Source of the DNA: Cryptosporangium minutisporangium
GTDB lineage: Bacteria > Actinomycetota > Actinomycetes > Mycobacteriales > Cryptosporangiaceae
Assembly: GCF_039536245.1 (NCBI RefSeq)
Contig: NZ_BAAAYN010000006.1
Span: forward strand, 1-64,000
Reading direction: 5' to 3'
Length of the DNA stretch: 64,000 nucleotides
The notes below the pieces were generated by a model. It saw only the letters and a list, made by a program, of their open reading frames with translations. It was not told where the DNA came from and searched no databases. This document shows, piece after piece, positions 1 through 64,000 of this stretch (its first letter is position 1; each line of letters begins with the position of its first letter). A program made the translations under genes and the position numbers.

Positions 1-222
1 GGACATCCGGCCACCCTCCCCGCCGCTCGCGGTAGCGCCGCCGGCTCTCTGCTGGTCTCCTCACAGGTCTCTCACCTTTGGACAGTGGGCCGAACGCCGA
101 TGTGTGGCGTGCTGAACATTCGTTGATGTAGGGGTGAACGATTGGCCGCGGAGTTCGGTGGTTCGGTGGCGGCGTCCGCCGTGGAGGAGTTACATAGCCG
201 TGCGCCGAGCGGAGGAGTTCGC

Positions 223-1212
223 ATGTCGTTGTCCCGGCCCGCTGGTTCGCCGGGCCCCGGCGGGCGCCTGGTCGACGTCGGGGAGCAGCGGCTCTGGGTC
301 CTGGAGTGCGGCGCCGGGCCGGCCGTGGTGTTCTGCCACGGCTTCCCCGGCCTGGGGTACAGCTGGCGGCGACAGTTGCCGGTGCTCGCCGAGCACGGGT
401 TCCGGGCCGTCGCCCCCGATATGCGCGGCTACGGCGGCAGCGACCGCCCGGCCGATCCGGGCTCCTACGACCGACGCAGCACCGTCGCGGACATGGTCGG
501 GTTGCTGGACGCCCTCGGCATCGAGCAGGCGGTGTTCGTCGGCCACGACTTCGGTGCCGGGCTGGTGTGGGACCTGCCCCAGTGGGCGCCGGGGCGAGTA
601 CGCGGCCTCGTCGTGCTCAGCGTGCCGCGGGCCGCCCCGGGACGGGCCCGCCCCACCGACGTCTACGCCGCGGTCGGCGCACGCCACTTCTTCCACCTGC
701 ACTATTTCCAGCAGGCGGGCGTCGCGGACGCCGAGCTCGACGCCGCTCCCGAAGCGTTCCTCCGTCGGGTGTTCTGGGCGCTGGGCGGCGGCGGGAGCTA
801 CGCCGACGTCTTCAGCCACCCGGCGCAGGGCAACGGCTACCTCGACGTACTCCCCGAAGCGCCACCGCTGCCGTGGCCCTGGCTCCCGCGCGACGAGTTC
901 GACGTCTACGTGGATGTCTTCGGGCGTACCGGTTTCACCGGCGGGTTGAATTGGTACCGGGCCGCCGATCACGTCTGGCGGGAGAAGCTCACCCGCCCGG
1001 ACGAGCCGGTGACCGTGCCCACCCTGTTCGTCACGGGCAACCGGGACCCGGTTGCGCTGATCATGGGCGAGGCCGCGCTGCGCGCGATGCGGGAGAGCGT
1101 CCCCGGCCTACGCGGGGTGCACGTCCTGCCGGGAGCGGGCCACTTCGTGCAGATGGAGGCGGCCGACGAGGTCAACCGGCTCATGCTGAATTTCCTCGCC
1201 ACCCTGCGCTGA
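223..1212 (+). CDS. Alpha/beta hydrolase, epoxide-hydrolase-like
   Basis: This is a soluble alpha/beta-hydrolase of 329 aa. It shows the oxyanion-hole HGFP motif near residue 39 and a GHDFG nucleophile elbow in which Asp109 would be the nucleophile, the pattern of epoxide hydrolases and haloalkane dehalogenases rather than serine esterases. A C-terminal GAGHF segment supplies the catalytic His. I chose the ATG at 223 because a GGAGGAG ribosome binding site lies 5 nt upstream; the frame is open back to a TTG at 142 but that stretch looks non-coding. The substrate is unknown. The next gene starts 46 bp downstream on the same strand and encodes an exporter, so the two may be co-expressed. The family call is secure; epoxide versus dehalogenase activity is an inference. 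Confidence 0.85.
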   Translation: MSLSRPAGSPGPGGRLVDVGEQRLWVLECGAGPAVVFCHGFPGLGYSWRRQLPVLAEHGFRAVAPDMRGYGGSDRPADPGSYDRRSTVADMVGLLDALGIEQAVFVGHDFGAGLVWDLPQWAPGRVRGLVVLSVPRAAPGRARPTDVYAAVGARHFFHLHYFQQAGVADAELDAAPEAFLRRVFWALGGGGSYADVFSHPAQGNGYLDVLPEAPPLPWPWLPRDEFDVYVDVFGRTGFTGGLNWYRAADHVWREKLTRPDEPVTVPTLFVTGNRDPVALIMGEAALRAMRESVPGLRGVHVLPGAGHFVQMEAADEVNRLMLNFLATLR

Positions 1213-1258
1213 GCGCCACTCTTGATTTCAAGCGTGGTTGAGGTTTTAGCGTCGCTCC

Positions 1259-2863
1259 ATGAACACGATCGTCGCTGCTCGGGCCGGGAGACGTGAATGG
1301 GCCGGGCTGGCCGTGCTCGCGTTGCCCACCGTGATGGCCTCGCTGGAACTGACCATCCCGAACCTCGCCCTGCCGGCGATCTCGCAGGACCTCTCGCTCA
1401 CCAGCGCGCAGTCACTGTGGATCGTCGACATCTACGGCTTCCTCCTCGCCGGCTCACTGATCACGATGGGAACGCTCGGCGACCGCATCGGCCGCCGTCG
1501 GCTACTGATGATCGGATCGACGTTGTTCGGCGTCGCCTCCGTGCTCGCCGCCTACTCCACCAGCGCTGAGATGCTGATCCTGACCCGGGCGCTGCTCGGC
1601 CTCGCCGGTGCGACGCTGATGCCGGCCGCGCTCTCGCTGGCCGCCTCCCTGTTCCGGGATCCCCGGCAGCGGACGGTGGCGATCAGCATCGTCATCGCCA
1701 GCGTCGCAGGCGGCACCGCGATCGGCCCGCTGATCGGTGGCTGGATACTCCAGCACTTCTGGTGGGGCGCGGTGTTCCTCATCGCGGCGCCGGTCACCGT
1801 ACTCATCGTCGCCCTCAGCCCGCTCCTGCTGCCGGAGCACCGCGAGGAGCGGCCAGGCAGGATGGATCTGGCGAGCGCCGCGTTGTCGCTGGTGGCCGTG
1901 CTCTCGGTGATCTACGGCCTCAAACATCTGGCGGCCGGCGGTCTGGACGCCGTGTCCATCGGATCCCTCGTGATCGGTCTGCTCCTCGGGGCCTGGTTCG
2001 TCCACCGGCAGCACCGCAGCAACCCGCTGGTCGACCTCCGGCTGTTCCGCTCCGCCTCGTTCAGCGTCTCGCTGAGCACGCTGCTGTTCGGTGTCTTCGT
2101 CCTCTTCGGTGCGAACTTCTTCCTCGCGCAGTACCTCCAGTTGGTATTCGGGCTCTCGCCGCTGCGCGCCGGGCTGTGGACCGTGCCGTCGGCGTGCGGC
2201 GTCATCGTGGGTTCCATGCTCGCGCCGATGCTCGTGCGCCGGGTGCGCCCGGGATACGTGGTCGGTGCCGGTCTGGCACTCTCTGCCGTCGGATTCGCGG
2301 TGCTGACCCTGGTGGTGCCGGGTACCGGGCTCCCGCTGCTGGTGGTCGGCTCCGTCGTCATCTCGCTCGGCCTCGGGCCCATGATGACGCTCACCACCGA
2401 GCTCGTCGTCGGCTCCGCACCACCGGAGCGGGCCGGCGAGGCTTCCGCCCTGTCGGAGACGGCGCCCGAGCTGGGCGGCGCACTCGGCATCGCGATCCTC
2501 GGCAGCGCCGGTACCGCCGTCTATCGCGCCCAGATGGCCGATACGGTCCCACCCGGCCTGCCGGAGGACGCGACGCGGGCCGCGGAGGAGACCTTGGGCG
2601 GCGCCGTCTCGGCCGCCGAGCAGGTGCCGGACCCGGTCGGCGATCAGCTGCTCGACACCGCCCGAGAGGCCTTCACCGACGGGCTGCACCTGATCGCCGG
2701 GATCAGCATCGTCGTGCTGGTCGCCACGGCGGTCGGGATCTCGGTCCTGCTCCGCCACATCCGTCCCTCTAACGAGTCGGAGCAGGGGAGAGAGGTCACG
2801 GGAGCGTCAGCGTCACGGCGATCGCCGGGCCGAACGCCACGCTCAGCAGGTACACCACGGTGA
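1259..2863 (+). CDS. MFS drug exporter, DHA2 (14-TM) family
   Basis: This 534-aa integral membrane protein has the features of the DHA2/EmrB-QacA proton-driven multidrug exporters. The MFS motif A (GDRIGRRR) sits near residues 71-78, and there are many hydrophobic helices consistent with 14 TM segments. An Arg/Ser-rich tail follows the last helix. No ribosome binding site precedes the ATG; a TAGCGT hexamer ends 6 nt before it, so the message may be leaderless. Its last 68 bp overlap the 3' end of the convergent MFS gene at 2796-3989, so the two genes read into each other. The cargo cannot be predicted. Confidence 0.87.
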   Translation: MNTIVAARAGRREWAGLAVLALPTVMASLELTIPNLALPAISQDLSLTSAQSLWIVDIYGFLLAGSLITMGTLGDRIGRRRLLMIGSTLFGVASVLAAYSTSAEMLILTRALLGLAGATLMPAALSLAASLFRDPRQRTVAISIVIASVAGGTAIGPLIGGWILQHFWWGAVFLIAAPVTVLIVALSPLLLPEHREERPGRMDLASAALSLVAVLSVIYGLKHLAAGGLDAVSIGSLVIGLLLGAWFVHRQHRSNPLVDLRLFRSASFSVSLSTLLFGVFVLFGANFFLAQYLQLVFGLSPLRAGLWTVPSACGVIVGSMLAPMLVRRVRPGYVVGAGLALSAVGFAVLTLVVPGTGLPLLVVGSVVISLGLGPMMTLTTELVVGSAPPERAGEASALSETAPELGGALGIAILGSAGTAVYRAQMADTVPPGLPEDATRAAEETLGGAVSAAEQVPDPVGDQLLDTAREAFTDGLHLIAGISIVVLVATAVGISVLLRHIRPSNESEQGREVTGASASRRSPGRTPRSAGTPR

Positions 2864-3989
2864 ACAGTCCCAGCGCCTCCGCCCGGGAGGAGGCGGGGAC
2901 GACCGCGGTGGCGCGGACGGCGAGAGCGCCCTGACCGGTGGCGGCGGCCAACGAAGCGGTAGCCATCGCGGCCAGCAGCAGCGGTACGGCGGTAGCGACC
3001 GCGGCCACCAACGGTGCGGCGACACCGGCGGCGAGAAGGGCGGCGACCACCACGCGGGGCGACACCCGGGCGGACACCGCGACCAGGAACGCCGAGCAGA
3101 GACCCCCGAACAGGTAGGGAGCCAGCAGCACCACCCCGGTATGCGCACTCGTCCAACCGGTGTGGGACTGCAGCAGGTCCGGTGCGGCGTACAGCAGGGC
3201 GAAGTTGCCCACGCCCAGCGCGAAAGCCAGCGCGCACGCCGCCAGGAACCGCGGGTTGCCGATCAGGACGGCGGGCACGGCGCCGTCGGGCCGGGAGCGT
3301 ACCCGTGCGGCCACGAGCAGCAGCAACACGACGGCGGCCGGTCCGGCGGCGAGCGGTCGGTGCGGAACGACGACCAGCGCGGTGACGAGCAGGGCCAGCA
3401 GGACCATGCCGAGCCCGTCGAAGGGCGTCCGCGCCTGCTCCGGCGCGGTACCGCCCCGGCGGGTCGCGGGGACCGCCAGTACCGACAGCAACGGCAAGGC
3501 GAGCGCGGCCCGCCACGAGAACACGTCGGCGACGAGCGCACCGACCAGCGGTCCGGTGGCACCGACGACCGCCAGCGACGCGGTCGCAACGCCCATCCGC
3601 CGGGCCGAGTCGGCCAGGCTCATCGCCGCGATCGTCAGCCCGGCCGAGCCCAGCGCCTGCACCGCGGCGCCCACGACCAGCACCGGCAGGACCGGGGCCA
3701 GCACGATCAGCAGAGTCCCGGCGGACAGCAGTGCGGCCGAGGCGGTCAGCAGGGCCGGCAGCCCGCGGCGGGCCGGCAGCGCGGCCAGCAGCGCGGTTCC
3801 CAGCGCGATGCCCCAGCCGAAGGCGGCCACGGTCAGGGCAGCCGCGCCGGGTCGCACGGCCAGGGCCCGCGCGACGTCGTCGACGATCAGCGCCGGCGCG
3901 GCGATCCCGAACGACAGTGGACCGGCCAGCACCGCGAGCCAGGGCGTCGACACCCGGCGCGCAGCCGTCGGGGCGGTAGAGACGGTCAC
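2796..3989 (-). CDS. MFS transporter (12-TM)
   Basis: This is a 397-aa membrane protein of the major facilitator superfamily. Hydrophobic helices are spread over its whole length, and it has the size of a 12-TM DHA1-type exporter, for example of the chloramphenicol-resistance group. It converges on and overlaps the DHA2 exporter by 68 bp, and it diverges from the SARP-type regulator at 4102. The 112-bp divergent intergenic region carries an inverted repeat (4038-4053), so control by a local DNA-binding protein is plausible. The substrate is unknown. Confidence 0.83.
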   Translation of the reverse strand: MTVSTAPTAARRVSTPWLAVLAGPLSFGIAAPALIVDDVARALAVRPGAAALTVAAFGWGIALGTALLAALPARRGLPALLTASAALLSAGTLLIVLAPVLPVLVVGAAVQALGSAGLTIAAMSLADSARRMGVATASLAVVGATGPLVGALVADVFSWRAALALPLLSVLAVPATRRGGTAPEQARTPFDGLGMVLLALLVTALVVVPHRPLAAGPAAVVLLLLVAARVRSRPDGAVPAVLIGNPRFLAACALAFALGVGNFALLYAAPDLLQSHTGWTSAHTGVVLLAPYLFGGLCSAFLVAVSARVSPRVVVAALLAAGVAAPLVAAVATAVPLLLAAMATASLAAATGQGALAVRATAVVPASSRAEALGLFTVVYLLSVAFGPAIAVTLTLP

Positions 3990-4037
3990 GGGACGCTCCT
4001 TCGATGTCGGGTCGCGTCCAGCCTGGTGACGCCACTT

Positions 4038-4056
4038 ACGGTCGACTGACCGTCGG
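4038..4056. promoter_or_regulatory. Inverted repeat between exporter and SARP regulator
   Basis: ACGGTC and GACCGT flank a 4-bp GACT spacer (4038-4053) in the divergent promoter region. The overlapping 14-mer CGACTGACCGTCGG (4043-4056) differs at one base from the core of the perfect palindrome at 12440-12458. This makes it a candidate regulator binding site. No binding evidence exists. Confidence 0.4.
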
Positions 4057-4101
4057 CTGACCCGCGCCGGGCCGGGGCCCCCGGCCGGTTACCGTTGCGT
4101 C

Positions 4102-7100
4102 GTGCGATTCGGGGTGCTCGGCACGGTGGCGGTGTGGACGTCGGCGGGCGCCGCCGTCGCCGTGCCCGGCCTGAAGGTCCGGGCGTTGCTGGCCGACCTG
4201 CTGGTGCACGAGGGGCGTCCGGTCTCCGCCGACCGGCTCGTCGAAGACCTGTGGGCCGAAGGGGCGCCCGGCAAGCCGCTCGGAGCGTTGCAGGCCAAGG
4301 TGTCGCAACTGCGCCGGGCACTGGAGACCGGCGAGCCCGGTGGGCGGGAGCTGGTCGGGTTCGACGACGTCGGGTACCGGTTGCGGGTCGCCGCCGAAGC
4401 CGTCGACGCCGGCCAGTTCGGCGCCCTGCTCGCGCGCTCGCGGGTGCAGCCGGAGCCGGCGCGGCGGGTCGCCCTGCTGACCGAGGCACTGGCCCTGTGG
4501 CGCGGTCCGGCCTACGCCGACTTCGCCGACGAAACGTTCGCGCGCCCGGCCGTCGAGCGGCTCGGTGAGCAGCGGCTGACCGCCCTGGAGGACCTCGCCG
4601 AGGCGCGGCTCGCGCTCGGTGAGCACACCGTGCTCGCCAGCGAGCTGGCCGACCTCGTGACCGAGCATCCGTGGCGCGAACGCCTGCGGGCGGCGTATCT
4701 CCGCGCGCTCTACGGCTCGGGACGCCAGCGCGAAGCGCTCGCCGCCTACGAGCGGTTCCGCGACGACCTGCGCGACGAGTTTGGCCTGGATCCGGGCCCG
4801 GAGCTGGTCGAGCTGCACCTGGCGATCCTGCGGCAGGACCCCTCCCTGCGACCGCAGACGTCGTCGCCGATCCGGGCCAGGACCAACCTGCCCGCCCCCG
4901 CGTCCACCGGGCCGCACGGCGGGTTGATCGGGCGCGGCGAGGCGGTCGAGGCCGTGCGCGAGCGGTTGGCGGACGAGCGACTGGTGACCCTGACCGGCCC
5001 CGGTGGAGTGGGCAAGACGCGGTTGGCGGTCGAGGCGGCGCGCACGCTCGCCGACCGGTTCCCGGACGGCGTCTGGATCGTGGAGCTGGCCGGGCAGCCG
5101 GCCCGTATGGAGCCGGCAGCGTCGGCGTCGATCGCCGCCGCGGTCGCCGACACCATCGACATCCGCGAGGACAGCGCGCCGGGCCTGCCAGGGGATCGGT
5201 CGCGGGACGCCACCGAGCGGCTCGTCGACGCGCTGCGTGACCGGCGGGCACTGCTGGTGCTGGACAACTGCGAGCACGTCGTCGTGCCGGTCGCCCACCT
5301 GGCCGAGAAGCTGCTCGGTGCAGCCGCCGACCTGCGGCTCCTCGCCACCGGTCGGGAGCCGCTCGGCGTCGCGGAGGAGGCCACGTTGCCGGTGCCGCCG
5401 CTGGCGCTGCCCGAGCCGCAGGCCACGGTGGAGCAGGTGGCGCAGGCCCCCGCGGTGCGGCTGTTCCTGGCCCGCGCCCGCGCCGCCGAGCCGCGCTTCA
5501 CCCTGGACGCCGCCACCGCCGCCACCGTCGCGACGATCTGCCGACGCCTCGACGGCGTACCGCTGGCGTTGGAGCTGGCCGCGTCCCGCCTGCGGGCACT
5601 GGACCTGGCGGAGCTGGCGGCCCGGCTCGACGACCGGTTCCGGTTGCTGTCGTCCGGCCGGCGTACCGCACCGCCGCGTCAGCAAACCCTGCGTGCCGTC
5701 ATCGACTGGAGCTGGGAGCTGCTGTCGGATCCTGAACGGGCGGTGCTTCGACGGCTGGCCGTCTTCGCCGACGGCGCCACGCTGCCCGCCGCCGAGCAGG
5801 TGTGCGCCGGCGGGGAGGTGTCGCCCGAGGACGTTCTCGACGTGTTGGCACGGCTGGTCGACCGCTCCCTCGTCAGCGTGCGGCACGGCGAACACCCGCG
5901 CCGCTATCGGCTGCTGGAGACCGTCGCCGCCTACGGCTCCGAGCAGCTCGAACGCGCTGGTGAGACCGTCGCGACGCGCCGCGAGCACGCGGATTTCTTC
6001 GCCCGCGTCGCCGACGACGCCGCACCGCGGCTGCGCGGCCACGACCAGCACGCCGCGCTGCGCGAACTCGACAGCGACAGCGCGAACCTGCGGGCTGCGC
6101 TGGACGCCGCGGCGATCCACGGCTGGGCGCACCAGGGCCTACGGCTGGCCACCTCGCTGGCCTGGTACCGGCTGTTGCGGGGCCGCCTCCGCGAGGCCGG
6201 ACCGATGTTGCGGACGGCAATGGAGACCGCGCCGAACGGCGAGGGCGACGCCGCGCCCGAGGCGCTGCGGCTGCGTGCGTCGATGTGGCTGGTCGCCATT
6301 GCCACCAGCGACGGCGATCCGGCCGCGCCGCGACAGCGGGTGCTCGACCGGTACCCGGCCACCGACGCGCAGGGCCGGGCGTTCGCGCAGTGGCTGTTCG
6401 CCTTCACGCTGCGCGGCTCCGGCGACGCAACCGAGGCCGCGCGCCTGGTCGACGCGGCGCTGGCGACGTTCCGCGCGGCCGGCGACCGGTGGGGGATCGC
6501 GGCGGCCCTGGCCATCCGGGTCGAGCTGGCGCTCGTGCACGGTGACCTCTCGACCGCGCAGCACGACTGCGAGACCAGCCGCTCGTTGTTCGTGCAGCTC
6601 GGCGACTCCTGGGGGCAGGCGCACTCGACCACCCTGCTGGGCACCCTGGCCGAGATCCGCGGCGACTACGCGGCCGCCGGAGCGTCGTACCGCGAGGCGC
6701 TGCGTATCGCCGAGCATTTGCGGCTGTGGACGTCGGTGTCCCGGCAATTGGCCAGCCTCGGCCGGTTGGCGCTCCTGACGGACGACCACGAGGACGCCGT
6801 GGCGTACCACGAGCGTGCGCTGCGGTTGGCCGAGGAGCAGTCGAACCGGTCCGCGGCCGCGTTCGCCGGCACCGGCCTGGCGATGGTCGCCCGCCGACGC
6901 GGCGACCTCGACGACGCCGAGTTCCGCCAGCGGGGTCTGCTCGACTGGAACCGCCAAGCCGGTTACCTGCCGGGCTGCGCGCTCGCGCTGGCGGAGCTGG
7001 GATTCGTTGCCGAGCAGCGCGGTGACGCCGCCGCCGCCGAACGTCACCACCGCGAGGCCCTCGATGCCGCGCGTGCCACCGGGGACCGCCGGGCCGTCGC

Positions 7101-7371
7101 CCTGGCGATGGAGGGCCTGGCCGGCGCCGCCAGCCTGGCCGGCGAGCACCCGCATGCCGCCCGTCTGCTGGGTGTGGCCGGAGCGCTGCGCGAGGCGGCA
7201 GGCTTCCCGCTGCCGGCCGGGGAACGCTACGACGTGGATCGGATCACCGCGCGGGTTCGCGCGGCGCTCGGGGCCGACGAGTACGCCGCCGAACTGGGGC
7301 GTGGCGCGCGGCTGGGTCCCGACGATCCGGCGGTGACGGGAGATGGTCAGCGCACCGTCACCGCACGGTAA
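4102..7371 (+). CDS. SARP/AfsR-type regulator (BTAD + NB-ARC ATPase + TPR)
   Basis: This 1089-aa protein combines an N-terminal OmpR-like winged helix (about residues 1-95), a bacterial transcriptional activation domain (about 100-245), an NB-ARC/STAND ATPase, and a long helical TPR-like C-terminus. The P-loop GPGGVGKT lies near residue 299 and a Walker-B-like LLVLDN strand near 385. The family comprises AfsR-like activators that often control secondary metabolism or exporters. The start is a GTG without a ribosome binding site, 6 nt after a TACCGT hexamer, which suggests a leaderless mRNA. It diverges from the MFS gene at 2796-3989, the most likely local target. No biosynthetic cluster is visible nearby. 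Confidence 0.88.
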   Translation: MRFGVLGTVAVWTSAGAAVAVPGLKVRALLADLLVHEGRPVSADRLVEDLWAEGAPGKPLGALQAKVSQLRRALETGEPGGRELVGFDDVGYRLRVAAEAVDAGQFGALLARSRVQPEPARRVALLTEALALWRGPAYADFADETFARPAVERLGEQRLTALEDLAEARLALGEHTVLASELADLVTEHPWRERLRAAYLRALYGSGRQREALAAYERFRDDLRDEFGLDPGPELVELHLAILRQDPSLRPQTSSPIRARTNLPAPASTGPHGGLIGRGEAVEAVRERLADERLVTLTGPGGVGKTRLAVEAARTLADRFPDGVWIVELAGQPARMEPAASASIAAAVADTIDIREDSAPGLPGDRSRDATERLVDALRDRRALLVLDNCEHVVVPVAHLAEKLLGAAADLRLLATGREPLGVAEEATLPVPPLALPEPQATVEQVAQAPAVRLFLARARAAEPRFTLDAATAATVATICRRLDGVPLALELAASRLRALDLAELAARLDDRFRLLSSGRRTAPPRQQTLRAVIDWSWELLSDPERAVLRRLAVFADGATLPAAEQVCAGGEVSPEDVLDVLARLVDRSLVSVRHGEHPRRYRLLETVAAYGSEQLERAGETVATRREHADFFARVADDAAPRLRGHDQHAALRELDSDSANLRAALDAAAIHGWAHQGLRLATSLAWYRLLRGRLREAGPMLRTAMETAPNGEGDAAPEALRLRASMWLVAIATSDGDPAAPRQRVLDRYPATDAQGRAFAQWLFAFTLRGSGDATEAARLVDAALATFRAAGDRWGIAAALAIRVELALVHGDLSTAQHDCETSRSLFVQLGDSWGQAHSTTLLGTLAEIRGDYAAAGASYREALRIAEHLRLWTSVSRQLASLGRLALLTDDHEDAVAYHERALRLAEEQSNRSAAAFAGTGLAMVARRRGDLDDAEFRQRGLLDWNRQAGYLPGCALALAELGFVAEQRGDAAAAERHHREALDAARATGDRRAVALAMEGLAGAASLAGEHPHAARLLGVAGALREAAGFPLPAGERYDVDRITARVRAALGADEYAAELGRGARLGPDDPAVTGDGQRTVTAR

Positions 7372-7414
7372 GTCCCCTCGGCACGGTGGAGGAAACCGAA
7401 CCGAGGAGACCTCC

Positions 7415-8050
7415 ATGCGACGACCGGCAAGCAGGATCGCTGTCATCCACTACTCCGCCACGGGCACCGTGCACCGCCTCGCGCAGGCCTTCGTGGACGG
7501 TGCCGCCGACGCGGGTGCCGAGGTGCGCTTGCGCCGGGTAGCAGAGCTGGCCCCTGACCACGTCATCGACGCGAAGCCGCAGTGGCGGGCCCACCTCGAC
7601 ACCACCGCCGACATCCCCGTCGCGACCCTGGACGACCTGCGGTGGGCCGACGGGTACGCGTTCGGTACGCCGACCCGGTTCGGCAACGTCTGTTCCCAGC
7701 TGCGCCAGTTCCTGGACACCACCACCGCGCCCTGGCAGGCCGAGGAGTTGGCAGACAAGCCCGCCACCGGCTTCACCGCCAGCTACGAGGAGCACGGCGG
7801 CCAAGAGGCGACGCTGCTCAGCCTCTACCAGACGTTCCACCACTGGGGATCCATCGTGCTGCCCGCCGGTTACGTCAACTACGACGTCAGTCATGCCGCG
7901 GGCGGCAACCCGTACGGGGTGAGCCTGGTGGAGAGCCGTGCCGCCCGCGAGCCCGGCTACCTCGAGGCCGTGCTGGAGGCGGCCCGGCACCAGGGCGCCC
8001 GACTCGCCCGTACGGCGGCGGCGCTGGCGGACCTGCGGGCCCGCGTGTGA
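7415..8050 (+). CDS. Flavodoxin-fold NAD(P)H:quinone oxidoreductase, WrbA-like
   Basis: This 211-aa protein begins with an IAVIHYSATGTVHRLA segment, the phosphate-binding loop of flavodoxin/WrbA proteins that holds FMN. It continues with the family's GTPTRFGN block and a Tyr-rich dimer segment. WrbA proteins reduce quinones by two electrons and protect against redox cycling. The ATG at 7415 was chosen because GAGGAG lies 6 nt upstream; the open frame extends further back but overlaps the regulator gene. It follows that gene on the same strand by 43 bp and may be co-transcribed. The motif conservation is good, so I am confident of the family. Confidence 0.87.
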   Translation: MRRPASRIAVIHYSATGTVHRLAQAFVDGAADAGAEVRLRRVAELAPDHVIDAKPQWRAHLDTTADIPVATLDDLRWADGYAFGTPTRFGNVCSQLRQFLDTTTAPWQAEELADKPATGFTASYEEHGGQEATLLSLYQTFHHWGSIVLPAGYVNYDVSHAAGGNPYGVSLVESRAAREPGYLEAVLEAARHQGARLARTAAALADLRARV

Positions 8051-8110
8051 CCCGTGCGTCGGCAGGTCGTGCCCTGGCCGCGTTCAGCGGCCGGGGCGGC
8101 CGAGCTGCGG

Positions 8111-9712
8111 TCAGCTGGTTCGAATGCCGGCGAGGCCGGCGGCGACGAGTTGCCGTATTTCGGCCAGGCGCAGCAGGTGGGCGACCGCAACATAGACGGC
8201 GGTGCTGACGACGCCGGCTGCGGTGAGGGTCACCAGGGCGGCGCTGTAACCGGTGTCGATCATGGGGGTGAGGGCGAAGGCGGTGACGGCGCCGCAGCTG
8301 ACGGCGATCCCGGCTGCGACCGCGACCCGCGCGTGGGTGTGGAGCAGCCGGTGACCGTCGATGCGGCCGAGGCGGCGGCGCAGGATGGCGGCGGCGGCGA
8401 GGAATCCGACGGTGTAGGCGGCAGCGTAGGCGAGAGGGATTCCGACGACGATGGTGGCGCGGGGGAGCAGCCAGGTCGCGACGAGGCAGCCAGCCACGCC
8501 GATGACGGTCACGCCGGTGGCGATCAGTGCAGGGGTCCTGGTGTCCTGGAGGGCGTAGAACCCGCGTTGCAGGATCATGTAGCCGGTGAACGGCAGGAGG
8601 GCGACCCCGAAGGCTGCCACCACAGCTCCCAGGAGGGCGATCGCCGACGACGAGCTTCGGCCGTGGGCGAACAGCAGTGTGGCGATCTGCGGACCGAGTA
8701 CGAGCATGATCGCCGCGATCGGGGCGAGAGCCACCGCGGCGAGCCGCACGCCCTGGGACAAGTCTGCGGTAATCCGGGCGTGGTTGCGGTGGGCCGCGTT
8801 ACGACTGAGCCGGGGCAGCAGGGCGGTCATCACCGACAGGGCGATCACCGCGAACGGCAGGTGGAATACCGCGAGCGCGTTCTGATACGCGCTGATGCCG
8901 CCCGGTCCGCTGGTCGACGCGGTGCGCGTGGCGACCGCGATCAGGACCTGCGCGGCGACGACGGACACGAGCACCCAGCCGGCGAGCCGGCCGACGCGGC
9001 GGAGGCCGATGCCGCGGAGGTCGAGCCGCGGGCGTAACACGAAGCCCGTGCGGGCCAGCGCCCACACCACCAGAGTCATCTGGGCTAGAACGCCCGCGGT
9101 GGTACCGACCGCCAGCAGCAGCACGTGCGTGGCCGTCATCGACGCGATGTCGCTGGCGCCACCGATCAGCAGGTAGATCACCCCGACGGCGATCACGATC
9201 ACGCTGTTGAACAGCGGTGCCCACATCGGTGCGGCGAACCGGCCCCGAATGTTGAGCACAGCACCGGCGGTGGCGCTGACGCCGTAGAACAAAATCTGCG
9301 GCAGGAAGAACCGGCTGAACGCGACCGCCAGTTCGCGCTGCTCGCCGGTGAAGCGGGGCGTATAGATCTCGACCAGCCAGGGCGCCGAGATCATCGCCAC
9401 CACGGTGACGGCCCCGAGTCCGTAGACGATCAACGACAGCAGCCGCTGGGCATAGACGAGCCCGTCATCGGGTTCGGTCAGCGCGGCACGGGCCAGCAGC
9501 GGCACTACCACGCTGGCCATCGCGCCACCGACGACGACCTCGTAGACGGCGTTGGGCAGCGTATTCGCCACGTTGTAGCTGTCGAGCAGCCTGCTCCCCA
9601 GGCCCAGCGCTGACGCCAGCACGACGACGCGCAGGAAGCCGACGGTCCGCGATGCCAAGGTCGCCACTGCCATTCCGCGGCTCGCGCGCCGGACGGAGAA
9701 TGCCTCTGCCAT
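8111..9712 (-). CDS. MurJ/MviN-like lipid II flippase family protein
   Basis: This polytopic membrane protein of 533 aa belongs to the MurJ (MviN) branch of the MOP flippase superfamily. The N-terminal region has the family's LASRTVGFLR signature and a DSYNVANTLPNAVYE loop, followed by about 14 hydrophobic helices. MurJ flips undecaprenyl-linked peptidoglycan precursor across the membrane. The start is ambiguous: ATG 9712 has a weak AAGAAG upstream, while a GTG at 9739 abuts GAGGAGG with no spacing; I favour 9712. It stands alone rather than beside trxB or dnaA genes, so it may be an accessory copy exporting another lipid-linked substrate. Confidence 0.87.
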   Translation of the reverse strand: MAEAFSVRRASRGMAVATLASRTVGFLRVVVLASALGLGSRLLDSYNVANTLPNAVYEVVVGGAMASVVVPLLARAALTEPDDGLVYAQRLLSLIVYGLGAVTVVAMISAPWLVEIYTPRFTGEQRELAVAFSRFFLPQILFYGVSATAGAVLNIRGRFAAPMWAPLFNSVIVIAVGVIYLLIGGASDIASMTATHVLLLAVGTTAGVLAQMTLVVWALARTGFVLRPRLDLRGIGLRRVGRLAGWVLVSVVAAQVLIAVATRTASTSGPGGISAYQNALAVFHLPFAVIALSVMTALLPRLSRNAAHRNHARITADLSQGVRLAAVALAPIAAIMLVLGPQIATLLFAHGRSSSSAIALLGAVVAAFGVALLPFTGYMILQRGFYALQDTRTPALIATGVTVIGVAGCLVATWLLPRATIVVGIPLAYAAAYTVGFLAAAAILRRRLGRIDGHRLLHTHARVAVAAGIAVSCGAVTAFALTPMIDTGYSAALVTLTAAGVVSTAVYVAVAHLLRLAEIRQLVAAGLAGIRTS

Positions 9713-9821
9713 GCCGATCTTCTTAGCGCAGCGTCGCACCCTCCTCGGGCGGCTTCTGCGTAGGTATGCCCAGCTCAGCGAGTGATGTAGAGCGCTCGAC
9801 AGGCGAACTGAATCGATCTAG

Positions 9822-10752
9822 TTAGCGTCCCAGCCGTTCCGGTTCTTCCAGCCCCACAACCCGGCGTTCTGGGTCTATCTGTTCGGCGTCGGGGCCGGAT
9901 CGGTGACCCTGGTGAAGTACTTCTCCCACGCCATCGGCCCTTACACCGTCGCGTTCAGCAGCGGGGTCGTGCTGTTCGGGCTGTATCTGGTGCCGTGGTT
10001 GCTGCTCCTGCGACGGCACAACCGGTACACCGCGCAGCCGGCCGGCCTGCTCGCGGCCGCGTTCGTCTGGGGTGGGATCGCGGCGGCGTTCTGGATCGCG
10101 CTGCCGGCCAACGGTGCTTTGCTGGAGATCTGGTCCAAGGTCCTCGGCCGTCCTCTACACCTACGACAACGCGCAGGCGACGTTCGGCGTCGGCCAGCTC
10201 GGTTCGTCGCTCTACATCTTCGGGATCCGTGGGGCGGCCGGCATCGTCTCCCACGCCCTGTTCAGCGCGATCTTCTGCGCCGGCGTGATGTGGATCCTCA
10301 GCCGGGTGACCGGCGAGCGCAACGTCGCCCGGGGCCTGCTGACCTGCCTGGTCGCGATGGCGTTCCACTTCTCCTGGGACGACGTGTCCGGGCTCGCCTT
10401 CGGCAACGAACTGCTGACGATCGTGCTGCCGTGGCTCATCCTGGCCCCGATCGAGCTGGCGGTGCTGTTTACGTCCTGCGGCAGGCGTCCGGGACCGAGC
10501 GGGCCTGGACCCCGGGACCTGCTCGGCCCCGAGGTCGAAGCCGGGGTCGTCGACCCCGAGCTGCTGACCGCGGTCAGCGGCCTGCGCAAGGACCGCACGC
10601 ACTACCGCAAGCAGCTGCACAGTCGCCGCCGGGCCGCGCATCTGATCGAGGGCGCGAGCGACCTCGCGCACGAGATCGCGACCGCCCGAGGAGCCGAGAC
10701 GCCGCGCGTCGAGCACGCCCGCGCCGAACTCCTCCGCCTCCGCGGATCCTGA
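9822..10752 (+). pseudogene. PrsW-family intramembrane protease remnant
   Basis: Two reading frames together resemble an actinobacterial PrsW (M82) membrane protease. The first frame (9822 to about 10140) reads RFFQPHNPAFWVYL and on to ALLEIWSKVLG. The second frame (about 10150-10752) resumes at LYTYDNAQATFG and ends with the SHALFSAIFCAG helix, the HFSWDD motif and a charged tail. In intact relatives, I expect several tens of residues between these parts, carrying the EExxK/R and FxxxE catalytic motifs. They are missing here and the frame changes at the junction. The N-terminus also has no start: TAG at 9819 directly precedes the homologous frame. The gene is therefore broken by 5' loss plus an internal deletion, and the product would be inactive. 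Confidence 0.7.
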
Positions 10753-10756
10753 CCGC

Positions 10757-10790
10757 CGGTGGGGCTTCCGCAGAGCCGGAAGCCCCACCG
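10757..10790 (+). terminator. Strong stem-loop after PrsW remnant
   Basis: A perfect 14-bp stem (10757-10770 paired with 10777-10790) closes a 6-nt loop, starting 5 bp after the stop codon. There is no clean T-run, as is usual for high-GC actinomycete terminators. It survives although the gene is broken. Confidence 0.65.
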
Positions 10791-10891
10791 TCTCGGTCTC
10801 AGTGCGGTCGCTCCGGCCGCGTCAGAACGCGACTGACCAATCGCGAGGGTCGTGCGCTTGCTCCGACCGACGGTCGCTACAGTGCGCTGCC

Positions 10892-11785
10892 GTGACCGCA
10901 CCGGATGTCGATCGCCGTCCCGCCCGGTCCCGTCGGGTGGTGCTGGCCGCCGCGGTCGTGCTCTGCGTCCTCTTGCTGCGCGACGTGGCAGCCGGCCGGT
11001 GGCTCTCGCCCGCACTGGCCGGTCTGGCCGGTTGTGTTCCCTGGCTCTGCGCCGGATCGCTGGGGCGCGCGGGGCGCCGGGCCGGGTGGTTCGCGGTGCC
11101 GGTACTGGTCGGGGCCGTGCTGTGGTTCGGCTCCTCCTGGTTCCTGCCGGAGGAGCGGCCTCCTCCGACGCGCTACACCACCGTGATCGTCGTCGGGTCG
11201 AAGTCCACGACGCCACCGCAGGGGAACGTGGCCGAGCCCATGTACACGCTCCGGGAGGCGGAGTCGCCAGCGGTGAGGGCAGCCGCTCCGTCTCGCCCGC
11301 AGCCGGTGGCGGACGCGATCGGGGCGGGCGCCGCTGTGCTGGCCCTCGTCGGCATCGGGCTCGTCCGGCCCGTCCGTCTGCGCGAAGTCCGGCGCCCGAT
11401 CTGGGACGTGCGGGAGGTACTGCTGATCGGAGTGGGCGTCGCGCTGGGCTGGGTGGGCCGGGCGGAGTGGGCGGGTCGGCCGGACCGAGCCGGTGCCCCG
11501 GAATGGTGGGTGGGAGCCGTGGCGCTGGGACTGGTCGCGCTGGCGCTCTGGCTGGCGCGCTCCGGGCCGCCGGGGGACCGGCCGAGGTGGCTCGCCGGGG
11601 CGACACTCGGGCTGCTGGCGGTCGCTCTGGGGCTCGGGTTGCGGGCCGCGTGGGTCACGCCACCGGCCGATCTCGGCGTCCCCGTGCCGGGCGTCCTGAT
11701 TCTGGTGGCGTTCGCGCTGGTGCTCACCGCGCCGCTCGGGACGGCCGTGCGTGCGGCCCGGCGTTGGCTCGCGGGGAACGGGTAG
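10892..11785 (+). CDS. Uncharacterised multi-pass membrane protein
   Basis: I do not recognise this 297-aa protein. It has about seven or eight hydrophobic segments: three in the first 85 residues, then a polar, probably extracytoplasmic stretch with a TRYTTVIVVGSK strand (about residues 95-140), then four or five more helices to the C-terminus. The GTG start is inferred from a TACAGT hexamer ending 8 nt upstream and the absence of a ribosome binding site, which fits leaderless translation. A TetR gene follows 67 bp downstream on the same strand. No catalytic motif is visible. Confidence 0.6.
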   Translation: MTAPDVDRRPARSRRVVLAAAVVLCVLLLRDVAAGRWLSPALAGLAGCVPWLCAGSLGRAGRRAGWFAVPVLVGAVLWFGSSWFLPEERPPPTRYTTVIVVGSKSTTPPQGNVAEPMYTLREAESPAVRAAAPSRPQPVADAIGAGAAVLALVGIGLVRPVRLREVRRPIWDVREVLLIGVGVALGWVGRAEWAGRPDRAGAPEWWVGAVALGLVALALWLARSGPPGDRPRWLAGATLGLLAVALGLGLRAAWVTPPADLGVPVPGVLILVAFALVLTAPLGTAVRAARRWLAGNG

Positions 11786-11852
11786 GCCCGGTCGCGCCAT
11801 TACGGTGACTTCCACACGTCTGTGGGGGAGTGATGGTCATGGAGATGCCGTC

Positions 11853-12449
11853 GTGGTGAGCCAGCGAGAGCGCAGCGAGCGCACGATCGCTGCGATCCTG
11901 GAAGCCGGCCGGGCGTTGATGACCGAGGCCGGGTACGCCGGCGTGACGGTCGACGACGTGACGGCCCGGGCCGGAGTGGCCAAGGGGGCCTACTACCACC
12001 ACTTCTCCTCCAAGCAGACGCTGCTCGACGCGGTGGTCGACCAACTCCAGGGCGAGATCGCCGACGAGTTGCGAGCGGACCGGCGTCCGGAGCCGTTGTC
12101 GAGCGACGATCTGGCCGCGGCCCTGGAGGGCTACCTGAGGCGCGCCGCCGACCCCGCGCGGCGGCGGCTGGTGCTCGTCGAGGGCCCGGAGGTCCTGGGC
12201 TGGGAACGCTGGCGCGAGATCGACGACGCCCATTTCGCCGGCATGACGCACGCGGCGCTCGAGGCGATTCTCCCGGCGGGGACCGACCCGGAGCGGGTGT
12301 CGGCGGCGACACGACTGCTGCTGGGCGCGGTGATGGAGGCAGCGCTGGCGACTGGGCGCGCTCCGGAGCCCGATCGGGCGGCGCGGCGGTACGGCGAGGT
12401 GCTGCGCGATCTGGTGGCGGGTCTGGCTTCGCCCCATAAAACCGACTGA
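11853..12449 (+). CDS. TetR/AcrR family transcriptional regulator
   Basis: This 198-aa protein has a typical N-terminal TetR helix-turn-helix: the GVTVDDVTARAGVAKGAYYHHFSSK segment lies at about residues 30-55. A ligand-binding helical domain with no obvious effector signature follows. GTG codons at 11853 and 11856 are both possible starts; GGAG lies 8 nt before the first. Its stop codon lies inside a perfect palindrome (12440-12458) that precedes the SnoaL-like gene, so it probably represses that gene and perhaps related sites elsewhere. Confidence 0.88.
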   Translation: MVSQRERSERTIAAILEAGRALMTEAGYAGVTVDDVTARAGVAKGAYYHHFSSKQTLLDAVVDQLQGEIADELRADRRPEPLSSDDLAAALEGYLRRAADPARRRLVLVEGPEVLGWERWREIDDAHFAGMTHAALEAILPAGTDPERVSAATRLLLGAVMEAALATGRAPEPDRAARRYGEVLRDLVAGLASPHKTD

Positions 12450-12458
12450 CAGTCGGTT
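12440..12458. promoter_or_regulatory. Perfect 19-bp palindrome, probable TetR operator
   Basis: Arms AACCGACTG and CAGTCGGTT flank a single A. The site covers the TetR stop codon and lies about 48 bp before the SnoaL-like start, overlapping a CTGACA that could serve as its -35. Size and symmetry are typical of TetR operators. Confidence 0.7.
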
Positions 12459-12505
12459 ATGCTTTGTAGGTACCAGTTCACGGCGCGCGAACCCAGGAGG
12501 TGTCG

Positions 12506-12952
12506 ATGTCCGGAGTACTGGCCCAGACAGAGGTCACGGTGCAGCGTGAGGTGCTGCAGAAGGTGTTCGACCGCTACCACGCGGCCTGGGAAGCGAAAGA
12601 CCCCGACGCGATCACCGCGCTCCACACCGAGGACTCCACCTTCGCCCTGCGGAGCGGTGGCGCGCGGGTGCAGGGCCCGGCCGCGCTGCGGCAGCACTTC
12701 GCGCACATCTTCGTGGAGTTCCCGAACTACCGGTCCGAGGTCGACCGGCTGCTCCTCGGCGACGGTCACTGGGTCCTGGAGTGGACGATGGTGGTCGAGC
12801 TGCCCGCCGCCGCGGGCGGCACCTTTACCGCCCGCATTTCCCTGGTCGACGTGGTCGACGTGGACGAGACCGGTCTGGTCACCCGCAAGGACGTCTGGGT
12901 CGACGGCGTGCAGCAGGCCGCCGCCTACCGGCTCGCGGGCAAGCCCCTCTAA
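12506..12952 (+). CDS. SnoaL-like / NTF2-fold protein
   Basis: This 148-aa protein has the NTF2-like layout: helices with FDRYHAAWEAKDPDAITAL, then strands carrying PAALRQHF and a C-terminal DVVDVDETGLVTRKDVW block. Members are polyketide cyclases, ketosteroid-isomerase-like enzymes or small-ligand binders; the activity here is unknown. ATG 12506 was chosen because AGGAGG lies 5 nt upstream. It follows a TetR gene with a perfect palindrome between them, the classic arrangement of a regulated TetR-SnoaL pair. Confidence 0.82.
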   Translation: MSGVLAQTEVTVQREVLQKVFDRYHAAWEAKDPDAITALHTEDSTFALRSGGARVQGPAALRQHFAHIFVEFPNYRSEVDRLLLGDGHWVLEWTMVVELPAAAGGTFTARISLVDVVDVDETGLVTRKDVWVDGVQQAAAYRLAGKPL

Positions 12953-12965
12953 ACCTAAGGCGCGC

Positions 12966-13017
12966 GCCGCGCGTGACTATCTGTCGTCGGCGGCTACCAC
13001 CGATAGTCGCGCGCGGC
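12966..13017. terminator. Long inverted repeat after SnoaL-like gene
   Basis: Arms 12966-12981 and 13002-13017 form a 16-bp RNA stem with one G-U pair and a 20-nt loop, beginning 14 bp after the stop codon. It probably terminates the SnoaL transcript. The remaining 130 bp to the next gene show nothing else clear. Confidence 0.6.
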
Positions 13018-13145
13018 CAGGGGAGGCCCAGGGATTGTGGCGCCACCGATGTGGGTAGGTCATTACGGTCGGTGACAACCGGGTGCATCGGCCTACCTGA
13101 TCGGAGCCGCGGCTGATCGGCGCGGCGCACCAGTGGAGGCGCCCG

Positions 13146-14465
13146 ATGTTCCCGGACGAGCTGAACCGTTGGGTCTTGACAGTCCTGCCCGCCGTCAATC
13201 GAGAGATCCTCGCGGGGCGAGAACCACCGGAGTTGTTGGCGGCTCGGCTCGCCGGCGGGGTGCTGGCGGAGCTACCGGCTCCGGAGCGGATCGAGCCGGA
13301 GGTCGCGCGACGGCTCACCACCCTGCTGGGCCTCATCGGTGCATCCGTCGCGCGCCACTTCCAAGAGCACGACGTGACCCGCAAGGAGCGGCCCGCGGAC
13401 GCGTTCGCGGAGCTGCGGGTCGGCCCGGAGGACACACCGTTCCTCAGCTACTTCCCACGCCTCGCGGCGGCGACCGGAGCCGAGCACCCCGACCGGGACT
13501 GCTACGCGTCGCTGGTTAGGTGGAACGCCCCGACGGTGGAGATACGGTTAGGCGAGTCGGTCTTGGCGGTGCTGCCGGGAGTGTTCGGCGACGGCCGCGT
13601 CCGCTCCTACACCGGCGACGCGGGAGAAGAGGGCTTCTTCGCCCTGCTGAAGGACTCCGAGGCGCTCGAACTGGCCGCCAACGACGCAGTCCAGCCCATG
13701 GCGGACGGGGCCGTGGACGTCGTTTCCGGGGAGGCCCTCGACCGGGTCGCGCACGCGACCCTCCTGCTGGCTGCCCTGCGGCAGCTGAACATGGACTACG
13801 CCAACCGGCCGGTCTCGGCCGGTGGCCTGCGTCCGGATCACTTCATGGACGTCTTCCGCCAATTCGCGGTGCACTGGACACCGGGCGACGTACCGCCCAG
13901 CGGCGCGCAGGATCCCGAGTTCATCCGGCGTGATTTCCTGCTCGGCGTCGCCTGGCCGGGCTACCCCGAGCATCTACGCCGGATCGACCCGGCGTTGTTG
14001 GCGGCCGAGCGCGTCGAGCTGTGGGGTCAGCTAGACGCGGATTCGCTGCCCACCCTCCTGTTGCGGAGGCTCGGGCTGTCGAGCGACAGGCTCGAGGAAG
14101 CCTCCGCCGACGAGCTGCGCGACCTGGTGTCCCGGTACCCCGCGCTCGCGTCGTGGTACTTCCTCCTCGCGACCAACGCGCGGTACGCATCCACACACCT
14201 GCTCCTCGCCGAGCGGTTCCTCTTCCGTCCGCAGCGGCAGCGGGACGCGGACGGCCGCGGCGATCGTGAGCTGGTGTCCAACCGCCGGGGCACCACCGGG
14301 ATGGACCGCCCGCTGTTGCGTCAACTGGCCGACGCCCGCCGCGGCCACATGCTGGCGACGCTCGCCCGGGTGCCGGCGTCCGAGCTCGCGCGGCTGGCCG
14401 GTCTGCCGCCGGTGGCGCGACTGACCGACGCCGACGTCGCAGATATAGTGCATAAAGGTGCTTAA
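13146..14465 (+). CDS. Uncharacterised 439-aa protein
   Basis: I do not recognise this protein with confidence. It is predicted soluble, without signal peptide or TM segments. Distinct blocks include an HWTPGDVPPSG motif around residue 243, a DFLLGVAWPGYPEH stretch soon after, and a C-terminal SNRRGTTGMDRPLL motif near residue 380 that looks catalytic or ligand-binding. The mostly helical composition with several conserved-looking His residues is faintly reminiscent of the PrnB/indoleamine-dioxygenase type of heme protein, but this is a weak guess. A GGAGG site lies 7 nt before the ATG. It ends about 70 bp before a PAS histidine kinase on the same strand and could belong to that signalling operon. 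Confidence 0.6.
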   Translation: MFPDELNRWVLTVLPAVNREILAGREPPELLAARLAGGVLAELPAPERIEPEVARRLTTLLGLIGASVARHFQEHDVTRKERPADAFAELRVGPEDTPFLSYFPRLAAATGAEHPDRDCYASLVRWNAPTVEIRLGESVLAVLPGVFGDGRVRSYTGDAGEEGFFALLKDSEALELAANDAVQPMADGAVDVVSGEALDRVAHATLLLAALRQLNMDYANRPVSAGGLRPDHFMDVFRQFAVHWTPGDVPPSGAQDPEFIRRDFLLGVAWPGYPEHLRRIDPALLAAERVELWGQLDADSLPTLLLRRLGLSSDRLEEASADELRDLVSRYPALASWYFLLATNARYASTHLLLAERFLFRPQRQRDADGRGDRELVSNRRGTTGMDRPLLRQLADARRGHMLATLARVPASELARLAGLPPVARLTDADVADIVHKGA

Positions 14466-14536
14466 TACCCTTTACGCGGTAGAAACTCCACGAGAAGATG
14501 ATTCGGTCAGCCGACACGTGGGCGGGGGGAGGCCGG

Positions 14537-15919
14537 ATGGTCGGCCGAGCCATGAGGCGCTGGCCCATCGGGGCGGCTTGTGCGGTCGTGCTGGCGGTGA
14601 GCGCCGTGGTGGTGGCGTCGGGCTCGCTGCCTCTGCCGGTGGTGATGCTGACCGTGGTGAACCTCGTCGTGCTGGCCGGACTGTGTCTGCTGCTGGTGTA
14701 CGCGGTGGCGGGACGCGGCCGGGCCTGCGAGCGGGCGGAGCGCGCCGAGGCGGAGGCACGCGAGAGCAACAGCCGGCTGTTCCAGGTCATCGACAACACC
14801 TCGGCCGTCATCTACCTGCGCGACCGGGACGGTCGGTACATCCTGGTGAACCGGCAGTACGAGGCGTTGTTCGACGTCAAACGCGAGAACGTGGTCGGGT
14901 TGACCGACCACGACCTCTTCCCGACGCCGATCGCGGACGGCTTCCGCGCCAACGATCTCAAGGCGTTGGCGTCGCCCACCGCGATCCAGATGGAGGAGAC
15001 GGCGCCGCACGCGGACGGGCTCCACACCTACGTCACCGTCAAGTACCCCATCACCAACGCCGCCGGGGAGCCGGTCGCGGTCTGCGGGATCTCCACCGAC
15101 ATCACGGACTTGAAGCGGGCAGAGGAAGAGGTTCGGCGTCTCAATGCCGAGCTCGAGCAGCGCGTTCTCCACCGCACGACCGAGTTGGAGGCGTCCACGA
15201 GGGAGCTGGACGCCTTCGCCTACTCGGTGTCCCACGATCTCCGCGCGCCGCTACGCGCGTTGGACGGTTTCAGTCAGGTCCTGGTCGAGGACTATCACGA
15301 TGCGCTCGACGAGACCGGCCGGGACTACCTTCGGCGGATCCAGGCCGCCACCGTGCGGATGGGCCAGCTGATCGACGACCTGCTCGACCTTTCGCGTGCG
15401 ACCCGAGTCGAGATCAGCCGTGAGCCGGTCGATCTCCGGCGGATCGCCGGTGAACTCATCGACGAGCTGCGCACCGCTGAGCCGGACCGGGAGGTCCAGA
15501 TCGAGGTCGCCGATCCGCTGATCGCCACCGGCGACCCCCATCTGCTGCGGCTGGTGCTGCAGAACCTGTTGGGGAACGCGTGGAAGTTCACCGGTCGACG
15601 GACCGCCGGGCGGATCGAAGTCGGCGTCGCCGAGCAGGACGGTGTACCGGTTTATTTCGTGCGGGACAACGGCGCCGGGTTCGATCCGCGGTACGCGGAC
15701 AAGCTGTTCGTGCCGTTCCAGCGGATCCACTCCGCTCAGGAGTTCCCGGGCAGCGGCATCGGTCTGGCGATCGTCTCGCGCATCGTGCGCCGCCACGGGG
15801 GAGAGGTGTGGGCCGAGAGCCTTCCGGATCAGGGCGCCACGTTCTCCTTCACGTTGACGCCGCTCGCGAGGGCGGCGACGCGACCCGCCGAGAGTGAACC
15901 GGAGGCCGTGTATGGGTGA
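14537..15919 (+). CDS. PAS-domain sensor histidine kinase
   Basis: This 460-aa membrane kinase has two N-terminal TM helices with almost no periplasmic loop, a PAS domain (about residues 65-190; FQVIDNTSAVIYLRD start), a coiled-coil linker, a HisKA domain with His233 in SHDLRAPLRAL, and an HATPase domain with DNGAGFDPRY and GSGIGLAIV boxes. The short loop means the signal is sensed in the membrane or cytoplasm, probably by the PAS. ATG 14537 was chosen for the GGGGGAGG 4 nt upstream; ATG 14498 is an alternative. The layout resembles bacteriophytochrome-type kinases that pair with Rcp1 regulators, and an Rcp1-like gene overlaps it by 8 bp. Confidence 0.9.
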   Translation: MVGRAMRRWPIGAACAVVLAVSAVVVASGSLPLPVVMLTVVNLVVLAGLCLLLVYAVAGRGRACERAERAEAEARESNSRLFQVIDNTSAVIYLRDRDGRYILVNRQYEALFDVKRENVVGLTDHDLFPTPIADGFRANDLKALASPTAIQMEETAPHADGLHTYVTVKYPITNAAGEPVAVCGISTDITDLKRAEEEVRRLNAELEQRVLHRTTELEASTRELDAFAYSVSHDLRAPLRALDGFSQVLVEDYHDALDETGRDYLRRIQAATVRMGQLIDDLLDLSRATRVEISREPVDLRRIAGELIDELRTAEPDREVQIEVADPLIATGDPHLLRLVLQNLLGNAWKFTGRRTAGRIEVGVAEQDGVPVYFVRDNGAGFDPRYADKLFVPFQRIHSAQEFPGSGIGLAIVSRIVRRHGGEVWAESLPDQGATFSFTLTPLARAATRPAESEPEAVYG

Positions 15920-16361
15920 GCCCAAGATCCTACTGATCGAGGATAATCCGGACGATGTCGCGCTGACGTTGCGGGCGCTGTCGAAGAACAACATCCGCAA
16001 CGAGGTGGTCGTGGCCGAGGACGGTGCCGTCGGGCTGGCGCAGCTGCTGCCCGAGGACGGCTCGAAGCCGCTGCGACCGGCGCTGACCTTGCTGGACATC
16101 AACCTGCCCAAAGTCAGCGGCCTGGAGTTGCTCCGCCGGGTGCGGGCCGACCCGCGCACCCGATCGCTGCCGATCGTCGTGCTGACGACCTCCAAAGAGG
16201 AGCGGGACCTGGTCGAGAGCTACCAGCTGGGGGCGAACAGCTTCGTCCGCAAGCCCGTGGTCTTCAACGAGTTCGTCGAAGCGACCCGCGTCCTCGGGGT
16301 GTACTGGCTACTGCTCAACCAGCCGCCCCCCACGGTGGACGAGGACGACCGGCAGCCGTGA
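15912..16361 (+). CDS. Rcp1-like single-domain response regulator
   Basis: This 149-aa protein is a stand-alone receiver with ILLIEDNPDD at the N-terminus, the phospho-acceptor Asp62 in LLDINLP, the Thr/Ser switch in VVLTTSKEE and the invariant Lys in FVRKPV. It lacks an output domain. The ENNIRN/GAVGLAQL style segment and the extended C-terminal helix fit the Rcp1 group, which relays phosphate between kinases. A GGAGG lies 6 nt before its ATG. It overlaps the upstream kinase by 8 bp and the downstream hybrid kinase by 4 bp, so all three are translationally coupled and likely form one phosphorelay. Confidence 0.9.
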   Translation: MGEPKILLIEDNPDDVALTLRALSKNNIRNEVVVAEDGAVGLAQLLPEDGSKPLRPALTLLDINLPKVSGLELLRRVRADPRTRSLPIVVLTTSKEERDLVESYQLGANSFVRKPVVFNEFVEATRVLGVYWLLLNQPPPTVDEDDRQP

Positions 16362-18313
16362 GCCACCCCATCCATCTGCTCATCTGCGAGGACAGCGACG
16401 ACGACGCGCTCCTGATCGTGCGGCGCCTGCGACGCGACGGCCTGGAACTGAGCTACCACCGGGTCGAGACCCGCGCGGAGGCCGCCGCGGCGCTGCAGGA
16501 ACGTCGGCCCGACGTGGTGATCTCCGACGTCAACATGCCGGCCTTCAGCGCCGAGGAAGCCCTCCAGCTGCTCCGGCAAGCCGGGCTCGACGTGCCGTTC
16601 ATCCTGGTCTCCGGCCAGGTCGGCGAGGAGTCAGCGGCTGCGCTGCTCCGCGCGGGCGCTCACGACTTCGTCCTGAAGGACCGGCTGGCCCGGCTCGCAC
16701 CGGCTGTGCAGCGAGAGCTACGTGAGGCCGAGGGACGGCAGCAGCGACGCGCCGCGGAGGAGGCGCTGCGGGGCAGCGAGCAACGATTCCGGCTGCTGGC
16801 CGAACACGCCCAGGACATCATCTTCCGGTTCCGCGTGCATCCCGAGGCGGAGGTCGAGTACCTGAGCCCGGCCACCGCGCTGATCCTGGGCCGGCCCGCC
16901 GCGCAGCTGGTCGGCGACCCCGAAGAGTTGTTCAGCCTCGTCGACCCCGGCGATCGGAGCCGGATCGAGGGCTCGTGGAGGTCCGCCGATCCGGCGCCGC
17001 TCGCGGTGCGGTGGCGTCGGCCCGACGGCACCGCCGTCTGGACCGAGCAGCGCGCCATCGGCGTCCGCGACGGGAGCGGCCGTCTGCTCGCCGTCGAGGG
17101 GATCCTCCGGGACATCACCGAGCAGGTCTCCGCCCGCGAGCAGCGCGAGCAACTGGAGCGGCAGTTGCGGCAAGCCGAACGCCTGGAAGCGGTCGGCCAG
17201 CTGGCCGGCGGTGTCGCGCACGACTTCAACAACCTGCTGGGCGTGATCATGGCCAGCGCCGACGTGGCCGCGTACGACCTGCCCGAGGATCATCCGATCC
17301 AGGCCGAGCTGGCCAGCATCGAGCGAGCCGCCGAACGCGGCGCCGCGCTCACCCGGCAGCTGTTGGTTTTCAGCCGGTCCGAACCGCCCCAACTGGAGAC
17401 GCTCGACCTCAACGCCGTCGTGGGTGACACCGAACAGCTGCTGCGACGCACGATCGGCGAGGACCTCGATTTTGTCACCCGGCTCACCGACGACCGTCCG
17501 CTGGTGTGCATGGATCGCACCCGGCTCGAACAGATCCTGGTCAACCTCGTCGTCAACGCCCGCGGGGCGATGCCCGACGGCGGCCAACTGACGATCACCA
17601 CCGCGATCGTCGTCGACGAAACGCAATGCCCGGTCCGGCTCAGCGTGGCCGATACCGGCTGCGGCATGACCCCCGAGGTGATCCAGCGCGCCTTCGAGCC
17701 GTTCTTCACCACCAAGGGTCCCGGTAAGGGAACGGGGCTCGGACTCTCGACCGTCTACGGGGCGGTGACCGAAGCGGGCGGCGAGATCACGATCGACTCC
17801 ACTCCGGGAGTCGGCACCACGGTCCGCGTCCTGCTGCCCCGCGCGGAGCCCTCGCGGGACGAACAGGAGACGCCACCGCACCGGCCGCCCGACCGCGGGC
17901 GGGACGAGACGGTACTCGTGGTGGAGGACGCCGAGGACCTTCTGCTGCTCGTGCAGCGCATCCTCACCCAGGCCGGCTACTGCGTGGTGGACACCTCGTC
18001 GCCGGCCGAAGCCCTCCGGATCGCGTCCGAGCGCCCGATCGATCTCGTCCTCACCGACGTCATCATGCCGGACATGTCCGGACCGGAACTCGCCGCAGGG
18101 CTCCAGGCCCGCGATCCGGCGCTCCCGATCCTCTTCATGTCCGGCTACTCGGCCGGCTCCTGGCCCGGCGGCGGCACTCTTCCGCCCGACACGCAGCTCA
18201 TCCACAAACCGTTCACCCGGCAAACGTTGCTCAGCCAGGTGCGGGAAGCGCTCGACGCGGCGCAGTCGTCACCGCCCGGCAGCCTTCCGAGCAGGGCCAC
18301 GATCCACCCCTGA
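16358..18313 (+). CDS. Hybrid histidine kinase, REC-PAS-HisKA-HATPase-REC
   Basis: This 651-aa cytosolic protein has no TM segments. An N-terminal receiver (Asp57 in VISDVNMP) is followed by a PAS domain (about residues 140-260), a HisKA domain with His288 in GGVAHDFNNLLGV, an HATPase with DTGCGM and GTGLGLSTV boxes, and a C-terminal receiver (Asp567 in VLTDVIMPDMS). The kinase core is of the NtrB-like HDFNN type. Input through the first receiver could come from the Rcp1-like protein or the upstream kinase, and output through the last receiver would go to a phosphotransfer protein not seen here. The GTG start overlaps the preceding stop as GTGA. Confidence 0.9.
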   Translation: MSHPIHLLICEDSDDDALLIVRRLRRDGLELSYHRVETRAEAAAALQERRPDVVISDVNMPAFSAEEALQLLRQAGLDVPFILVSGQVGEESAAALLRAGAHDFVLKDRLARLAPAVQRELREAEGRQQRRAAEEALRGSEQRFRLLAEHAQDIIFRFRVHPEAEVEYLSPATALILGRPAAQLVGDPEELFSLVDPGDRSRIEGSWRSADPAPLAVRWRRPDGTAVWTEQRAIGVRDGSGRLLAVEGILRDITEQVSAREQREQLERQLRQAERLEAVGQLAGGVAHDFNNLLGVIMASADVAAYDLPEDHPIQAELASIERAAERGAALTRQLLVFSRSEPPQLETLDLNAVVGDTEQLLRRTIGEDLDFVTRLTDDRPLVCMDRTRLEQILVNLVVNARGAMPDGGQLTITTAIVVDETQCPVRLSVADTGCGMTPEVIQRAFEPFFTTKGPGKGTGLGLSTVYGAVTEAGGEITIDSTPGVGTTVRVLLPRAEPSRDEQETPPHRPPDRGRDETVLVVEDAEDLLLLVQRILTQAGYCVVDTSSPAEALRIASERPIDLVLTDVIMPDMSGPELAAGLQARDPALPILFMSGYSAGSWPGGGTLPPDTQLIHKPFTRQTLLSQVREALDAAQSSPPGSLPSRATIHP

Positions 18314-18315
18314 CT

Positions 18316-18744
18316 TCACGGTCTCCACTGGACTTCAACGCCGATGGGTGGTTCGGACCGGGAGCTCGCGTGGCCGGGTCGGCGACGAAGAAGCGTCTCG
18401 GTGCGGTCCAACAACTCGGCGTTCTTGAAAGGCTTGGCGATGTAGTCATCCGCGCCGGAAGCGCGGGCGGCAGCGGCTTCGGCGTGGGTATAGCGGGCGG
18501 ATATCAGGAGTATCGGCAGATCCGCGGTTTCGGGCCCGGCCTTGAGGTGTCGGCAGATGTCCAACCCGTCGACGTCGGGCAGGTGCGGGTTCATCACCAG
18601 CACGTCCGGTGGAGCGCTGCGTATGCATTCCAGCGTTTCCGGGCCGGTGGTGACCAGGTGGGTTCGGTACCCGGCCCGGGTGTAGATCAAGTTCAGCCCG
18701 AACGCGATCTGAGGCTCGTTCTCGGCAACCAGCACGGTGGCCAT
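18316..18744 (-). CDS. Degenerate receiver (Asn replaces phospho-acceptor Asp)
   Basis: This 142-aa single-domain protein has the receiver fold: VLVAENEP at the start, VLVMNPHLPDVDG in the middle, LLISAR and YIAKPF near the end. The residue that is normally the phosphorylated Asp is Asn52 (codon AAC), and the second acidic residue of the Mg site is also Asn. The switch Ser and the Lys are retained. It is therefore probably an aspartate-less receiver that works without phosphorylation. ATG 18744 is preferred because it starts directly at the first beta strand, although its ribosome binding site is weak. It converges on the hybrid kinase, with only 2 bp between the stops. Confidence 0.83.
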   Translation of the reverse strand: MATVLVAENEPQIAFGLNLIYTRAGYRTHLVTTGPETLECIRSAPPDVLVMNPHLPDVDGLDICRHLKAGPETADLPILLISARYTHAEAAAARASGADDYIAKPFKNAELLDRTETLLRRRPGHASSRSEPPIGVEVQWRP

Positions 18745-18940
18745 CGCTGTTCCGATCCGATGCGGCGGAATTCGTTGGAGCACAGGCCTGACGAGACCGC
18801 GCTTTGCGCCGTGGATGGGACGCCCCTGTGTAATACCGACATTACTCTATGGGATCGGCGGGGTCCTGTTCCCGGTCGCCGACACCGTTCGGGCGGTACA
18901 GCGGTCGCGGATTCGCCCCCGGATGGCCACCTGCCGTTCG

Positions 18941-18961
18941 GCACTCCCGAGTAGGGAGTGC
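18941..18961. repeat. Perfect inverted repeat upstream of STAS gene
   Basis: Arms GCACTCCC and GGGAGTGC flank a GAGTA loop, 69 bp before the STAS start, in the 286-bp divergent region after the degenerate receiver gene. It could be an operator or a small attenuator. A less GC-rich patch near 18825-18850 is the probable divergent promoter area. Confidence 0.4.
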
Positions 18962-19030
18962 TAGATGATGATGAGAGGTGCCGGCGACGGGTCGCGCCGC
19001 ACGCTGGAGCATGCGCGGAGGGGGAGAAGG

Positions 19031-19303
19031 ATGGCGTTCGCGATCACGATGCTGCCGACGATCGCTGGCCACCGGTGGGTGACGGTCGAGGGACCGGTCG
19101 ACGCGTCGACGGCAGCGGACGTGCGTGGTCTGCTCCGGACGGCGATCGACAGGCCGGCCCGACGGTTGACGATTGATCTCCGCGACGCCCAGGTGATCGA
19201 CGAGGCCGGTCGCACCGTGCTGGACGAGGCGGTGGCCTCCGCCGAGCGTGCCGGCATGCAGGTGGACACGATCGCGCCGGCCGCCGCACTCACCGCGTCT
19301 TGA
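19031..19303 (+). CDS. STAS-domain protein (anti-anti-sigma-like)
   Basis: This 90-aa protein matches a STAS domain: a WVTVEGPVDASTAADV strand-helix start, LTIDLRDAQVIDEAG, and a C-terminal VDTIAPA strand. In anti-sigma antagonists the loop normally reads D-S-x-G with a phosphorylated Ser. Here it is D57-E58-A-G, so the regulatory Ser is Glu and the protein would be locked in one state or act as a different binding module. The start ATG has GGGGAG 4 nt upstream. No anti-sigma kinase is adjacent. The assignment rests on fold pattern and length. Confidence 0.65.
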   Translation: MAFAITMLPTIAGHRWVTVEGPVDASTAADVRGLLRTAIDRPARRLTIDLRDAQVIDEAGRTVLDEAVASAERAGMQVDTIAPAAALTAS

Positions 19304-19313
19304 GCTGGGAAAA

Positions 19314-19799
19314 CTAACCCGGGCGGAGGTCGGTGACCGGCGCGCCGTACTCGGTCCGCAGACGCTCGGCGATGAGCGAGCGGTGGCACGCCTCCGGATC
19401 GCGCTCGACGCAGAGGAGAGCGGTCGCCGAGTCGCCCGGGAGCCCAGCCAGGAGCGCGCCGAGGTCGAAGCGGTCGAGGATCTCGCTCGTGTAGCGCTCG
19501 GCGTACTCGGGCGCCAGCACGGCGCGGTTGCGCTTGCCCACGCCCCGGCGGTCGTCCTCGCGGTACTGGAGCTGGCGCATTTCGGTCGTCGGCGCCAGCT
19601 CCTTCACGTGCCGGTACCCGACGCCCGCCGCGGCGAGCGCGCGCTGGAGCCGCGCCGCGTTCGCCCAGGAGTAGTCGGGCCCGCGCACGCCTCGTCGCTG
19701 CCGGACGTCGAGCAGCAGGTGGACGTCCGCGTGTCGCAGTCGTCGTAAGAAGGACTCGCCGTCGAATCCGTACACGCCGATCGTCGCGATCCTGAACAC
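19314..19799 (-). CDS. DUF488 family protein
   Basis: This 161-aa protein starts RIATIGVYGFDGESFLRRL and contains DVRQRRG and a C-terminal CVERDPEACHRSLIAERL block, the hallmark of DUF488 proteins. The Cys/His pair in that block is conserved in the family and suggests a nucleic-acid or metal role, but no function is established. The start is GTG at 19799. It converges with the STAS gene at 10 bp. Confidence 0.85.
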   Translation of the reverse strand: MFRIATIGVYGFDGESFLRRLRHADVHLLLDVRQRRGVRGPDYSWANAARLQRALAAAGVGYRHVKELAPTTEMRQLQYREDDRRGVGKRNRAVLAPEYAERYTSEILDRFDLGALLAGLPGDSATALLCVERDPEACHRSLIAERLRTEYGAPVTDLRPG

Positions 19800-19850
19800 C
19801 GGGAACCACCCACCTGCCTGCTCGTGCCGGGTCGACCGGCTATCCCGACC

Positions 19851-20252
19851 TCATCCGACGGCGGTTCCCTCGAGCTCGACCAACAGGTCGGGAATCGCGA
19901 GCCGGGTCACCCCGAGCATCGTGGTGGTCGGCGCCACCCCGGCGGCGCCCAACCGCGACGCCAGCACGCCGTAGTGCTCGAAGAGCCGATCGACGTCGGT
20001 CGTGTAGACGTTGAGCCGGACGAGGTTCGCCAGCGACATGCCGGCCTCGCCGAGCACGGCCTCCACGTTGTCGAGGCTCAGCGCCAACTGCGCCGCCATG
20101 TCATCGGCGTGCTGGGGCTTGCCGTCGTCGCTCATCGCGGTCTGTCCGGAGCAGTACAGGGTCCGGGTGTGCCCGGAGACGACCTCACCCTGGTTGTATC
20201 CCAGCTGCACCGACCACGTCCACGGGTTGACCGCTGATCGATCCACAACCAT
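19851..20252 (-). CDS. RidA family (YjgF/Rid) protein
   Basis: This 133-aa protein has the Rid fold sequence: SGQTAMSDDGKPQHADDMAAQ, a DNVEAVLGEAGMSLANLVRLNVYTTD block and a C-terminal VTRLAIPDLLVELEGTA strand with the usual Glu. Canonical RidA enzymes deaminate reactive enamines; the Arg that binds substrate appears replaced in a TRLAIPD context, so activity is not certain. GGAG lies 5 nt before the ATG. It diverges from a WYL-type regulator, which may control it. Confidence 0.85.
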   Translation of the reverse strand: MVVDRSAVNPWTWSVQLGYNQGEVVSGHTRTLYCSGQTAMSDDGKPQHADDMAAQLALSLDNVEAVLGEAGMSLANLVRLNVYTTDVDRLFEHYGVLASRLGAAGVAPTTTMLGVTRLAIPDLLVELEGTAVG

Positions 20253-20363
20253 CTCGGCTCCATTCGTCGGAAGTGTGGGCGCGAAAGCGCGAACCCACGT
20301 GCCGGTGAGCCTCGCAGCGAATCACGACATCCTGTGTCGTGTATTGCTGGCACACTTTTTGGT

Positions 20364-21353
20364 ATGCGCGCCGACCGGTTGGTCTCGCTGGTGCTGCTGC
20401 TGCGCCAGCGCGGTCGGCTGTCCGCGGCGACGCTGGCCCACGAGCTGGAAGTGTCGACCCGCACCGTCCTGCGCGACATCGAGGCGCTGTCCGCGGCCGG
20501 CGTCCCGGTCTATGCCGAACGCGGCCGGCACGGCGGGTTCGCGTTGTTGCCCGGTTTCCAGACCGAGCTCACCGGGCTGAGCCACGACGAGGCGCTCGCA
20601 TTGCTGATCGCCGGCTCGCGGCGCGGCGCGCAGGCCTTCGGTCTCGGCTCGGCGCTCGCTTCGGCCATGCTCAAGGTCGTCGACGCGCTCCCCGAGAGCT
20701 ACCGGAACACCGCGGCCGGCGCGGCCCAGCGATTGCTCATCGACCCGGAGACCGACCTTCTCTCGCGGCGGCTGGTCACCGAGGAGGTGCCCGACACCGT
20801 CGTGGCGGAGGTGCGGCGTGCGGTGTTCGCCGGGCACAAACTGCGCATTCACTACGCGGCCAAGGGCAAGGCGCCGCAGTGGCGCACGGTGGACCCGATC
20901 GGACTGGTGACCGTGCGCGACCAGGGCTACCTGCTGGCCACGAGGTCCGGCGCGGACCGCACCTACCGGCTGTCCCGGATCGTGGCCGCCGAGGAAACCG
21001 CCGAACCCGCGGAGCGACCGGACCGGGTGGATCTGGACCGGACCTGGCAGGAGCGCAGCACGCGGTTCCGGACCGGCGGCGACCAGGTCACCGTGCTGGC
21101 ACGGGTGAACCCGACGCGCCGGGAGGAGCTGGTGGGCACCGCCCTGGCCGTCCTCACCGAAGAGGCCGAAGAAGCCGACGCGGACGGCTGGCTGCGGATG
21201 GAGGTGACCTTCCAGGATCCCCGACACGCCGAGTGGGCGCTCTGGCAGCTCGCCACGAACGCGGAGGCCCTGGCGCCGCAGTGGTTGCGGACCGCCCTGC
21301 GCAACCGCGCCGCGGCGATCGCCGCCGCGTACGAAGCATCGTCCGAGAGCTGA
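20364..21353 (+). CDS. YafY-type transcriptional regulator (HTH + WYL)
   Basis: This 329-aa regulator has an N-terminal winged HTH (RADRLVSLVLLLRQRG through STRTVLRDIEALSAAGVPV, residues 1-50), a linker, and a WYL domain around residues 145-220 with a KLRIHY/WRTVDPIGLV pattern. WYL domains sense nucleotides or small ligands. The ATG at 20364 is chosen because it starts directly at the HTH. No ribosome binding site is evident, so translation may be leaderless. The divergent RidA gene is the natural candidate target; the 111-bp intergenic region holds an imperfect repeat of TGTG and CACA half-sites. Confidence 0.88.
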   Translation: MRADRLVSLVLLLRQRGRLSAATLAHELEVSTRTVLRDIEALSAAGVPVYAERGRHGGFALLPGFQTELTGLSHDEALALLIAGSRRGAQAFGLGSALASAMLKVVDALPESYRNTAAGAAQRLLIDPETDLLSRRLVTEEVPDTVVAEVRRAVFAGHKLRIHYAAKGKAPQWRTVDPIGLVTVRDQGYLLATRSGADRTYRLSRIVAAEETAEPAERPDRVDLDRTWQERSTRFRTGGDQVTVLARVNPTRREELVGTALAVLTEEAEEADADGWLRMEVTFQDPRHAEWALWQLATNAEALAPQWLRTALRNRAAAIAAAYEASSES

Positions 21354-21383
21354 TGGGCGGGGTCTTCGCCGCGTACGGGTACG

Positions 21384-21815
21384 TCAATCGGCGCCGACCG
21401 CGGCCTCGGCGGCCTTGCGAAATCCCTCCGCTTCGAGGTGGAGATACCGTCGTATTCGACGACCGTAGAGAGCGGCGACGAGGCCGGCGAGCCGCCCGGA
21501 CTGCCGAATGCGAAGGTCGAGCCGCGAGCCGCTGCCGGTCGGGGTCACGATGTGCTCCCCGATCGACGTCACGCCGCCGGACGTCGACTCCCAGACGAAC
21601 ATCCGCCCGGGCTCGAGCGCGGTGACCTGCCAGCGTGCCGGGCGCAACCGAGGCTGTTCGACGTCGGCCTGGCTGCCCACCTGTAGTGCCCCGTCGTCGA
21701 GCCGCCGGACGGCGGTCACTGACGAGGCGATTCGGGGCCACCCCTCGATATCGGTGGTCAGGCCCCAGACGGTCTCGGGCGGAGCGTTGATCGTCACGGA
21801 AGTCGCGTAGTCCAT
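21384..21815 (-). CDS. SRPBCC (START-like) family protein
   Basis: This 143-aa protein begins MDYATSVTINAPPETVWGLTTDIEGWP, the standard opening of polyketide-cyclase/START-like SRPBCC proteins, and ends in the long C-terminal helix (GFRKAAEAA). They bind hydrophobic ligands in a deep cavity. ATG 21815 fits family alignments best; ATG 21824 lies inside the TetR operator. It diverges from the TetR gene with only 23 bp between starts, so the two are almost certainly co-regulated. Confidence 0.82.
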   Translation of the reverse strand: MDYATSVTINAPPETVWGLTTDIEGWPRIASSVTAVRRLDDGALQVGSQADVEQPRLRPARWQVTALEPGRMFVWESTSGGVTSIGEHIVTPTGSGSRLDLRIRQSGRLAGLVAALYGRRIRRYLHLEAEGFRKAAEAAVGAD

Positions 21816-21819
21816 CCAC

Positions 21820-21843
21820 GACATGTACCATTCGGTACATGTC
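21820..21843. promoter_or_regulatory. Perfect inverted repeat spanning start codons, TetR operator
   Basis: Arms GACATGTACC and GGTACATGTC flank a 4-bp ATTC spacer. The right arm contains the ATG of the TetR gene (21839) and the left arm touches the divergent SRPBCC start. Ten-base perfect arms in a divergent TetR promoter are strong evidence of an autoregulatory operator. Confidence 0.8.
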
Positions 21844-22405
21844 CGGGACAACCCCCAAGCAGCGATTGCTCGACGCCGTCGTCGATGCCGCCCTCGACGA
21901 GGGGATCAGTGACCGAAGCCTGCGCGCCATCGCCGAGAGTGCCGGTACCAGCCACCGCATGCTGATCCACCACTTCGGATCCCGCGAAGGGCTGCTCACC
22001 GAGGTCGTCAAAGCGGTCGAGCAGCGCCAACGGGACGCACTGGCAGACTTCTCCAGCGGCGACGCCGATCCGGTCGACGCGGCGAAGGCGTTCTGGAAGC
22101 ACCTCTGTGCACCACAACTGGCCGCGCAGGAGCGCCTGTTCTTCGAGGTCTACGGCCAAGCCCTCCAGGGCCGGGCGTGGGCCGAGTCGCTGGTCCCCGG
22201 GGTGGTCAGTGACTGGATCGGTCCGCTGTCCCAACTGCTGGCCGCCGGCGGCGTCGCCTCGGAACAGGCACCGGTCCACGCGCGTCTCGCGCTGGCCGTC
22301 ACCCGCGGGCTGCTCCTGGATCTCCTCGCGACCGGAGAGGCCGACGCGGTCGATGAGGCGATGGCGCTGTTCGCCCGCATGGTGAACGGACCCGACCCGA
22401 GCTAG
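21839..22405 (+). CDS. TetR family transcriptional regulator
   Basis: This 188-aa regulator has a TetR HTH near residues 25-50 (SLRAIAESAGTSHRMLIHHFGSR). The C-terminal helical domain, with AFWKHLCAPQLAAQERLFFEVYGQAL, resembles the TetR_C group that binds hydrophobic ligands. There is no room for a ribosome binding site: the ATG sits inside the palindrome, and a TACCAT hexamer ends 7 nt upstream, which indicates a leaderless mRNA. The protein probably represses itself and the divergent SRPBCC gene. Confidence 0.88.
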   Translation: MSGTTPKQRLLDAVVDAALDEGISDRSLRAIAESAGTSHRMLIHHFGSREGLLTEVVKAVEQRQRDALADFSSGDADPVDAAKAFWKHLCAPQLAAQERLFFEVYGQALQGRAWAESLVPGVVSDWIGPLSQLLAAGGVASEQAPVHARLALAVTRGLLLDLLATGEADAVDEAMALFARMVNGPDPS

Positions 22406-22431
22406 CGCGACGACACCTCACAGCGAGCCAC

Positions 22432-23514
22432 TCACCGCAGGAACGACGTCGTCCAGTTGGCCTTGTCGTCGGGGCCGTCGACCAGTCGCACCGACCGCGC
22501 CACCTGTTGCGTGGCGGCGGGGTCGAGCACGGGTTTCGCCTCGGGCACCAGGATCACGGAAGCCGCCGCCACCAGGTCCTGCCCGGTCGGACGCAGCACG
22601 ATCGGTGGATCGGACGCCAGGTTGCTCCGCCTATCGCCGGTCAGCACGGTCCCGCGAAACACGTACGGCCTGTTCGTCGACACCGACTCCGAATCGTTGG
22701 TGGCCGAGACGGCGATCCATCGGTCGTACAACCACTGGCCGCGCGGTGCGAACGTCAGCTCCGCGGCGTAGACGCCGTCGGGCCCCCAGGCGGTGGCGGT
22801 ATGGGCGTGGGCCAGCCCGGCCGGGGCTTGGACGGTGAACGCCATCCGCACGGTGGTGTCCTGATCGGTCCGCAGTGTCCTGGCCAGTTGAAGGGCGAGG
22901 TCGATCGGCTCCGACGAGTCGTAGACGGTCAGGAAGGCCCAGGCGTTCGGCGCCCAGAACCAGAGCAACCGGCCGCTGCGGTCGGGTTGGCCGACCCGGC
23001 CCGGAATCCAGTGACTGGCGGCCCCGTCCGCATAGATGGGCGCCGTGGTCTGGGCGGGCACCCTGTCGTCCGGCAAGACCTGCCCGGTGCCGTAGACCTC
23101 GATGGTCGCGATCGGCAGGAACTGGGACTTCCCCTGCTCGTCCTTCTCCGTGCGCAGCAGCGTGATGCGCTGGTAGGCGCGATCGGACTCGGTCTCCACC
23201 CGGGTCACCCCGTCGGGGCGCCAGCCGAGCGCGAGCTGGAAGCGCGTCGGGTCGAACCGGAACGGAGGGTTCTGATTCTGCTGCTGCTCCGGCGCAGCGG
23301 TCGCGACGGGAGCGGGTGTGCTCCGGATGACCGGCAGGATCCCCGCCACCACCCCGACGGCGACGGCCAGCACGCCGGCGACCAACAGACCGGCCCGGCG
23401 GCGTTGGCGGCGTCGCTTCGCGCCGGTGATCGCCCGCCGCGGGTCGACTCGGCTGGGCGGCGGCTCCTCGGCCACCAGGTCCCGCAGTAGCGCTCCAGCG
23501 CCCCAGTCTTCCAT
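22432..23514 (-). CDS. Membrane-anchored partner of SigE-type sigma factor
   Basis: This 360-aa protein has a short cytoplasmic N-terminus, one TM helix (about residues 40-62 after RRRQRRR) and a large extracytoplasmic domain rich in beta strands. Its place 4 bp after a SigE-like sigma gene and its short cytoplasmic head are what is expected of an anti-sigma factor or sigma-linked sensor, but I see no zinc-binding HxxxCxxC motif. The outer domain has no recognisable catalytic motif. The call as an anti-sigma-like partner is an inference from gene order. Confidence 0.65.
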   Translation of the reverse strand: MEDWGAGALLRDLVAEEPPPSRVDPRRAITGAKRRRQRRRAGLLVAGVLAVAVGVVAGILPVIRSTPAPVATAAPEQQQNQNPPFRFDPTRFQLALGWRPDGVTRVETESDRAYQRITLLRTEKDEQGKSQFLPIATIEVYGTGQVLPDDRVPAQTTAPIYADGAASHWIPGRVGQPDRSGRLLWFWAPNAWAFLTVYDSSEPIDLALQLARTLRTDQDTTVRMAFTVQAPAGLAHAHTATAWGPDGVYAAELTFAPRGQWLYDRWIAVSATNDSESVSTNRPYVFRGTVLTGDRRSNLASDPPIVLRPTGQDLVAAASVILVPEAKPVLDPAATQQVARSVRLVDGPDDKANWTTSFLR

Positions 23515-23518
23515 CTCG

Positions 23519-24031
23519 TCAGCTCCTCGTCGCCGCGGCGGCGGTGTTCTCGGTCAGTGCCTCGCGCAGCTTGGCCAGGCCTTTGGCGGCCTGGCTCTTC
23601 ACCGTTCCCTGAGCGCAGTGCAGCGTCTCGGCGGTCTGCTCGACCGAGAGGTCGCAGTAGAAGCGCAGGACGACAACCGCGCGCTGGCGCGGCGGTAACT
23701 CGCGGAGCGCTGCCTCCAACGCCAGGCGGTTGGCCAGGTCGGGCTCGGCCGCCGCGGCGGAATCCGGTGGGCGGTCGAGAAGGACGACGCGACGCGCCCA
23801 CGCCGTGCGCTGCTCGGTCAGGAAGACGCGGACGAGCATCGTCCGCGCGTACGCGGCCGGCTGCCGGGCTTGCGCCGCCCTCCGCCAGTGCAGGTACACG
23901 CGCTCCAACGTCGCTTGGACGAGGTCATCGGCCCGGTGCCAGTCCTGGCAGAGGAGGTACGCCACCCGCCGCAGCCCAGGCAAAGCCTGCTCCACGTACG
24001 CCAGGTACGCCTCGTCGTCATCGGTGTCCAC
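23519..24031 (-). CDS. SigE-family ECF sigma factor
   Basis: This 170-aa sigma factor has region 2 (YVEQALPGLRRVAYLLCQDWHRADDLVQATLERVY) and region 4 with LPPRQRAVVVLRFYCDLSVEQTAE and TVKSQAAKGL. The Sig-E group of actinomycetes controls envelope stress. GTG 24031 is chosen because GGGAGG lies 4 nt upstream; the frame is open further but that part is not sigma-like. It is followed by the single-TM partner gene, so this is probably a sigma/anti-sigma operon. Confidence 0.88.
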   Translation of the reverse strand: MDTDDDEAYLAYVEQALPGLRRVAYLLCQDWHRADDLVQATLERVYLHWRRAAQARQPAAYARTMLVRVFLTEQRTAWARRVVLLDRPPDSAAAAEPDLANRLALEAALRELPPRQRAVVVLRFYCDLSVEQTAETLHCAQGTVKSQAAKGLAKLREALTENTAAAATRS

Positions 24032-24254
24032 CCAACCTCCCGTGCCACTGGTCTCACTGGGTTGATGCGGACGGGTCACCCATCGGTTGCCCGGTGTCGG
24101 TGCCAGTAGCCGGCTGAGCGTCCCCCTCGTCGAAGGGTTCGTCGCTCCACCGCCACCAGGCCTCGACTGACGCCGGAGGCGAATTGCGTTGGGAGAGCAA
24201 GGATCGATGCGTGCGCAATTTGACCTGCTACAGCCTGCGTAACTGCACACGCGC

Positions 24255-24792
24255 TCAGCAGCCCACCCTGCTGCCGGGACCTTCGCGTCGACGTTCGTGC
24301 AGGCGCAGTCTGGCCAGCATGTCGCCGATCACCAGGCGGGTGTCGATCCTGGTGTAGACGCGTCGCGGACCGCGCGAGGCGGTGGGCGGTGTGGTCTCGA
24401 ACGTGCTCGACGCGTCGTCGAGCACGGTGCCGATCAGCGGTGCGCTGTCGCCGAGTGGCCAGACGGCGTCGACGTGCAGCCAGTCGGGGAGGGGATGCGC
24501 CGGTGCGGGAGCCGCCGACCCAGGCCGGCGTCATGCGGGTCGCGATGTCGGGTGCGCTGGCGAGGGCGGTGGCGACGTTCGTCAGCGGCCCGCCGCAGAC
24601 GACGACCAGGGGGAGCGGGTCGTCGCGGCGGGCTTCGGCGATGATCGCGTCAGCGGCGGCCGATCCGTCGGCCTGTGCACCGAACGGGGTCTCGCCGCCG
24701 GCATGCACTGCGGGGCGCCGGTCACCGTCGACGAGCGTCACCAGTTCGTGGGCGAGGGCGGCCCGGGCGATCGGGGAGCCGAACGCCGGAGC
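24255..24792 (-). pseudogene. Nucleoside hydrolase remnant
   Basis: Two minus-strand frames together encode the second half of an inosine-uridine nucleoside hydrolase. The first frame reads from just after the FNT gene (ARAALAHELVTLVDGD, then PLVVVCGGPLTNVATALAS) to about 24500. The homology then continues in another frame (DWLHVDAVWPLGD through VYTRIDTRLVIGDML) to the TGA at 24255-24257. The N-terminal DxDxGxDD calcium and catalytic site is absent, and the frame is broken in the middle. It is therefore a decayed gene truncated at the FNT junction. Confidence 0.65.
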
Positions 24793-25632
24793 TCAGGTGA
24801 GTTCCTTCGGGTCTTCCTCCGACGGCTCGTCCCGTAGGTACATGTACCAGTAGGCCGATGCCACGAAGACCACCGCCCCGACCAGGTTGCCGAGGAACGC
24901 GAACAGCCAGTTCCGCAGGGTGTCGTCCCACCCGAGGTCGGGTACGCCGGCGAAGATTCCGGCGGGCAGGAAGAACATGTTCGCCACGACGTGGTCGAAG
25001 CCCATCGCGACGAACGCCATGATCGGGAAGAACACTCCGAGAATCTTGCTGCCCACCGAGTCGGCCGCGAGCGAGAGCCAGACCGCCAAGCACACCAGCC
25101 AGTTGCACCCGACGGCGCGGAGGAAGATCTGCCACGCGCTCTCGTGCAGCCCTTTCGCCTCCGCGATACCGGCAAGGCGCTCGTAAGTGAGGGCACCGGG
25201 CGAGCCGGCGTCGCTGCCGATGCTGCCGATGACACCGGTCTGGATGGCGAGGAAGAACGCGACGAACAGTGCACCCGCGAGGTTGCCGATGAGGACGAGC
25301 GTCAGGTTGCGGACCACCTCACCCATCGTCAGCCGGTCCTGCATCGCGCCGAGCGGCACCAGGAGCATGTTGCCGGTGAGCAGGTGCGATCCGGCGATCA
25401 GGACGAGAACCAGGCCCAGCGTGAACGCGGCCCCGGTGAAGAGCGTCGGTAAGGTGCCCCAGATCTCGGGGTTCATTCCGGACGACACGGTGATCGCGAC
25501 GAGTCCGCCGAACGAGATGTAGGCGCCCGCCAGGAACCCGCCGATCAGCACCTTGTCCCAGCGCTGATGCGCCTTCTTGATGCCGGTGGCGACGGCGGCG
25601 TGCGCGACGTCCGCGGGTTCTTTCGTGGTCAT
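24793..25632 (-). CDS. Formate/nitrite transporter (FNT) family channel
   Basis: This 279-aa membrane protein shows the FNT features: six hydrophobic helices, GSHLLTGNMLLVPLGAM with the pore-lining re-entrant loop, GNLAGALFVAFFL, and a second repeat with FFPIMAFVAMGFDHVVANMFFLPAG where the central His is found. FNT channels are pentamers that conduct formate, nitrite or hydrosulfide. The C-terminus is short and acidic. The start ATG at 25632 is preceded by a GGGGGTG stretch. The nucleoside hydrolase remnant follows on the same strand. The gene appears monocistronic, and I cannot tell which anion is carried. Confidence 0.9.
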   Translation of the reverse strand: MTTKEPADVAHAAVATGIKKAHQRWDKVLIGGFLAGAYISFGGLVAITVSSGMNPEIWGTLPTLFTGAAFTLGLVLVLIAGSHLLTGNMLLVPLGAMQDRLTMGEVVRNLTLVLIGNLAGALFVAFFLAIQTGVIGSIGSDAGSPGALTYERLAGIAEAKGLHESAWQIFLRAVGCNWLVCLAVWLSLAADSVGSKILGVFFPIMAFVAMGFDHVVANMFFLPAGIFAGVPDLGWDDTLRNWLFAFLGNLVGAVVFVASAYWYMYLRDEPSEEDPKELT

Positions 25633-25748
25633 GCGGCACCCCCGGTCTCGTTCCGGTCGTACGTCCTACCCGAGGGACGGGCTTGTATGCGTCCCGGCGG
25701 ACGGTCCGAGGCCGGGCTCCCTCGTGGGATCGCCGGGCGAACGAGCGG

Positions 25749-26804
25749 TCAAACCGCGGAGATCTCCCCGGAGCCCCGGCGGATCAGCTGGGTGCGGATC
25801 TCGTGGACCGCGGGTTCCCAGGACTCGCCGTCGAGGCGCCGGAAGATCAACGAAGCCGCGAGCCGGCCCATCGCGGACGGATCCTGAGCAACGACCGTCA
25901 CCCCCGGCTCCAGGAGATCGGCGAGCGGGAAGTCGTCGAAGCCGACCAGCGCGACCGCGTGCTGGCGGTGCCGGGCCCGCAGCGCGCGGATCGCGCCGAT
26001 CGTGACCAGGTTCTGTGCGGTGAACAGCGCGGTCGGCGGGGAGTCCAGTTCCAGTAGCCGGTGGACGGCCTGCTCGGCCGCCTCCTCGGTGTGCATGTCC
26101 TGGACGATGTGCTCCGGACACGGACGGATGCCCTCGCTCGCGAGAGCTTCCTGGTACCCCAGGAGACGGTCCTGGGCGGTGGCGATCGACGAGAGGTCGC
26201 CGAGGTAGGCGATCGCGCGATGGCCGTGCGCGATCAGGTGCCCGACGGCCTGCCGGGCGCCGGCGCGGTTGTCGATCAGGACGGTGTCCGCCTGGATCCC
26301 GACCGGCGGGCGGTCGACGAAAACGACGGGTGTGCCGCCGAGGATCTCGGTGGTCAGGTAACTCTGGTTGCTGCTCGCCGGAGCGACGACCAGCCCGTCC
26401 ACCTGACGTCCGGCGAAGGCACTGATGAGCGCGCGTTCGCGCGCCGGGTCCTCGTCGACGCTGCCGGCCAGGATCAACACGCCGCGCTCGCGGGCGACCT
26501 CTTCCATCGCCCGGTGCAGGGCGGAGGAGAACGGGTTGGCGACGTTCTCCAGCACCGCGCCGATCGTCGCCGTGCGGCCGTTGGCGCGGCGGAGGCTGCT
26601 CGCGGTGAAGTTCGGGCGGTAGCCGAGCTTCTCGATGGCCGCCGTGACCGCGGCGACCTTCGCGTCGGTGACGCCGGGTTCCCGATTGACCACCCGGGAG
26701 ACCGTCTTCGGGCTGACCGCCGCCAACCTCGCCACGTCCCGCAGCGTCGCCCGGCCACCGGTCGGATGTGGACGGGCGGCGGTCGGGGACGGGTCGGGCT
26801 CCAC
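25749..26804 (-). CDS. LacI family transcriptional regulator
   Basis: This 351-aa repressor has the LacI HTH (ATLRDVARLAAVSPKTVSRVVN, about residues 19-40) and a periplasmic-binding-like core starting ATIGAVLENVANPFSSALHRAMEEVA. The GTG at 26804 has AGGAGG 5 nt upstream. It diverges from the fructose-type ABC importer, and two near-identical 12-bp palindromes lie between, so it most likely represses the importer and itself until the sugar binds. Confidence 0.9.
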   Translation of the reverse strand: MEPDPSPTAARPHPTGGRATLRDVARLAAVSPKTVSRVVNREPGVTDAKVAAVTAAIEKLGYRPNFTASSLRRANGRTATIGAVLENVANPFSSALHRAMEEVARERGVLILAGSVDEDPARERALISAFAGRQVDGLVVAPASSNQSYLTTEILGGTPVVFVDRPPVGIQADTVLIDNRAGARQAVGHLIAHGHRAIAYLGDLSSIATAQDRLLGYQEALASEGIRPCPEHIVQDMHTEEAAEQAVHRLLELDSPPTALFTAQNLVTIGAIRALRARHRQHAVALVGFDDFPLADLLEPGVTVVAQDPSAMGRLAASLIFRRLDGESWEPAVHEIRTQLIRRGSGEISAV

Positions 26805-26918
26805 GTCAGCCTCCTGGCGTGTGCGGTCTACGGCCGTGAACCGGGAGCGCGCTCGGGCGCCCGGCCGACCTGCATCGTCTCGCAACCGAGTGAGGTCCGG
26901 CTGAGCATGGCCGCGCCC

Positions 26919-26930
26919 GACATCGTTGTC
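26919..26930. promoter_or_regulatory. LacI operator 1
   Basis: GACATCGTTGTC is one base away from the perfect palindrome at 27017-27028 and sits 115 bp upstream of the lacI-type gene start. Its spacing of 98 bp from the second site would allow looping. Confidence 0.65.
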
Positions 26931-26982
26931 AAGGCGAGCGTGGAGTCATCGGCTTCGTTTTTAACCTGTTCAGAAACGGTCC

Positions 26983-27012
26983 TTGACTCCAACGATTCAG
27001 AGGGTCAACACT
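26983..27012 (+). promoter_or_regulatory. Probable promoter of the frcBCA-like operon
   Basis: TTGACT at 26983-26988 and AACACT at 27007-27012 are spaced by 18 bp, followed within 5 bp by operator 2. The -10 is a weak match, the -35 a good one. Confidence 0.45.
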
Positions 27013-27016
27013 CCCC

Positions 27017-27028
27017 GACAACGTTGTC
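27017..27028. promoter_or_regulatory. LacI operator 2, perfect palindrome
   Basis: GACAACGTTGTC is a perfect 12-bp palindrome with the central CG typical of LacI-family sites. It lies right after the probable promoter and 48 bp before the binding-protein start, where a repressor would block initiation. Confidence 0.75.
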
Positions 27029-27075
27029 AGACGCTGGCCACGGCGACGGGGCTGTCGTATGTGAAGGAGCAGGCA

Positions 27076-28146
27076 ATGAACCAGCGCACCACTCGACGGG
27101 CTTTGGGAGTTTTTACCGCGGTCGCCCTGGGCCTGGCCGCAGCAGGCTGCGGCGGCGATAGCGGCGGCGATGGTGATTCGGTCGGCGTCTCGCTGATCAC
27201 GAAGAACTCGACCAACCCGTTCTTCGTCACGATGCAGGACGGCGCCGAGCAGGCGGCGAAGGCGGAAGGAGTCGAGCTCACGCTCGCCGCCGGCAAGGAG
27301 GACGGCGATGAGCAGACCCAGGTGCAGGCGATCGAGGACGCGATCGCGCGTGGTGACAAGGGCATCCTGATCACGCCCAACGGACCTGGCGTCAACTCCG
27401 CGATCAAGAAGGCGCGGGACGCAGGGCTCTACGTCATCGCGCTGGACACCCCGCCGGACCCGGCGAACACGGTCGACATCACGTTCGCCACCGACAACTT
27501 CCGCGCCGGTGAGCTGATCGGGAAGTGGACAGGCGCCCAGCTCGGCGGCAAGCCGGCGACGATCGCGATGCTCGACCTGTTCAACGACAAGATCGTCTCG
27601 GTCGACTACAACCGCGATCAGGGCTTCCTGACCGGCATGGGCATTCCGACCAACGACAGCAAGAAGAACGGCGACGAGGCGAAGTCCGGCCGGTACTCCG
27701 GCGGGACCTACAAGATCGCGTGCAACGAGCCGACGCAGGGCGCGGAGGACGGTGGCCGCACCGCGATGGAGCGGTGCCTGGCCAAGGACCCCGCGATCAA
27801 CGTCGTCTACACGATCAACGAGCCCGCCGCCGTCGGCGCGCAGAAGGCCTTACAGGCCGCGGGTGTCAAGGACGTCCTGGTCGTCTCCATCGATGGCGGC
27901 TGCGACGGCGTCCAGCAGGTCAAGGACGGCGTGATCAGCGCGACGTCGCAGCAGTACCCGGTCAAGATGGCCGAGCTCGGGGTGAAGGCGATCAAGGAGA
28001 TCGCCACCGGCGGCGACAAGCCGGCGGTCACCGGCGGTAAGGACTTCTTCGACACCGGCGTCGCGCTGGTCACCGACAAGCCGGCCGACGGCGTCGAGAG
28101 CATCGACAGCACCCAGGGCGCGCAGAAGTGCTGGGGCAAGTCGTGA
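27076..28146 (+). CDS. frcB: Sugar ABC transporter binding lipoprotein, FrcB-like
   Basis: This 356-aa exported lipoprotein has an RR-containing signal peptide and a lipobox LAAAGC with Cys25. The mature part follows the fructose-binding FrcB pattern: TNPFFVTMQDGAEQAA, a DGDEQTQVQAIEDAIARG block, VIALDTPPDP, TFATDNFRAGELIG, VYTINEPAAVGAQKAL, SIDGGCDGV and a C-terminal CWGK. Binding fructose or another hexose is inferred from this likeness. AAGGAG lies 6 nt before the ATG. It is the first gene of an operon with permease and ATPase, coupled by GTGA and ATGA overlaps, and it sits under LacI-type operators. Confidence 0.85.
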   Translation: MNQRTTRRALGVFTAVALGLAAAGCGGDSGGDGDSVGVSLITKNSTNPFFVTMQDGAEQAAKAEGVELTLAAGKEDGDEQTQVQAIEDAIARGDKGILITPNGPGVNSAIKKARDAGLYVIALDTPPDPANTVDITFATDNFRAGELIGKWTGAQLGGKPATIAMLDLFNDKIVSVDYNRDQGFLTGMGIPTNDSKKNGDEAKSGRYSGGTYKIACNEPTQGAEDGGRTAMERCLAKDPAINVVYTINEPAAVGAQKALQAAGVKDVLVVSIDGGCDGVQQVKDGVISATSQQYPVKMAELGVKAIKEIATGGDKPAVTGGKDFFDTGVALVTDKPADGVESIDSTQGAQKCWGKS

Positions 28147-29174
28147 CGTCGACGATCCAGGCCCCGAACACGGCCGCCGAGCAGTTCGCGCTGCGCAGGC
28201 AGTCCCCGCTCCAACGCGTCCAGCACCTGCTGCACGCGCACCCCGCCATCAGCCCGCTGATCGTCCTGATCATCGCGTTCGCGACGTTCTCGGCGCTCAA
28301 CCCGCGCTTCGCCCAGCCGGCGTCGCTCTCCCTGCTGCTGCAGCAGGTGGCGGTGATCGGCGCGCTCGCGGTCGGCCAGACGCTGATCATCCTCACCGCG
28401 GGCATCGACCTGTCCGTCGGCGCCGTGACGATCCTGGCCATGATGGTCGCCGCCAAGCTGGCCGAGGGCAGCGGAATCCCGGGTGTCCTGGCCGTGCTGG
28501 TCGCCATCGCGCTCGGCGTCGTGGCCGGACTGGTCAACGGCGCGCTGGTGACCCGGATCGCGCTACCGCCGTTCATCGTGACGCTGGGCACGCTGAGCGT
28601 CTTCACGGCCATCGGTCTGCTGTACACCAGCGGGCAGAGTGTCCAGTCCGACGAGCTCCCGGCCCTGCTCAACTGGACCGGGGAGTCCTTCGGCGTCGGC
28701 CGGTGGCGGATCACCTGGGGCGTGGTCCTCGTCGTCCTGCTCTACCTCGGCGTCGGGTTCGCGCTGGCGAACACCGCGTGGGGCCGCCACGTCTACGCGG
28801 TCGGCGACGACAAGGAGGCCGCCCGTCTGGCCGGCATCCGGGTCGACCGGGTGCTGCTCAGCGTCTACATCGTCGCCGGGGCGATCTACGGCCTGACCGC
28901 CTGGATCCTGATCGGTCGGGCCGGCGCGGCCAGCCCGAACGCGATCACCGACGCGAACCTGGAGAGCATCACGGCCGTGGTGATCGGCGGCACCAGCCTG
29001 TTCGGCGGCCGCGGCGCGTTGCTGGGCACCCTGCTCGGCGCGCTCATCGTCGGTGCCTTCCGCAGCGGGCTGTCCCTGGCGGGCGTCGACGACCAGTACC
29101 GCGTGCTCGCCGTCGGACTGCTGGTGATCGTGGCCGTCGCGGTGGACCAGTGGATCCGGAAGGTGAAGGGATGA
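28143..29174 (+). CDS. frcC: Sugar ABC transporter permease, FrcC-like
   Basis: This 343-aa permease of the ribose/fructose (BPD_transp_2) class has about ten TM helices. It contains the family signatures GQTLIILTAGIDLSVGAV near residue 80 and GRHVYAVGDDKEAARLAGI with the ATPase-contact loop. It forms the membrane channel for the FrcB-like receptor. The start is GTG at 28143 overlapping the frcB stop as GTGA, which indicates translational coupling; the open frame extends 15 nt upstream without a better start. Confidence 0.88.
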   Translation: MTSTIQAPNTAAEQFALRRQSPLQRVQHLLHAHPAISPLIVLIIAFATFSALNPRFAQPASLSLLLQQVAVIGALAVGQTLIILTAGIDLSVGAVTILAMMVAAKLAEGSGIPGVLAVLVAIALGVVAGLVNGALVTRIALPPFIVTLGTLSVFTAIGLLYTSGQSVQSDELPALLNWTGESFGVGRWRITWGVVLVVLLYLGVGFALANTAWGRHVYAVGDDKEAARLAGIRVDRVLLSVYIVAGAIYGLTAWILIGRAGAASPNAITDANLESITAVVIGGTSLFGGRGALLGTLLGALIVGAFRSGLSLAGVDDQYRVLAVGLLVIVAVAVDQWIRKVKG

Positions 29175-29995
29175 CCGCGCAGCCGTCGGCGCCCGGCGCC
29201 GCCACCGACCAGCGACAGGCCGTGCTCTCCGCGCGAGGACTGGTGAAGACGTTCGGGCGCGTCGTCGGCCTGGACGGCGTCGACCTGGATCTGTACCCCG
29301 GCGAAGTGCTGGCGATCATCGGGGACAACGGCGCCGGGAAGTCGACGCTGATCAAGTGCCTGACCGGCGCACTCGTCCCGGACGCAGGCGAACTGCGCAT
29401 CGACGGTCAGCCGGTGCAGTTCCGGCGGCCCCAGGACGCCCGCGCGGCCGGCATCGAGACCGTGTACCAGACGCTCGCCGTCGCGCCCGCCCTCGACATC
29501 GCGAGCAACCTCTTCCTGGGGCGGGAGCGTCGGCGGCCCGGCGTTCTCGGCAGCGTGTTCCGCATGCTCGACAAGAAGGGCATGCGCGACGCCGCCGGCA
29601 CGGCCCTGAGCGATCTCGGCATCGGCACGCTCCAGAACATGGCGCAGCCCGTCGAGACCCTCTCCGGCGGCCAGCGCCAGGCGGTCTCGGTGGCCCGCGC
29701 CGCCGCGTTCGGCAGCAAGGTGATCGTGCTGGACGAGCCGACCGCCGCCCTCGGGGTCAAGGAGTCCAACCAGGTGCTGCGGATGATCCAGGAGGTGCGT
29801 GCGCGCGGGCTTCCGACGATCCTGATCAGCCACAACATGCCGCACGTCTTCGAGGTCGCGGATCGCATCCACATCCAGCGGCTGGGCCGGTGCGCGGGGG
29901 TGATCACCCCGTCCTCGCACACGATGTCCGAAGCCGTGGCGATCATGACCGGTGCGGTCACGCTCGACGAGTCACCCGGCAGTCCGTCGGCGTAA
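29171..29995 (+). CDS. frcA: Sugar ABC transporter ATP-binding protein, FrcA-like
   Basis: This 274-aa ATPase has Walker A (GDNGAGKST, around residue 57), the signature LSGGQ, Walker B (VIVLDEPTAAL) and the switch His in LISHN. Unlike RbsA or XylG, which carry two ATPase domains of about 500 aa, it has only one. That matches FrcA of fructose transporters, as does VYQTLAVAPALDIASNLFLGRE. It would dimerise on the FrcC-like permease. ATG overlaps the frcC stop (ATGA). A strong terminator hairpin follows the gene. Confidence 0.88.
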   Translation: MTAQPSAPGAATDQRQAVLSARGLVKTFGRVVGLDGVDLDLYPGEVLAIIGDNGAGKSTLIKCLTGALVPDAGELRIDGQPVQFRRPQDARAAGIETVYQTLAVAPALDIASNLFLGRERRRPGVLGSVFRMLDKKGMRDAAGTALSDLGIGTLQNMAQPVETLSGGQRQAVSVARAAAFGSKVIVLDEPTAALGVKESNQVLRMIQEVRARGLPTILISHNMPHVFEVADRIHIQRLGRCAGVITPSSHTMSEAVAIMTGAVTLDESPGSPSA

Positions 29996-29997
29996 CA

Positions 29998-30034
29998 CCG
30001 CAGCGGCAGGGGCCGCCCGCCCCTGCCGCTGCGG
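29998..30034 (+). terminator. Rho-independent-like terminator of the sugar operon
   Basis: A perfect 15-bp stem (29998-30012 with 30020-30034) closes a 7-nt loop, starting 2 bp after the frcA-like stop. A short TT follows. It cleanly closes the operon. Confidence 0.75.
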
Positions 30035-30110
30035 TTGAGCTGTGGGTCTCGCTTGAGCCGGCCGGGAAGCCGCCGATAAGGCCGGGTGAGCCGAGCGAGG
30101 GAGCTTCCCG

Positions 30111-31295
30111 ATGCACGCAGGTCACGCGCCGCTGCCGGTATCGGCGCCCGCCGACGTCACGATCAGGGCGGTGATCGACGGTCGGCTGGTCCAACCGGTG
30201 TTCCAGCCGATCGTCGACCTGGCCACCCGGAGGGTCGTCGGGATGGAAGCGCTCGCACGCGGGCCCGCCGGAACGACCCTGGAGATGCCCGACCGGCTCT
30301 TCGCGGCGGCCCGCGCGGCGGGCGTCGTCGGAGAGCTGGACCTGCTCTGCTCCGAGCGGGCGCTGGAGTGTGCGCTCGCGGCGCCGGTCACGCCTCCGCT
30401 GGTGTTCGTCAACGCCGAGCCGGGAGTTATGGACCAGCCGCTGTCGCCGCGGCTGCTGGAGTTGCTGCTCGATGGACTGCCGTTCCGCGAAGTATTGGAG
30501 TTCACCGAGCGTGCGCTGCCTGCCGTCCCGGGCAGCCTGCTGCACATCGCCGGCCTGGTGCAGCAGTGGGGTCACAGCCTCGCGCTCGACGACGTCGGCG
30601 TCGACCCGATGTCGTTGGCCTTTCTCCCGGTGCTGGAACCCGAGGTGATCAAGCTCGACATGAGCCTGGTCCGCAACCCGCACAGCGAACACACCCGCTC
30701 GGTCTGCGCGGTGGTGCAGTCGGAGGCGCGGCGGACCGGAGCGGTGGTGATCGCCGAGGGCATCGAGACGGACGACGACCTGGTCGCCGCCCGGGAACTC
30801 GGCGCGCACTGGGGACAGGGCTGGCTGTTCGGCCGCCCCGGGACGATCGAACAGCACAGCTCCCGCTTCGATCCGCTGGCGGCGAGTGTCCTGCGCGCCC
30901 CGCGGCCGGGTTTCTACGAGTCCGCTGGTGGCCCGTTCGAGATCGCTGCGGAGCACGGCACGGTTGCGGCGGCCACGGCGGATGCCGTCACGGCCGCCCT
31001 CAGCCGGCTGCGCGCCCTCGTCGCCGACGACACGACCATCGTCGTCCTGGCCTCCGCCCCGGACGACCAGATCCCCGCCGTCAGCACCCTGCTGCCGGAA
31101 CTGGCCGATCGCGCCCGGTCGGCGATTTTGCTCGACGACACGCTCGACGGCGAGTTCGCCCTCGTGGTCATCGGCGCAGGCTACGGATACGCGCTCGGGG
31201 TGCGCTCCACGACGACGATTCCCGAGCTGGTGACCGTGGAGGACATCGCCACGGTCGCGGCGACGGCCCGGGCGCTGCTCAACCGGCTGTCCTGA
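30111..31295 (+). CDS. EAL-domain c-di-GMP phosphodiesterase with C-terminal sensory domain
   Basis: This 394-aa cytosolic protein opens with an EAL domain (about residues 18-255). Catalytic residues appear intact: E46-A-L, N in FVNAEP, E in EFTERAL, the DD pair in LALDDVG, K in IKLDMSLV, E in IAEGIET and Q in GQGWLFG. It should hydrolyse c-di-GMP. The C-terminal 130 residues have alternating strands and helices and resemble a DICT-like sensory module, though I am less sure of that. GAGGGAG lies about 8 nt before the ATG. It is a single gene after the sugar operon terminator. No GGDEF partner is in the window. Confidence 0.85.
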   Translation: MHAGHAPLPVSAPADVTIRAVIDGRLVQPVFQPIVDLATRRVVGMEALARGPAGTTLEMPDRLFAAARAAGVVGELDLLCSERALECALAAPVTPPLVFVNAEPGVMDQPLSPRLLELLLDGLPFREVLEFTERALPAVPGSLLHIAGLVQQWGHSLALDDVGVDPMSLAFLPVLEPEVIKLDMSLVRNPHSEHTRSVCAVVQSEARRTGAVVIAEGIETDDDLVAARELGAHWGQGWLFGRPGTIEQHSSRFDPLAASVLRAPRPGFYESAGGPFEIAAEHGTVAAATADAVTAALSRLRALVADDTTIVVLASAPDDQIPAVSTLLPELADRARSAILLDDTLDGEFALVVIGAGYGYALGVRSTTTIPELVTVEDIATVAATARALLNRLS

Positions 31296-31459
31296 GATCT
31301 CGGCCCGGTCCGGACCCCTAAGGGCTGGTGGTCGGGGATCTTCACGGATGCGCTGAGCCGACGCGGCGTAGGAGGCTGCTGATCGGCGCGGCAATGTCTG
31401 CGTCCGGCTGCGAGCCTGCGGGGGAGCACCGTTGCGCGAAGACAAGGGGCATCCGAGAC

Positions 31460-31822
31460 GTGGGAACCGACGCCTGGGAGACCGAAACCGGGGAGACCGC
31501 ACCGTACATCGCACTGCTGCTGTTCGCGTCGTCCTCCGACTCGGCCGACTACCGACCGCTCTACAGCGAGGACATCGTCCTCCTGCATGCCCGCTCGGTC
31601 GCGCACGCGACGCAGAAGGCACGGCAGCTCGGCGAGGATCGCAAGACGGCGTTCCGCAACGACCGGGGCGAGCTGATCACCTGGAGCTTCCTGCGTCTCG
31701 CGGATGTGGCCCCGGCGCTCTACGGCCGGCTGGACGAGGACGTCGAGCTCTACAGCCGCCACTTCGCGGACCTGGAGGCGTACGAGCGGTTCGACGGGAG
31801 CGCAACGGAGACGCGCTCCTAA
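31460..31822 (+). CDS. DUF4288 domain protein
   Basis: This 120-aa protein has the DUF4288 pattern: YIALLLFASS, LYSEDIVLLHARSVAHATQKARQLG, FRNDRGELITWSFLRLADV and ELYSRHF at the end. Function is unknown. The GTG start at 31460 places the domain at the N-terminus, but its ribosome binding site is poor and the frame is open to 31328, so the start is uncertain. It stands alone between the EAL gene and the ABC exporter. Confidence 0.65.
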   Translation: MGTDAWETETGETAPYIALLLFASSSDSADYRPLYSEDIVLLHARSVAHATQKARQLGEDRKTAFRNDRGELITWSFLRLADVAPALYGRLDEDVELYSRHFADLEAYERFDGSATETRS

Positions 31823-31894
31823 CCTGGGGTCAGCCGCAGTGGTGAAGGTGATGCCGCTCCGCGTGAGCGCCGCGAGCCGGATAGTCCGGCGGGC

Positions 31895-31909
31895 CGGGAC
31901 GAACGGCTC
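31895..31909. promoter_or_regulatory. DosR/DevR-like box before ABC exporter
   Basis: GGGACGAACGGCTCT resembles the dormancy box consensus (GGGACTTTNGGCCCT) at 11 of 15 positions and lies 65 bp before the exporter ATPase start. The match is imperfect, and no DosR gene is in the window. Confidence 0.25.
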
Positions 31910-31973
31910 TGGGCAGGGGCGTGGCCGACCGGGACGCTGGACCTGACAGCCAGCGCAGCCGGAGGGCACCTCG

Positions 31974-32960
<987 letters not shown>

Positions 32961-32962
32961 CG

Positions 32963-34120
32963 ATGAAACCCGTGCTCCTCCTCGTCGGCAAGGATCTGCG
33001 CGAGCGGCTCCGCGACCGGTCGCTGTTGCTGTTCGCGATCGTCGTGCCGCTGGTCCTCGCGTTCGTCTACAACCTCGTGCTCGGGAAAGCCTCCGATCCG
33101 GACCCGTTCCACTATGCGGTGGTGGACCTGGACGGCGGCCCGGTGGCGGCTGCGTTCGTCGACCAGGTCCTCGGCGGGCTCGCCGAGAACGACGTCGTCC
33201 GGATCCGGCGGGTCGCCAGCGCCGATGCGGCGCGGGCCCTCGCCCGCGACGGGGACGTGGATGCCGCGTTCGTCCTGCCCGCCGGGTTCAGTAGCGGAGT
33301 GGGCAGCCCCACGCCGGTCGGTATCGACGTGGTGGGGAACGTCGACGCGCCCACCGGCACACAGGTGGCGGCCGCGATCGCAGCCGCGTACGCCGCGGAG
33401 CTGAACGCCGCCCGGGTGGCGGTGGCCGCCGCCGGAACCTCGGATCCGGAAGCGGTCGCCCGCGCGGTGTCCGCCCGTCCGGCGCCGCTGAGCGTCGCCG
33501 GGGCACCGGCGACGATGAAGGTCCTCGACTCCACGACGTACATGGCCGCGGCGATGGCGATCCTGTTCCTTTTCTTCAGCGTCCAGGCCGGTGTGTCCAC
33601 ACTCATCGACGAGCGGACGGCCGGCACCCTGCCCCGCCTGCTCGCGCTGCCGATCCCGCGCTGGTCGATCCTGGCCTCGAAGGCGCTGACCAGCGTCGTC
33701 ATCGGAGTCGCGGGGACGGCGGTACTGGTGCTCGCCACCTCGGTCCTGATGGGTGCGGACTGGGGAAACCCGTTCGGTGTCGCCCTTCTGGTGGTCGCGG
33801 GGGTGCTCGCCGCGACCGGCATCACGGCCGCGGTGGTGGCGACCGCGCGGACCGCGGAGCAGGCCGGGAGCCGACAGGCCGTCGTCGCGATCCTGCTCGG
33901 CATGCTCGGCGGGGTGTTCTTCCCGGTCAGCCAGCTCGGCGGGACGGTCACCGCCCTGAGCCTGTTGACCCCGCACGCCTGGTTCCTGCGTGGCCTGGGC
34001 GACCTCGCCGGGGAGGGCGGCGCGCTGGCGGCGCTGCCGGCCGCGGCGGTGCTGACGGCGTTCGGGCTGGTGACCGGCGGCGTCGCGCTGGTCGGGCTGC
34101 GTCGGGAGGTCCGGACGTGA
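32963..34120 (+). CDS. ABC-2 type exporter permease 1
   Basis: This 385-aa subunit has an N-terminal TM helix, a large outside domain (about residues 45-185) and five or six C-terminal helices, the layout of ABC-2 permeases (YhgE/DrrB-like long form). The segment ERTAGTLPRLLALPIPRWSILASKAL is the coupling helix. It pairs with the next gene, which has the same layout, to form a heterodimeric channel over the ATPase. It starts 2 bp after the ATPase stop. Confidence 0.88.
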   Translation: MKPVLLLVGKDLRERLRDRSLLLFAIVVPLVLAFVYNLVLGKASDPDPFHYAVVDLDGGPVAAAFVDQVLGGLAENDVVRIRRVASADAARALARDGDVDAAFVLPAGFSSGVGSPTPVGIDVVGNVDAPTGTQVAAAIAAAYAAELNAARVAVAAAGTSDPEAVARAVSARPAPLSVAGAPATMKVLDSTTYMAAAMAILFLFFSVQAGVSTLIDERTAGTLPRLLALPIPRWSILASKALTSVVIGVAGTAVLVLATSVLMGADWGNPFGVALLVVAGVLAATGITAAVVATARTAEQAGSRQAVVAILLGMLGGVFFPVSQLGGTVTALSLLTPHAWFLRGLGDLAGEGGALAALPAAAVLTAFGLVTGGVALVGLRREVRT

Positions 34121-35277
34121 AGATTCTGCTGATCGCGGGGACGAATCTCCGACGGATGTTCCGTGACCGGTCGACGATCTTCTTCACCGGCGTCTTCCCG
34201 CTCCTGCTGATCCTCGTCCTCGGCCTCGCCTACGGCGGCGACAGCGAGCCGCGGATCGGCGTCACCGCCGCCGGGAGCGGTCCGCTCGCCGGTGCGCTGG
34301 AGCAGCGTCTGCGGGCTGCCGACGGCTTCGACGTCCGGGCGGTCGACACGCGGGCCGCGCTGGTGCGCGCCGTCGAGCGTGGACAGCTCGAGGCCGGGTT
34401 GATCGTGCCGGACGGCTACGACCGGGACGTCGCCGCGGGACGAACGTCGCGCGTGCAGGTGATCGTGCCGGCGGGGCTGGCCGGCCAGCAGACCGAGGCG
34501 GCGCTCCGCGCACTGGTGGCGGCGGAGTCCGACCGCCTGCGAGCGGCGCTGGTGGTCGCCGAGGAGCGCGGCGTGACGTCCACCGAGGCGCTCGCCCGGG
34601 TCGACGCCGCCGACCGGGCGGTGTCCGGCGTCCCGGTGCGGACACGAACCGAAGGGGATGCCGAGTTCGGTACGCAGACCGGTCGCTTCGACGTGGGCGC
34701 GAGTTCCCAGCTGGTGCTCTTCGTGTTCCTGACCTCGATGAACAGCGCGGCTGCGCTGATCGAGACCCGGCGACTGGGTGTCTCGCGCCGCATGCTCACC
34801 ACCGCCACCTCGCCCGGCACGGTGGTCGCGGGGGAAGCACTCGGCCGATTCCTGATCGCGGCGACTCAGGGCGCGATCATCATGGGCGGCTCCGCGGTGC
34901 TGTTCGGCGTGGGCTGGGGTGATCCGGCTGCCTCGGTCCTGTTGATGCTGACGTTCGCGCTCGTCTCCGCCGCGGCCGGGATGCTGGTCGGGACCGTGGC
35001 GCGCACCGTGCAGCAGGCCACCGCGATCGGGCTGCTCGCCGGCTTGGGGCTCGCGGCGCTCGGTGGGGCGATGATGCCGCTGGAGTTCTTCTCGCCGGTC
35101 ATGCGGACGGTCGCTCACGCCACACCGCACGGCTGGGCGGTGGAGGGATTCGGGACGTTGCTGCGCCACGACGGCGCGCTGACCGACATCCTCCCGCAGC
35201 TGGGCGTCCTGGTCGGTGGCGCCGCGGTACTGTTCGCCGTCGCTGCCTGGCGGTTCCGCGTCGTACTGACCCGGTGA
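34117..35277 (+). CDS. ABC-2 type exporter permease 2
   Basis: This 386-aa subunit is organised like its neighbour: helix 1 at residues 18-40, an extracellular domain to about 185, and a C-terminal helix bundle with the ETRRLGVSRRMLTTATSPGTVV coupling segment. The GTG start overlaps the previous stop as GTGA, so the two subunits are made in equal amounts. The operon ends at a hairpin at 35309. Confidence 0.88.
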   Translation: MKILLIAGTNLRRMFRDRSTIFFTGVFPLLLILVLGLAYGGDSEPRIGVTAAGSGPLAGALEQRLRAADGFDVRAVDTRAALVRAVERGQLEAGLIVPDGYDRDVAAGRTSRVQVIVPAGLAGQQTEAALRALVAAESDRLRAALVVAEERGVTSTEALARVDAADRAVSGVPVRTRTEGDAEFGTQTGRFDVGASSQLVLFVFLTSMNSAAALIETRRLGVSRRMLTTATSPGTVVAGEALGRFLIAATQGAIIMGGSAVLFGVGWGDPAASVLLMLTFALVSAAAGMLVGTVARTVQQATAIGLLAGLGLAALGGAMMPLEFFSPVMRTVAHATPHGWAVEGFGTLLRHDGALTDILPQLGVLVGGAAVLFAVAAWRFRVVLTR

Positions 35278-35308
35278 CTCGAGCTTTGCGTTCCGAGATC
35301 GGTGATTC

Positions 35309-35356
35309 GCCGAGAAGCCAACGTGGTCTGGACGCCGGCGACGTTGACTTCTCGGC
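35309..35356. terminator. Inverted repeat between ABC exporter and RNA repair operon
   Basis: Arms 35309-35324 and 35341-35356 pair over 16 bp with a single mismatch, loop 16 nt, beginning 31 bp after the exporter stop. It probably terminates the exporter operon and insulates hen1. A TTGAGC at 35414 and TAAAGA at 35440 could be the hen1 promoter, 8 nt before its GTG. Confidence 0.55.
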
Positions 35357-35453
35357 AACCGCCCGCAGCGCCTCCGGTCGGAATGCGATACGTACACGCC
35401 GCTCAGGAAGGAATTGAGCGGACATACTCGGTCGGACGGTAAAGACTGACGCG

Positions 35454-36866
35454 GTGCTGATGACGCTCTCCACGACCTTCGAACCGGCGACCGACCTCGG
35501 GTACCTCCTGCACAAGCATCCCGACAAGGCGCACCGGTTCGATCTCGCGACCGGCGTGGCACACGTCGTGTGGCCGGAGGCGGCGCCGGAGCGCAGCACC
35601 GTCGCGCTACTACTCGAGGTGGACCCGGTCGCGCTGGTTCGGGGCAAGGGCGCGCCGCAGGAGGGCTTCTCGCTGGGGCAGTACGTCAACGACCGCCCGT
35701 ACGTGGCGTCGTCGATGCTGGCGGTCGCTCTCGGCAAGGTGTTCCGCACGGCGCTGGCCGGGCGGTGTGACGCGCGTCCGGAGCTGGTCGAGCGCCCGCT
35801 GCCGTTGGAGGTCCGGTTGCCGGTGCTGCCCGCTGTCGGGGGCGTCGAGCTGGTGCGGCGCCTGTTCGGTCCGCTGGGCTGGCGGGTGGAGGCGACCCCG
35901 ATTCCGCTGGACCCGGAGGTACCGGCCTGGGGCGACTCCCGGTACGTCATGCTCGGGCTCGCCGCCGAACTCCGGCTGGCCGACGCGCTGAGCCAGCTCT
36001 ACGTCCTGCTGCCGGTGCTGGACGACGCGAAGCACTACTGGGTCGGCCCGGACGAGGTCGAGAAGCTCCTGAGGTCGGGGGAGCGCTGGCTCTCCGGGCA
36101 CCCGGACCGGGAGCTGATCACCCGCCGGTATCTGCGGCATCACCGGTCGCTGGTGCTCTCGGCGGTGGGCCGCCTGGCCGAGATCGACGACACCGAGCCC
36201 GAAGCGCTCGACAACGCGGTCGCGCAGGCAGGCGCCGACGCGCCGGCTCGGGTGGTGCCGCTGGCGCGGCGCCGCATCGAGGCGGTACTGGCGGCGCTGA
36301 CCGAGGAGGGCGCGGCGAGCGTCGTCGATGTGGGCTGCGGTGAGGGTGCGTTGCTGCGGGCGCTGGTGGCCGAGCCGCGGTTCACCCGCGTGCTCGGCGT
36401 GGACGTCTCCGCCAGAGCGCTGGAGCTGGCCGCGACGCGGCTCCAGCTGGACCGGATGGCCGACCGGGTCCGGGAGCGGATCGAGCTGGCCCAGTCGTCG
36501 CTGACCTACCGCGACGACCGGATGTCCGGGTTCGACGCGGCGGTGCTGATGGAGGTCATCGAGCATCTCGACCCCTCCCGGCTGCCTGCGCTCGGCCGCA
36601 CGCTATTCGGCGCCGCCCGCCCGCGGTCGGTCCTGGTGACCACCCCGAACGCCGACTACAACGTGCGGTACCCGAGCCTGCCCGCGGGTCGGTTCCGGCA
36701 TCCGGACCATCGGTTCGAGTGGACCCGGGCGCAGTTCCGCGAGTGGGCCGGGTCGGTGGCCTCCGAGTACGGCTACCAGGTGCGGTACCTGCCGATCGGC
36801 GACGAGGATCCCGAGCTCGGCCCGCCGACCCAACTGGCGGTCTTCCGGCGGGAGGTGGAGCGATGA
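35454..36866 (+). CDS. hen1: Hen1, 3'-terminal RNA ribose 2'-O-methyltransferase
   Basis: This 470-aa protein matches bacterial Hen1: an N-terminal domain starting MLMTLSTTFEPATDLGYLLHKHPDK, and a C-terminal SAM methyltransferase domain with VVDVGCGEGALL near residue 290. The metal-binding EVIEHLD and FRHPDHRFEWTR motifs are typical of Hen1. It methylates the 2'-OH at the 3' end of broken RNA so that the repaired RNA resists re-cleavage. The GTG at 35454 gives the usual family N-terminus; no ribosome binding site is seen. Its stop overlaps the pnkp start (ATGA), forming the two-gene RNA repair operon. Confidence 0.92.
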   Translation: MLMTLSTTFEPATDLGYLLHKHPDKAHRFDLATGVAHVVWPEAAPERSTVALLLEVDPVALVRGKGAPQEGFSLGQYVNDRPYVASSMLAVALGKVFRTALAGRCDARPELVERPLPLEVRLPVLPAVGGVELVRRLFGPLGWRVEATPIPLDPEVPAWGDSRYVMLGLAAELRLADALSQLYVLLPVLDDAKHYWVGPDEVEKLLRSGERWLSGHPDRELITRRYLRHHRSLVLSAVGRLAEIDDTEPEALDNAVAQAGADAPARVVPLARRRIEAVLAALTEEGAASVVDVGCGEGALLRALVAEPRFTRVLGVDVSARALELAATRLQLDRMADRVRERIELAQSSLTYRDDRMSGFDAAVLMEVIEHLDPSRLPALGRTLFGAARPRSVLVTTPNADYNVRYPSLPAGRFRHPDHRFEWTRAQFREWAGSVASEYGYQVRYLPIGDEDPELGPPTQLAVFRREVER

Positions 36867-39400
36867 CCGAGCTCCGCATTCCTGCGCTGTCGCTGGTCTG
36901 CCTGGTCGGGGTCAGCGGCTCGGGCAAGTCCACGTTCGCCCGCACGCACTTCGGGCGGTTCGAGGTGCTCTCCAGCGACTTCTGCCGCGGGCTGGTCGCC
37001 GACGACGAGAACGACCAGAGTGCGACGTCGGCCGCGTTCGACGTGCTGCACCACATCGCCGGTGTGCGGCTGGCCGGCGGGCGGCTGACGGTCGTCGACG
37101 CGACGAACGTGCAGTCGCAGTCCCGGGCGTCGCTCGTCGCGCTGGCCCGGGCTCACGACGTGCTGCCGGTCGCGATCGTGCTGGACGTGCCCGAGCGGGT
37201 GTCTCTGGAGCGCAACGCCGCCCGCACGGACCGCGACTTCGGCGCCGCGGTGATCCGACGGCAGCGCGAGCAGCTGCGCCGGTCGCTGCGTTCGCTGCGC
37301 AAGGAGGGCTTCCGCACGGTCCATGTGCTCGAGGGAGAGGACGAGATCGCGGACGCGGTGATCGTCCGGGAGAAGCTGCTCAACGACTTCCGGGACGATC
37401 ACGGGCCTTTCGACGTGATCGGCGACGTGCACGGCTGCCGGTCGGAGCTCGAGACGCTGCTCACGCGCCTGGGTTACGTCCTCGTCCGCGACGAACAGGG
37501 GCGGCCGGTCGACGCGAGCCACCCGGAGGGCCGGACGGCAGTGTTCGTCGGTGACCTCGTCGACCGCGGACCGGATTCACCCGGCGTGCTTCGGCTGGTG
37601 ATGGGCATGGTGGGCGCTGGACACGCCCGGTGCGTGCCGGGCAACCACGAGAACAAGCTCGTCAAGGCGCTGCGTGGACGCGACGTGCAGCGCACGCACG
37701 GGCTGGCGGAGACCCTCGCGCAGCTGGACGAGCAGCCGCCGGATTTCCGCGCGGCCGTCGAGGCGTTCTGCTACGGGTTGGTCTCGCACCTGGTGCTCGA
37801 CGACGGCAACCTGATCGTCGCGCACGCGGGACTCAAGGAGGCCTACCACGGCCGGGCGTCCGGCCGGGTGCGCAGCTTCGCGCTCTACGGCGACACCACC
37901 GGCGAGACCGACGAGTACGGGCTGCCGGTCCGCTATCCGTGGGCCGAGGAGTACCGGGGCCGGGCGACGGTGCTCTACGGCCACACCCCGGTTCCCGAGC
38001 CCCGGTGGATCAACAACACGCTGTGTCTGGACACCGGGTGCGTCTTCGGCGGGAACCTCACCGCGCTGCGGTATCCGGAGAAGGAACTGGTCAGCGTGCC
38101 CGCCGAGCAGGAGTGGTACGCGCCGGTCCGGCCGCTGACCGCGCCTGGCCGTCGCCCCGACGAGCTGGCCCTCACCGACGTCACCGGTCGCCGCGGCGTC
38201 GAGACTCGGTTGTCCGGGCGGGTGACGGTCCGGGAGGAGAACGCGGCCGGGGCGCTGGAGGTGATGAGCCGCTTCGCGCTGGATCCGCGCTGGCTGGTCT
38301 ACCTGCCGCCGACGATGGCACCGTGCGCGACCGCGCCCGCAGGCGACCTGTTGGAGCATCCGAGTACCGCGTTCGACGCCTACCGCAGCGCCGGCGTGAC
38401 CCGGGTGATCTGCGAAGAGAAGCACATGGGTTCGCGGGCGGTGGCACTGCTGTGCCAGGACGCGGAGGTCGCGCGGACCCGGTTCGAGGCACCGGACGGC
38501 GCCACCGGCGCGGTGTGGACGCGGACCGGCCGGGCGTTCTTCCCGGCCCCGCTCACCGAGGCGCTGCTGCAGCGCCTGCGGTCGGCGGCCGCGGCCGCCG
38601 ACTTGTGGGACGACGCGGACTGGCTGCTGTTCGACGCGGAGCTCCTGCCCTGGTCGGCCAAGGCCGAAGACCTGCTGCGGCACCAGTACGCCGCCGTCGG
38701 CGCGGCCGGCCGGACCGCAACCGCGGCGGCGGTGGACGTGCTGTCCGCAGCGGCCGCGCGCGGCGTCGACGTCGCCGACGTGCTGGCCCGCACCACGGCC
38801 CGGGCGCGTAACGCAGCGGCCTTCACCGCCGCCTACCGCCGTTACGTCTGGCCGACGAACGGTCTGGACGGTGTGCAGATCGCGCCGTTCCAGCTGCTGG
38901 CCTCGGGCCCGGCCGACGGCGAGGGGCGCACCTGGGCCGACCACGACCACAGCTGGCATCTGGAGGTCGCCGACCGGCTCGCCAACGCGGACCCGGCGCT
39001 GGTCCGGCGTACCCAGCGGCTGGTGGTCGACGTGAACGACACCGCTTCGGTGGAGGCGGGGATCCGGTGGTGGGAGGAGCTGACGGGCGCCGGCGGCGAG
39101 GGAATGGTGGTCAAGCCGCTGGACAACGGGGCGTCCGGCCGCCGCGTGCAGCCGGGCATCAAGGTGCGGGGACGGGAGTACCTGCGGATCATCTACGGCC
39201 CCGACTACACCGAGCCGTCCAACCTGGAGCGGCTGCGGCAGCGAGGTCTCGGCCGCAAGCAGTCCCTAGCGCTGCGGGAGTACGCCCTGGGGACCGAGGC
39301 TCTCGAGCGAGTCGTCCGTGGTGAACCGCTGTGGCGTGTTCACGAGGCGGTGTTCGCGGTGCTCGCGCTGGAGTCCGAGCCGACGGATCCTCGCCTCTGA
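36863..39400 (+). CDS. pnkp: Pnkp, bacterial polynucleotide kinase-phosphatase-adenylyltransferase
   Basis: This 845-aa protein has three domains. The 5'-kinase carries the P-loop GVSGSGKST at residues 16-24. A binuclear metallophosphatase follows, with DVIGDVHGC near 185, VGDLVDRGPDS and CVPGNHENK. The ligase-like adenylyltransferase has its nucleophilic Lys520 in EEKHMGSRA and a late GEGMVVKPL motif V. The length is close to the well-studied clostridial enzyme (870 aa). It heals and seals RNA ends with Hen1. ATG overlaps the hen1 stop by 4 bp. A TetR gene converges 13 bp downstream, so the operon ends here. Confidence 0.93.
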   Translation: MTELRIPALSLVCLVGVSGSGKSTFARTHFGRFEVLSSDFCRGLVADDENDQSATSAAFDVLHHIAGVRLAGGRLTVVDATNVQSQSRASLVALARAHDVLPVAIVLDVPERVSLERNAARTDRDFGAAVIRRQREQLRRSLRSLRKEGFRTVHVLEGEDEIADAVIVREKLLNDFRDDHGPFDVIGDVHGCRSELETLLTRLGYVLVRDEQGRPVDASHPEGRTAVFVGDLVDRGPDSPGVLRLVMGMVGAGHARCVPGNHENKLVKALRGRDVQRTHGLAETLAQLDEQPPDFRAAVEAFCYGLVSHLVLDDGNLIVAHAGLKEAYHGRASGRVRSFALYGDTTGETDEYGLPVRYPWAEEYRGRATVLYGHTPVPEPRWINNTLCLDTGCVFGGNLTALRYPEKELVSVPAEQEWYAPVRPLTAPGRRPDELALTDVTGRRGVETRLSGRVTVREENAAGALEVMSRFALDPRWLVYLPPTMAPCATAPAGDLLEHPSTAFDAYRSAGVTRVICEEKHMGSRAVALLCQDAEVARTRFEAPDGATGAVWTRTGRAFFPAPLTEALLQRLRSAAAAADLWDDADWLLFDAELLPWSAKAEDLLRHQYAAVGAAGRTATAAAVDVLSAAAARGVDVADVLARTTARARNAAAFTAAYRRYVWPTNGLDGVQIAPFQLLASGPADGEGRTWADHDHSWHLEVADRLANADPALVRRTQRLVVDVNDTASVEAGIRWWEELTGAGGEGMVVKPLDNGASGRRVQPGIKVRGREYLRIIYGPDYTEPSNLERLRQRGLGRKQSLALREYALGTEALERVVRGEPLWRVHEAVFAVLALESEPTDPRL

Positions 39401-39412
39401 GCCGTGGTGGGC

Positions 39413-40027
39413 TTACGCCGTGGCGGCGTCTCCACACATCTGCCGCTGCATCTCGCAGGTAGCGCGGAACACCTCGACGAGGTCGGTGTCCTCACCCGCC
39501 GTGCTGCGGGACGCCCATTCGTCGAGGGCCGCGTTCAGAGCGACGCTGAGCGTCTGCACCAGGATCCGGGCGCGCAGCGCCGCCTCGGAACCACCCGCGG
39601 CGGCGACCTCCTGCTGACGGAGGCGGCACTGCTCGGCGTCGACCACCAACGACGCCTGGCGCAGGTTGTCGTCCTTCGTGCAGAGGCAGCGGAACCGCAT
39701 CATCCGGCGCAGGGGAGCGCTGTCGCCCGCGCTGAAGGCGGCCAAGGCTTCCGCGGTGGCGTGGACGAGATCGCCGAAGGCGACGGCCCCGGACGGGATG
39801 TGGCCACTGACCGCGTCGTGGAAGGAGTGTTTGACGCCGAGGACGGCCTCCTCCTTCGTAGGGAAGTACCGGAAGAACGTGCGGGGGGACACCCCGGCGG
39901 CGGCAGCGATGTCGTCCACGGTCGTGTGCTCGGAGCCGCGCTGCTCGAACAGCTCGAAGGCGGCGGCCTCGATCTCCGCCGCGGTTTCGAGACGGCGGCG
40001 CAGGCGCAGACCCGTGATGTCAGTCAC
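39413..40027 (-). CDS. TetR family transcriptional regulator
   Basis: This 204-aa protein has the HTH HTTVDDIAAAAGVSPRTFFRYFPTKEEAV at about residues 34-62, of the RTFFRYFPTK subgroup that often controls MFS drug pumps. Its C-terminus includes CLCTKDD and CEMQRQMC Cys-containing segments. The start is GTG at 40027. It diverges from the DHA2 exporter at 40109, the evident target. Confidence 0.88.
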   Translation of the reverse strand: MTDITGLRLRRRLETAAEIEAAAFELFEQRGSEHTTVDDIAAAAGVSPRTFFRYFPTKEEAVLGVKHSFHDAVSGHIPSGAVAFGDLVHATAEALAAFSAGDSAPLRRMMRFRCLCTKDDNLRQASLVVDAEQCRLRQQEVAAAGGSEAALRARILVQTLSVALNAALDEWASRSTAGEDTDLVEVFRATCEMQRQMCGDAATA

Positions 40028-40045
40028 GGCCTACATGCTAGCGCG

Positions 40046-40071
40046 TGTCAATATGGCAGTGGCTGTCACTA
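40046..40071. promoter_or_regulatory. Candidate operator between TetR and DHA2 exporter
   Basis: The 81-bp divergent region contains TGTCAATA and TGTCACTA direct repeats and an AGTG/CACT inverted repeat (40058-40070). This is a plausible TetR site but the symmetry is weak. Confidence 0.35.
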
Positions 40072-40108
40072 AACTGGCTCGCAGTCCCACTGCACCGAGG
40101 AGCGTTCT

Positions 40109-41593
40109 GTGGCTATCGCAGCCGATACGACCCCGACCGAGGCCGTCGCCGCGTCCGGGATCGACGACCGGCCGTTGAGCCGAGAGGACCGCACGCTCAT
40201 CGGCCTGCTGCTCATCTCCACTTTCGTGGTGATCTTCAACGAGACCGTCATGTCGCTGGCCCTGCCGCGCCTGATGAGCGATCTGAACGTCTCCGCGGCG
40301 ACCGCGCAGTGGCTGACCACCGGATTCCTGCTGACGATGGCCGTGGTGATCCCCGCGACCGGCTTCATCATGGAGCGTTTCAGCGTGCGGCAGGTCTTCG
40401 TCGCGGCGATGAGCCTGTTCAGTACCGGCACCCTGATCGCCGCCGTGGCGCCGGGGTTCCCGGTGCTGCTCGTCGGCCGGGTCGTCCAGGCCACGGGCAC
40501 CGGCATGATGCTGCCGCTGCTCATCACCACCGCGATGAGCCTCGTCGCGCCGGGCGCTCGCGGTCGCCTCATGGGCATGATCTCGATCGTCATCTCGGTG
40601 GCCCCGGCGATCGGCCCCACCGTCTCCGGGCTGGTGCTGTCCCGGCTGAGCTGGCGCTGGCTGTTCTTCATCGTCCTGCCGATCGCCGTCCTCAGCCTGG
40701 CGCTGGGGGTGTGGAAGGTCCGCAACGTCACGACGCCGCGCCACGCGCACCTCGACGTGCTGTCATTGGTGCTGTCGGCGGCCGGGTTCGGCGGCCTGAT
40801 CTACGGGCTGTCCAGCCTCGGGGAGAGTTCCGGCCACGCGTCGGTCGCGCCCTGGATCCCGGTGACGATCGGTCTCACCGCGCTCGGGCTGTTCGGGTGG
40901 CGCCAGTACACGCTGCAGAGCGGGCGCGGTCCGCTGCTGGACCTGCGCGTCTTCGGCCGGCGTGACTTCACGATCTCAGCGCTCGCCACGATGGCCGGCT
41001 TCATCTCGCTGTTCGGTGGCTTCATCCTGCTACCGATCTACCTGCAGACCGTCCGCGACATCAGCACGCTCGTCGCCGGCCTGCTGGTTCTGCCCGGCGG
41101 CATCGCGATGGGCGCCCTCTCCCCGATGGTCGGGCGCCTCTACGACCGGTTCGGCCCCCGGCCGGTGGTCATCCCCGGCACGATCGTGCTCAGCGCCGGC
41201 CTCTGGCTCCTGGCCACCGTCGGCCCGCAGACGTCCATCGCTCTCGTGGTGGTCCTGCACGTCATGCTGATGTCCGGTCTCGCCCTGATCGTCACCCCGC
41301 TCATGACCTCCGCCCTCGGCAGCCTGCCCACCGATCTCTACGGCCACGGCAGCGCGGTCCTCAGCACCCTGCAGCAGCTCGCCGCCGCGGCCGGTACGGC
41401 GCTGTTCGTCACGGTCCTGTCGCGGACCGCCGCGTCCGAGATCGCTGGCGGCGCGGACGAGGCAGCCGCCACCGTCGACGGAGTGCAAGCCGCCTTCGTC
41501 GCCGGCGGCGTCATCTCGCTGGTGGCGGTGGTGGCGGCGTTGTTCGTCCGGCGTACCGCGCTGCTCCCCGGAGACGCCGCCCCGGTGCACTGA
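40109..41593 (+). CDS. MFS drug exporter, DHA2 family (LfrA/EmrB-like)
   Basis: This 494-aa membrane protein has 14 predicted helices. It starts with the DRTLIGLLLISTFVVIFNETVMSLALPRLMSDL segment and has GFIMERFSVRQVF motif A and a VGRVVQATGTGMMLPLL stretch typical of DHA2 drug/H+ antiporters such as LfrA. The start is GTG at 40109 with GAGGAG about 6 nt upstream. It diverges from a TetR gene that probably represses it until a toxic ligand enters. Substrates cannot be predicted. Confidence 0.9.
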   Translation: MAIAADTTPTEAVAASGIDDRPLSREDRTLIGLLLISTFVVIFNETVMSLALPRLMSDLNVSAATAQWLTTGFLLTMAVVIPATGFIMERFSVRQVFVAAMSLFSTGTLIAAVAPGFPVLLVGRVVQATGTGMMLPLLITTAMSLVAPGARGRLMGMISIVISVAPAIGPTVSGLVLSRLSWRWLFFIVLPIAVLSLALGVWKVRNVTTPRHAHLDVLSLVLSAAGFGGLIYGLSSLGESSGHASVAPWIPVTIGLTALGLFGWRQYTLQSGRGPLLDLRVFGRRDFTISALATMAGFISLFGGFILLPIYLQTVRDISTLVAGLLVLPGGIAMGALSPMVGRLYDRFGPRPVVIPGTIVLSAGLWLLATVGPQTSIALVVVLHVMLMSGLALIVTPLMTSALGSLPTDLYGHGSAVLSTLQQLAAAAGTALFVTVLSRTAASEIAGGADEAAATVDGVQAAFVAGGVISLVAVVAALFVRRTALLPGDAAPVH

Positions 41594-41616
41594 GCCCGGC
41601 CGCAGGTTCCGCCCCC

Positions 41617-42912
41617 TCAGCGCCGGTTCGGCAGGGAGAACCGGGAGACGAACTCCCACAGCACTTGGTTGGCGTCGATGTCCTTCGACGCGTTCCCGAG
41701 CGGCACCAAGGGATACGGCTCACCGCCCGGCCACGTGTGCCCACCGCCGACGATCTGGTAGAGCACGACCGGGGCGCTCGCCGGACAGTTCCGGTACTCG
41801 TGCCGGATCACGGTCGTGCCGTCCCGGGGGTCGACGTCGGGCAGCGCCGTGTCGGTGGTCGTGGCGTCGCAGCCGTTGTTCGTCGCCCAGAACGTCGCGG
41901 CGGGAGCGGTGGTGCCGTAGCCGACGAGCGGATCGGCGTCCCCGTGGAACATCACGACCGGAACCGGACGGCCGGGCGCGCAGGACGCAGGGTCGTTCAG
42001 CTGCCCGGCGACCGGCGCGTACGCGGCGAAAACGTCCGACAGCTTGCACGCGGTCAGGCTCGCGAAGAAGCCGCCGTTGCTCATCCCGGACGAGTAGATC
42101 CGGGCCGGGTCGGCGCCGAAGCGACCGGTGACGACAGCGGCCAGCGCGCGGATGTAACCGGGGTCGTCGACGTCCGGGAACGGAGTGCCGGCCTGGACGC
42201 CCTGCCAGCCGATGCCGAAGTGCTCCGGCGTGACCAGCAGGTAGCCGTTGGAGTCAGCGGCGGGCTCGAGTTCGGCGTACTGGTGGGCGATCGCCGGCGT
42301 CTCGAGCAGGCCGGGGAAGTGGAAGAGCGCAGGCAGACCCACCGCCCCGCCGCGACCGGCCGGGACCCTGACGATCGCGGAGCGATTCTGGCCGGCGTGG
42401 GCGAAGCGGACCGCGTGGTTGCCCGGGTCCAGCACCCGGTCGACGACGGTGACCGTCACGGTCCGGCGGGACGACGTGCTGCCGCGTCGGACGGTAGCCG
42501 AGCCGGACCACCGCACCGTCGTGTCCGAGACACGGGTGACCCCGCCGTTGACCGTGGCCTCGATCCGGACCCCGGCGTTCGGGTCGTCGACCGTCACCGT
42601 TCCCCGGAAGCCGAGGAGTTCCTTGGTGATCGCGAGGGTGGTCTCCGCACCGCCGGGCAACACCGCGCGACCGTTCACGCTCTGGGTCCCGAACGTCACG
42701 ATGTCGTCGAGGACGGCGATTCCCCCGCTCGTCACCGCACCGGAGACGCGGTAGGCGGGCGAGCCCGCGGCCTCCACGGTGATCGAGTCGGCCAGGGTCT
42801 CCGCCGGAGCGGCCGTGGCCGGACCGGCCGTGACGGGGACGGCGGCGATCGCGATCGTGAGGCCGCAGAGGGCGGCGAGTAATCGAGGCGGGGTCCGCTG
42901 TGACAGGGCCAT
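41617..42912 (-). CDS. Secreted PHB-depolymerase-like esterase (LpqC family)
   Basis: This 431-aa exported protein has a Sec signal peptide (hydrophobic stretch at residues 10-33, cleavage likely after an ATA-A-type site near 35). An N-terminal domain of about 140 residues with beta strands follows. The rest is an alpha/beta-hydrolase domain of the PHB depolymerase/LpqC type with nucleophile Ser in SSGMSNGGF, a catalytic Asp in MFHGDADPLV, and a His in GGGHTWPGG. It likely hydrolyses polyester or feruloyl esters outside the cell. It converges with the MFS gene at 23 bp. Confidence 0.86.
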   Translation of the reverse strand: MALSQRTPPRLLAALCGLTIAIAAVPVTAGPATAAPAETLADSITVEAAGSPAYRVSGAVTSGGIAVLDDIVTFGTQSVNGRAVLPGGAETTLAITKELLGFRGTVTVDDPNAGVRIEATVNGGVTRVSDTTVRWSGSATVRRGSTSSRRTVTVTVVDRVLDPGNHAVRFAHAGQNRSAIVRVPAGRGGAVGLPALFHFPGLLETPAIAHQYAELEPAADSNGYLLVTPEHFGIGWQGVQAGTPFPDVDDPGYIRALAAVVTGRFGADPARIYSSGMSNGGFFASLTACKLSDVFAAYAPVAGQLNDPASCAPGRPVPVVMFHGDADPLVGYGTTAPAATFWATNNGCDATTTDTALPDVDPRDGTTVIRHEYRNCPASAPVVLYQIVGGGHTWPGGEPYPLVPLGNASKDIDANQVLWEFVSRFSLPNRR

Positions 42913-43072
42913 GATCCGGCCTCCGGGAGGGCGACGTCAGTGTCGGCGCCCAGTGTGATGGGGGCATACCTTTGGCGTCTACTGTCATGGTCTGATCGCT
43001 TTGTAAGTAATACTCCGAGCTGCAGCAAATCTCGTTTTTGTCGGCCCTGTGCGTCGGCTGGTCAGGTCAGTG

Positions 43073-43086
43073 GGGATTGAAGTCCA
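43073..43086. promoter_or_regulatory. DosR-like box before PPOX stress protein
   Basis: GGGATTGAAGTCCA matches the dormancy box GGGACTWWAGTCCC at 11 of 14 positions, 53 bp before the start codon. A TTCATCCAC nonamer at 43109-43117 also occurs in the 61239 and 63839 elements. The 226-bp divergent region contains an AT-richer patch (42990-43040) likely holding promoters. Confidence 0.35.
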
Positions 43087-43138
43087 CGTAATGGGCTATC
43101 TCCGGGCGGTTCATCCACCCGTCCGACGAGGGAGCTCG

Positions 43139-43621
43139 ATGGCCGACGACGACGCCCGCAAGGTCTCCGACCTGATCAAGAGCAGCGGCCGCACCGCGAT
43201 GCTGACGACGACCGCGCCGGACGGCACGCTCACGAGCCGGCCGATGGCGCTGCAGGAGGTCGAGTTCGACGGTGACCTCTGGTTCTTCGCCGAACGCGCG
43301 TCCCGGAAGGTGACGCACCTCGCCGCTCACCCGCAGGTCAACGTCACGGTCGGCAGCGGGGCCACGTGGGTGTCGCTGACCGGGCAGGCGACGGTCGTCG
43401 ACGACGCGGCGAAGAAGAAGGAGCTGTGGAACGCCGCGGTCGAGGCCTGGTTCCCGGACGGCCCCGACGACCCGGGAGTCGTGCTGATCAAGATCGCCGG
43501 CGAGTCGGCCGAGTACTGGGACACCCCGGGCGGGCGGGTCGCGAGCCTGTTGAGTTTCGCCAAGGCGAAGGCGACCGGCAAGCCGTGCGACGGCGGCGAG
43601 AACGAGACCGTCCGCCTCTGA
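43139..43621 (+). CDS. PPOX-class flavin protein, general-stress-26-like
   Basis: This 160-aa split-barrel protein shows the pyridoxamine-phosphate-oxidase-like pattern: IKSSGRTAMLTTTAPDGTLTSRPMALQEVEFDGDLWFFAERASRKV and VSLTGQATVVDD. The C-terminal ESAEYWDTP is typical of general stress protein 26 homologues, which bind FMN or F420 and are stress-induced. GAGGGA lies about 6 nt before the ATG. It diverges from the esterase and converges on the MOSC gene. Confidence 0.87.
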   Translation: MADDDARKVSDLIKSSGRTAMLTTTAPDGTLTSRPMALQEVEFDGDLWFFAERASRKVTHLAAHPQVNVTVGSGATWVSLTGQATVVDDAAKKKELWNAAVEAWFPDGPDDPGVVLIKIAGESAEYWDTPGGRVASLLSFAKAKATGKPCDGGENETVRL

Positions 43622-43691
43622 AGTGGGGTCCGTGCCGCCTGATCACCCGCCGCCCACGGTTCTGCAGGCTCTGACCATCCGCGGGCTGGGT

Positions 43692-44513
43692 TCAGGGCGG
43701 AGGAATCAGCATCGCGGTGTCGCCGACACAGGCGGTGCCGGTGCGGACGACGGTGGCTTGCAGTCCGAACGTGACGCCGTGATGTCGGCCGATCGTCTTG
43801 AGTAGTCGTGGATCGTCGCCGAGACCGGCGTGCGGCTGGGCATTCCCGACCATCACGCACCGGGGCATCGCCGGTCCTAGGCACAGCTCCACGTCGTCGC
43901 CGATCACGAGGTGGCAGCCGGCCCAGTCGTCCTCGGGGAAGCCGACTCCCTCGACGTCGAGTTCGAGGTTCGCCCGGAAACGTGCCGGGTCCACCGGTTC
44001 CCCGCGGAGCTGTGCCAGGCGGCGGACGGCGGCGGTGGTGATCAGATGGACTGCGGACTCATCGTGGTGGCGGATCGACGTCTGCGGACGTAGCACCAGG
44101 TCGCGGCCGGCCACCGCACTGAGTCGGGCGCTGGCGGCGGGGGCATCGGCGCGGAGTTCGTCGCCGTCCGGGAACAGGATCCGCGGAACGGCGTCGTCGC
44201 CGGTGGTGGGCTCGGGCAGGCGGGCGCGGAGGGCGAACAGTCGCTCCACCCGGCGGAATCGGCGTGTGGTCTTCCCGCTGGCGATCCCGCCGTCGGCGGT
44301 GTAAGCCGCCCACCAGCGGTCACCCGCGACACCCCGTTCGGTGACCGGAGCCTGCCGCAGCCGCTCACCGGCCAGGGACTTCACCGGGTAACGAGCGATC
44401 GCGGTGACCCGCCCGACCGATCGGGGTGGTCCCGGCGCAGCTGCGGATCCAGGCACGTCGGCATGGTGCCATCCGACGTCAAAATGCCGGCCGTCGGGAG
44501 GCAATGGCAGCAT
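43692..44513 (-). CDS. MOSC domain-containing protein
   Basis: This protein of about 273 aa begins its homology at VTAIARYPVKSLAGE, the MOSC N-terminal beta-barrel start, and has the C-terminal MOSC core with FRANLELDVEG and LCLGPAMPRCVMV. The conserved Cys there is the presumed sulfur carrier or molybdenum-cofactor ligand. MOSC proteins (YiiM, mARC-type) handle sulfur or reduce N-hydroxylated compounds. ATG 44513 with GGAGA upstream is used, giving about 38 extra residues; GTG 44456 is an alternative. Confidence 0.78.
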   Translation of the reverse strand: MLPLPPDGRHFDVGWHHADVPGSAAAPGPPRSVGRVTAIARYPVKSLAGERLRQAPVTERGVAGDRWWAAYTADGGIASGKTTRRFRRVERLFALRARLPEPTTGDDAVPRILFPDGDELRADAPAASARLSAVAGRDLVLRPQTSIRHHDESAVHLITTAAVRRLAQLRGEPVDPARFRANLELDVEGVGFPEDDWAGCHLVIGDDVELCLGPAMPRCVMVGNAQPHAGLGDDPRLLKTIGRHHGVTFGLQATVVRTGTACVGDTAMLIPPP

Positions 44514-44645
44514 GGTCTCCGGGGACGCCGCGACCGGCCGCATCGCGGCGAGAAATTTCTTCGGGACCGTGTCGATCCGCGGGCCGCTCGTTCGACGTGG
44601 GGGTGCGAGGGCCGAGAGGCGGCCCCGCCGGATGAGGAGAACCTG

Positions 44646-45062
44646 ATGTCGCAGTACATGCTGATCATGCGGGGCACCGACGAGTCGAACGCGGCGATGA
44701 TGGCCGACGTCGAGGAGTTGATGGCCGCGACCCGTCAGTTCATCGAGGACACGGCGAAGGCCGGCGTGTACGTCGCGGCCGAAGGCCTGGACGATGCGCG
44801 CGAGGGCGTCGTGGTGCACTTCGGCGACGAGGCCCCGGTGGTCACGGACGGGCCGTACGGAGAGACCAAGGAGCTGTTCGGAGGCTTCTTCCTGCTCGAC
44901 GTCGCCTCGAAGCAGGAGGCGGTCGAGTGGGCCAAGCGGGTCCCGGCGGTTCCCGGGTCCAAGATCGAGATCCGGCGCGTGCCGGGGGAGGACGAGGTCC
45001 CGCAGGACGGCGCGAAGTTCGTAGAGGACGGGGCCTTGAGCGAAAGCAGCGGCAAGCACTGA
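44646..45062 (+). CDS. YCII-related (DGPF) protein, partner of ECF42 sigma
   Basis: This 138-aa protein has the YCII fold: MSQYMLIMRGTD, the DGPYGETKELFGGFFLLDV motif (DGPF signature) and a C-terminal WAKRVPAVPGSKIEIRRV strand. Such proteins are the conserved neighbours of ECF42 sigma factors and are usually their main targets. GAGGAG lies about 7 nt before the ATG. Its stop overlaps the start of the sigma gene by one base (TGATG). Confidence 0.9.
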   Translation: MSQYMLIMRGTDESNAAMMADVEELMAATRQFIEDTAKAGVYVAAEGLDDAREGVVVHFGDEAPVVTDGPYGETKELFGGFFLLDVASKQEAVEWAKRVPAVPGSKIEIRRVPGEDEVPQDGAKFVEDGALSESSGKH

Positions 45063-46276
45063 TGGGTCCGGCCGACGTCGAGGCCGTCTGGCGGATCGAG
45101 TCAGCGCGGATCGTCGCCGCGCTGACCCGGTTCACCGGGGATTTCGGGCTGGCCGAAGACGCGGCCCAGGAGGCGGTGGCCGAGGCGCTGGTGTCGTGGC
45201 CGCTCGCCGCCCCGGCCAATCCGGCCGGCTGGCTGATGGCCACGGCCCGGCGGCGGGCGATCGACGCGATCCGCCGCCGGACCGCCCTGCACGACCGGTA
45301 CGCCCTGCTGGCGGCCGGCCCGGCGGTCGACGACGAGATCGACCCCGACCGGATCGACGACGACATCCTGGCGCTGATGTTCGTCAGCTGCCATCCGGTG
45401 CTCTCCCGCGAGGCCCAGGTGGCGCTGACCCTGCGCGTGGTCGGCGGCCTGTCCAGCGAGGAGATCGCCCGCGCGTTCCTCGTGCCGGTGCCCACCGTGC
45501 AGGCCCGCATCACCCGGGGCAAGAAGACGATCGCGGCGGCCGGGGTGCCGTTCGAGCTGCCGGCCGCGGACGAGCGTCGGGAGCGGCTGAGCGGCGTGCT
45601 CAGCGTCCTCTACGTGATCTTCACCGAGGGGTCGACGGCCACGTCGGGTGACCGGCTGCTGCGCCCCGACCTCGCGTACGAGGCGATCCGGCTGGTCCGC
45701 ACGCTGGCCGCGCTGCAACCGAACGAGCCGGAGGTGCACGGTCTGCTGGCGTTGTGCGAGCTGACGGCCGCGCGTTTCCCGACGAGGACCGGCCCGGACG
45801 GTTCGCCGGTTCTGCTGGAGGACCAGGACCGGCGGCGGTGGGACTACTCGGCGATTCGGCGTGGGCTGACCGCGCTGGTCAAGGCGTCGCCTCGCGGCCT
45901 CGGCCCCTACGGTCTGCAGGCTGCGATCGCCGCCGCCCACGCGTCGGCGCCCTCGGTCGAGGAGACCGACTGGGACCGGATCGTGCTGCTCTACGAGGCG
46001 CTCGGCCGGGTCGCGCCCTCGCCGGTGGTCGAGCTCAATCGGGCCGTCGCCGTGGCGATGGCCTCGGGTCCGGCGTCGGCCCTGGCCATTGTGGACGAGC
46101 TGATCGCCTCCGACCGGCTGCCCGGTTCGCATCTGGTTCCGACCGTGCGCGGGGAGCTGCTGGGTCGCCTCGGCCGGCACCGGGAGGCGCGGGCTGAGCT
46201 GGAGCTGGCGGCCCGGCTCTGCGCCAACCAGCGCGAACGGTCCGTGCTGCTGCGCAAGGCGGCCGCGCTGGACTGA
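45062..46276 (+). CDS. ECF42-group RNA polymerase sigma factor with C-terminal extension
   Basis: This 404-aa sigma factor has region 2 (residues 8-80: ESARIVAALTRFTGDFGLAEDAAQEAVAEAL) and region 4 (about 120-165: LTLRVVGGLSSEEIARAFLVPVPTVQARITRGKK). A long C-terminal domain with TPR-like helices (about 170-404) follows, including FTEGSTATSGDRLLRPDLAYEAIRL. This extension defines the ECF42 group, which works without an anti-sigma and uses the extension for activity. It is co-transcribed with the YCII/DGPF gene, as expected. Confidence 0.92.
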   Translation: MGPADVEAVWRIESARIVAALTRFTGDFGLAEDAAQEAVAEALVSWPLAAPANPAGWLMATARRRAIDAIRRRTALHDRYALLAAGPAVDDEIDPDRIDDDILALMFVSCHPVLSREAQVALTLRVVGGLSSEEIARAFLVPVPTVQARITRGKKTIAAAGVPFELPAADERRERLSGVLSVLYVIFTEGSTATSGDRLLRPDLAYEAIRLVRTLAALQPNEPEVHGLLALCELTAARFPTRTGPDGSPVLLEDQDRRRWDYSAIRRGLTALVKASPRGLGPYGLQAAIAAAHASAPSVEETDWDRIVLLYEALGRVAPSPVVELNRAVAVAMASGPASALAIVDELIASDRLPGSHLVPTVRGELLGRLGRHREARAELELAARLCANQRERSVLLRKAAALD

Positions 46277-46310
46277 GGGGCGTCGGCCAGCGCAGATCCG
46301 GTGAGTTGGG

Positions 46311-46967
46311 CTACGGGCGCGGCCAGCCGGTGAGGGCGGTGCGGACTTCTTTGATCTGTTCGGGCGTGAGACCGTACGGCGCGAAGCGTGCGTCGTTCAT
46401 GGTGTCGAGGCGGTGTCCGGCTTCCCGGAAGTCTTGGTCGCCGAGACCGGGGTCGTAGGTGCGGCCCAGAGCGAGCAGCCGGGGGAGTGGATAGCGCCGG
46501 GTGGCGGCGGCGATGTCGATGAAGTCGCGTGCTTCGGCGCGGGAGGCAGCGGCGGCGACTTTGCTGGCGAGGAGGTCGTCGGGGTGCATGACCGGTCCGA
46601 CGTCGAGGATGATCGGGCCGCGGGTGTAGGGGAGCTGCGCGAGGGTGAGCTCGGTGCAGCGGTCTTCGAGCGTGACTGCCCACTCGATGTAGTCGAGGTC
46701 GAAGCCTTCGAAGAGGTCGGCCAACTCGTTCTGAGCATCGTCGGCGTGGACGGTGTAGCCGGCGGTCTCGAGGGCAGCGCGGACGGCGGTGGCCGCTGCG
46801 GGGACGGCTCGTTCGGCCGTCGTGAAGAGGTCGATGTCTTCGGTGGGCCGGTCAACCAGGCCGTGGGCGAGGAGTGCCTGCCCGCCGCCGAGTACGAAGC
46901 CGTGCGCTGCGGCGGCTTGCAGCGCGATGCGGGCGACGTCGTGCTGGAAGAGGTCTGGCGGGGTCAT
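46311..46967 (-). CDS. Nucleotidyltransferase, AbiEii-like (toxin candidate)
   Basis: This 218-aa protein has a polymerase-beta-like nucleotidyltransferase core: VLGGGQALLAHGLVDRPTEDIDLFT gives the hG-G motif and the D-x-D metal site, and a later YIEWAVTL strand could give the third carboxylate. A C-terminal DLLASKVAAAASRAEARDFIDIAA block is typical of AbiEii/MenT-type NTases. These can be toxins that modify tRNA or proteins. The gene follows a small gene on the same strand (47012), an arrangement like a toxin-antitoxin or phage-defence pair. The ATG at 46967 is chosen at the start of homology. Confidence 0.8.
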   Translation of the reverse strand: MTPPDLFQHDVARIALQAAAAHGFVLGGGQALLAHGLVDRPTEDIDLFTTAERAVPAAATAVRAALETAGYTVHADDAQNELADLFEGFDLDYIEWAVTLEDRCTELTLAQLPYTRGPIILDVGPVMHPDDLLASKVAAAASRAEARDFIDIAAATRRYPLPRLLALGRTYDPGLGDQDFREAGHRLDTMNDARFAPYGLTPEQIKEVRTALTGWPRP

Positions 46968-47011
46968 GGGGTCAGCGTGCCGGATCGAGCCACCGGGCGC
47001 GGGCCCGGCCT

Positions 47012-47359
47012 CTACGCCGCGCGGGCGCGCAGCTGGGGGTGTCGGCTCTCCCACGCGTGGAGTACACCGGGCGGTAGGAACAGCTCGCCCCACAGCTCCT
47101 GGAGCGTGCGGCCGTCGAGCCAGGCTTCCAGCTCGGCTTGCGACCGCGCCTCGGCGAGCACGATCTCGTACATCCAGCGAAGGAGGTCGCGTTGGTCGAG
47201 GTCGAAGACGCGATGGGCCTGCCAGAACAGGCGGTGCGGCAGTTCGACCTGGCCGCTGGTCGGCCCGTGGAGCCGGGCCAGGTCATTGGTGACGACCGGT
47301 AGACGACCGGGCCGCGCCCACGGCTTCGCGCCGGCGCTCGGGACCCGTCCGCTGTACAT
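47012..47359 (-). CDS. Small partner of the nucleotidyltransferase (antitoxin candidate)
   Basis: This 115-aa protein is unrecognised as a domain family. It is helical, with a conserved-looking block of WQAHRVFDLDQRDLLRWMYE and a C-terminal LWGELFLPPGVLHAWESRHP. No classical HTH is visible. It is read just before the NTase gene (44-bp gap), which suggests a co-expressed partner. Antitoxin function is an inference from size and gene order. ATG 47359 is likely because upstream residues are not protein-like. Confidence 0.6.
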   Translation of the reverse strand: MYSGRVPSAGAKPWARPGRLPVVTNDLARLHGPTSGQVELPHRLFWQAHRVFDLDQRDLLRWMYEIVLAEARSQAELEAWLDGRTLQELWGELFLPPGVLHAWESRHPQLRARAA

Positions 47360-47455
47360 ACCAGCAGGATAACCCCTGCATGACCGAGTGACGTGACCAC
47401 GCTCGTGCGCCATGGGGGCGCCGACGGCGCGGATCGCGCCGTCGGGGGAGACGCC

Positions 47456-49246
47456 TCAGAGGTCGAGAACGATACGGGAACCGCGAACACGCGAGACGCA
47501 CGGATAGATGACGTCGCGACGGCGGCGCTCCTCGGGCCGCAGCACGTAGTCCCGGTGGTCCGGCACGCCGGCGAGCACGCGGGTTTCGCAGCTCCCGCAG
47601 ACCCCGTTCGCACAGGAGTAGTCCGTGCCCGGCTCGACGTCCTGCAGCACCGACAGCAGGCTCCGGTCGGCCGGTACCTGCAGGACCCGGCCGGAGCGGC
47701 GAAGTTCGGCCTCGAACGGCGTGCCGGGGAGCGTGCTGGCGGCAGAGCTCGCCAGGAACCGCTCCACGTGCAGCACCCCGCGCGGACAGGCGATCGGCAT
47801 CAGCGCCTCGACCGCGTCGAGCATCGCTTCGGGGCCGCAGCAGTAGACGGCGGTTCCCGCAGGCGCGGCGCGGAGGATCGCCTCCACGTCGGGCCGCGGC
47901 TGCTGATCGGCCGGCGAGATCGTGACGTGCTGCGGGTGGGACCGGGCGAGCTGCTCGGCGAACGCCATCGCGGCCAGGGACCGACCCCGGTAGACGAGGT
48001 GCCACCGCGCGCCCTCGGTCGCCAGCTGCGCGATCATCGGGAGGAACGGGGCGATACCGATGCCACCAGCGAGGAGGAGATACGACGACGCGCCGACCAG
48101 CCGGAAGTGGTTACGAGGCCCGCGGATGCTGATCGTGGCGCCCGGTGCAAGCCGGTGGGCCTCGGCTGATCCATCGCCTCCGCCCGGTTCGCGCAGAACC
48201 GCAACACGGTACTTGCTCCGGACGGCCGGGTCACCGCAGAGGGAGTACTGCCGCACGCGGCCGGACGGCAGCACCAGGTCGATGTGCGCGCCGGGCTCCC
48301 AGTCGGGCAGCAGGGTCCGGTCAGCCGCCGCGAACTCCAGCGCGACGATGCGGTCGGCGACCGGCTGGACGGCTTGCACTGTTACCGCGATATCGGAGCG
48401 TCGTCCCCTGTTCTCCCGGCGGCCCCAGCGCGTCCTGCCGCTGGGCTTGAAGACGGAAAGAATCGTCGCGGTCCACAACATGGTGAGGAACAGCCCCATC
48501 GCGCCGACCAGCAGGATTCCGGTCCCACCGGGTTCGGCGGCAGGGTTTGCAGTGCGCGCCGCCAGTACCTCGATCCACTCTCCCTCGAAGGTGGCGAGAA
48601 CCGGAAGGCTGAGCGCGATCAGCAGCTTGGCCAGCACCCAGCGGTGCCTGATCAGTCCCCAGGGCGTGCCGAGTGAAATCACCACGCCGGTGATGATCGC
48701 CAGGAAGACGCTCGGGATCGCCAGCGCGAGGTCGAAGGTGTTCATGAGCCGGTAGACGCTGTGCCGCACGTCGGCCTGGTCCGTGGTCACGCCCACGACG
48801 GACAGCGCGAGCATCGCGAGGGAGACGCCCAGCCAGCCGACGCTGATGCCGACGTGCAGGGTCAGCCACACTTTGCGCGAGACCCGCCCCAGCCGCGGGA
48901 AGCGCGGCTTGAGACCCACCGTGATCACCGTCGACAGCAGCATCCCGAGCCAGGGCACCTGGTGGGCGAGCAGGAACAGGAACTGCGCGGGGATGAAGAG
49001 TAGGTGGAACACGATCAGGATCCGCCGGGCGCGCGCGGCGGATTCCGCGCGGCCGAGCGCAGACCAGCTCCCGAACGACAACACGGCGGCACACGCGTAC
49101 CCCACAGCCCCGGCGGTCTGGAACAGGGGATGGTGAGCGTCCTGCCGCGCGGCGACGAGAACGGCTGCGACGACCGCGAAGACGCCGAAGACGACCTGAA
49201 GAGCACGTGGACTGAGCGATCGGCTGAGCCGTTCCTGGAGGACCAT
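47456..49246 (-). CDS. Fusion of membrane domain with flavin reductase and [2Fe-2S] ferredoxin
   Basis: This 596-aa protein joins three parts. The N-terminal 265 residues contain about seven TM helices (DUF2269-like layout, with an HQVPW and two other His residues that could hold a cofactor). Next is a ferredoxin-reductase-type FAD and NAD(P) module (about 280-500) with RQYSLCGD for flavin and LLAGGIGIAPFL for nucleotide. The C-terminus is a plant-type [2Fe-2S] domain with Cys545, Cys550, Cys553 and Cys583 (C-x4-C-x2-C-x29-C). Soluble phthalate/vanillate oxygenase reductases have only the last two. The fusion suggests electron transfer from NAD(P)H at the membrane. Start ATG 49246 lacks a clear ribosome binding site. 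Confidence 0.82.
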   Translation of the reverse strand: MVLQERLSRSLSPRALQVVFGVFAVVAAVLVAARQDAHHPLFQTAGAVGYACAAVLSFGSWSALGRAESAARARRILIVFHLLFIPAQFLFLLAHQVPWLGMLLSTVITVGLKPRFPRLGRVSRKVWLTLHVGISVGWLGVSLAMLALSVVGVTTDQADVRHSVYRLMNTFDLALAIPSVFLAIITGVVISLGTPWGLIRHRWVLAKLLIALSLPVLATFEGEWIEVLAARTANPAAEPGGTGILLVGAMGLFLTMLWTATILSVFKPSGRTRWGRRENRGRRSDIAVTVQAVQPVADRIVALEFAAADRTLLPDWEPGAHIDLVLPSGRVRQYSLCGDPAVRSKYRVAVLREPGGGDGSAEAHRLAPGATISIRGPRNHFRLVGASSYLLLAGGIGIAPFLPMIAQLATEGARWHLVYRGRSLAAMAFAEQLARSHPQHVTISPADQQPRPDVEAILRAAPAGTAVYCCGPEAMLDAVEALMPIACPRGVLHVERFLASSAASTLPGTPFEAELRRSGRVLQVPADRSLLSVLQDVEPGTDYSCANGVCGSCETRVLAGVPDHRDYVLRPEERRRRDVIYPCVSRVRGSRIVLDL

Positions 49247-49388
49247 GCGAGCAGCGTCGCCGTCGGTGCCGTGCTGGGGCGTCGGCCGATCTGCGAGAGC
49301 TCGTCGTCGGATCCGCCATGATCCGCTGCGTCGCGTACAACTTTCTACTGACGCGCGCGCCGGTGGTGCGCGCCTAACCTGAAGCACG

Positions 49389-50564
49389 ATGAACGCGCAC
49401 GACCTGCCGCAGGCCACGCCCTGGTACCGCCGCCGGCCCGTGACCGACACGGTTCTGGCGCTGGTCGTCGGGGTACTCACGGCAACCGGTGAATTCGGTA
49501 CCAACGACTTCTTCGGGCCGACGCTCGTCGGACTCGACGACCGCTTTCCGCCACTGTGGCTCGGCGTACCGCTCGCCGTGGGACTCGGGGTGCTGACCCG
49601 ATGGCGGCGGCGGCTTCCGGTGGCGCTGCTGACGGGAGCGCTGCTGGCGAACGCACTGGTGTCGGCGCACATTGCGGTCGTCGTCGCGCTGTACACGTTG
49701 GCCGAGCGCACCACCGCGTGGCCCAGGGTGGGCGTCGGCACGCTGGCCTCCATCGTCCTGGTGGGAGTCCCGATCTGGCGGTTCGCCGGCGCGGACGGCG
49801 CGATCCCGATCAGCACGGCGGTGTGCGTCGCGCCGGCGCTGCTGGGCATGTACGTCGGCACCCGGCACGAACTGGTGGAGCGCATCCGGGAGCGGGCCGA
49901 ACGCCTTGAGCGCGAGCACCACCAGCGCATCGCTCGGGCCCGGAGCGACGAACGGGCTCAGATCGCCCGCGACATGCACGACGTCGTCACCCATCGGGTC
50001 TCGTTGATGGTGCTGCAAGCCACGGCCTTGGAGGTGTCGACAGGCAAGGGCGCGGTCGCGCTCGGACGACAGATTGGAGCGACCGGGCGTGAGGCGCTCG
50101 CCGAACTCCGTTCGCTGATGACCGTTCTGCGCAACGCGGACGACGCGCCGCTCGCACCCCAGCCAGGGTTAGCCCAGCTGGACGTCCTTGTGGAGGAGTC
50201 TCGGCGGATCGGCATCCCCGTGACCCTCGAGGTGACGGAGGCTGCGGGGCAGCGTCCACCATCGCTCGTGGAACACACGGCCTACCGGTTCGTCCGGGAG
50301 GCGCTGACCAACGTGCACAAACACGCGCCCGGAGCACGGACGCGGGTACGCATTGAGCAGAGTCCGCGGCTGCTGCGCCTGTCGGTGCGCAACGGCCGCG
50401 GGCAGCCGGTGGTCGATCCTCCGCTGCCGGTCGGCGGTCATGGGCTACTGGGGCTCGCGGAGCGGGTGCGATTGGTCGGTGGCGAGTTCAGCGCGGGCCC
50501 CACCGCGGATGGGGGCTTCGAGGTCGTCGCCGAGGTGCCGGTTCGCTGGGATGATACGCGGTGA
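49389..50564 (+). CDS. NarL-type sensor histidine kinase (HisKA_3)
   Basis: This 391-aa kinase has four or five N-terminal TM helices (to about residue 160), a coiled coil, a HisKA_3 domain with His197 in RDMHDVVTHRVSLMVLQA, and a HATPase domain with the N-box VREALTNVHKHAPG and GHGLLGLAERV. It should phosphorylate the next gene product. No ribosome binding site; TAACCT ends 8 nt before the ATG, which suggests a leaderless mRNA. It diverges from the reductase fusion (142 bp), a possible target. Confidence 0.9.
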   Translation: MNAHDLPQATPWYRRRPVTDTVLALVVGVLTATGEFGTNDFFGPTLVGLDDRFPPLWLGVPLAVGLGVLTRWRRRLPVALLTGALLANALVSAHIAVVVALYTLAERTTAWPRVGVGTLASIVLVGVPIWRFAGADGAIPISTAVCVAPALLGMYVGTRHELVERIRERAERLEREHHQRIARARSDERAQIARDMHDVVTHRVSLMVLQATALEVSTGKGAVALGRQIGATGREALAELRSLMTVLRNADDAPLAPQPGLAQLDVLVEESRRIGIPVTLEVTEAAGQRPPSLVEHTAYRFVREALTNVHKHAPGARTRVRIEQSPRLLRLSVRNGRGQPVVDPPLPVGGHGLLGLAERVRLVGGEFSAGPTADGGFEVVAEVPVRWDDTR

Positions 50565-51229
50565 CGTCCCCGACCCGCGCGATCAAGACCCTGATCGCCG
50601 ACGACGAGTGGATGGTGCGTTCGATGCTGCGCACCATTCTGGAGGCGACACCCGACATCGTGGTGACGGGCGAGGCCTCCGATGGCATCGAAGCCGTCGA
50701 CCTCGCACAGACGGTGCAGCCCGACGTCGTCCTGATGGACATCCGGATGCCACGCGGCGATGGACTCACGGCGACCGAGCGGTTGGCGCTGCTGGATCCG
50801 CCGCCGCGCGTCGTCGTGCTCACCACGTTCGACCTCGACGAATACGTGCATGCCGCGCTGTGCAGCGGCGCCGTGGGGTTCCTGCTGAAGGACGCAACGG
50901 CCGGGGACATGCTCGCCGCGGTGCGCAGTGCAGCCCGTGGCGACGCGATGCTCTCCCCGCGCATCACTCGCCGGCTGCTCCGGAAGTTCGCCGAGCCGGC
51001 GCCGGACCGGCGCAGCGACGCCGCCCAGCGGCTCGGTGTGCTGACCGACCGGGAACGCGAGGTCCTCGGCGCCGTCGGCGGTGGCCTGTCGAACACGGAG
51101 ATCGCGGCCACCCTCTACATGAGTGAGGCGACTGCGAAGACCCACGTCAGCCGCATCCTCGCGAAACTGGGCCTCAGCAACCGGGTACAAGCGGCGATCC
51201 TCGCACACCGATCCGGCTTGCTCGACTGA
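50561..51229 (+). CDS. NarL/LuxR-type response regulator
   Basis: This 222-aa regulator has a receiver with phospho-acceptor Asp60 in VVLMDIRMP, a switch Thr in VVLTTFD and Lys in FLLKDATAG, and a LuxR HTH at the C-terminus (LTDREREVLGAVGGGLSNTEIAATLYMSEATAKTHVSRIL). The GTG start overlaps the kinase stop as GTGA. It is the cognate partner of the upstream kinase. Targets are unknown. Confidence 0.92.
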   Translation: MTSPTRAIKTLIADDEWMVRSMLRTILEATPDIVVTGEASDGIEAVDLAQTVQPDVVLMDIRMPRGDGLTATERLALLDPPPRVVVLTTFDLDEYVHAALCSGAVGFLLKDATAGDMLAAVRSAARGDAMLSPRITRRLLRKFAEPAPDRRSDAAQRLGVLTDREREVLGAVGGGLSNTEIAATLYMSEATAKTHVSRILAKLGLSNRVQAAILAHRSGLLD

Positions 51230-51303
51230 GCGCCGACCGAAGGCGGTGGGCAGCCCGATTCGGCGGCGGCCGGCACCGTTGCGCCCGACGTACAGTCGGT
51301 CGC

Positions 51304-52119
51304 GTGGAGGCTCGCAACATCAACCGGAACGGCACCCGCCTGCACGCACTGTGGCGGCCCGGAACCGGTGTTCCCCTGGTGGTCGTCCCCGGAGTCATGA
51401 CCGACGCGCGCGGATGGCGTCACGTCGTCGCCGCGATCGACCGTCCCGAGCCGGTGCTCGTTCTCAACCGACGCGGGCGGGAACCCAGCGGTCCGCTCGG
51501 CCCCGGCTACGGGGTCGAGGTGGAGGTGCTCGATCTGCTGGCCTGGCTGGCGTCGCTCGACGAGCCGGTGCGGCTGTTCGGGTGGAGTTACGGCGGCCTC
51601 GTCGCGCTCGAGGCCGCGACGAGAATCGAGACGGTCGAGCACCTGATCGCCTACGAGCCGGTGGTGTCTCCGTTCGGAGCCGCGGCCGTTCCCGCGTTGC
51701 GTGCGGCCGTCGCCGCCGGCGACTTGGATCGCGCCGTGGAGGTGGTGAACCTCGACGTCTCGCGGTACTCACCGGAGCACGTCGCGGCGCTGCGCGCCTC
51801 GCCGGCCTGGGAGCCCCTGCGCGTGTGGGCCGCGCCGGTGGCTGAGGAGCTCGCAGCGATCAACGCCTTCGCTCCGGACGCGCAGCGATGGGCCCGGCTC
51901 ACGGTGCCGACCGACCTGGTGATCGGCGAACAAAGCCAGGACGCCGAGCCGTACGGCCTCGCATTCGACGCGGTCGCCGGGATGCTGTCGAGCGCCGCTG
52001 TGCACGTCCTGCCCGGCCAGGGCCACCTCGCCCACGTCGACGGGCCGGAGCAGCTGGGGCACCTCGTCAGCCGCATCGTCGCCGACCGGGAAACGACGCC
52101 TGCGGAGGCGCGGCCCTGA
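51304..52119 (+). CDS. Alpha/beta hydrolase
   Basis: This 271-aa protein has the fold's motifs: PLVVVPG, nucleophile Ser in FGWSYGGLVAL (around residue 98), a likely Asp in the VIGEQSQD region, and a His in LPGQGHLAHVD. It is cytosolic, since no signal peptide is present. The GTG start has a TACAGT hexamer 7 nt upstream and no ribosome binding site, so it is probably leaderless. The substrate is unknown. Confidence 0.85.
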   Translation: MEARNINRNGTRLHALWRPGTGVPLVVVPGVMTDARGWRHVVAAIDRPEPVLVLNRRGREPSGPLGPGYGVEVEVLDLLAWLASLDEPVRLFGWSYGGLVALEAATRIETVEHLIAYEPVVSPFGAAAVPALRAAVAAGDLDRAVEVVNLDVSRYSPEHVAALRASPAWEPLRVWAAPVAEELAAINAFAPDAQRWARLTVPTDLVIGEQSQDAEPYGLAFDAVAGMLSSAAVHVLPGQGHLAHVDGPEQLGHLVSRIVADRETTPAEARP

Positions 52120-52128
52120 CCGCGGCGC

Positions 52129-52147
52129 CGGTCCGGTCACCGGACCG
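52129..52147. terminator. Bidirectional hairpin between convergent genes
   Basis: Arms CGGTCCGG and CCGGACCG enclose a TCA loop in the 28-bp gap between the hydrolase and the convergent lipoprotein gene. Its symmetry would serve both transcripts. Confidence 0.5.
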
Positions 52148-52762
52148 TCACGACGAGGTCGGTGCCGGGGTGGCGTCCAGCTTCTGGCAGGCCGGTGCGG
52201 CGCCGAAGGCGTCCCGGACCGATTGTCCGGCACCGGTCGTCGTGTCACGCAGCAAGCCGACCAGAGCGGTCACCTCGCGTGCCGCGTCGCTGAGCGCGTT
52301 CTTGACGCCCACCAGCGCCGTGCCCATCGCCCTGGCGGAGTTCGCAGCAGCCACCTCGTCGGCAGCAGTTCCGAGTTGGTCGACTTCCATCCGGACGTCG
52401 TCGGCCTGCGCGGCCAGCTGCCGCTGAGCTTCCTCCACCTCCGCACCGGCCTCGGGCGGTACGGCGGTGACCGCCGTGTTGAGCGCCGCAGCGGACTGCC
52501 GCGTCTCGGCGACGCGGTCGCGGACCTGAGTCCTCGCCTCGTCGAGCGACGCCCGCGATCCAGCCGGGGCGAGCTGAAGCGTCTGCCCCGACCGGACCGA
52601 CGCCCGCAAGTCTGCCGATGCCGCGCAGACGCCGTCGGCCCAGGCAACGGCTGCGGTCGTGGACGGTTCGGTCTCCGAGGGCGTCGTCGATTCGCCACAG
52701 CCGGAGAGGAGCAGAGCGCAGGACGAGACCGTGAGCACCAGTATCGATCGAGTCGAGGCCAT
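52148..52762 (-). CDS. Putative lipoprotein, helical, unknown function
   Basis: This 204-aa protein has a lipoprotein signal peptide with lipobox LLLSGC about 20 residues from the ATG at 52762 (an upstream ATG at 52804 would add 14 residues). The mature part is a Ser/Thr-rich linker followed by long amphipathic helices (RTQVRDRVAETRQSAAALNTAV and AEVEEAQRQLAAQADDV) that look like coiled coils. It ends in a short tail with CQKLD. I do not recognise a family. It would be anchored outside the membrane. Confidence 0.68.
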   Translation of the reverse strand: MASTRSILVLTVSSCALLLSGCGESTTPSETEPSTTAAVAWADGVCAASADLRASVRSGQTLQLAPAGSRASLDEARTQVRDRVAETRQSAAALNTAVTAVPPEAGAEVEEAQRQLAAQADDVRMEVDQLGTAADEVAAANSARAMGTALVGVKNALSDAAREVTALVGLLRDTTTGAGQSVRDAFGAAPACQKLDATPAPTSS

Positions 52763-52893
52763 ACGAGCAGGGTTCGTCGTGGCCCCGCTCACCGCCTCAT
52801 CCATCGCGAGTGAATGGCGTGCCGGCGCGGACCAGGCGACGCCTCGACCGCGCCGGTCGGCCGGCGAGCCGAGGCGTCCGCCCGGTGGGTGGA

Positions 52894-53340
52894 TCAGTAC
52901 TTGACCTCGCGGCCGTGCACGGTCAGGGCGTAGATCACCAGGACGTCGAGCGCGATGGCGATCGTGGACCAGACCGGGTACGCGGCGAGGAAGGTGATGT
53001 TGGCGACGATGCTCACCGCAGCGATGAGGACTGCGATCGCCTGAGCCCAGGGCTTCCCGAGCAGGATGCCGACGGCGGCCGCGATGGCGACGCATCCGAT
53101 GATCAGGTGGATCCAGCCCCACACCGTGTAGTCGAGGCTGATCAGCAGGCCGTCCTGAGTGACCAGGTAGTACTCGTCGTTGATCAGCGCGGCCAGCCCT
53201 TGGATGATCTGGAACGTGCCGACGATCACCAGCATGATCGAGGCGAAGAAAATCATGCCCACCCACGCGGTCGCCCGGGAGCGCTCCGGCGACGTCGGCG
53301 GTGCGGTGGGCGCCACCTGCGGCTGTTGTGTCTCGGACAT
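52894..53340 (-). CDS. DUF7144 membrane protein (internal start of the fusion)
   Basis: Starting at ATG 53340, this 148-aa product has four TM helices (VGMIFFASIMLVIVGTFQIIQGL, a DYTVWGWIHLIIGCVAIAAAVG block, and two more) typical of DUF7144 proteins. AAGGAG lies 6 nt before the ATG inside the coding linker of the upstream YihY part, strong evidence for independent translation. The reading frame is shared, so both products are possible. Function is unknown. Confidence 0.65.
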   Translation of the reverse strand: MSETQQPQVAPTAPPTSPERSRATAWVGMIFFASIMLVIVGTFQIIQGLAALINDEYYLVTQDGLLISLDYTVWGWIHLIIGCVAIAAAVGILLGKPWAQAIAVLIAAVSIVANITFLAAYPVWSTIAIALDVLVIYALTVHGREVKY

Positions 53341-54360
53341 GCCTATCTCCTTGCTAGATAGGGTCGGAACACGAGCGGAATCGGGATGCATCGTCGCGCC
53401 GAGCGAGGAGCGGCGCGCCATCCGCGGGGGATGAACACCGGCTGTCGACGAACGGCGGGCGACCGTCAGGCGCGTCTGGACCCGCGCCGCGAGCCGGGCC
53501 AAGTCTTCGTCGAGCACCCGTCCCAGCACCGCGGTGAGCAGCAGGGCGAAGGAGAGTACGTACAGCCAGCCGATGTAGGTGAAGGCCAACCCGATCGTGC
53601 CGTAGCGCTCCTCGCTGACCCGCAGCGTGCGCGGCAAGTACAGGCCACCCGCCGGGCGCAGGGCCAGCATCAGGAGCCCGTAGATCACGCCGCCCGCGAC
53701 GAGCTTGCGTAGCGGCACTCGCCCGGCCAGCAGCACGCGGGGAACGAGGATGGTCAGGGCGCAGTCAGCGAGGAAGAGGGCGGCTCCGGAGGAGACGCGG
53801 GGGAACCAGAATCCCTCCGTCACCGCGCCGATGACGCGTGTTCCCACCATCAGCAACGCGAGGGTGAGCACCGTGGCCAGCCAGCGCCAGAGTGCCCGCA
53901 CACCGTGCGGGGTGCCCGTGACTTCCCACACCGCGGCGTAGGCGCGGGTCAGCGCCCGCGCCAAGCCGGTCGTCGAGAGCAGCACGATGACGCAGCCGGC
54001 CACGCCGAACGAGCTGAGCCCGGACTGTCCGAGAGCGTCCCGGAAGAGCTCCTGAGTGGCCGCCGGCAGGTGCACGGTGTCCGACAGTGCTGCCCGGAGC
54101 CGCTGTCCGAACAGCGCGCCGAGCATGAGCAGGAGCGGGAAGACCGAGGTGAACGCCTGCGCCGCGAGCGTCATCGACCGGTCGAAGATCTGGACGCGCA
54201 GCAGTTCGCCGGCGGTGTGGGCCAACACCTGTCCGATCCGGTGCCCGAGTAGTAGCCCGACACGGGGCCGCAGCCAGGCCGGTACCGGGAACAGATCCGG
54301 CGAGATATCGCCGAGAGGTCTGGGAGCGGCGGGGCCGCGATCCTCCGTGGGATCCGGCAT
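52894..54360 (-). CDS. YihY-type membrane protein fused in frame to DUF7144 domain
   Basis: A single open frame of 488 codons encodes a YihY/BrkB-type membrane protein (about residues 1-315). Its six helices include LRVQIFDRSMTLAAQAFTSVFPLLLMLGAL and a TFTYIGWLYVL-like late helix. It then passes an Arg/Ser-rich linker and ends in a four-helix DUF7144 domain (residues 341-488). No stop codon separates the parts. In other genomes these are, as far as I know, separate proteins, so this is a fusion or stop-codon loss. GAGG lies 7 nt before the ATG at 54360. An internal start at 53340 with its own ribosome binding site may give the second domain alone. Confidence 0.7.
   Translation of the reverse strand: MPDPTEDRGPAAPRPLGDISPDLFPVPAWLRPRVGLLLGHRIGQVLAHTAGELLRVQIFDRSMTLAAQAFTSVFPLLLMLGALFGQRLRAALSDTVHLPAATQELFRDALGQSGLSSFGVAGCVIVLLSTTGLARALTRAYAAVWEVTGTPHGVRALWRWLATVLTLALLMVGTRVIGAVTEGFWFPRVSSGAALFLADCALTILVPRVLLAGRVPLRKLVAGGVIYGLLMLALRPAGGLYLPRTLRVSEERYGTIGLAFTYIGWLYVLSFALLLTAVLGRVLDEDLARLAARVQTRLTVARRSSTAGVHPPRMARRSSLGATMHPDSARVPTLSSKEIGMSETQQPQVAPTAPPTSPERSRATAWVGMIFFASIMLVIVGTFQIIQGLAALINDEYYLVTQDGLLISLDYTVWGWIHLIIGCVAIAAAVGILLGKPWAQAIAVLIAAVSIVANITFLAAYPVWSTIAIALDVLVIYALTVHGREVKY
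53342..53362 (-). promoter_or_regulatory. Hairpin at the DUF7144 ribosome binding site
   Basis: On the minus strand, CCTATCT and AGATAGG form a perfect 7-bp stem around an AGCAAGG loop. The AAGGAG ribosome binding site spans loop and stem, one base from the stem end to the ATG. This could hold the start closed unless upstream translation opens it. Confidence 0.4.
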
Positions 54361-54438
54361 GAGCTACCTCGCCTGGCTTGAGGACGAGCGACGGGCGTTG
54401 CTCATCGTCGCCTTCGACGGTGGCGACCGGCCCATCCC

Positions 54439-56187
54439 GTGCGGGTGAGCTGGGTCTGCCCGCCTGCTCATCTGCTGCGGGTGACGACGCACCCGGACGG
54501 CAGCGTCGAGACTCGTCCGGTGCGGAAATGGCTGAGGTGGCCGGCGTTCGAACGACGCGACCTACGCAAGAACCTCGTGGCCGGGCTGCCTGGGGCGATC
54601 AGCAGCGTGCCCGACAGCATGGCCGCGAGTGTCCTGGCCGGAGTGAACCCCGTCCACGGTTTGTACGCGAGCATCTTCGGCAGGGTCGGCGGAGGCCTTA
54701 CCGCTAGCTCGCGCCTGATGGTCATCACCACGACCGGCGCAGCGGCGCTGGCCGCGGGATCCGCCGTGGCGGCGGTGCCCGCTGCGGATCGGCCGCGTGC
54801 GCTGTTGTTGCTCACCTTGATGGCCGGGGGATTGATGATCCTGGCCGCCGTGGCGAAACTCGGCCGCTACACCAGGTTCGTGCCGCACTCGGTCATGATC
54901 GGGTTCCTCTCCGGCGTCTCGGCGAACATCTTCTTCGGCCAGCTCCCGGATCTGGTGGGCGCCGAGGCCACCGGGCCCTTCGCGCTGGCCAAGGCGTGGG
55001 ATCTGCTGTTGCACCCCTCCCGGATCACGTCCGGCGCGCTGCTGGCCGGGCTGTTCGCCCTCGGAGTGTTGGTGGCCCTGCGCCGCACCAGGATGGCCGC
55101 GTTCTCCACGCTGGTCGCTCTGGTCGTCCCCAGCGTCGTCGTCGCGGTCCTCGGGGCGGATAGCGTGCCCCTGGCCGGTGACGGCGGTGCGATCCCGAGC
55201 GGCCTGCCGACACCGACGCTGCCGCGCCTGTCGGATTTCTCGTTCAGTCTGCTCGCCGGCGCGTTCGCGGTCGCGGCGGTGGTCCTGGTTCAGGGCGCCG
55301 GGGTCAGTGAGGCCGCGCCCAACCCGGACAAGAGTCGATCGGACGCCAACCGGGATTTCCTGGCGCAGGGCGTCGGCAACATCCTCGCCGGACTGTTCCG
55401 CGGGCAGCCCGTCGGCGGGTCGGTCGGCCAGACGGCGGTGAACGTGGCGGCCGGAGCGACCGGCCGCTCCGCCGCCATCTTCTCGGGCCTATGGATGGCG
55501 GTGCTGCTGCTGCTCTTCTCCGGGCTGGTCAGCTCGGTAGTGACGTCCTCGCTCGCCGCGGTGCTGATCTTCGCGGCGATCGGCTCCTTCCGGATCGACG
55601 ACGTGCGCGCGATCCTGCGCACCGGCCGCATCTCCCAGATCGCCGTGGTCACGACGTTTCTCGCGACGCTGTTCCTACCGGTGGCGGCCGCTGTCGGCAT
55701 CGGGGTGGCACTGTCGCTGATCCTGCAGCTCAACCAGGAGGCCCTGGACCTGAAGGTGGTGGAGCTGACCCCCCGGGACGACGGTGCATTCTTGGAGCAG
55801 CCGTGTGCCCCCCGGCTGGAGTCGCGCCAGGTCGTACTCCTGGATGTGTACGGAAGCTTGTTCTACGCCGGGGCCCGGACACTCCAAGCCCGGCTTCCCG
55901 ATCCGGCCGACGCCGAGCACCCGGTGGTGGTGCTGCGGCTGCGCGGGCGGGCGCTGCTGGGGGCGACGGCCTTCGCCGTTCTGACCGACTACGCCGAGCG
56001 GCTGGCCGACGCGGGCGGACGGCTCTACCTGAGCGGGGTGGATCCCGCGGTCCTGCGGCAGATGCGGAGAATGCGGACCGTCGAGCAGGTGCCGGGTGTT
56101 CGGGCCTTCGAGGCCAGCGACGTGGTCGGCGAGTCGAGCCTGGCGGGCTATCACGCCGCCAAACGCTGGCTCGAGTCGGTGAGCTGA
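54439..56187 (+). CDS. SulP family anion transporter with STAS domain
   Basis: This 582-aa membrane protein has the SulP signature at its start (LVAGLPGAISSVPDSMAASVLAGVNPVHGLYAS), about 12-14 helices to residue 430, and a C-terminal STAS domain (about 455-560: VVLLDVYGSLFYAGARTLQARL). SulP proteins carry sulfate, bicarbonate or other anions. The start is either GTG 54439 or GTG 54481; neither has a clear ribosome binding site. It opens the sulfur-related cluster. The MalT-like regulator converges 36 bp downstream. Confidence 0.88.
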   Translation: MRVSWVCPPAHLLRVTTHPDGSVETRPVRKWLRWPAFERRDLRKNLVAGLPGAISSVPDSMAASVLAGVNPVHGLYASIFGRVGGGLTASSRLMVITTTGAAALAAGSAVAAVPAADRPRALLLLTLMAGGLMILAAVAKLGRYTRFVPHSVMIGFLSGVSANIFFGQLPDLVGAEATGPFALAKAWDLLLHPSRITSGALLAGLFALGVLVALRRTRMAAFSTLVALVVPSVVVAVLGADSVPLAGDGGAIPSGLPTPTLPRLSDFSFSLLAGAFAVAAVVLVQGAGVSEAAPNPDKSRSDANRDFLAQGVGNILAGLFRGQPVGGSVGQTAVNVAAGATGRSAAIFSGLWMAVLLLLFSGLVSSVVTSSLAAVLIFAAIGSFRIDDVRAILRTGRISQIAVVTTFLATLFLPVAAAVGIGVALSLILQLNQEALDLKVVELTPRDDGAFLEQPCAPRLESRQVVLLDVYGSLFYAGARTLQARLPDPADAEHPVVVLRLRGRALLGATAFAVLTDYAERLADAGGRLYLSGVDPAVLRQMRRMRTVEQVPGVRAFEASDVVGESSLAGYHAAKRWLESVS

Positions 56188-56223
56188 ACCTCGGGCAGGG
56201 TGTGGGCGGGCCCCGTTCGCGGG

Positions 56224-58896
56224 TCAGAGGATGCCGCGTTGGCGGGCGATCGCGACCGCCTCACTGCGCCGGGCGGCGCCCAGCTTGCGGTAGATGGCTC
56301 TCAGGTGGGCCTTCACGGTGTTGACCGAGACGCCGAGAAGCCCAGCGATCTCCGCGGCGCTCAACATCGTGGGCAAGTAGCGCAGGACTTCGATCTCCCG
56401 CTCGCTCAGGCCCTGGGCGATCGCCATGTCGGCGGAGACCCCGGTGCCCGCCCGCACTTCGCTGATGATCTGATCGAGGAACGGCGTCTCGCCGCCGAGC
56501 AGTCGCAACCGCTGCATGATCGCGTCGAGGCGGCTGTCGGCCATCGTGAAAAAGGGACGGCGAATCCCTTCGCGTGCGGCCAAGGCGACCGTGTCGCGGA
56601 GCTGGTCGACCGCCTGCATAGCGTGTCCACGCGCGTCGGCGACGATGGCACCGAGCACACCGGCCTCCACGGTGGCGACGGTCTGGGTCAGCGTGGTCGG
56701 GCTGTACCGCAGCAGTTCCTCGGCGCGCCGCAGGTCGTGGGCGGCGAATGCGAACCGGGCGCGGGCCACTCGGTGGGCGAAGTCGAGTGTGGCGTCCGGA
56801 GCGAGCGTGATGTCTGCCCGGTGGGGCTGCTCGGACCCGCCGGAGGCGAGGTCCACCTCGGCTTCGATCAGCGACATCCAGCGGTCCAGCGTGGGGGCGT
56901 GCAGTCGAGGGCTGCGTTCACGACGGGCCTCGTCGAGGAAGAGGCGTGCTCGGGTCGGCTCCCTGCGGGTCACCGCCAGCCTGGCCTCGATGCCGAGCGC
57001 AACGAGCCGCTGTGCGGCTTCCGGGTTGCCGTGGTGGGCATGGGTGCCCTGACGCAGTGCCTCTTGGGCGGCGTCGAGGTCGTGACGCTCCAGCTCGACG
57101 AGTGCTTGGGCGAAGTGGGCGGCCACCGTCTGCAGTGAGTATCGCCAGCCCCTCCGCTCGGCCAGGGTGCGGACGCCGGTGGCGAGTTGGGCGGCCTCGT
57201 CGGCCGAACCACAGAAGATCTGCAGCAGCGCCAGGTGGCCGGTGGCGTTCATCTCGGTCAATTCCAGGTCCGCCGTGCGCGCTGCGCTGGCGGCAGCTCG
57301 GAGGTCGCGGGCTGCGGCCTCCGGTCGGCCGGTCCACAGCAGTGCGAGACCCCGGTGATTGAGGGCGACGGCGCGTTGCTGGGTGGCGACCAGGCCGTCG
57401 GCCGACGCGTCGGCGGCGAGCAGGTCAAGCAGCTGGGTGCTGACCGCGATGACCGCCCGCATGTTCCCGACGGCACGTTCGGCCAGCATCTCCGGGGTCA
57501 ACAGCATGAGCTCGGTGGGGCGGCGAGTGGCGGTGTCACCCCGCTGCCCGAGCATCTCCCGGGCGCGAGCGATACGTGCCGGGATGGCCTCGTAGTTGCC
57601 GGCCTGGAAGAGCAGCACCACGCTGCAGAAGATCAGCTCCGGCGTCGACGAGCTCTGGTCCGGCGGCACTCGTTGGAGGATCTTGAGGAACGCGTCTTGC
57701 TGCGGGGAGAGGATGAGTGGGGCGCCCTGGGTGGCGACGAGCTGTCCGACGTAGGGCCAATCCTGAGCGGCGAGGGAATGGTCCAACGCCTCCAGGACCG
57801 AGTTGTTCGCGGCGTACCACCGGGCGGCCCGGCGGTGCAGTTCGGCCACCGCCGCGGGGTCCTCCAGCGACAGCCGGTGCCTCAGCGCGTCGCGCATCAG
57901 GTGGTGGTAGCGGAACCACAGCGGTTTGGCGCCGAGCCGAACGACGAAGTCGTTGCTGTGTTCCAGCTGTTCGAGCGTGCGTTGTCCGTCGTGTCGCGCC
58001 GTGATCGCGTTGGCGAGGCCGGCACAGAGCCGCTCGCAGATGCTCGTCTGCAGCAGGAACCGGCGTTCGTTCGCGGGCCAGTTGGCCAGGACCTCGTTGG
58101 TCAGGTAGTCGTCGATGCTGCGGATGTCCCCGGCGAGGTCGGCGATCGAGCGCCCGCCGTTGCCGTCGGCGAGGAAACCGGCACCGAGCTGTAGCCCGGC
58201 CGCCCACCCTTCGGTCCGCTCGAGCAGTTGTCCTACCTCGGCCGCGGCCAGCTCGAGCCCGTGCCCGTGCGCCAGGGCGGCGGCCTCCTCATCGGTGAAC
58301 ATCAGGTCGTCCGCTCGGATCTCGGCGACCTGGCCCTCCGCACGGAGGCGTTGCACGGCCAGTGCGGGTAGCTGCCGACTGATGAGGACGAGGCGCAGCG
58401 GCGTCGGTGGCCGCCGGAGCAGATCGTTCATCTCCTGCAGCACCCGCGGATCGTCGATCTCGTGGAAGTCGTCGAGGACCAGCACTGTCTTGTTCGACAG
58501 CTGCCCGAACCCGGAGCTCAACAGCCGGCCGCGTTCCCGCTCGTCCGTGGGGACGGACCGTAACTCGGCGAGTGCGTGGTTCGGCGGGACGATGCCGGCG
58601 GCATCGAGTGCCGCGAGGACGTACCCCCAGAAGCGCTGCGGGTCGTTGTCGTGCTTGTCCAGGCTGAGCCAGGCGACCGGAGCGGTCCGCGTGCGTGCCC
58701 AGGTCGAGACCAGCATGGTCTTGCCCCAGCCGGCACCCGCACAGACCAGCGTCACCGGGTTCTGCACCCCGGCATCGAGCAGGCTGAACAAGCGCCGACG
58801 ATCGACACCGGGACGAAGTCTCCGCGGGGGCGCTGTCTTGGCGACGACCAACACGGGAAGCGCGCCCGGATCGACGGGCTGCCCGAGGGCCGTCAC
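56224..58896 (-). CDS. MalT-like LuxR-family ATP-dependent regulator
   Basis: This 890-aa protein has the P-loop AGAGWGKT at residues 53-60 and Walker B LVLDDFHEIDD near 145. A winged-helix/TPR middle follows, and the LuxR HTH makes up the last 61 residues (LSEREIEVLRYLPTMLSAAEIAGLLGVSVNTVKAHLRAIYRKLG). This is the MalT/LAL architecture: ATP- and ligand-dependent transcription activation. The GTG start overlaps the MFS stop as GTGA, so it is co-expressed with HAD and MFS genes. It may control the divergent sulfatase genes. Confidence 0.9.
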   Translation of the reverse strand: MTALGQPVDPGALPVLVVAKTAPPRRLRPGVDRRRLFSLLDAGVQNPVTLVCAGAGWGKTMLVSTWARTRTAPVAWLSLDKHDNDPQRFWGYVLAALDAAGIVPPNHALAELRSVPTDERERGRLLSSGFGQLSNKTVLVLDDFHEIDDPRVLQEMNDLLRRPPTPLRLVLISRQLPALAVQRLRAEGQVAEIRADDLMFTDEEAAALAHGHGLELAAAEVGQLLERTEGWAAGLQLGAGFLADGNGGRSIADLAGDIRSIDDYLTNEVLANWPANERRFLLQTSICERLCAGLANAITARHDGQRTLEQLEHSNDFVVRLGAKPLWFRYHHLMRDALRHRLSLEDPAAVAELHRRAARWYAANNSVLEALDHSLAAQDWPYVGQLVATQGAPLILSPQQDAFLKILQRVPPDQSSSTPELIFCSVVLLFQAGNYEAIPARIARAREMLGQRGDTATRRPTELMLLTPEMLAERAVGNMRAVIAVSTQLLDLLAADASADGLVATQQRAVALNHRGLALLWTGRPEAAARDLRAAASAARTADLELTEMNATGHLALLQIFCGSADEAAQLATGVRTLAERRGWRYSLQTVAAHFAQALVELERHDLDAAQEALRQGTHAHHGNPEAAQRLVALGIEARLAVTRREPTRARLFLDEARRERSPRLHAPTLDRWMSLIEAEVDLASGGSEQPHRADITLAPDATLDFAHRVARARFAFAAHDLRRAEELLRYSPTTLTQTVATVEAGVLGAIVADARGHAMQAVDQLRDTVALAAREGIRRPFFTMADSRLDAIMQRLRLLGGETPFLDQIISEVRAGTGVSADMAIAQGLSEREIEVLRYLPTMLSAAEIAGLLGVSVNTVKAHLRAIYRKLGAARRSEAVAIARQRGIL

Positions 58897-60101
58897 GGAG
58901 TCCGACCGGCGCGTCGTATCTGGATCACGGCGATCCACGCCGCAAAGGCACTGCCGGCGGCGAGTGCCCCCAGAGCGGGCCCGTAGTCGCCGTACCGGGT
59001 GAAGGAGAACGCCATGAGCAGTGGGCTCAGGAACCCGGCGATTCCGGCGATCGCACAAGTCACCCCGGTGACCAGGCCAATCATCGTCGGCGGCACGGTC
59101 GCGGCGATCTGGGCGATGACGGTGGTGTTGACGATGCCGAGGCCGACCGCCAGAACGGGCAGGGTACCGGCCAGCGTCAGGGCCAACGGCGGGGTGAACG
59201 CCTGCACCGCCGTGGCGACGGCGAGAACGATCATCGCGGCGGCGAGGGGCCGTGCCGGCGTCAGCCGATCCGCCAGCCACCCGCCGACGGGCCGGGTGAA
59301 CACCGAGACGAGCACGAACACCGCCAGCACGTCACCGGCCCGAGCCGCACCGAGGCGGTAGGTGTTGACCAGGTAGAGCGGCAGGGTGGCGGAGAACGTC
59401 GCGAACAGGGCGAGGCTGACCGTGTACCAGAGGGTCGCCTGTCGGGTGATCGGCAGCCGCAGCACCGCGGCGACCCTGATTCGCGCCGCTCCCGCGCGCG
59501 GTGTCTGCGCCGGCGCGTTGCGCGCAGCCGCGCCCGCGACCAGCGCGAACACGCCAAGAGCGGCGGCGGTGACCAGATAGGGCGCGGCCATGCCGTACTC
59601 CTGGGTCAGCCGGACCGCGGTGAACCCGCCGATCGCGTTACCGCACAGGCCGGCGCCGACCGCACCGATAGCGAGGCCCCGATGAGCGTCGGGGAACCAG
59701 GCACTGACGAACGGCACCCCGACGGTGAGCATGGTGCCCGCGACGCCCAGCAGCGTCGCACCGATCAGCAGACCCCCCACCGATCGAGTTCCGAACGTGG
59801 CGAGCACCAGCAACGCGACGATCGTCGCGCCGGTCACCAACACGAAAACCAGCCGACCACCGAACCGATCGGTCAGCGCGCCGACCGGTACCCGCCCCAG
59901 CGTGCCCACGACCACGGGTAACGACACCGCGAGGGCCTGCTGCATCGGAGTCAGCCCGAGAGCGTCGTCCAGCAGCGGCGCCAGCGGCGCCATCAACGCC
60001 CATGCCCAGGAGGCGAGCACGTACCCCAGGACCGCGACGGCGAGCATCGCGCGACGGTCCGGCCGCCTCGTCGGTGCGGTCACGGTACGAGCCACTGCCA
60101 T
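58893..60101 (-). CDS. MFS transporter, NarK/OFA-like
   Basis: This 402-aa transporter has 12 predicted helices and the segment GTMLTVGVPFVSAWFPDAHRGLAIGAVGAGLCGNAIGGF. That segment resembles the nitrate/nitrite and organic-anion (NNP/OFA) porters, so an anion substrate is likely. ATG 60101 (or the preceding GTG) follows a GGGGGTG. It lies 99 bp after the HAD gene and overlaps the MalT-like gene. Transport of an organic sulfate or sulfonate is inferred from context. Confidence 0.85.
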   Translation of the reverse strand: MAVARTVTAPTRRPDRRAMLAVAVLGYVLASWAWALMAPLAPLLDDALGLTPMQQALAVSLPVVVGTLGRVPVGALTDRFGGRLVFVLVTGATIVALLVLATFGTRSVGGLLIGATLLGVAGTMLTVGVPFVSAWFPDAHRGLAIGAVGAGLCGNAIGGFTAVRLTQEYGMAAPYLVTAAALGVFALVAGAAARNAPAQTPRAGAARIRVAAVLRLPITRQATLWYTVSLALFATFSATLPLYLVNTYRLGAARAGDVLAVFVLVSVFTRPVGGWLADRLTPARPLAAAMIVLAVATAVQAFTPPLALTLAGTLPVLAVGLGIVNTTVIAQIAATVPPTMIGLVTGVTCAIAGIAGFLSPLLMAFSFTRYGDYGPALGALAAGSAFAAWIAVIQIRRAGRTP

Positions 60102-60200
60102 CACGGCACCCCCGGTGTCCCCAGCGGACTATTCCAGGCATGCTTGCAGCGATCAATGGCATTGTCTGGCTACGGCCTCAGTGTCTGGGTGTCGCCGTCT

Positions 60201-61133
60201 TCAGTCGAAAACGGTCGACCAGTCGTCTTTCATGCTGACGACCGTCCAGCCGAGCCGGTCGGCCTCGTCGAAGGCTTCCTCGGCACCCGCCGCGTAGGCG
60301 AACTCCCGATCCTTGTCGTCGTGCCGGACGAGCAGACGCAGGAACGGCTTGTCCGCATGCTGGGTGAAGTGCAGCATCGGGACGTCGCCGTTCGAGTTGC
60401 CTGCGGCGAGCAGCGGTCGACGGCCGGTTCGATTCCAGATCCGCACGGGCTTCTCGTCGCCGTCGTCCAGGTAGTCGGCCTCCGGACGGCGGATGATCGT
60501 GCCGCCGCTCTCGTCGCCGCGGTAGGCCAGCGCGACGGCGCTGCCGATGACCCGCTCCCGGGAGATGCCGTACACCTCCTGGCTGATCGGCCGCATGAAG
60601 TCCCGTCCGCCGCCGGACACGATGTAGTTGGCGAAGCCGTGGGCGGAGAGGTAGTCGAGCAGCTCGACCATCGGCGTGTAGCCGCAGCGCAGGTAGGCCC
60701 GGCCCAGCGTCGGGTGCTCCGCGGTACGCAGGAACTCGCCGGCTCCGGCCTCGAACTCCTCCACGGAGATCCCACCGTGGGCAGCCAGGATGCCGCCGGC
60801 GATCACGTTGGCGTTGCGGTCGTCGCCGGCGTAGTGCTCGACCAGCGCCGCGTCGAGCCATCCGTAGTCGCGTTCGTACGCCGACTTCCACGGTTGCCGG
60901 TCCCGTAACGCCGGATCGGCCTCGGCCATCTCGACGAATCGACGCAGGATGAAGTCGAGCTGGATCGGCAGTGGTTTCTCGCACCACAGTGTTCCGTCGT
61001 TGTCGAACACGGCCACGCGTTCTTCCACCGGCACCTCGGAGGAGGCGCGCCGGACGAACTCGACGATGCTGCGCTTCGCGTCGCCCTCGCGCCAGCTGGG
61101 GAGCGCCGGTCGATCTTCAGGAATGGAGGTCAC
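60201..61133 (-). CDS. HAD-superfamily phosphatase
   Basis: This 310-aa protein has the HAD motif I AVFDNDGTLWCEKP near residue 42 with catalytic Asp in DNDGTL, motif II in YIVSGGGRDFM, and motif III/IV in AGNSNGDVPMLHF. It is a phosphoserine-phosphatase-like HAD with a helical cap. The GTG start at 61133 has only a weak GGTGGA upstream. It is the first gene of the minus-strand operon and diverges from the sulfatase across 196 bp. Confidence 0.85.
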   Translation of the reverse strand: MTSIPEDRPALPSWREGDAKRSIVEFVRRASSEVPVEERVAVFDNDGTLWCEKPLPIQLDFILRRFVEMAEADPALRDRQPWKSAYERDYGWLDAALVEHYAGDDRNANVIAGGILAAHGGISVEEFEAGAGEFLRTAEHPTLGRAYLRCGYTPMVELLDYLSAHGFANYIVSGGGRDFMRPISQEVYGISRERVIGSAVALAYRGDESGGTIIRRPEADYLDDGDEKPVRIWNRTGRRPLLAAGNSNGDVPMLHFTQHADKPFLRLLVRHDDKDREFAYAAGAEEAFDEADRLGWTVVSMKDDWSTVFD

Positions 61134-61165
61134 CGGTCCACCATCGGCCGGCACGTGGTGCGCGG

Positions 61166-61185
61166 CCTCATCCCGCACGAGTGAT
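61166..61185 (-). promoter_or_regulatory. Imperfect inverted copy of the sulfatase promoter element
   Basis: CCTCATCCCGCACGAGTGAT matches the reverse complement of the element at 61239 at about 14 of 20 positions. It lies 33 bp before the HAD gene start, facing that operon. This is a tentative site. Confidence 0.3.
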
Positions 61186-61238
61186 CGCAGCGCACGGCAC
61201 TTCGGCTCGCGGCGGCCAGGGACTCCGGTCCTCGGAAC

Positions 61239-61262
61239 CTTCATCCACGCCGGATGAGGCGG
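61239..61262 (+). promoter_or_regulatory. Repeated element upstream of sulfatase
   Basis: The core TCATCC-acgcc-GGATGA is an inverted repeat with 6-bp arms. The 24-bp stretch beginning CTTCATCCACGCC is repeated with one or two changes at 63839-63861. It ends about 68 bp before the sulfatase ATG. Confidence 0.55.
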
Positions 61263-61329
61263 CCGGAGGAGTGCCCATCGTTCACTCGCCAGGAACGGTA
61301 CTGATCTGTCCACGACGTGGAGGCCAACG

Positions 61330-62832
61330 ATGCCGACAGACCGGCCCAACATTCTCGTCATCTGGGGTGACGACATCGGGATCGCCAACCTGAGCTGCTA
61401 CACCGATGGGCTGATGGGCTACCGCACGCCGAACATCGACCGCATCGCCGCCGAGGGCGCCCGCTTCACCGACTACTACGGCGAGCAGAGCTGCACCGCG
61501 GGACGCGCCGCCTTCATCTGCGGCCAGAACCCGATCCGTACCGGCCTCACCAAGGTGGGCATGCCGGGCGCGACCGTCGGACTGCAGCCGGAGGACCCGA
61601 CGATCGCGACCGCGCTCAAAGCACACGGCTACGCGACCGGCCAGTTCGGCAAGAACCACCTCGGCGACCGCGACGAGCACCTGCCGACGGCGCACGGGTT
61701 CGACGAGTTCTTCGGGAACCTCTACCACCTCAACGCGGAGGAGGAGCCCGAGCTCGAGGACTACCCGACGCCGGAGGAGATGCCCGACTTCCACAAGCGG
61801 TTCGGTCCGCGCGGGGTCATTCACTCCTGGGCGGAGAAGGACGGCACGCAGCGGATCGAGGACACCGGTCCGCTGACCAAGAAGCGGATGGAGACCGTCG
61901 ACGAGGAGTTCCTCGCGGCCGCGTCCGGCTTCATCCGGGACAAGGCCACCGCCGAAGAGCCGTTCTTCATGTGGTTCAACTCCACCCACATGCACTTCCG
62001 CACCCACGTCAAGCCCGAGAGCAGGGGCCAGGCGGGGCGGTGGCAGTCCGACTACCACGACGCGATGGTCGACCACGACAAGCTCGTCGGCGAACTGCTG
62101 GGGCTGCTCGACGAGCTCGGCATCGCCGAGAACACCATCGTCGTCTACTCCACCGACAACGGTCCGCACATGAACACGTGGCCGGACGGCGGCATGACGC
62201 CGTTCCGCGGGGAGAAGAACTCCAACTGGGAGGGCGCCTACCGGGTACCCGCTGTGGTGCGGTGGCCGGGACGGATCACCCCGGGCACCGTGTTCAACGG
62301 GATGGTCAGCCACGCCGACTGGTTCCCGACGCTGCTGGCCGCCGCCGGCGTGCCGGACATCGTCGATCAGCTGAAGGCCGGCGTGGAGCTGAACGGCACC
62401 CGGTTCAAGGTGTGCCTCGACGGCCACGATCAGACGGCGTACCTCACCGGGGAAGCCGAGGAGAGCCCACGCCGGCACTTCTTCTACGTCTCCGACGACG
62501 GCGACCTGACCGCGGTGCGGTTCGCACACTGGAAGCTGGTCTTCATGGAGCAGCGGGCCCCCGGAACGCTGCGGGTGTGGGCCGAGCCGTTCACCCCACT
62601 GCGGGTGCCGAAGATCTTCAACCTGCGCACCGACCCGTACGAGCGGGCCGACATCACCTCGAACACCTACTACGACTGGGTGCTCGACCACGCATGGATC
62701 GTGGTGCCGATGCAGTCGTACGTGTTCAACATGCTTCAGAGCTTCGCCGAGTTCCCGCGGAGGCAGGAGCCGGCCAGCTTCAGCCTCGAGCAGGTACTGG
62801 CGAAGTTGCAGACCGGGATCGGCAGCGCGTGA
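61330..62832 (+). CDS. Arylsulfatase (cysteine-type, FGly)
   Basis: This 500-aa type I sulfatase starts with RPNILVIWGDDIG (metal-binding DD). It carries the active-site motif C55-T-A-G-R, where Cys is converted to formylglycine, and has GKNHLGD, a THMHFRTHVKPES block, and STDNGPHMNTWPD with the second metal DN. No signal peptide is present, so it acts in the cytoplasm on imported sulfate esters. The maturation enzyme follows, coupled by GTGA. A GTGGAGG lies about 6 nt before the ATG. Confidence 0.93.
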   Translation: MPTDRPNILVIWGDDIGIANLSCYTDGLMGYRTPNIDRIAAEGARFTDYYGEQSCTAGRAAFICGQNPIRTGLTKVGMPGATVGLQPEDPTIATALKAHGYATGQFGKNHLGDRDEHLPTAHGFDEFFGNLYHLNAEEEPELEDYPTPEEMPDFHKRFGPRGVIHSWAEKDGTQRIEDTGPLTKKRMETVDEEFLAAASGFIRDKATAEEPFFMWFNSTHMHFRTHVKPESRGQAGRWQSDYHDAMVDHDKLVGELLGLLDELGIAENTIVVYSTDNGPHMNTWPDGGMTPFRGEKNSNWEGAYRVPAVVRWPGRITPGTVFNGMVSHADWFPTLLAAAGVPDIVDQLKAGVELNGTRFKVCLDGHDQTAYLTGEAEESPRRHFFYVSDDGDLTAVRFAHWKLVFMEQRAPGTLRVWAEPFTPLRVPKIFNLRTDPYERADITSNTYYDWVLDHAWIVVPMQSYVFNMLQSFAEFPRRQEPASFSLEQVLAKLQTGIGSA

Positions 62833-63788
62833 CCGAGGCGACCTTTTCGCTCGGTCATCGACCCCAGCCGGCGGACGACATGGTCTGGGTCCCCGGGGGC
62901 ACCTTCCGGATGGGATCCGACGAGCACGGGCCGGAGGAGGCTCCGGCCCGCTCGGTACAGGTGGACGGGGTCTGGGTCTGCCGGACCACGGTGACGAACG
63001 CGGCTTTCACCGCGTTCGTCACCGCGACCGGCTACCGGACGGTCGCCGAGCGGCCGCTGGACCCGGCCGACTTCCCCGGCGCTCCGCCGGAGAACCTGGT
63101 GGCGGGGTCCATGGTGTTCGTCGGCACGGCGGGCCCCGTCGATCTGCGCCACCTCAGCCAGTGGTGGGCGTGGGTTCCGGGCGCCTGCTGGCGGCGTCCG
63201 GAGGGTCCGGGCAGCAATCTCGACGGCCGGGCGCACCATCCGGTGGTGCACGTGGCCTACGAGGACGCCGCGGCGTATGCGGCGTGGATCGGGCTCGCGC
63301 TGCCCACCGAGGCGCAGTGGGAGCACGCGGCGCGCGGCGGCCTCGACGGGGCGCCCTACACCTGGGGCGACGCCCCCGAGACGCCGCAGCAGCGCCGGGC
63401 CAACTACTGGCACGGCGACTTCCCCTGGCGGGCCGAGCCGGGCTACGGGGCGACCACGCCGGTCGGCTCGTTCCCGGCGAACGGCTACGGCCTGGCCGAC
63501 ATGGCTGGCAACGTCTGGGAGTGGACGCAGGACTGGTACGCCGAGCGCCGTTGGGTGGACCTGTCACCCTGTTGCGCGCCTCGTGACCCCCGTGGCGGGA
63601 AGCGGGAGCAGAGCTACGACCCCGCACAGCCACAGATCAGGATCCCCCGCAAAGTCATCAAGGGCGGCTCCTTCCTCTGTGCGGACAGCTACTGCCTGCG
63701 GTACCGGCCGGCGGCGCGGCGGCCCCACATGATCGACACTGGAATGAGCCACATCGGCTTCCGCTGCGTGTCGCGGGCCGCGCACTGA
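62829..63788 (+). CDS. Formylglycine-generating enzyme (sulfatase-modifying)
   Basis: This 319-aa protein has the FGE-sulfatase fold: MVWVPGGTFRMGSDEH near the start, LPTEAQWEHAARGG, WGD, MAGNVWEWTQDWY and a C-terminal GFRCV. The copper-binding active-site pair Cys284 and Cys289 (FLCADSYCLRYRPAAR, C-x4-C) is intact, which marks an active FGE rather than an EgtB/SUMF2-like relative. It oxidises the sulfatase Cys55 to formylglycine. The GTG start overlaps the sulfatase stop, so the two are made together. Confidence 0.93.
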   Translation: MTEATFSLGHRPQPADDMVWVPGGTFRMGSDEHGPEEAPARSVQVDGVWVCRTTVTNAAFTAFVTATGYRTVAERPLDPADFPGAPPENLVAGSMVFVGTAGPVDLRHLSQWWAWVPGACWRRPEGPGSNLDGRAHHPVVHVAYEDAAAYAAWIGLALPTEAQWEHAARGGLDGAPYTWGDAPETPQQRRANYWHGDFPWRAEPGYGATTPVGSFPANGYGLADMAGNVWEWTQDWYAERRWVDLSPCCAPRDPRGGKREQSYDPAQPQIRIPRKVIKGGSFLCADSYCLRYRPAARRPHMIDTGMSHIGFRCVSRAAH

Positions 63789-63837
63789 GATTCGCCGGGC
63801 CCGCGAACTCCGTCGCAGCCACCCGGGAGCGCTGAGG

Positions 63838-63861
63838 CTTTCATCCACGCCGGGTGAGGCG
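63838..63861 (+). promoter_or_regulatory. Second copy of the repeated element
   Basis: CTTTCATCCACGCC and GGGTGAGGCG match the 61239 element at nearly every position (one arm base changed). It lies about 58 bp before the last gene start, the same distance class as at the sulfatase. Confidence 0.55.
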
Positions 63862-63919
63862 AGGCGGACCGCTGGGCAGGACGCTCGGCCGGTAGCTTCC
63901 CTGCATCTCGGAGGACCAC

Positions 63920-64000
63920 ATGACCGGTATGAATGCGCCGATGACCCCCGCGCCGCGGCCGGCCGTGAACGCCGGCTTGCTCTGGGGCGGCGGCGCCGCG
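63920..64000 (+). CDS. Start of a gene cut by the window edge
   Basis: ATG 63920 has GGAGG 5 nt upstream and opens a frame to the edge of the window. The 27 residues begin MTGMNAPMTPAPRP and end in LLWGGGAA, which looks like a short cytoplasmic head followed by the start of a TM helix. The family cannot be told from this part. It follows the sulfatase operon and shares its upstream element. Confidence 0.6.
   Translation, partial: MTGMNAPMTPAPRPAVNAGLLWGGGAA

Follow-up and report, generated by a model that had tools for sequence, protein, structure and literature searches.

The 64,000-nucleotide stretch of Cryptosporangium minutisporangium DNA analysed here (the window) contains an open frame that runs from a YihY (BrkB) gene into a DUF7144 gene. 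Judging from the sequence, the two are probably neighbours within one MalT-type regulon, with separate activated promoters, and the first has no stop codon of its own. The first-pass annotation had read the locus as two membrane proteins joined in frame, and most likely it took a promoter for a linker.

An open frame and its codon signature

Positions 54360 to 52894 of the minus strand form a single open frame of 488 codons, from the ATG at 54360 to the TGA at 52896-52894, and no internal stop codon was found across it, which bears out the earlier statement that nothing separates the two proteins. BrkB (PF03631) matched residues 57-285 (E 1.2e-15) and DUF7144 (PF23636) residues 370-484 (E 5.9e-39), both above the curated Pfam cut-offs. 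The AAGGAG and ATG that had been assigned to DUF7144 are also in place (Table 1). The two membrane protein families share one open frame in the window and in a congener (G002). Neither the fused protein nor the short one matched an NCBIfam family, and Rfam, at its gathering cut-offs, returned no family for 52500-54800. Automatic annotation would probably call a single 488-aa protein.

We followed the frame with a codon model whose training set, 16,307 codons from long frames of the window, may include the 488-codon frame itself. Residues 1-285 scored a log-odds of +0.44 per codon (GC3 0.88) and residues 286-302 scored +0.53 (GC3 1.00), while codons 303-340 scored -0.44 (GC3 0.66, GC2 0.68) and codons 341-488 scored +0.69. 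Since the other two same-strand frames of codons 303-340 gave -0.68 and -0.45 per codon, the open frame in this stretch is hardly better than the frames around it. By the same model, the 30-codon linker of the congener scored -0.41 per codon between flanks of +0.59 and +0.72. When scored in sliding windows, the signal stays low over roughly the first 20 DUF7144 codons as well, which leaves the stretch without a sharp downstream border. An evolved BrkB-DUF7144 fusion protein would be expected to carry a coding signature through its linker, and the codon model detected none. Lost bias is nevertheless compatible with a functional fusion, because a sequence serving as both promoter and linker would lose it likewise.

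Table 1. Features of the YihY-DUF7144 locus, in window positions
Feature	Position	Strand	Basis or detail
YihY/BrkB coding part, normal codon signature, about residues 1-302	53455..54360	-	Pfam and codon log-odds
Apparent linker, codons 303-340, without coding signature; putative DUF7144 promoter region	53341..53454	-	Codon log-odds
DUF7144 gene, 148 aa from its own ATG at 53340	52894..53340	-	Pfam E 2.8e-40; coding log-odds +0.69
Shine-Dalgarno AAGGAG of DUF7144	53347..53352	-	6-nt spacer to ATG at 53340
7-bp hairpin CCTATCT-AGCAAGG-AGATAGG over the Shine-Dalgarno	53342..53362	-	Arms 53362-53356 and 53348-53342
MalT-type box TCACCCGCACGGGATGG upstream of YihY	54432..54448	-	Pattern search and spacing; 10/12 positions of TCATCC-N5-GGATGA
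-10-like hexamer GACGAT of YihY	54404..54409	-	Spacing analysis; 23 nt past the 15-bp core palindrome
MalT-type box TCATCCCCCGCGGATGG within the apparent linker	53418..53434	-	Pattern search and spacing; 11/12 positions
-10-like hexamer GACGAT of DUF7144	53390..53395	-	Spacing analysis
MalT-like LuxR-family regulator with GerE C-terminus, candidate binder of the box	56224..59280	-	Pfam GerE E 3.8e-13

A MalT-type box and a -10-like hexamer before each gene

The apparent linker contains the palindrome TCATCC-N5-GGATGG, which lies 23 nt upstream of a GACGAT hexamer. A box with a -10-like hexamer precedes both YihY and DUF7144, in the window and in the congener alike, and the same kind of unit precedes a paralogous, unfused DUF7144 gene on contig C23 of the source genome. 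The linkers of the window and the congener share a short string that lies in different reading frames and belongs to the palindrome CATCC-N5-GGATG, of which the congener has a weaker arm (CGTCC). A first guess at the motif, CCCCCGCGGATGG, is common to both junctions and was rejected in favour of the enclosing palindrome. Allowing one mismatch in five genomes, its matches in the source genome (G000), G001 and G002 were fewer than those of the reversed control, so it is not as such the element; in G003 (28 vs 17) and G004 (23 vs 16) they were more numerous than the control.

A box of this form is known from Actinoplanes sp. SE50/110, where 5'-TCATCC-5nt-GGATGA-3' overlaps the -35 region at 17 transcription starts, with its 3' end 34.4 +/- 1.0 nt from the start, and where the MalT-like regulator ACSP50_3915 activates the region concerned (PMC7567727). 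The palindrome that marks this regulon is found at both boxes of the window, and the -10-like hexamers stand where the Actinoplanes geometry (about 34 nt to the transcription start) would put them. By analogy with the published distance, transcription of DUF7144 is predicted to start near 53384 (PMC7567727). The box, its spacing and its recurrence suggest that DUF7144 very likely has an activated promoter of its own inside the apparent linker. A scan of 52700-54600 with the E. coli sigma-70 consensus found no promoter of that type.

The spacing between box and hexamer was counted over 82 box-orientations that a relaxed pattern gave for the window plus seven fetched loci; the site at 63841-63857 was counted twice, because the fetched locus L108 overlaps the window's end. 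A -10-like hexamer followed the box at 23 nt in five cases and at 24 nt in four, with zero to two at any other offset, the hexamer forms having been picked after the alignments were viewed by eye. These nine units include the two boxes of the window, the two of the congener and that of the C23 DUF7144 gene. Outside the genus, 19 of 22 box-bearing YihY genes, many of them closely related to each other, have NR[ACG][CG]AT at 23 or 24 nt, and six instances fell at other offsets over the 60 nt examined. This count took in box-bearing loci only, and 14 of 38 YihY loci gave no box by the pattern used. At seven loci (L011, L013, L015, L016, L018, L020 and L030) the hexamer, mostly GACCAT, is followed by eye after about 6 nt by a GTG or ATG, a potential start codon of YihY, and because of this proximity the YihY mRNA may be leaderless there.

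The box is in excess in the genomes of the family. YCAYCC-N5-GGRTGR occurs at 47 sites in the source genome against 6 for the reversed pattern, and at 36 against 7 in the congener; G001, G003 and G004 gave 21 vs 11, 17 vs 6 and 10 vs 4. Despite this excess, the fused protein had no match in these last three genomes. Boxes were present in 10 of 52 stretches upstream of DUF7144, the window's included, where single-base shuffles, a weak control, lead one to expect 0.16; by the same score the other 42 stretches have no full box. For YihY, a relaxed box was present in 27 of 38 upstream regions (1.6 expected by single-base shuffles), and some of these, such as those at L014 and L022, sit inside the gene and are probably due to chance. 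Two further boxes were seen in the window, one at 61241-61257 close to the 5' ends of divergently oriented HAD-family and sulfatase genes, and the other at 63841-63857, upstream of a DUF6069 gene cut off by the end of the window.

As for the protein that would bind the box, two genes for MalT-like LuxR regulators lie nearby. In the one listed in Table 1, TPR_MalT scores below its cut-off. The second, at C6:68644-71430 (L108:5145-7931), just outside the window, is 62.6% identical to a gene of Actinoplanes siamensis (L024) and is the better conserved of the two. MalT-like matches were found in 19 of 22 YihY loci, for which up to 3 kb was fetched on each side, and in 0 of 14 shorter loci with about 1.5 kb on each side. 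We also considered the two-component pair at 49389-51229 as the binder and rejected it; unlike the MalT-like genes, it has no match in those 22 loci at E 1e-12. From the parallel with Actinoplanes, we infer that a MalT-like protein binds the box here.

The likeness to the Actinoplanes regulon extends to the box, which here would lie over the -35 region, the nearby MalT-like LuxR genes, the membrane and transport genes, a gene order that is reshuffled between strains in the maltose-regulated large genomic region, and a class II glutamine amidotransferase gene, which in the congener stands beside a box (PMC7567727). The differences are the genus, the family (judged with five genomes of the window's family) and the position of one box within an open frame that joins two genes. 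The boxes of E. coli MalT, GGGGA(T/G)GAGG, share the core hexamer GGATGA near -35 (as cited in PMC7567727), whereas the box here is an inverted pair with a fixed 5-nt spacing. The OsdR/DevR dormancy regulon of Streptomyces and mycobacteria also has a response-regulator palindrome upstream of stress-related genes, but its consensus, AGGGCCGATCGGCCCT, is a different sequence (PMC5069765), and a comparison by eye with the linker and genome sites led us to reject an OsdR/DevR site. Half-site matches in PMC7432914 are primers. The words YihY and BrkB are absent from the main text of PMC7567727, and no mention of DUF7144 was found in the literature searched. In Actinoplanes the BrkB/YihY gene ACSP50_3383 is raised by sigma-H (PMC11205660). 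As this gene is not within the MalT region ACSP50_3900-3950, the YihY genes of that organism are not all MalT genes.

Products of the locus and the origin of the tandem

We propose that a MalT-like LuxR regulator would bind TCAYCC-N5-GGRTGR over the -35 region of each promoter, and that the DUF7144 promoter, with its box, -10, leader and Shine-Dalgarno, would fill the stretch that was read as a linker. Because a MalT-type box and a -10-like hexamer are present for DUF7144, the free protein should have an mRNA to itself, one that would begin downstream of the YihY coding part. As YihY has no stop, ribosomes on its mRNA would traverse promoter DNA and continue into DUF7144. Some fusion protein may thus be made, since neither a stop nor a terminator-like site was found between the genes, and most likely it would be an unselected by-product. 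The two possible products named by the first-pass annotation, free and fused, both fit this scheme, but their ratio would probably not be set by a hairpin opened by ribosomes, given the internal promoter-like unit. Nothing shows either selection of the fusion or a set ratio.

How unusual the missing stop is can be judged from relatives. In 36 YihY loci outside the genus, many of them closely related mutually so that any chance estimate is rough, the frame past the equivalent of residue 285 stays open for at least 55 codons in 7, at least 30 in 13 and at least 100 in 6, and the absence of a prompt stop after YihY is therefore not rare. Four of the six longest tails (L012, L014, L017 and L022) reach a DUF7144 gene that converges on YihY from the opposite strand. 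Landing in frame on the next gene adds a further factor of about 3, and chance openness multiplied by one third for the frame puts the window's case at roughly 6% and the congener's at about 12%. The open configuration is real, yet not far from chance, and the missing stop is probably a by-product in GC-rich DNA.

The one other tandem pair found is the congener's. Of 38 distinct YihY loci, only these two are followed within 600 nt by DUF7144 in the same orientation; the other 36 gave no such match, and no other pair appeared among the matches listed from 397 genomes of the order and 394 of the class (overlapping sets), where the best three or four candidates per genome were scored. At one locus (L120, in G698) a DUF7144 match ends 82 nt upstream of a YihY match on the same strand, in the reverse order to the window. 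The congener's pair is also an open frame without a stop, with a MalT-type box in a linker that differs from the window's in sequence and by 25 codons in length. In the DUF7144 tree (70 rows, few columns) its gene pairs with the unfused C23 copy of the source genome (100/98), and in the YihY tree (38 rows) its gene falls in a clade (100/99) that excludes the window's. This suggests that neither congener gene is orthologous to its counterpart in the window and, because both trees separate the genes of the two pairs, that the tandem probably arose twice. The comparison of stop codons in relatives proposed in the first-pass annotation thus came down to this single pair, which lacks a stop as well but is apparently made of non-orthologous genes.

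These two open frames are also the best argument for a gene selected to make two products, a functional YihY-DUF7144 fusion with an internal MalT-type promoter that adds free DUF7144. Neither pair has a stop, despite linkers of unequal length and a box in different frames, as if the frame had been held, and this in tandems that seem to have arisen separately; the chance estimates above also count for it, and no terminator-like site was found between the genes. However, linker residues and length are not conserved, both linkers lack the coding signature, the trees give no orthologous fusion of the kind an evolved BrkB-DUF7144 protein would be expected to have in relatives, and the cases number two, the first of which was picked for being open. 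A further point against it is a different tandem from this regulon, which both genomes have (L061 and L059, with orthologous DUF7144 genes, 100/96) and whose upstream gene does stop, just before the box; from that stop to the DUF7144 ATG the sequence is open in the DUF7144 frame. We regard a selected two-product gene as unlikely, though worth keeping in mind. The specific form in which a stop-free frame around an embedded activator promoter was selected twice independently, so that one MalT-type signal yields tethered and free DUF7144, we consider doubtful.

Translational control was the mechanism put forward originally, in which the hairpin hides the internal Shine-Dalgarno, ribosomes coming from YihY open it, and the ratio of fusion to free protein is fixed. 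The 7-bp hairpin does exist and covers part of AAGGAG, and in a 51-nt fold (z -2.86) it beats 199 of 200 shuffles. The advantage shrinks with other fold lengths, 13 of 200 shuffles being as good at 41 nt (z -1.76) and 78 of 200 at 121 nt (z -0.21), and the AAGG of the Shine-Dalgarno sits in the 7-nt loop (AGCAAGG), with only AG in the stem. Perfect 7-bp stems with loops of 3-9 nt are common (133 in the 64 kb), and 4 of the 89 strings of any kind in the window that combine a Shine-Dalgarno with a start overlap one. At the congener junction and four other DUF7144 starts no conserved hairpin was found, the folds being no stabler than shuffles (z -0.40 to +0.97), although Shine-Dalgarno bases are nevertheless paired in some of their minimum-energy folds. 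Because a promoter-like unit for DUF7144 itself follows the YihY coding part and the hairpin shows no sign of conservation, a hairpin-set ratio finds no support, and we hold this mechanism to be very improbable. A missed stop or frameshift from assembly or base-calling error is just as improbable, since, for all that the assembly has 152 contigs and a contamination estimate of 3.64%, the coding signal of both domains lies in the same frame and the independent genome of the congener is equally open.

Genes near the boxes

Two neighbouring genes under separate MalT-type promoters would make the apparent fusion mostly ordinary, and the locus illustrates that an open frame in GC-rich DNA can mimic a gene fusion, a mimicry exposed by a promoter element in the supposed linker. 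The MalT-type regulon is already known in kind; the useful part is its apparent extension, as the sites suggest that the Actinoplanes-type box extends to a further genus and to genes for DUF7144 and YihY. Two membrane protein families about which little is understood would thereby gain a regulon that can be tested. Other genes at or near boxes encode a SulP permease, a sulfatase, Na+/H+ exchangers, an MFS protein, DUF6325, DUF1269 and DUF308. Three more DUF7144 genes of the source genome lie within about 15 kb (G000:C23:75344-90538), preceded by boxes and in the neighbourhood of SulP, MFS and Na+/H+ exchanger genes.
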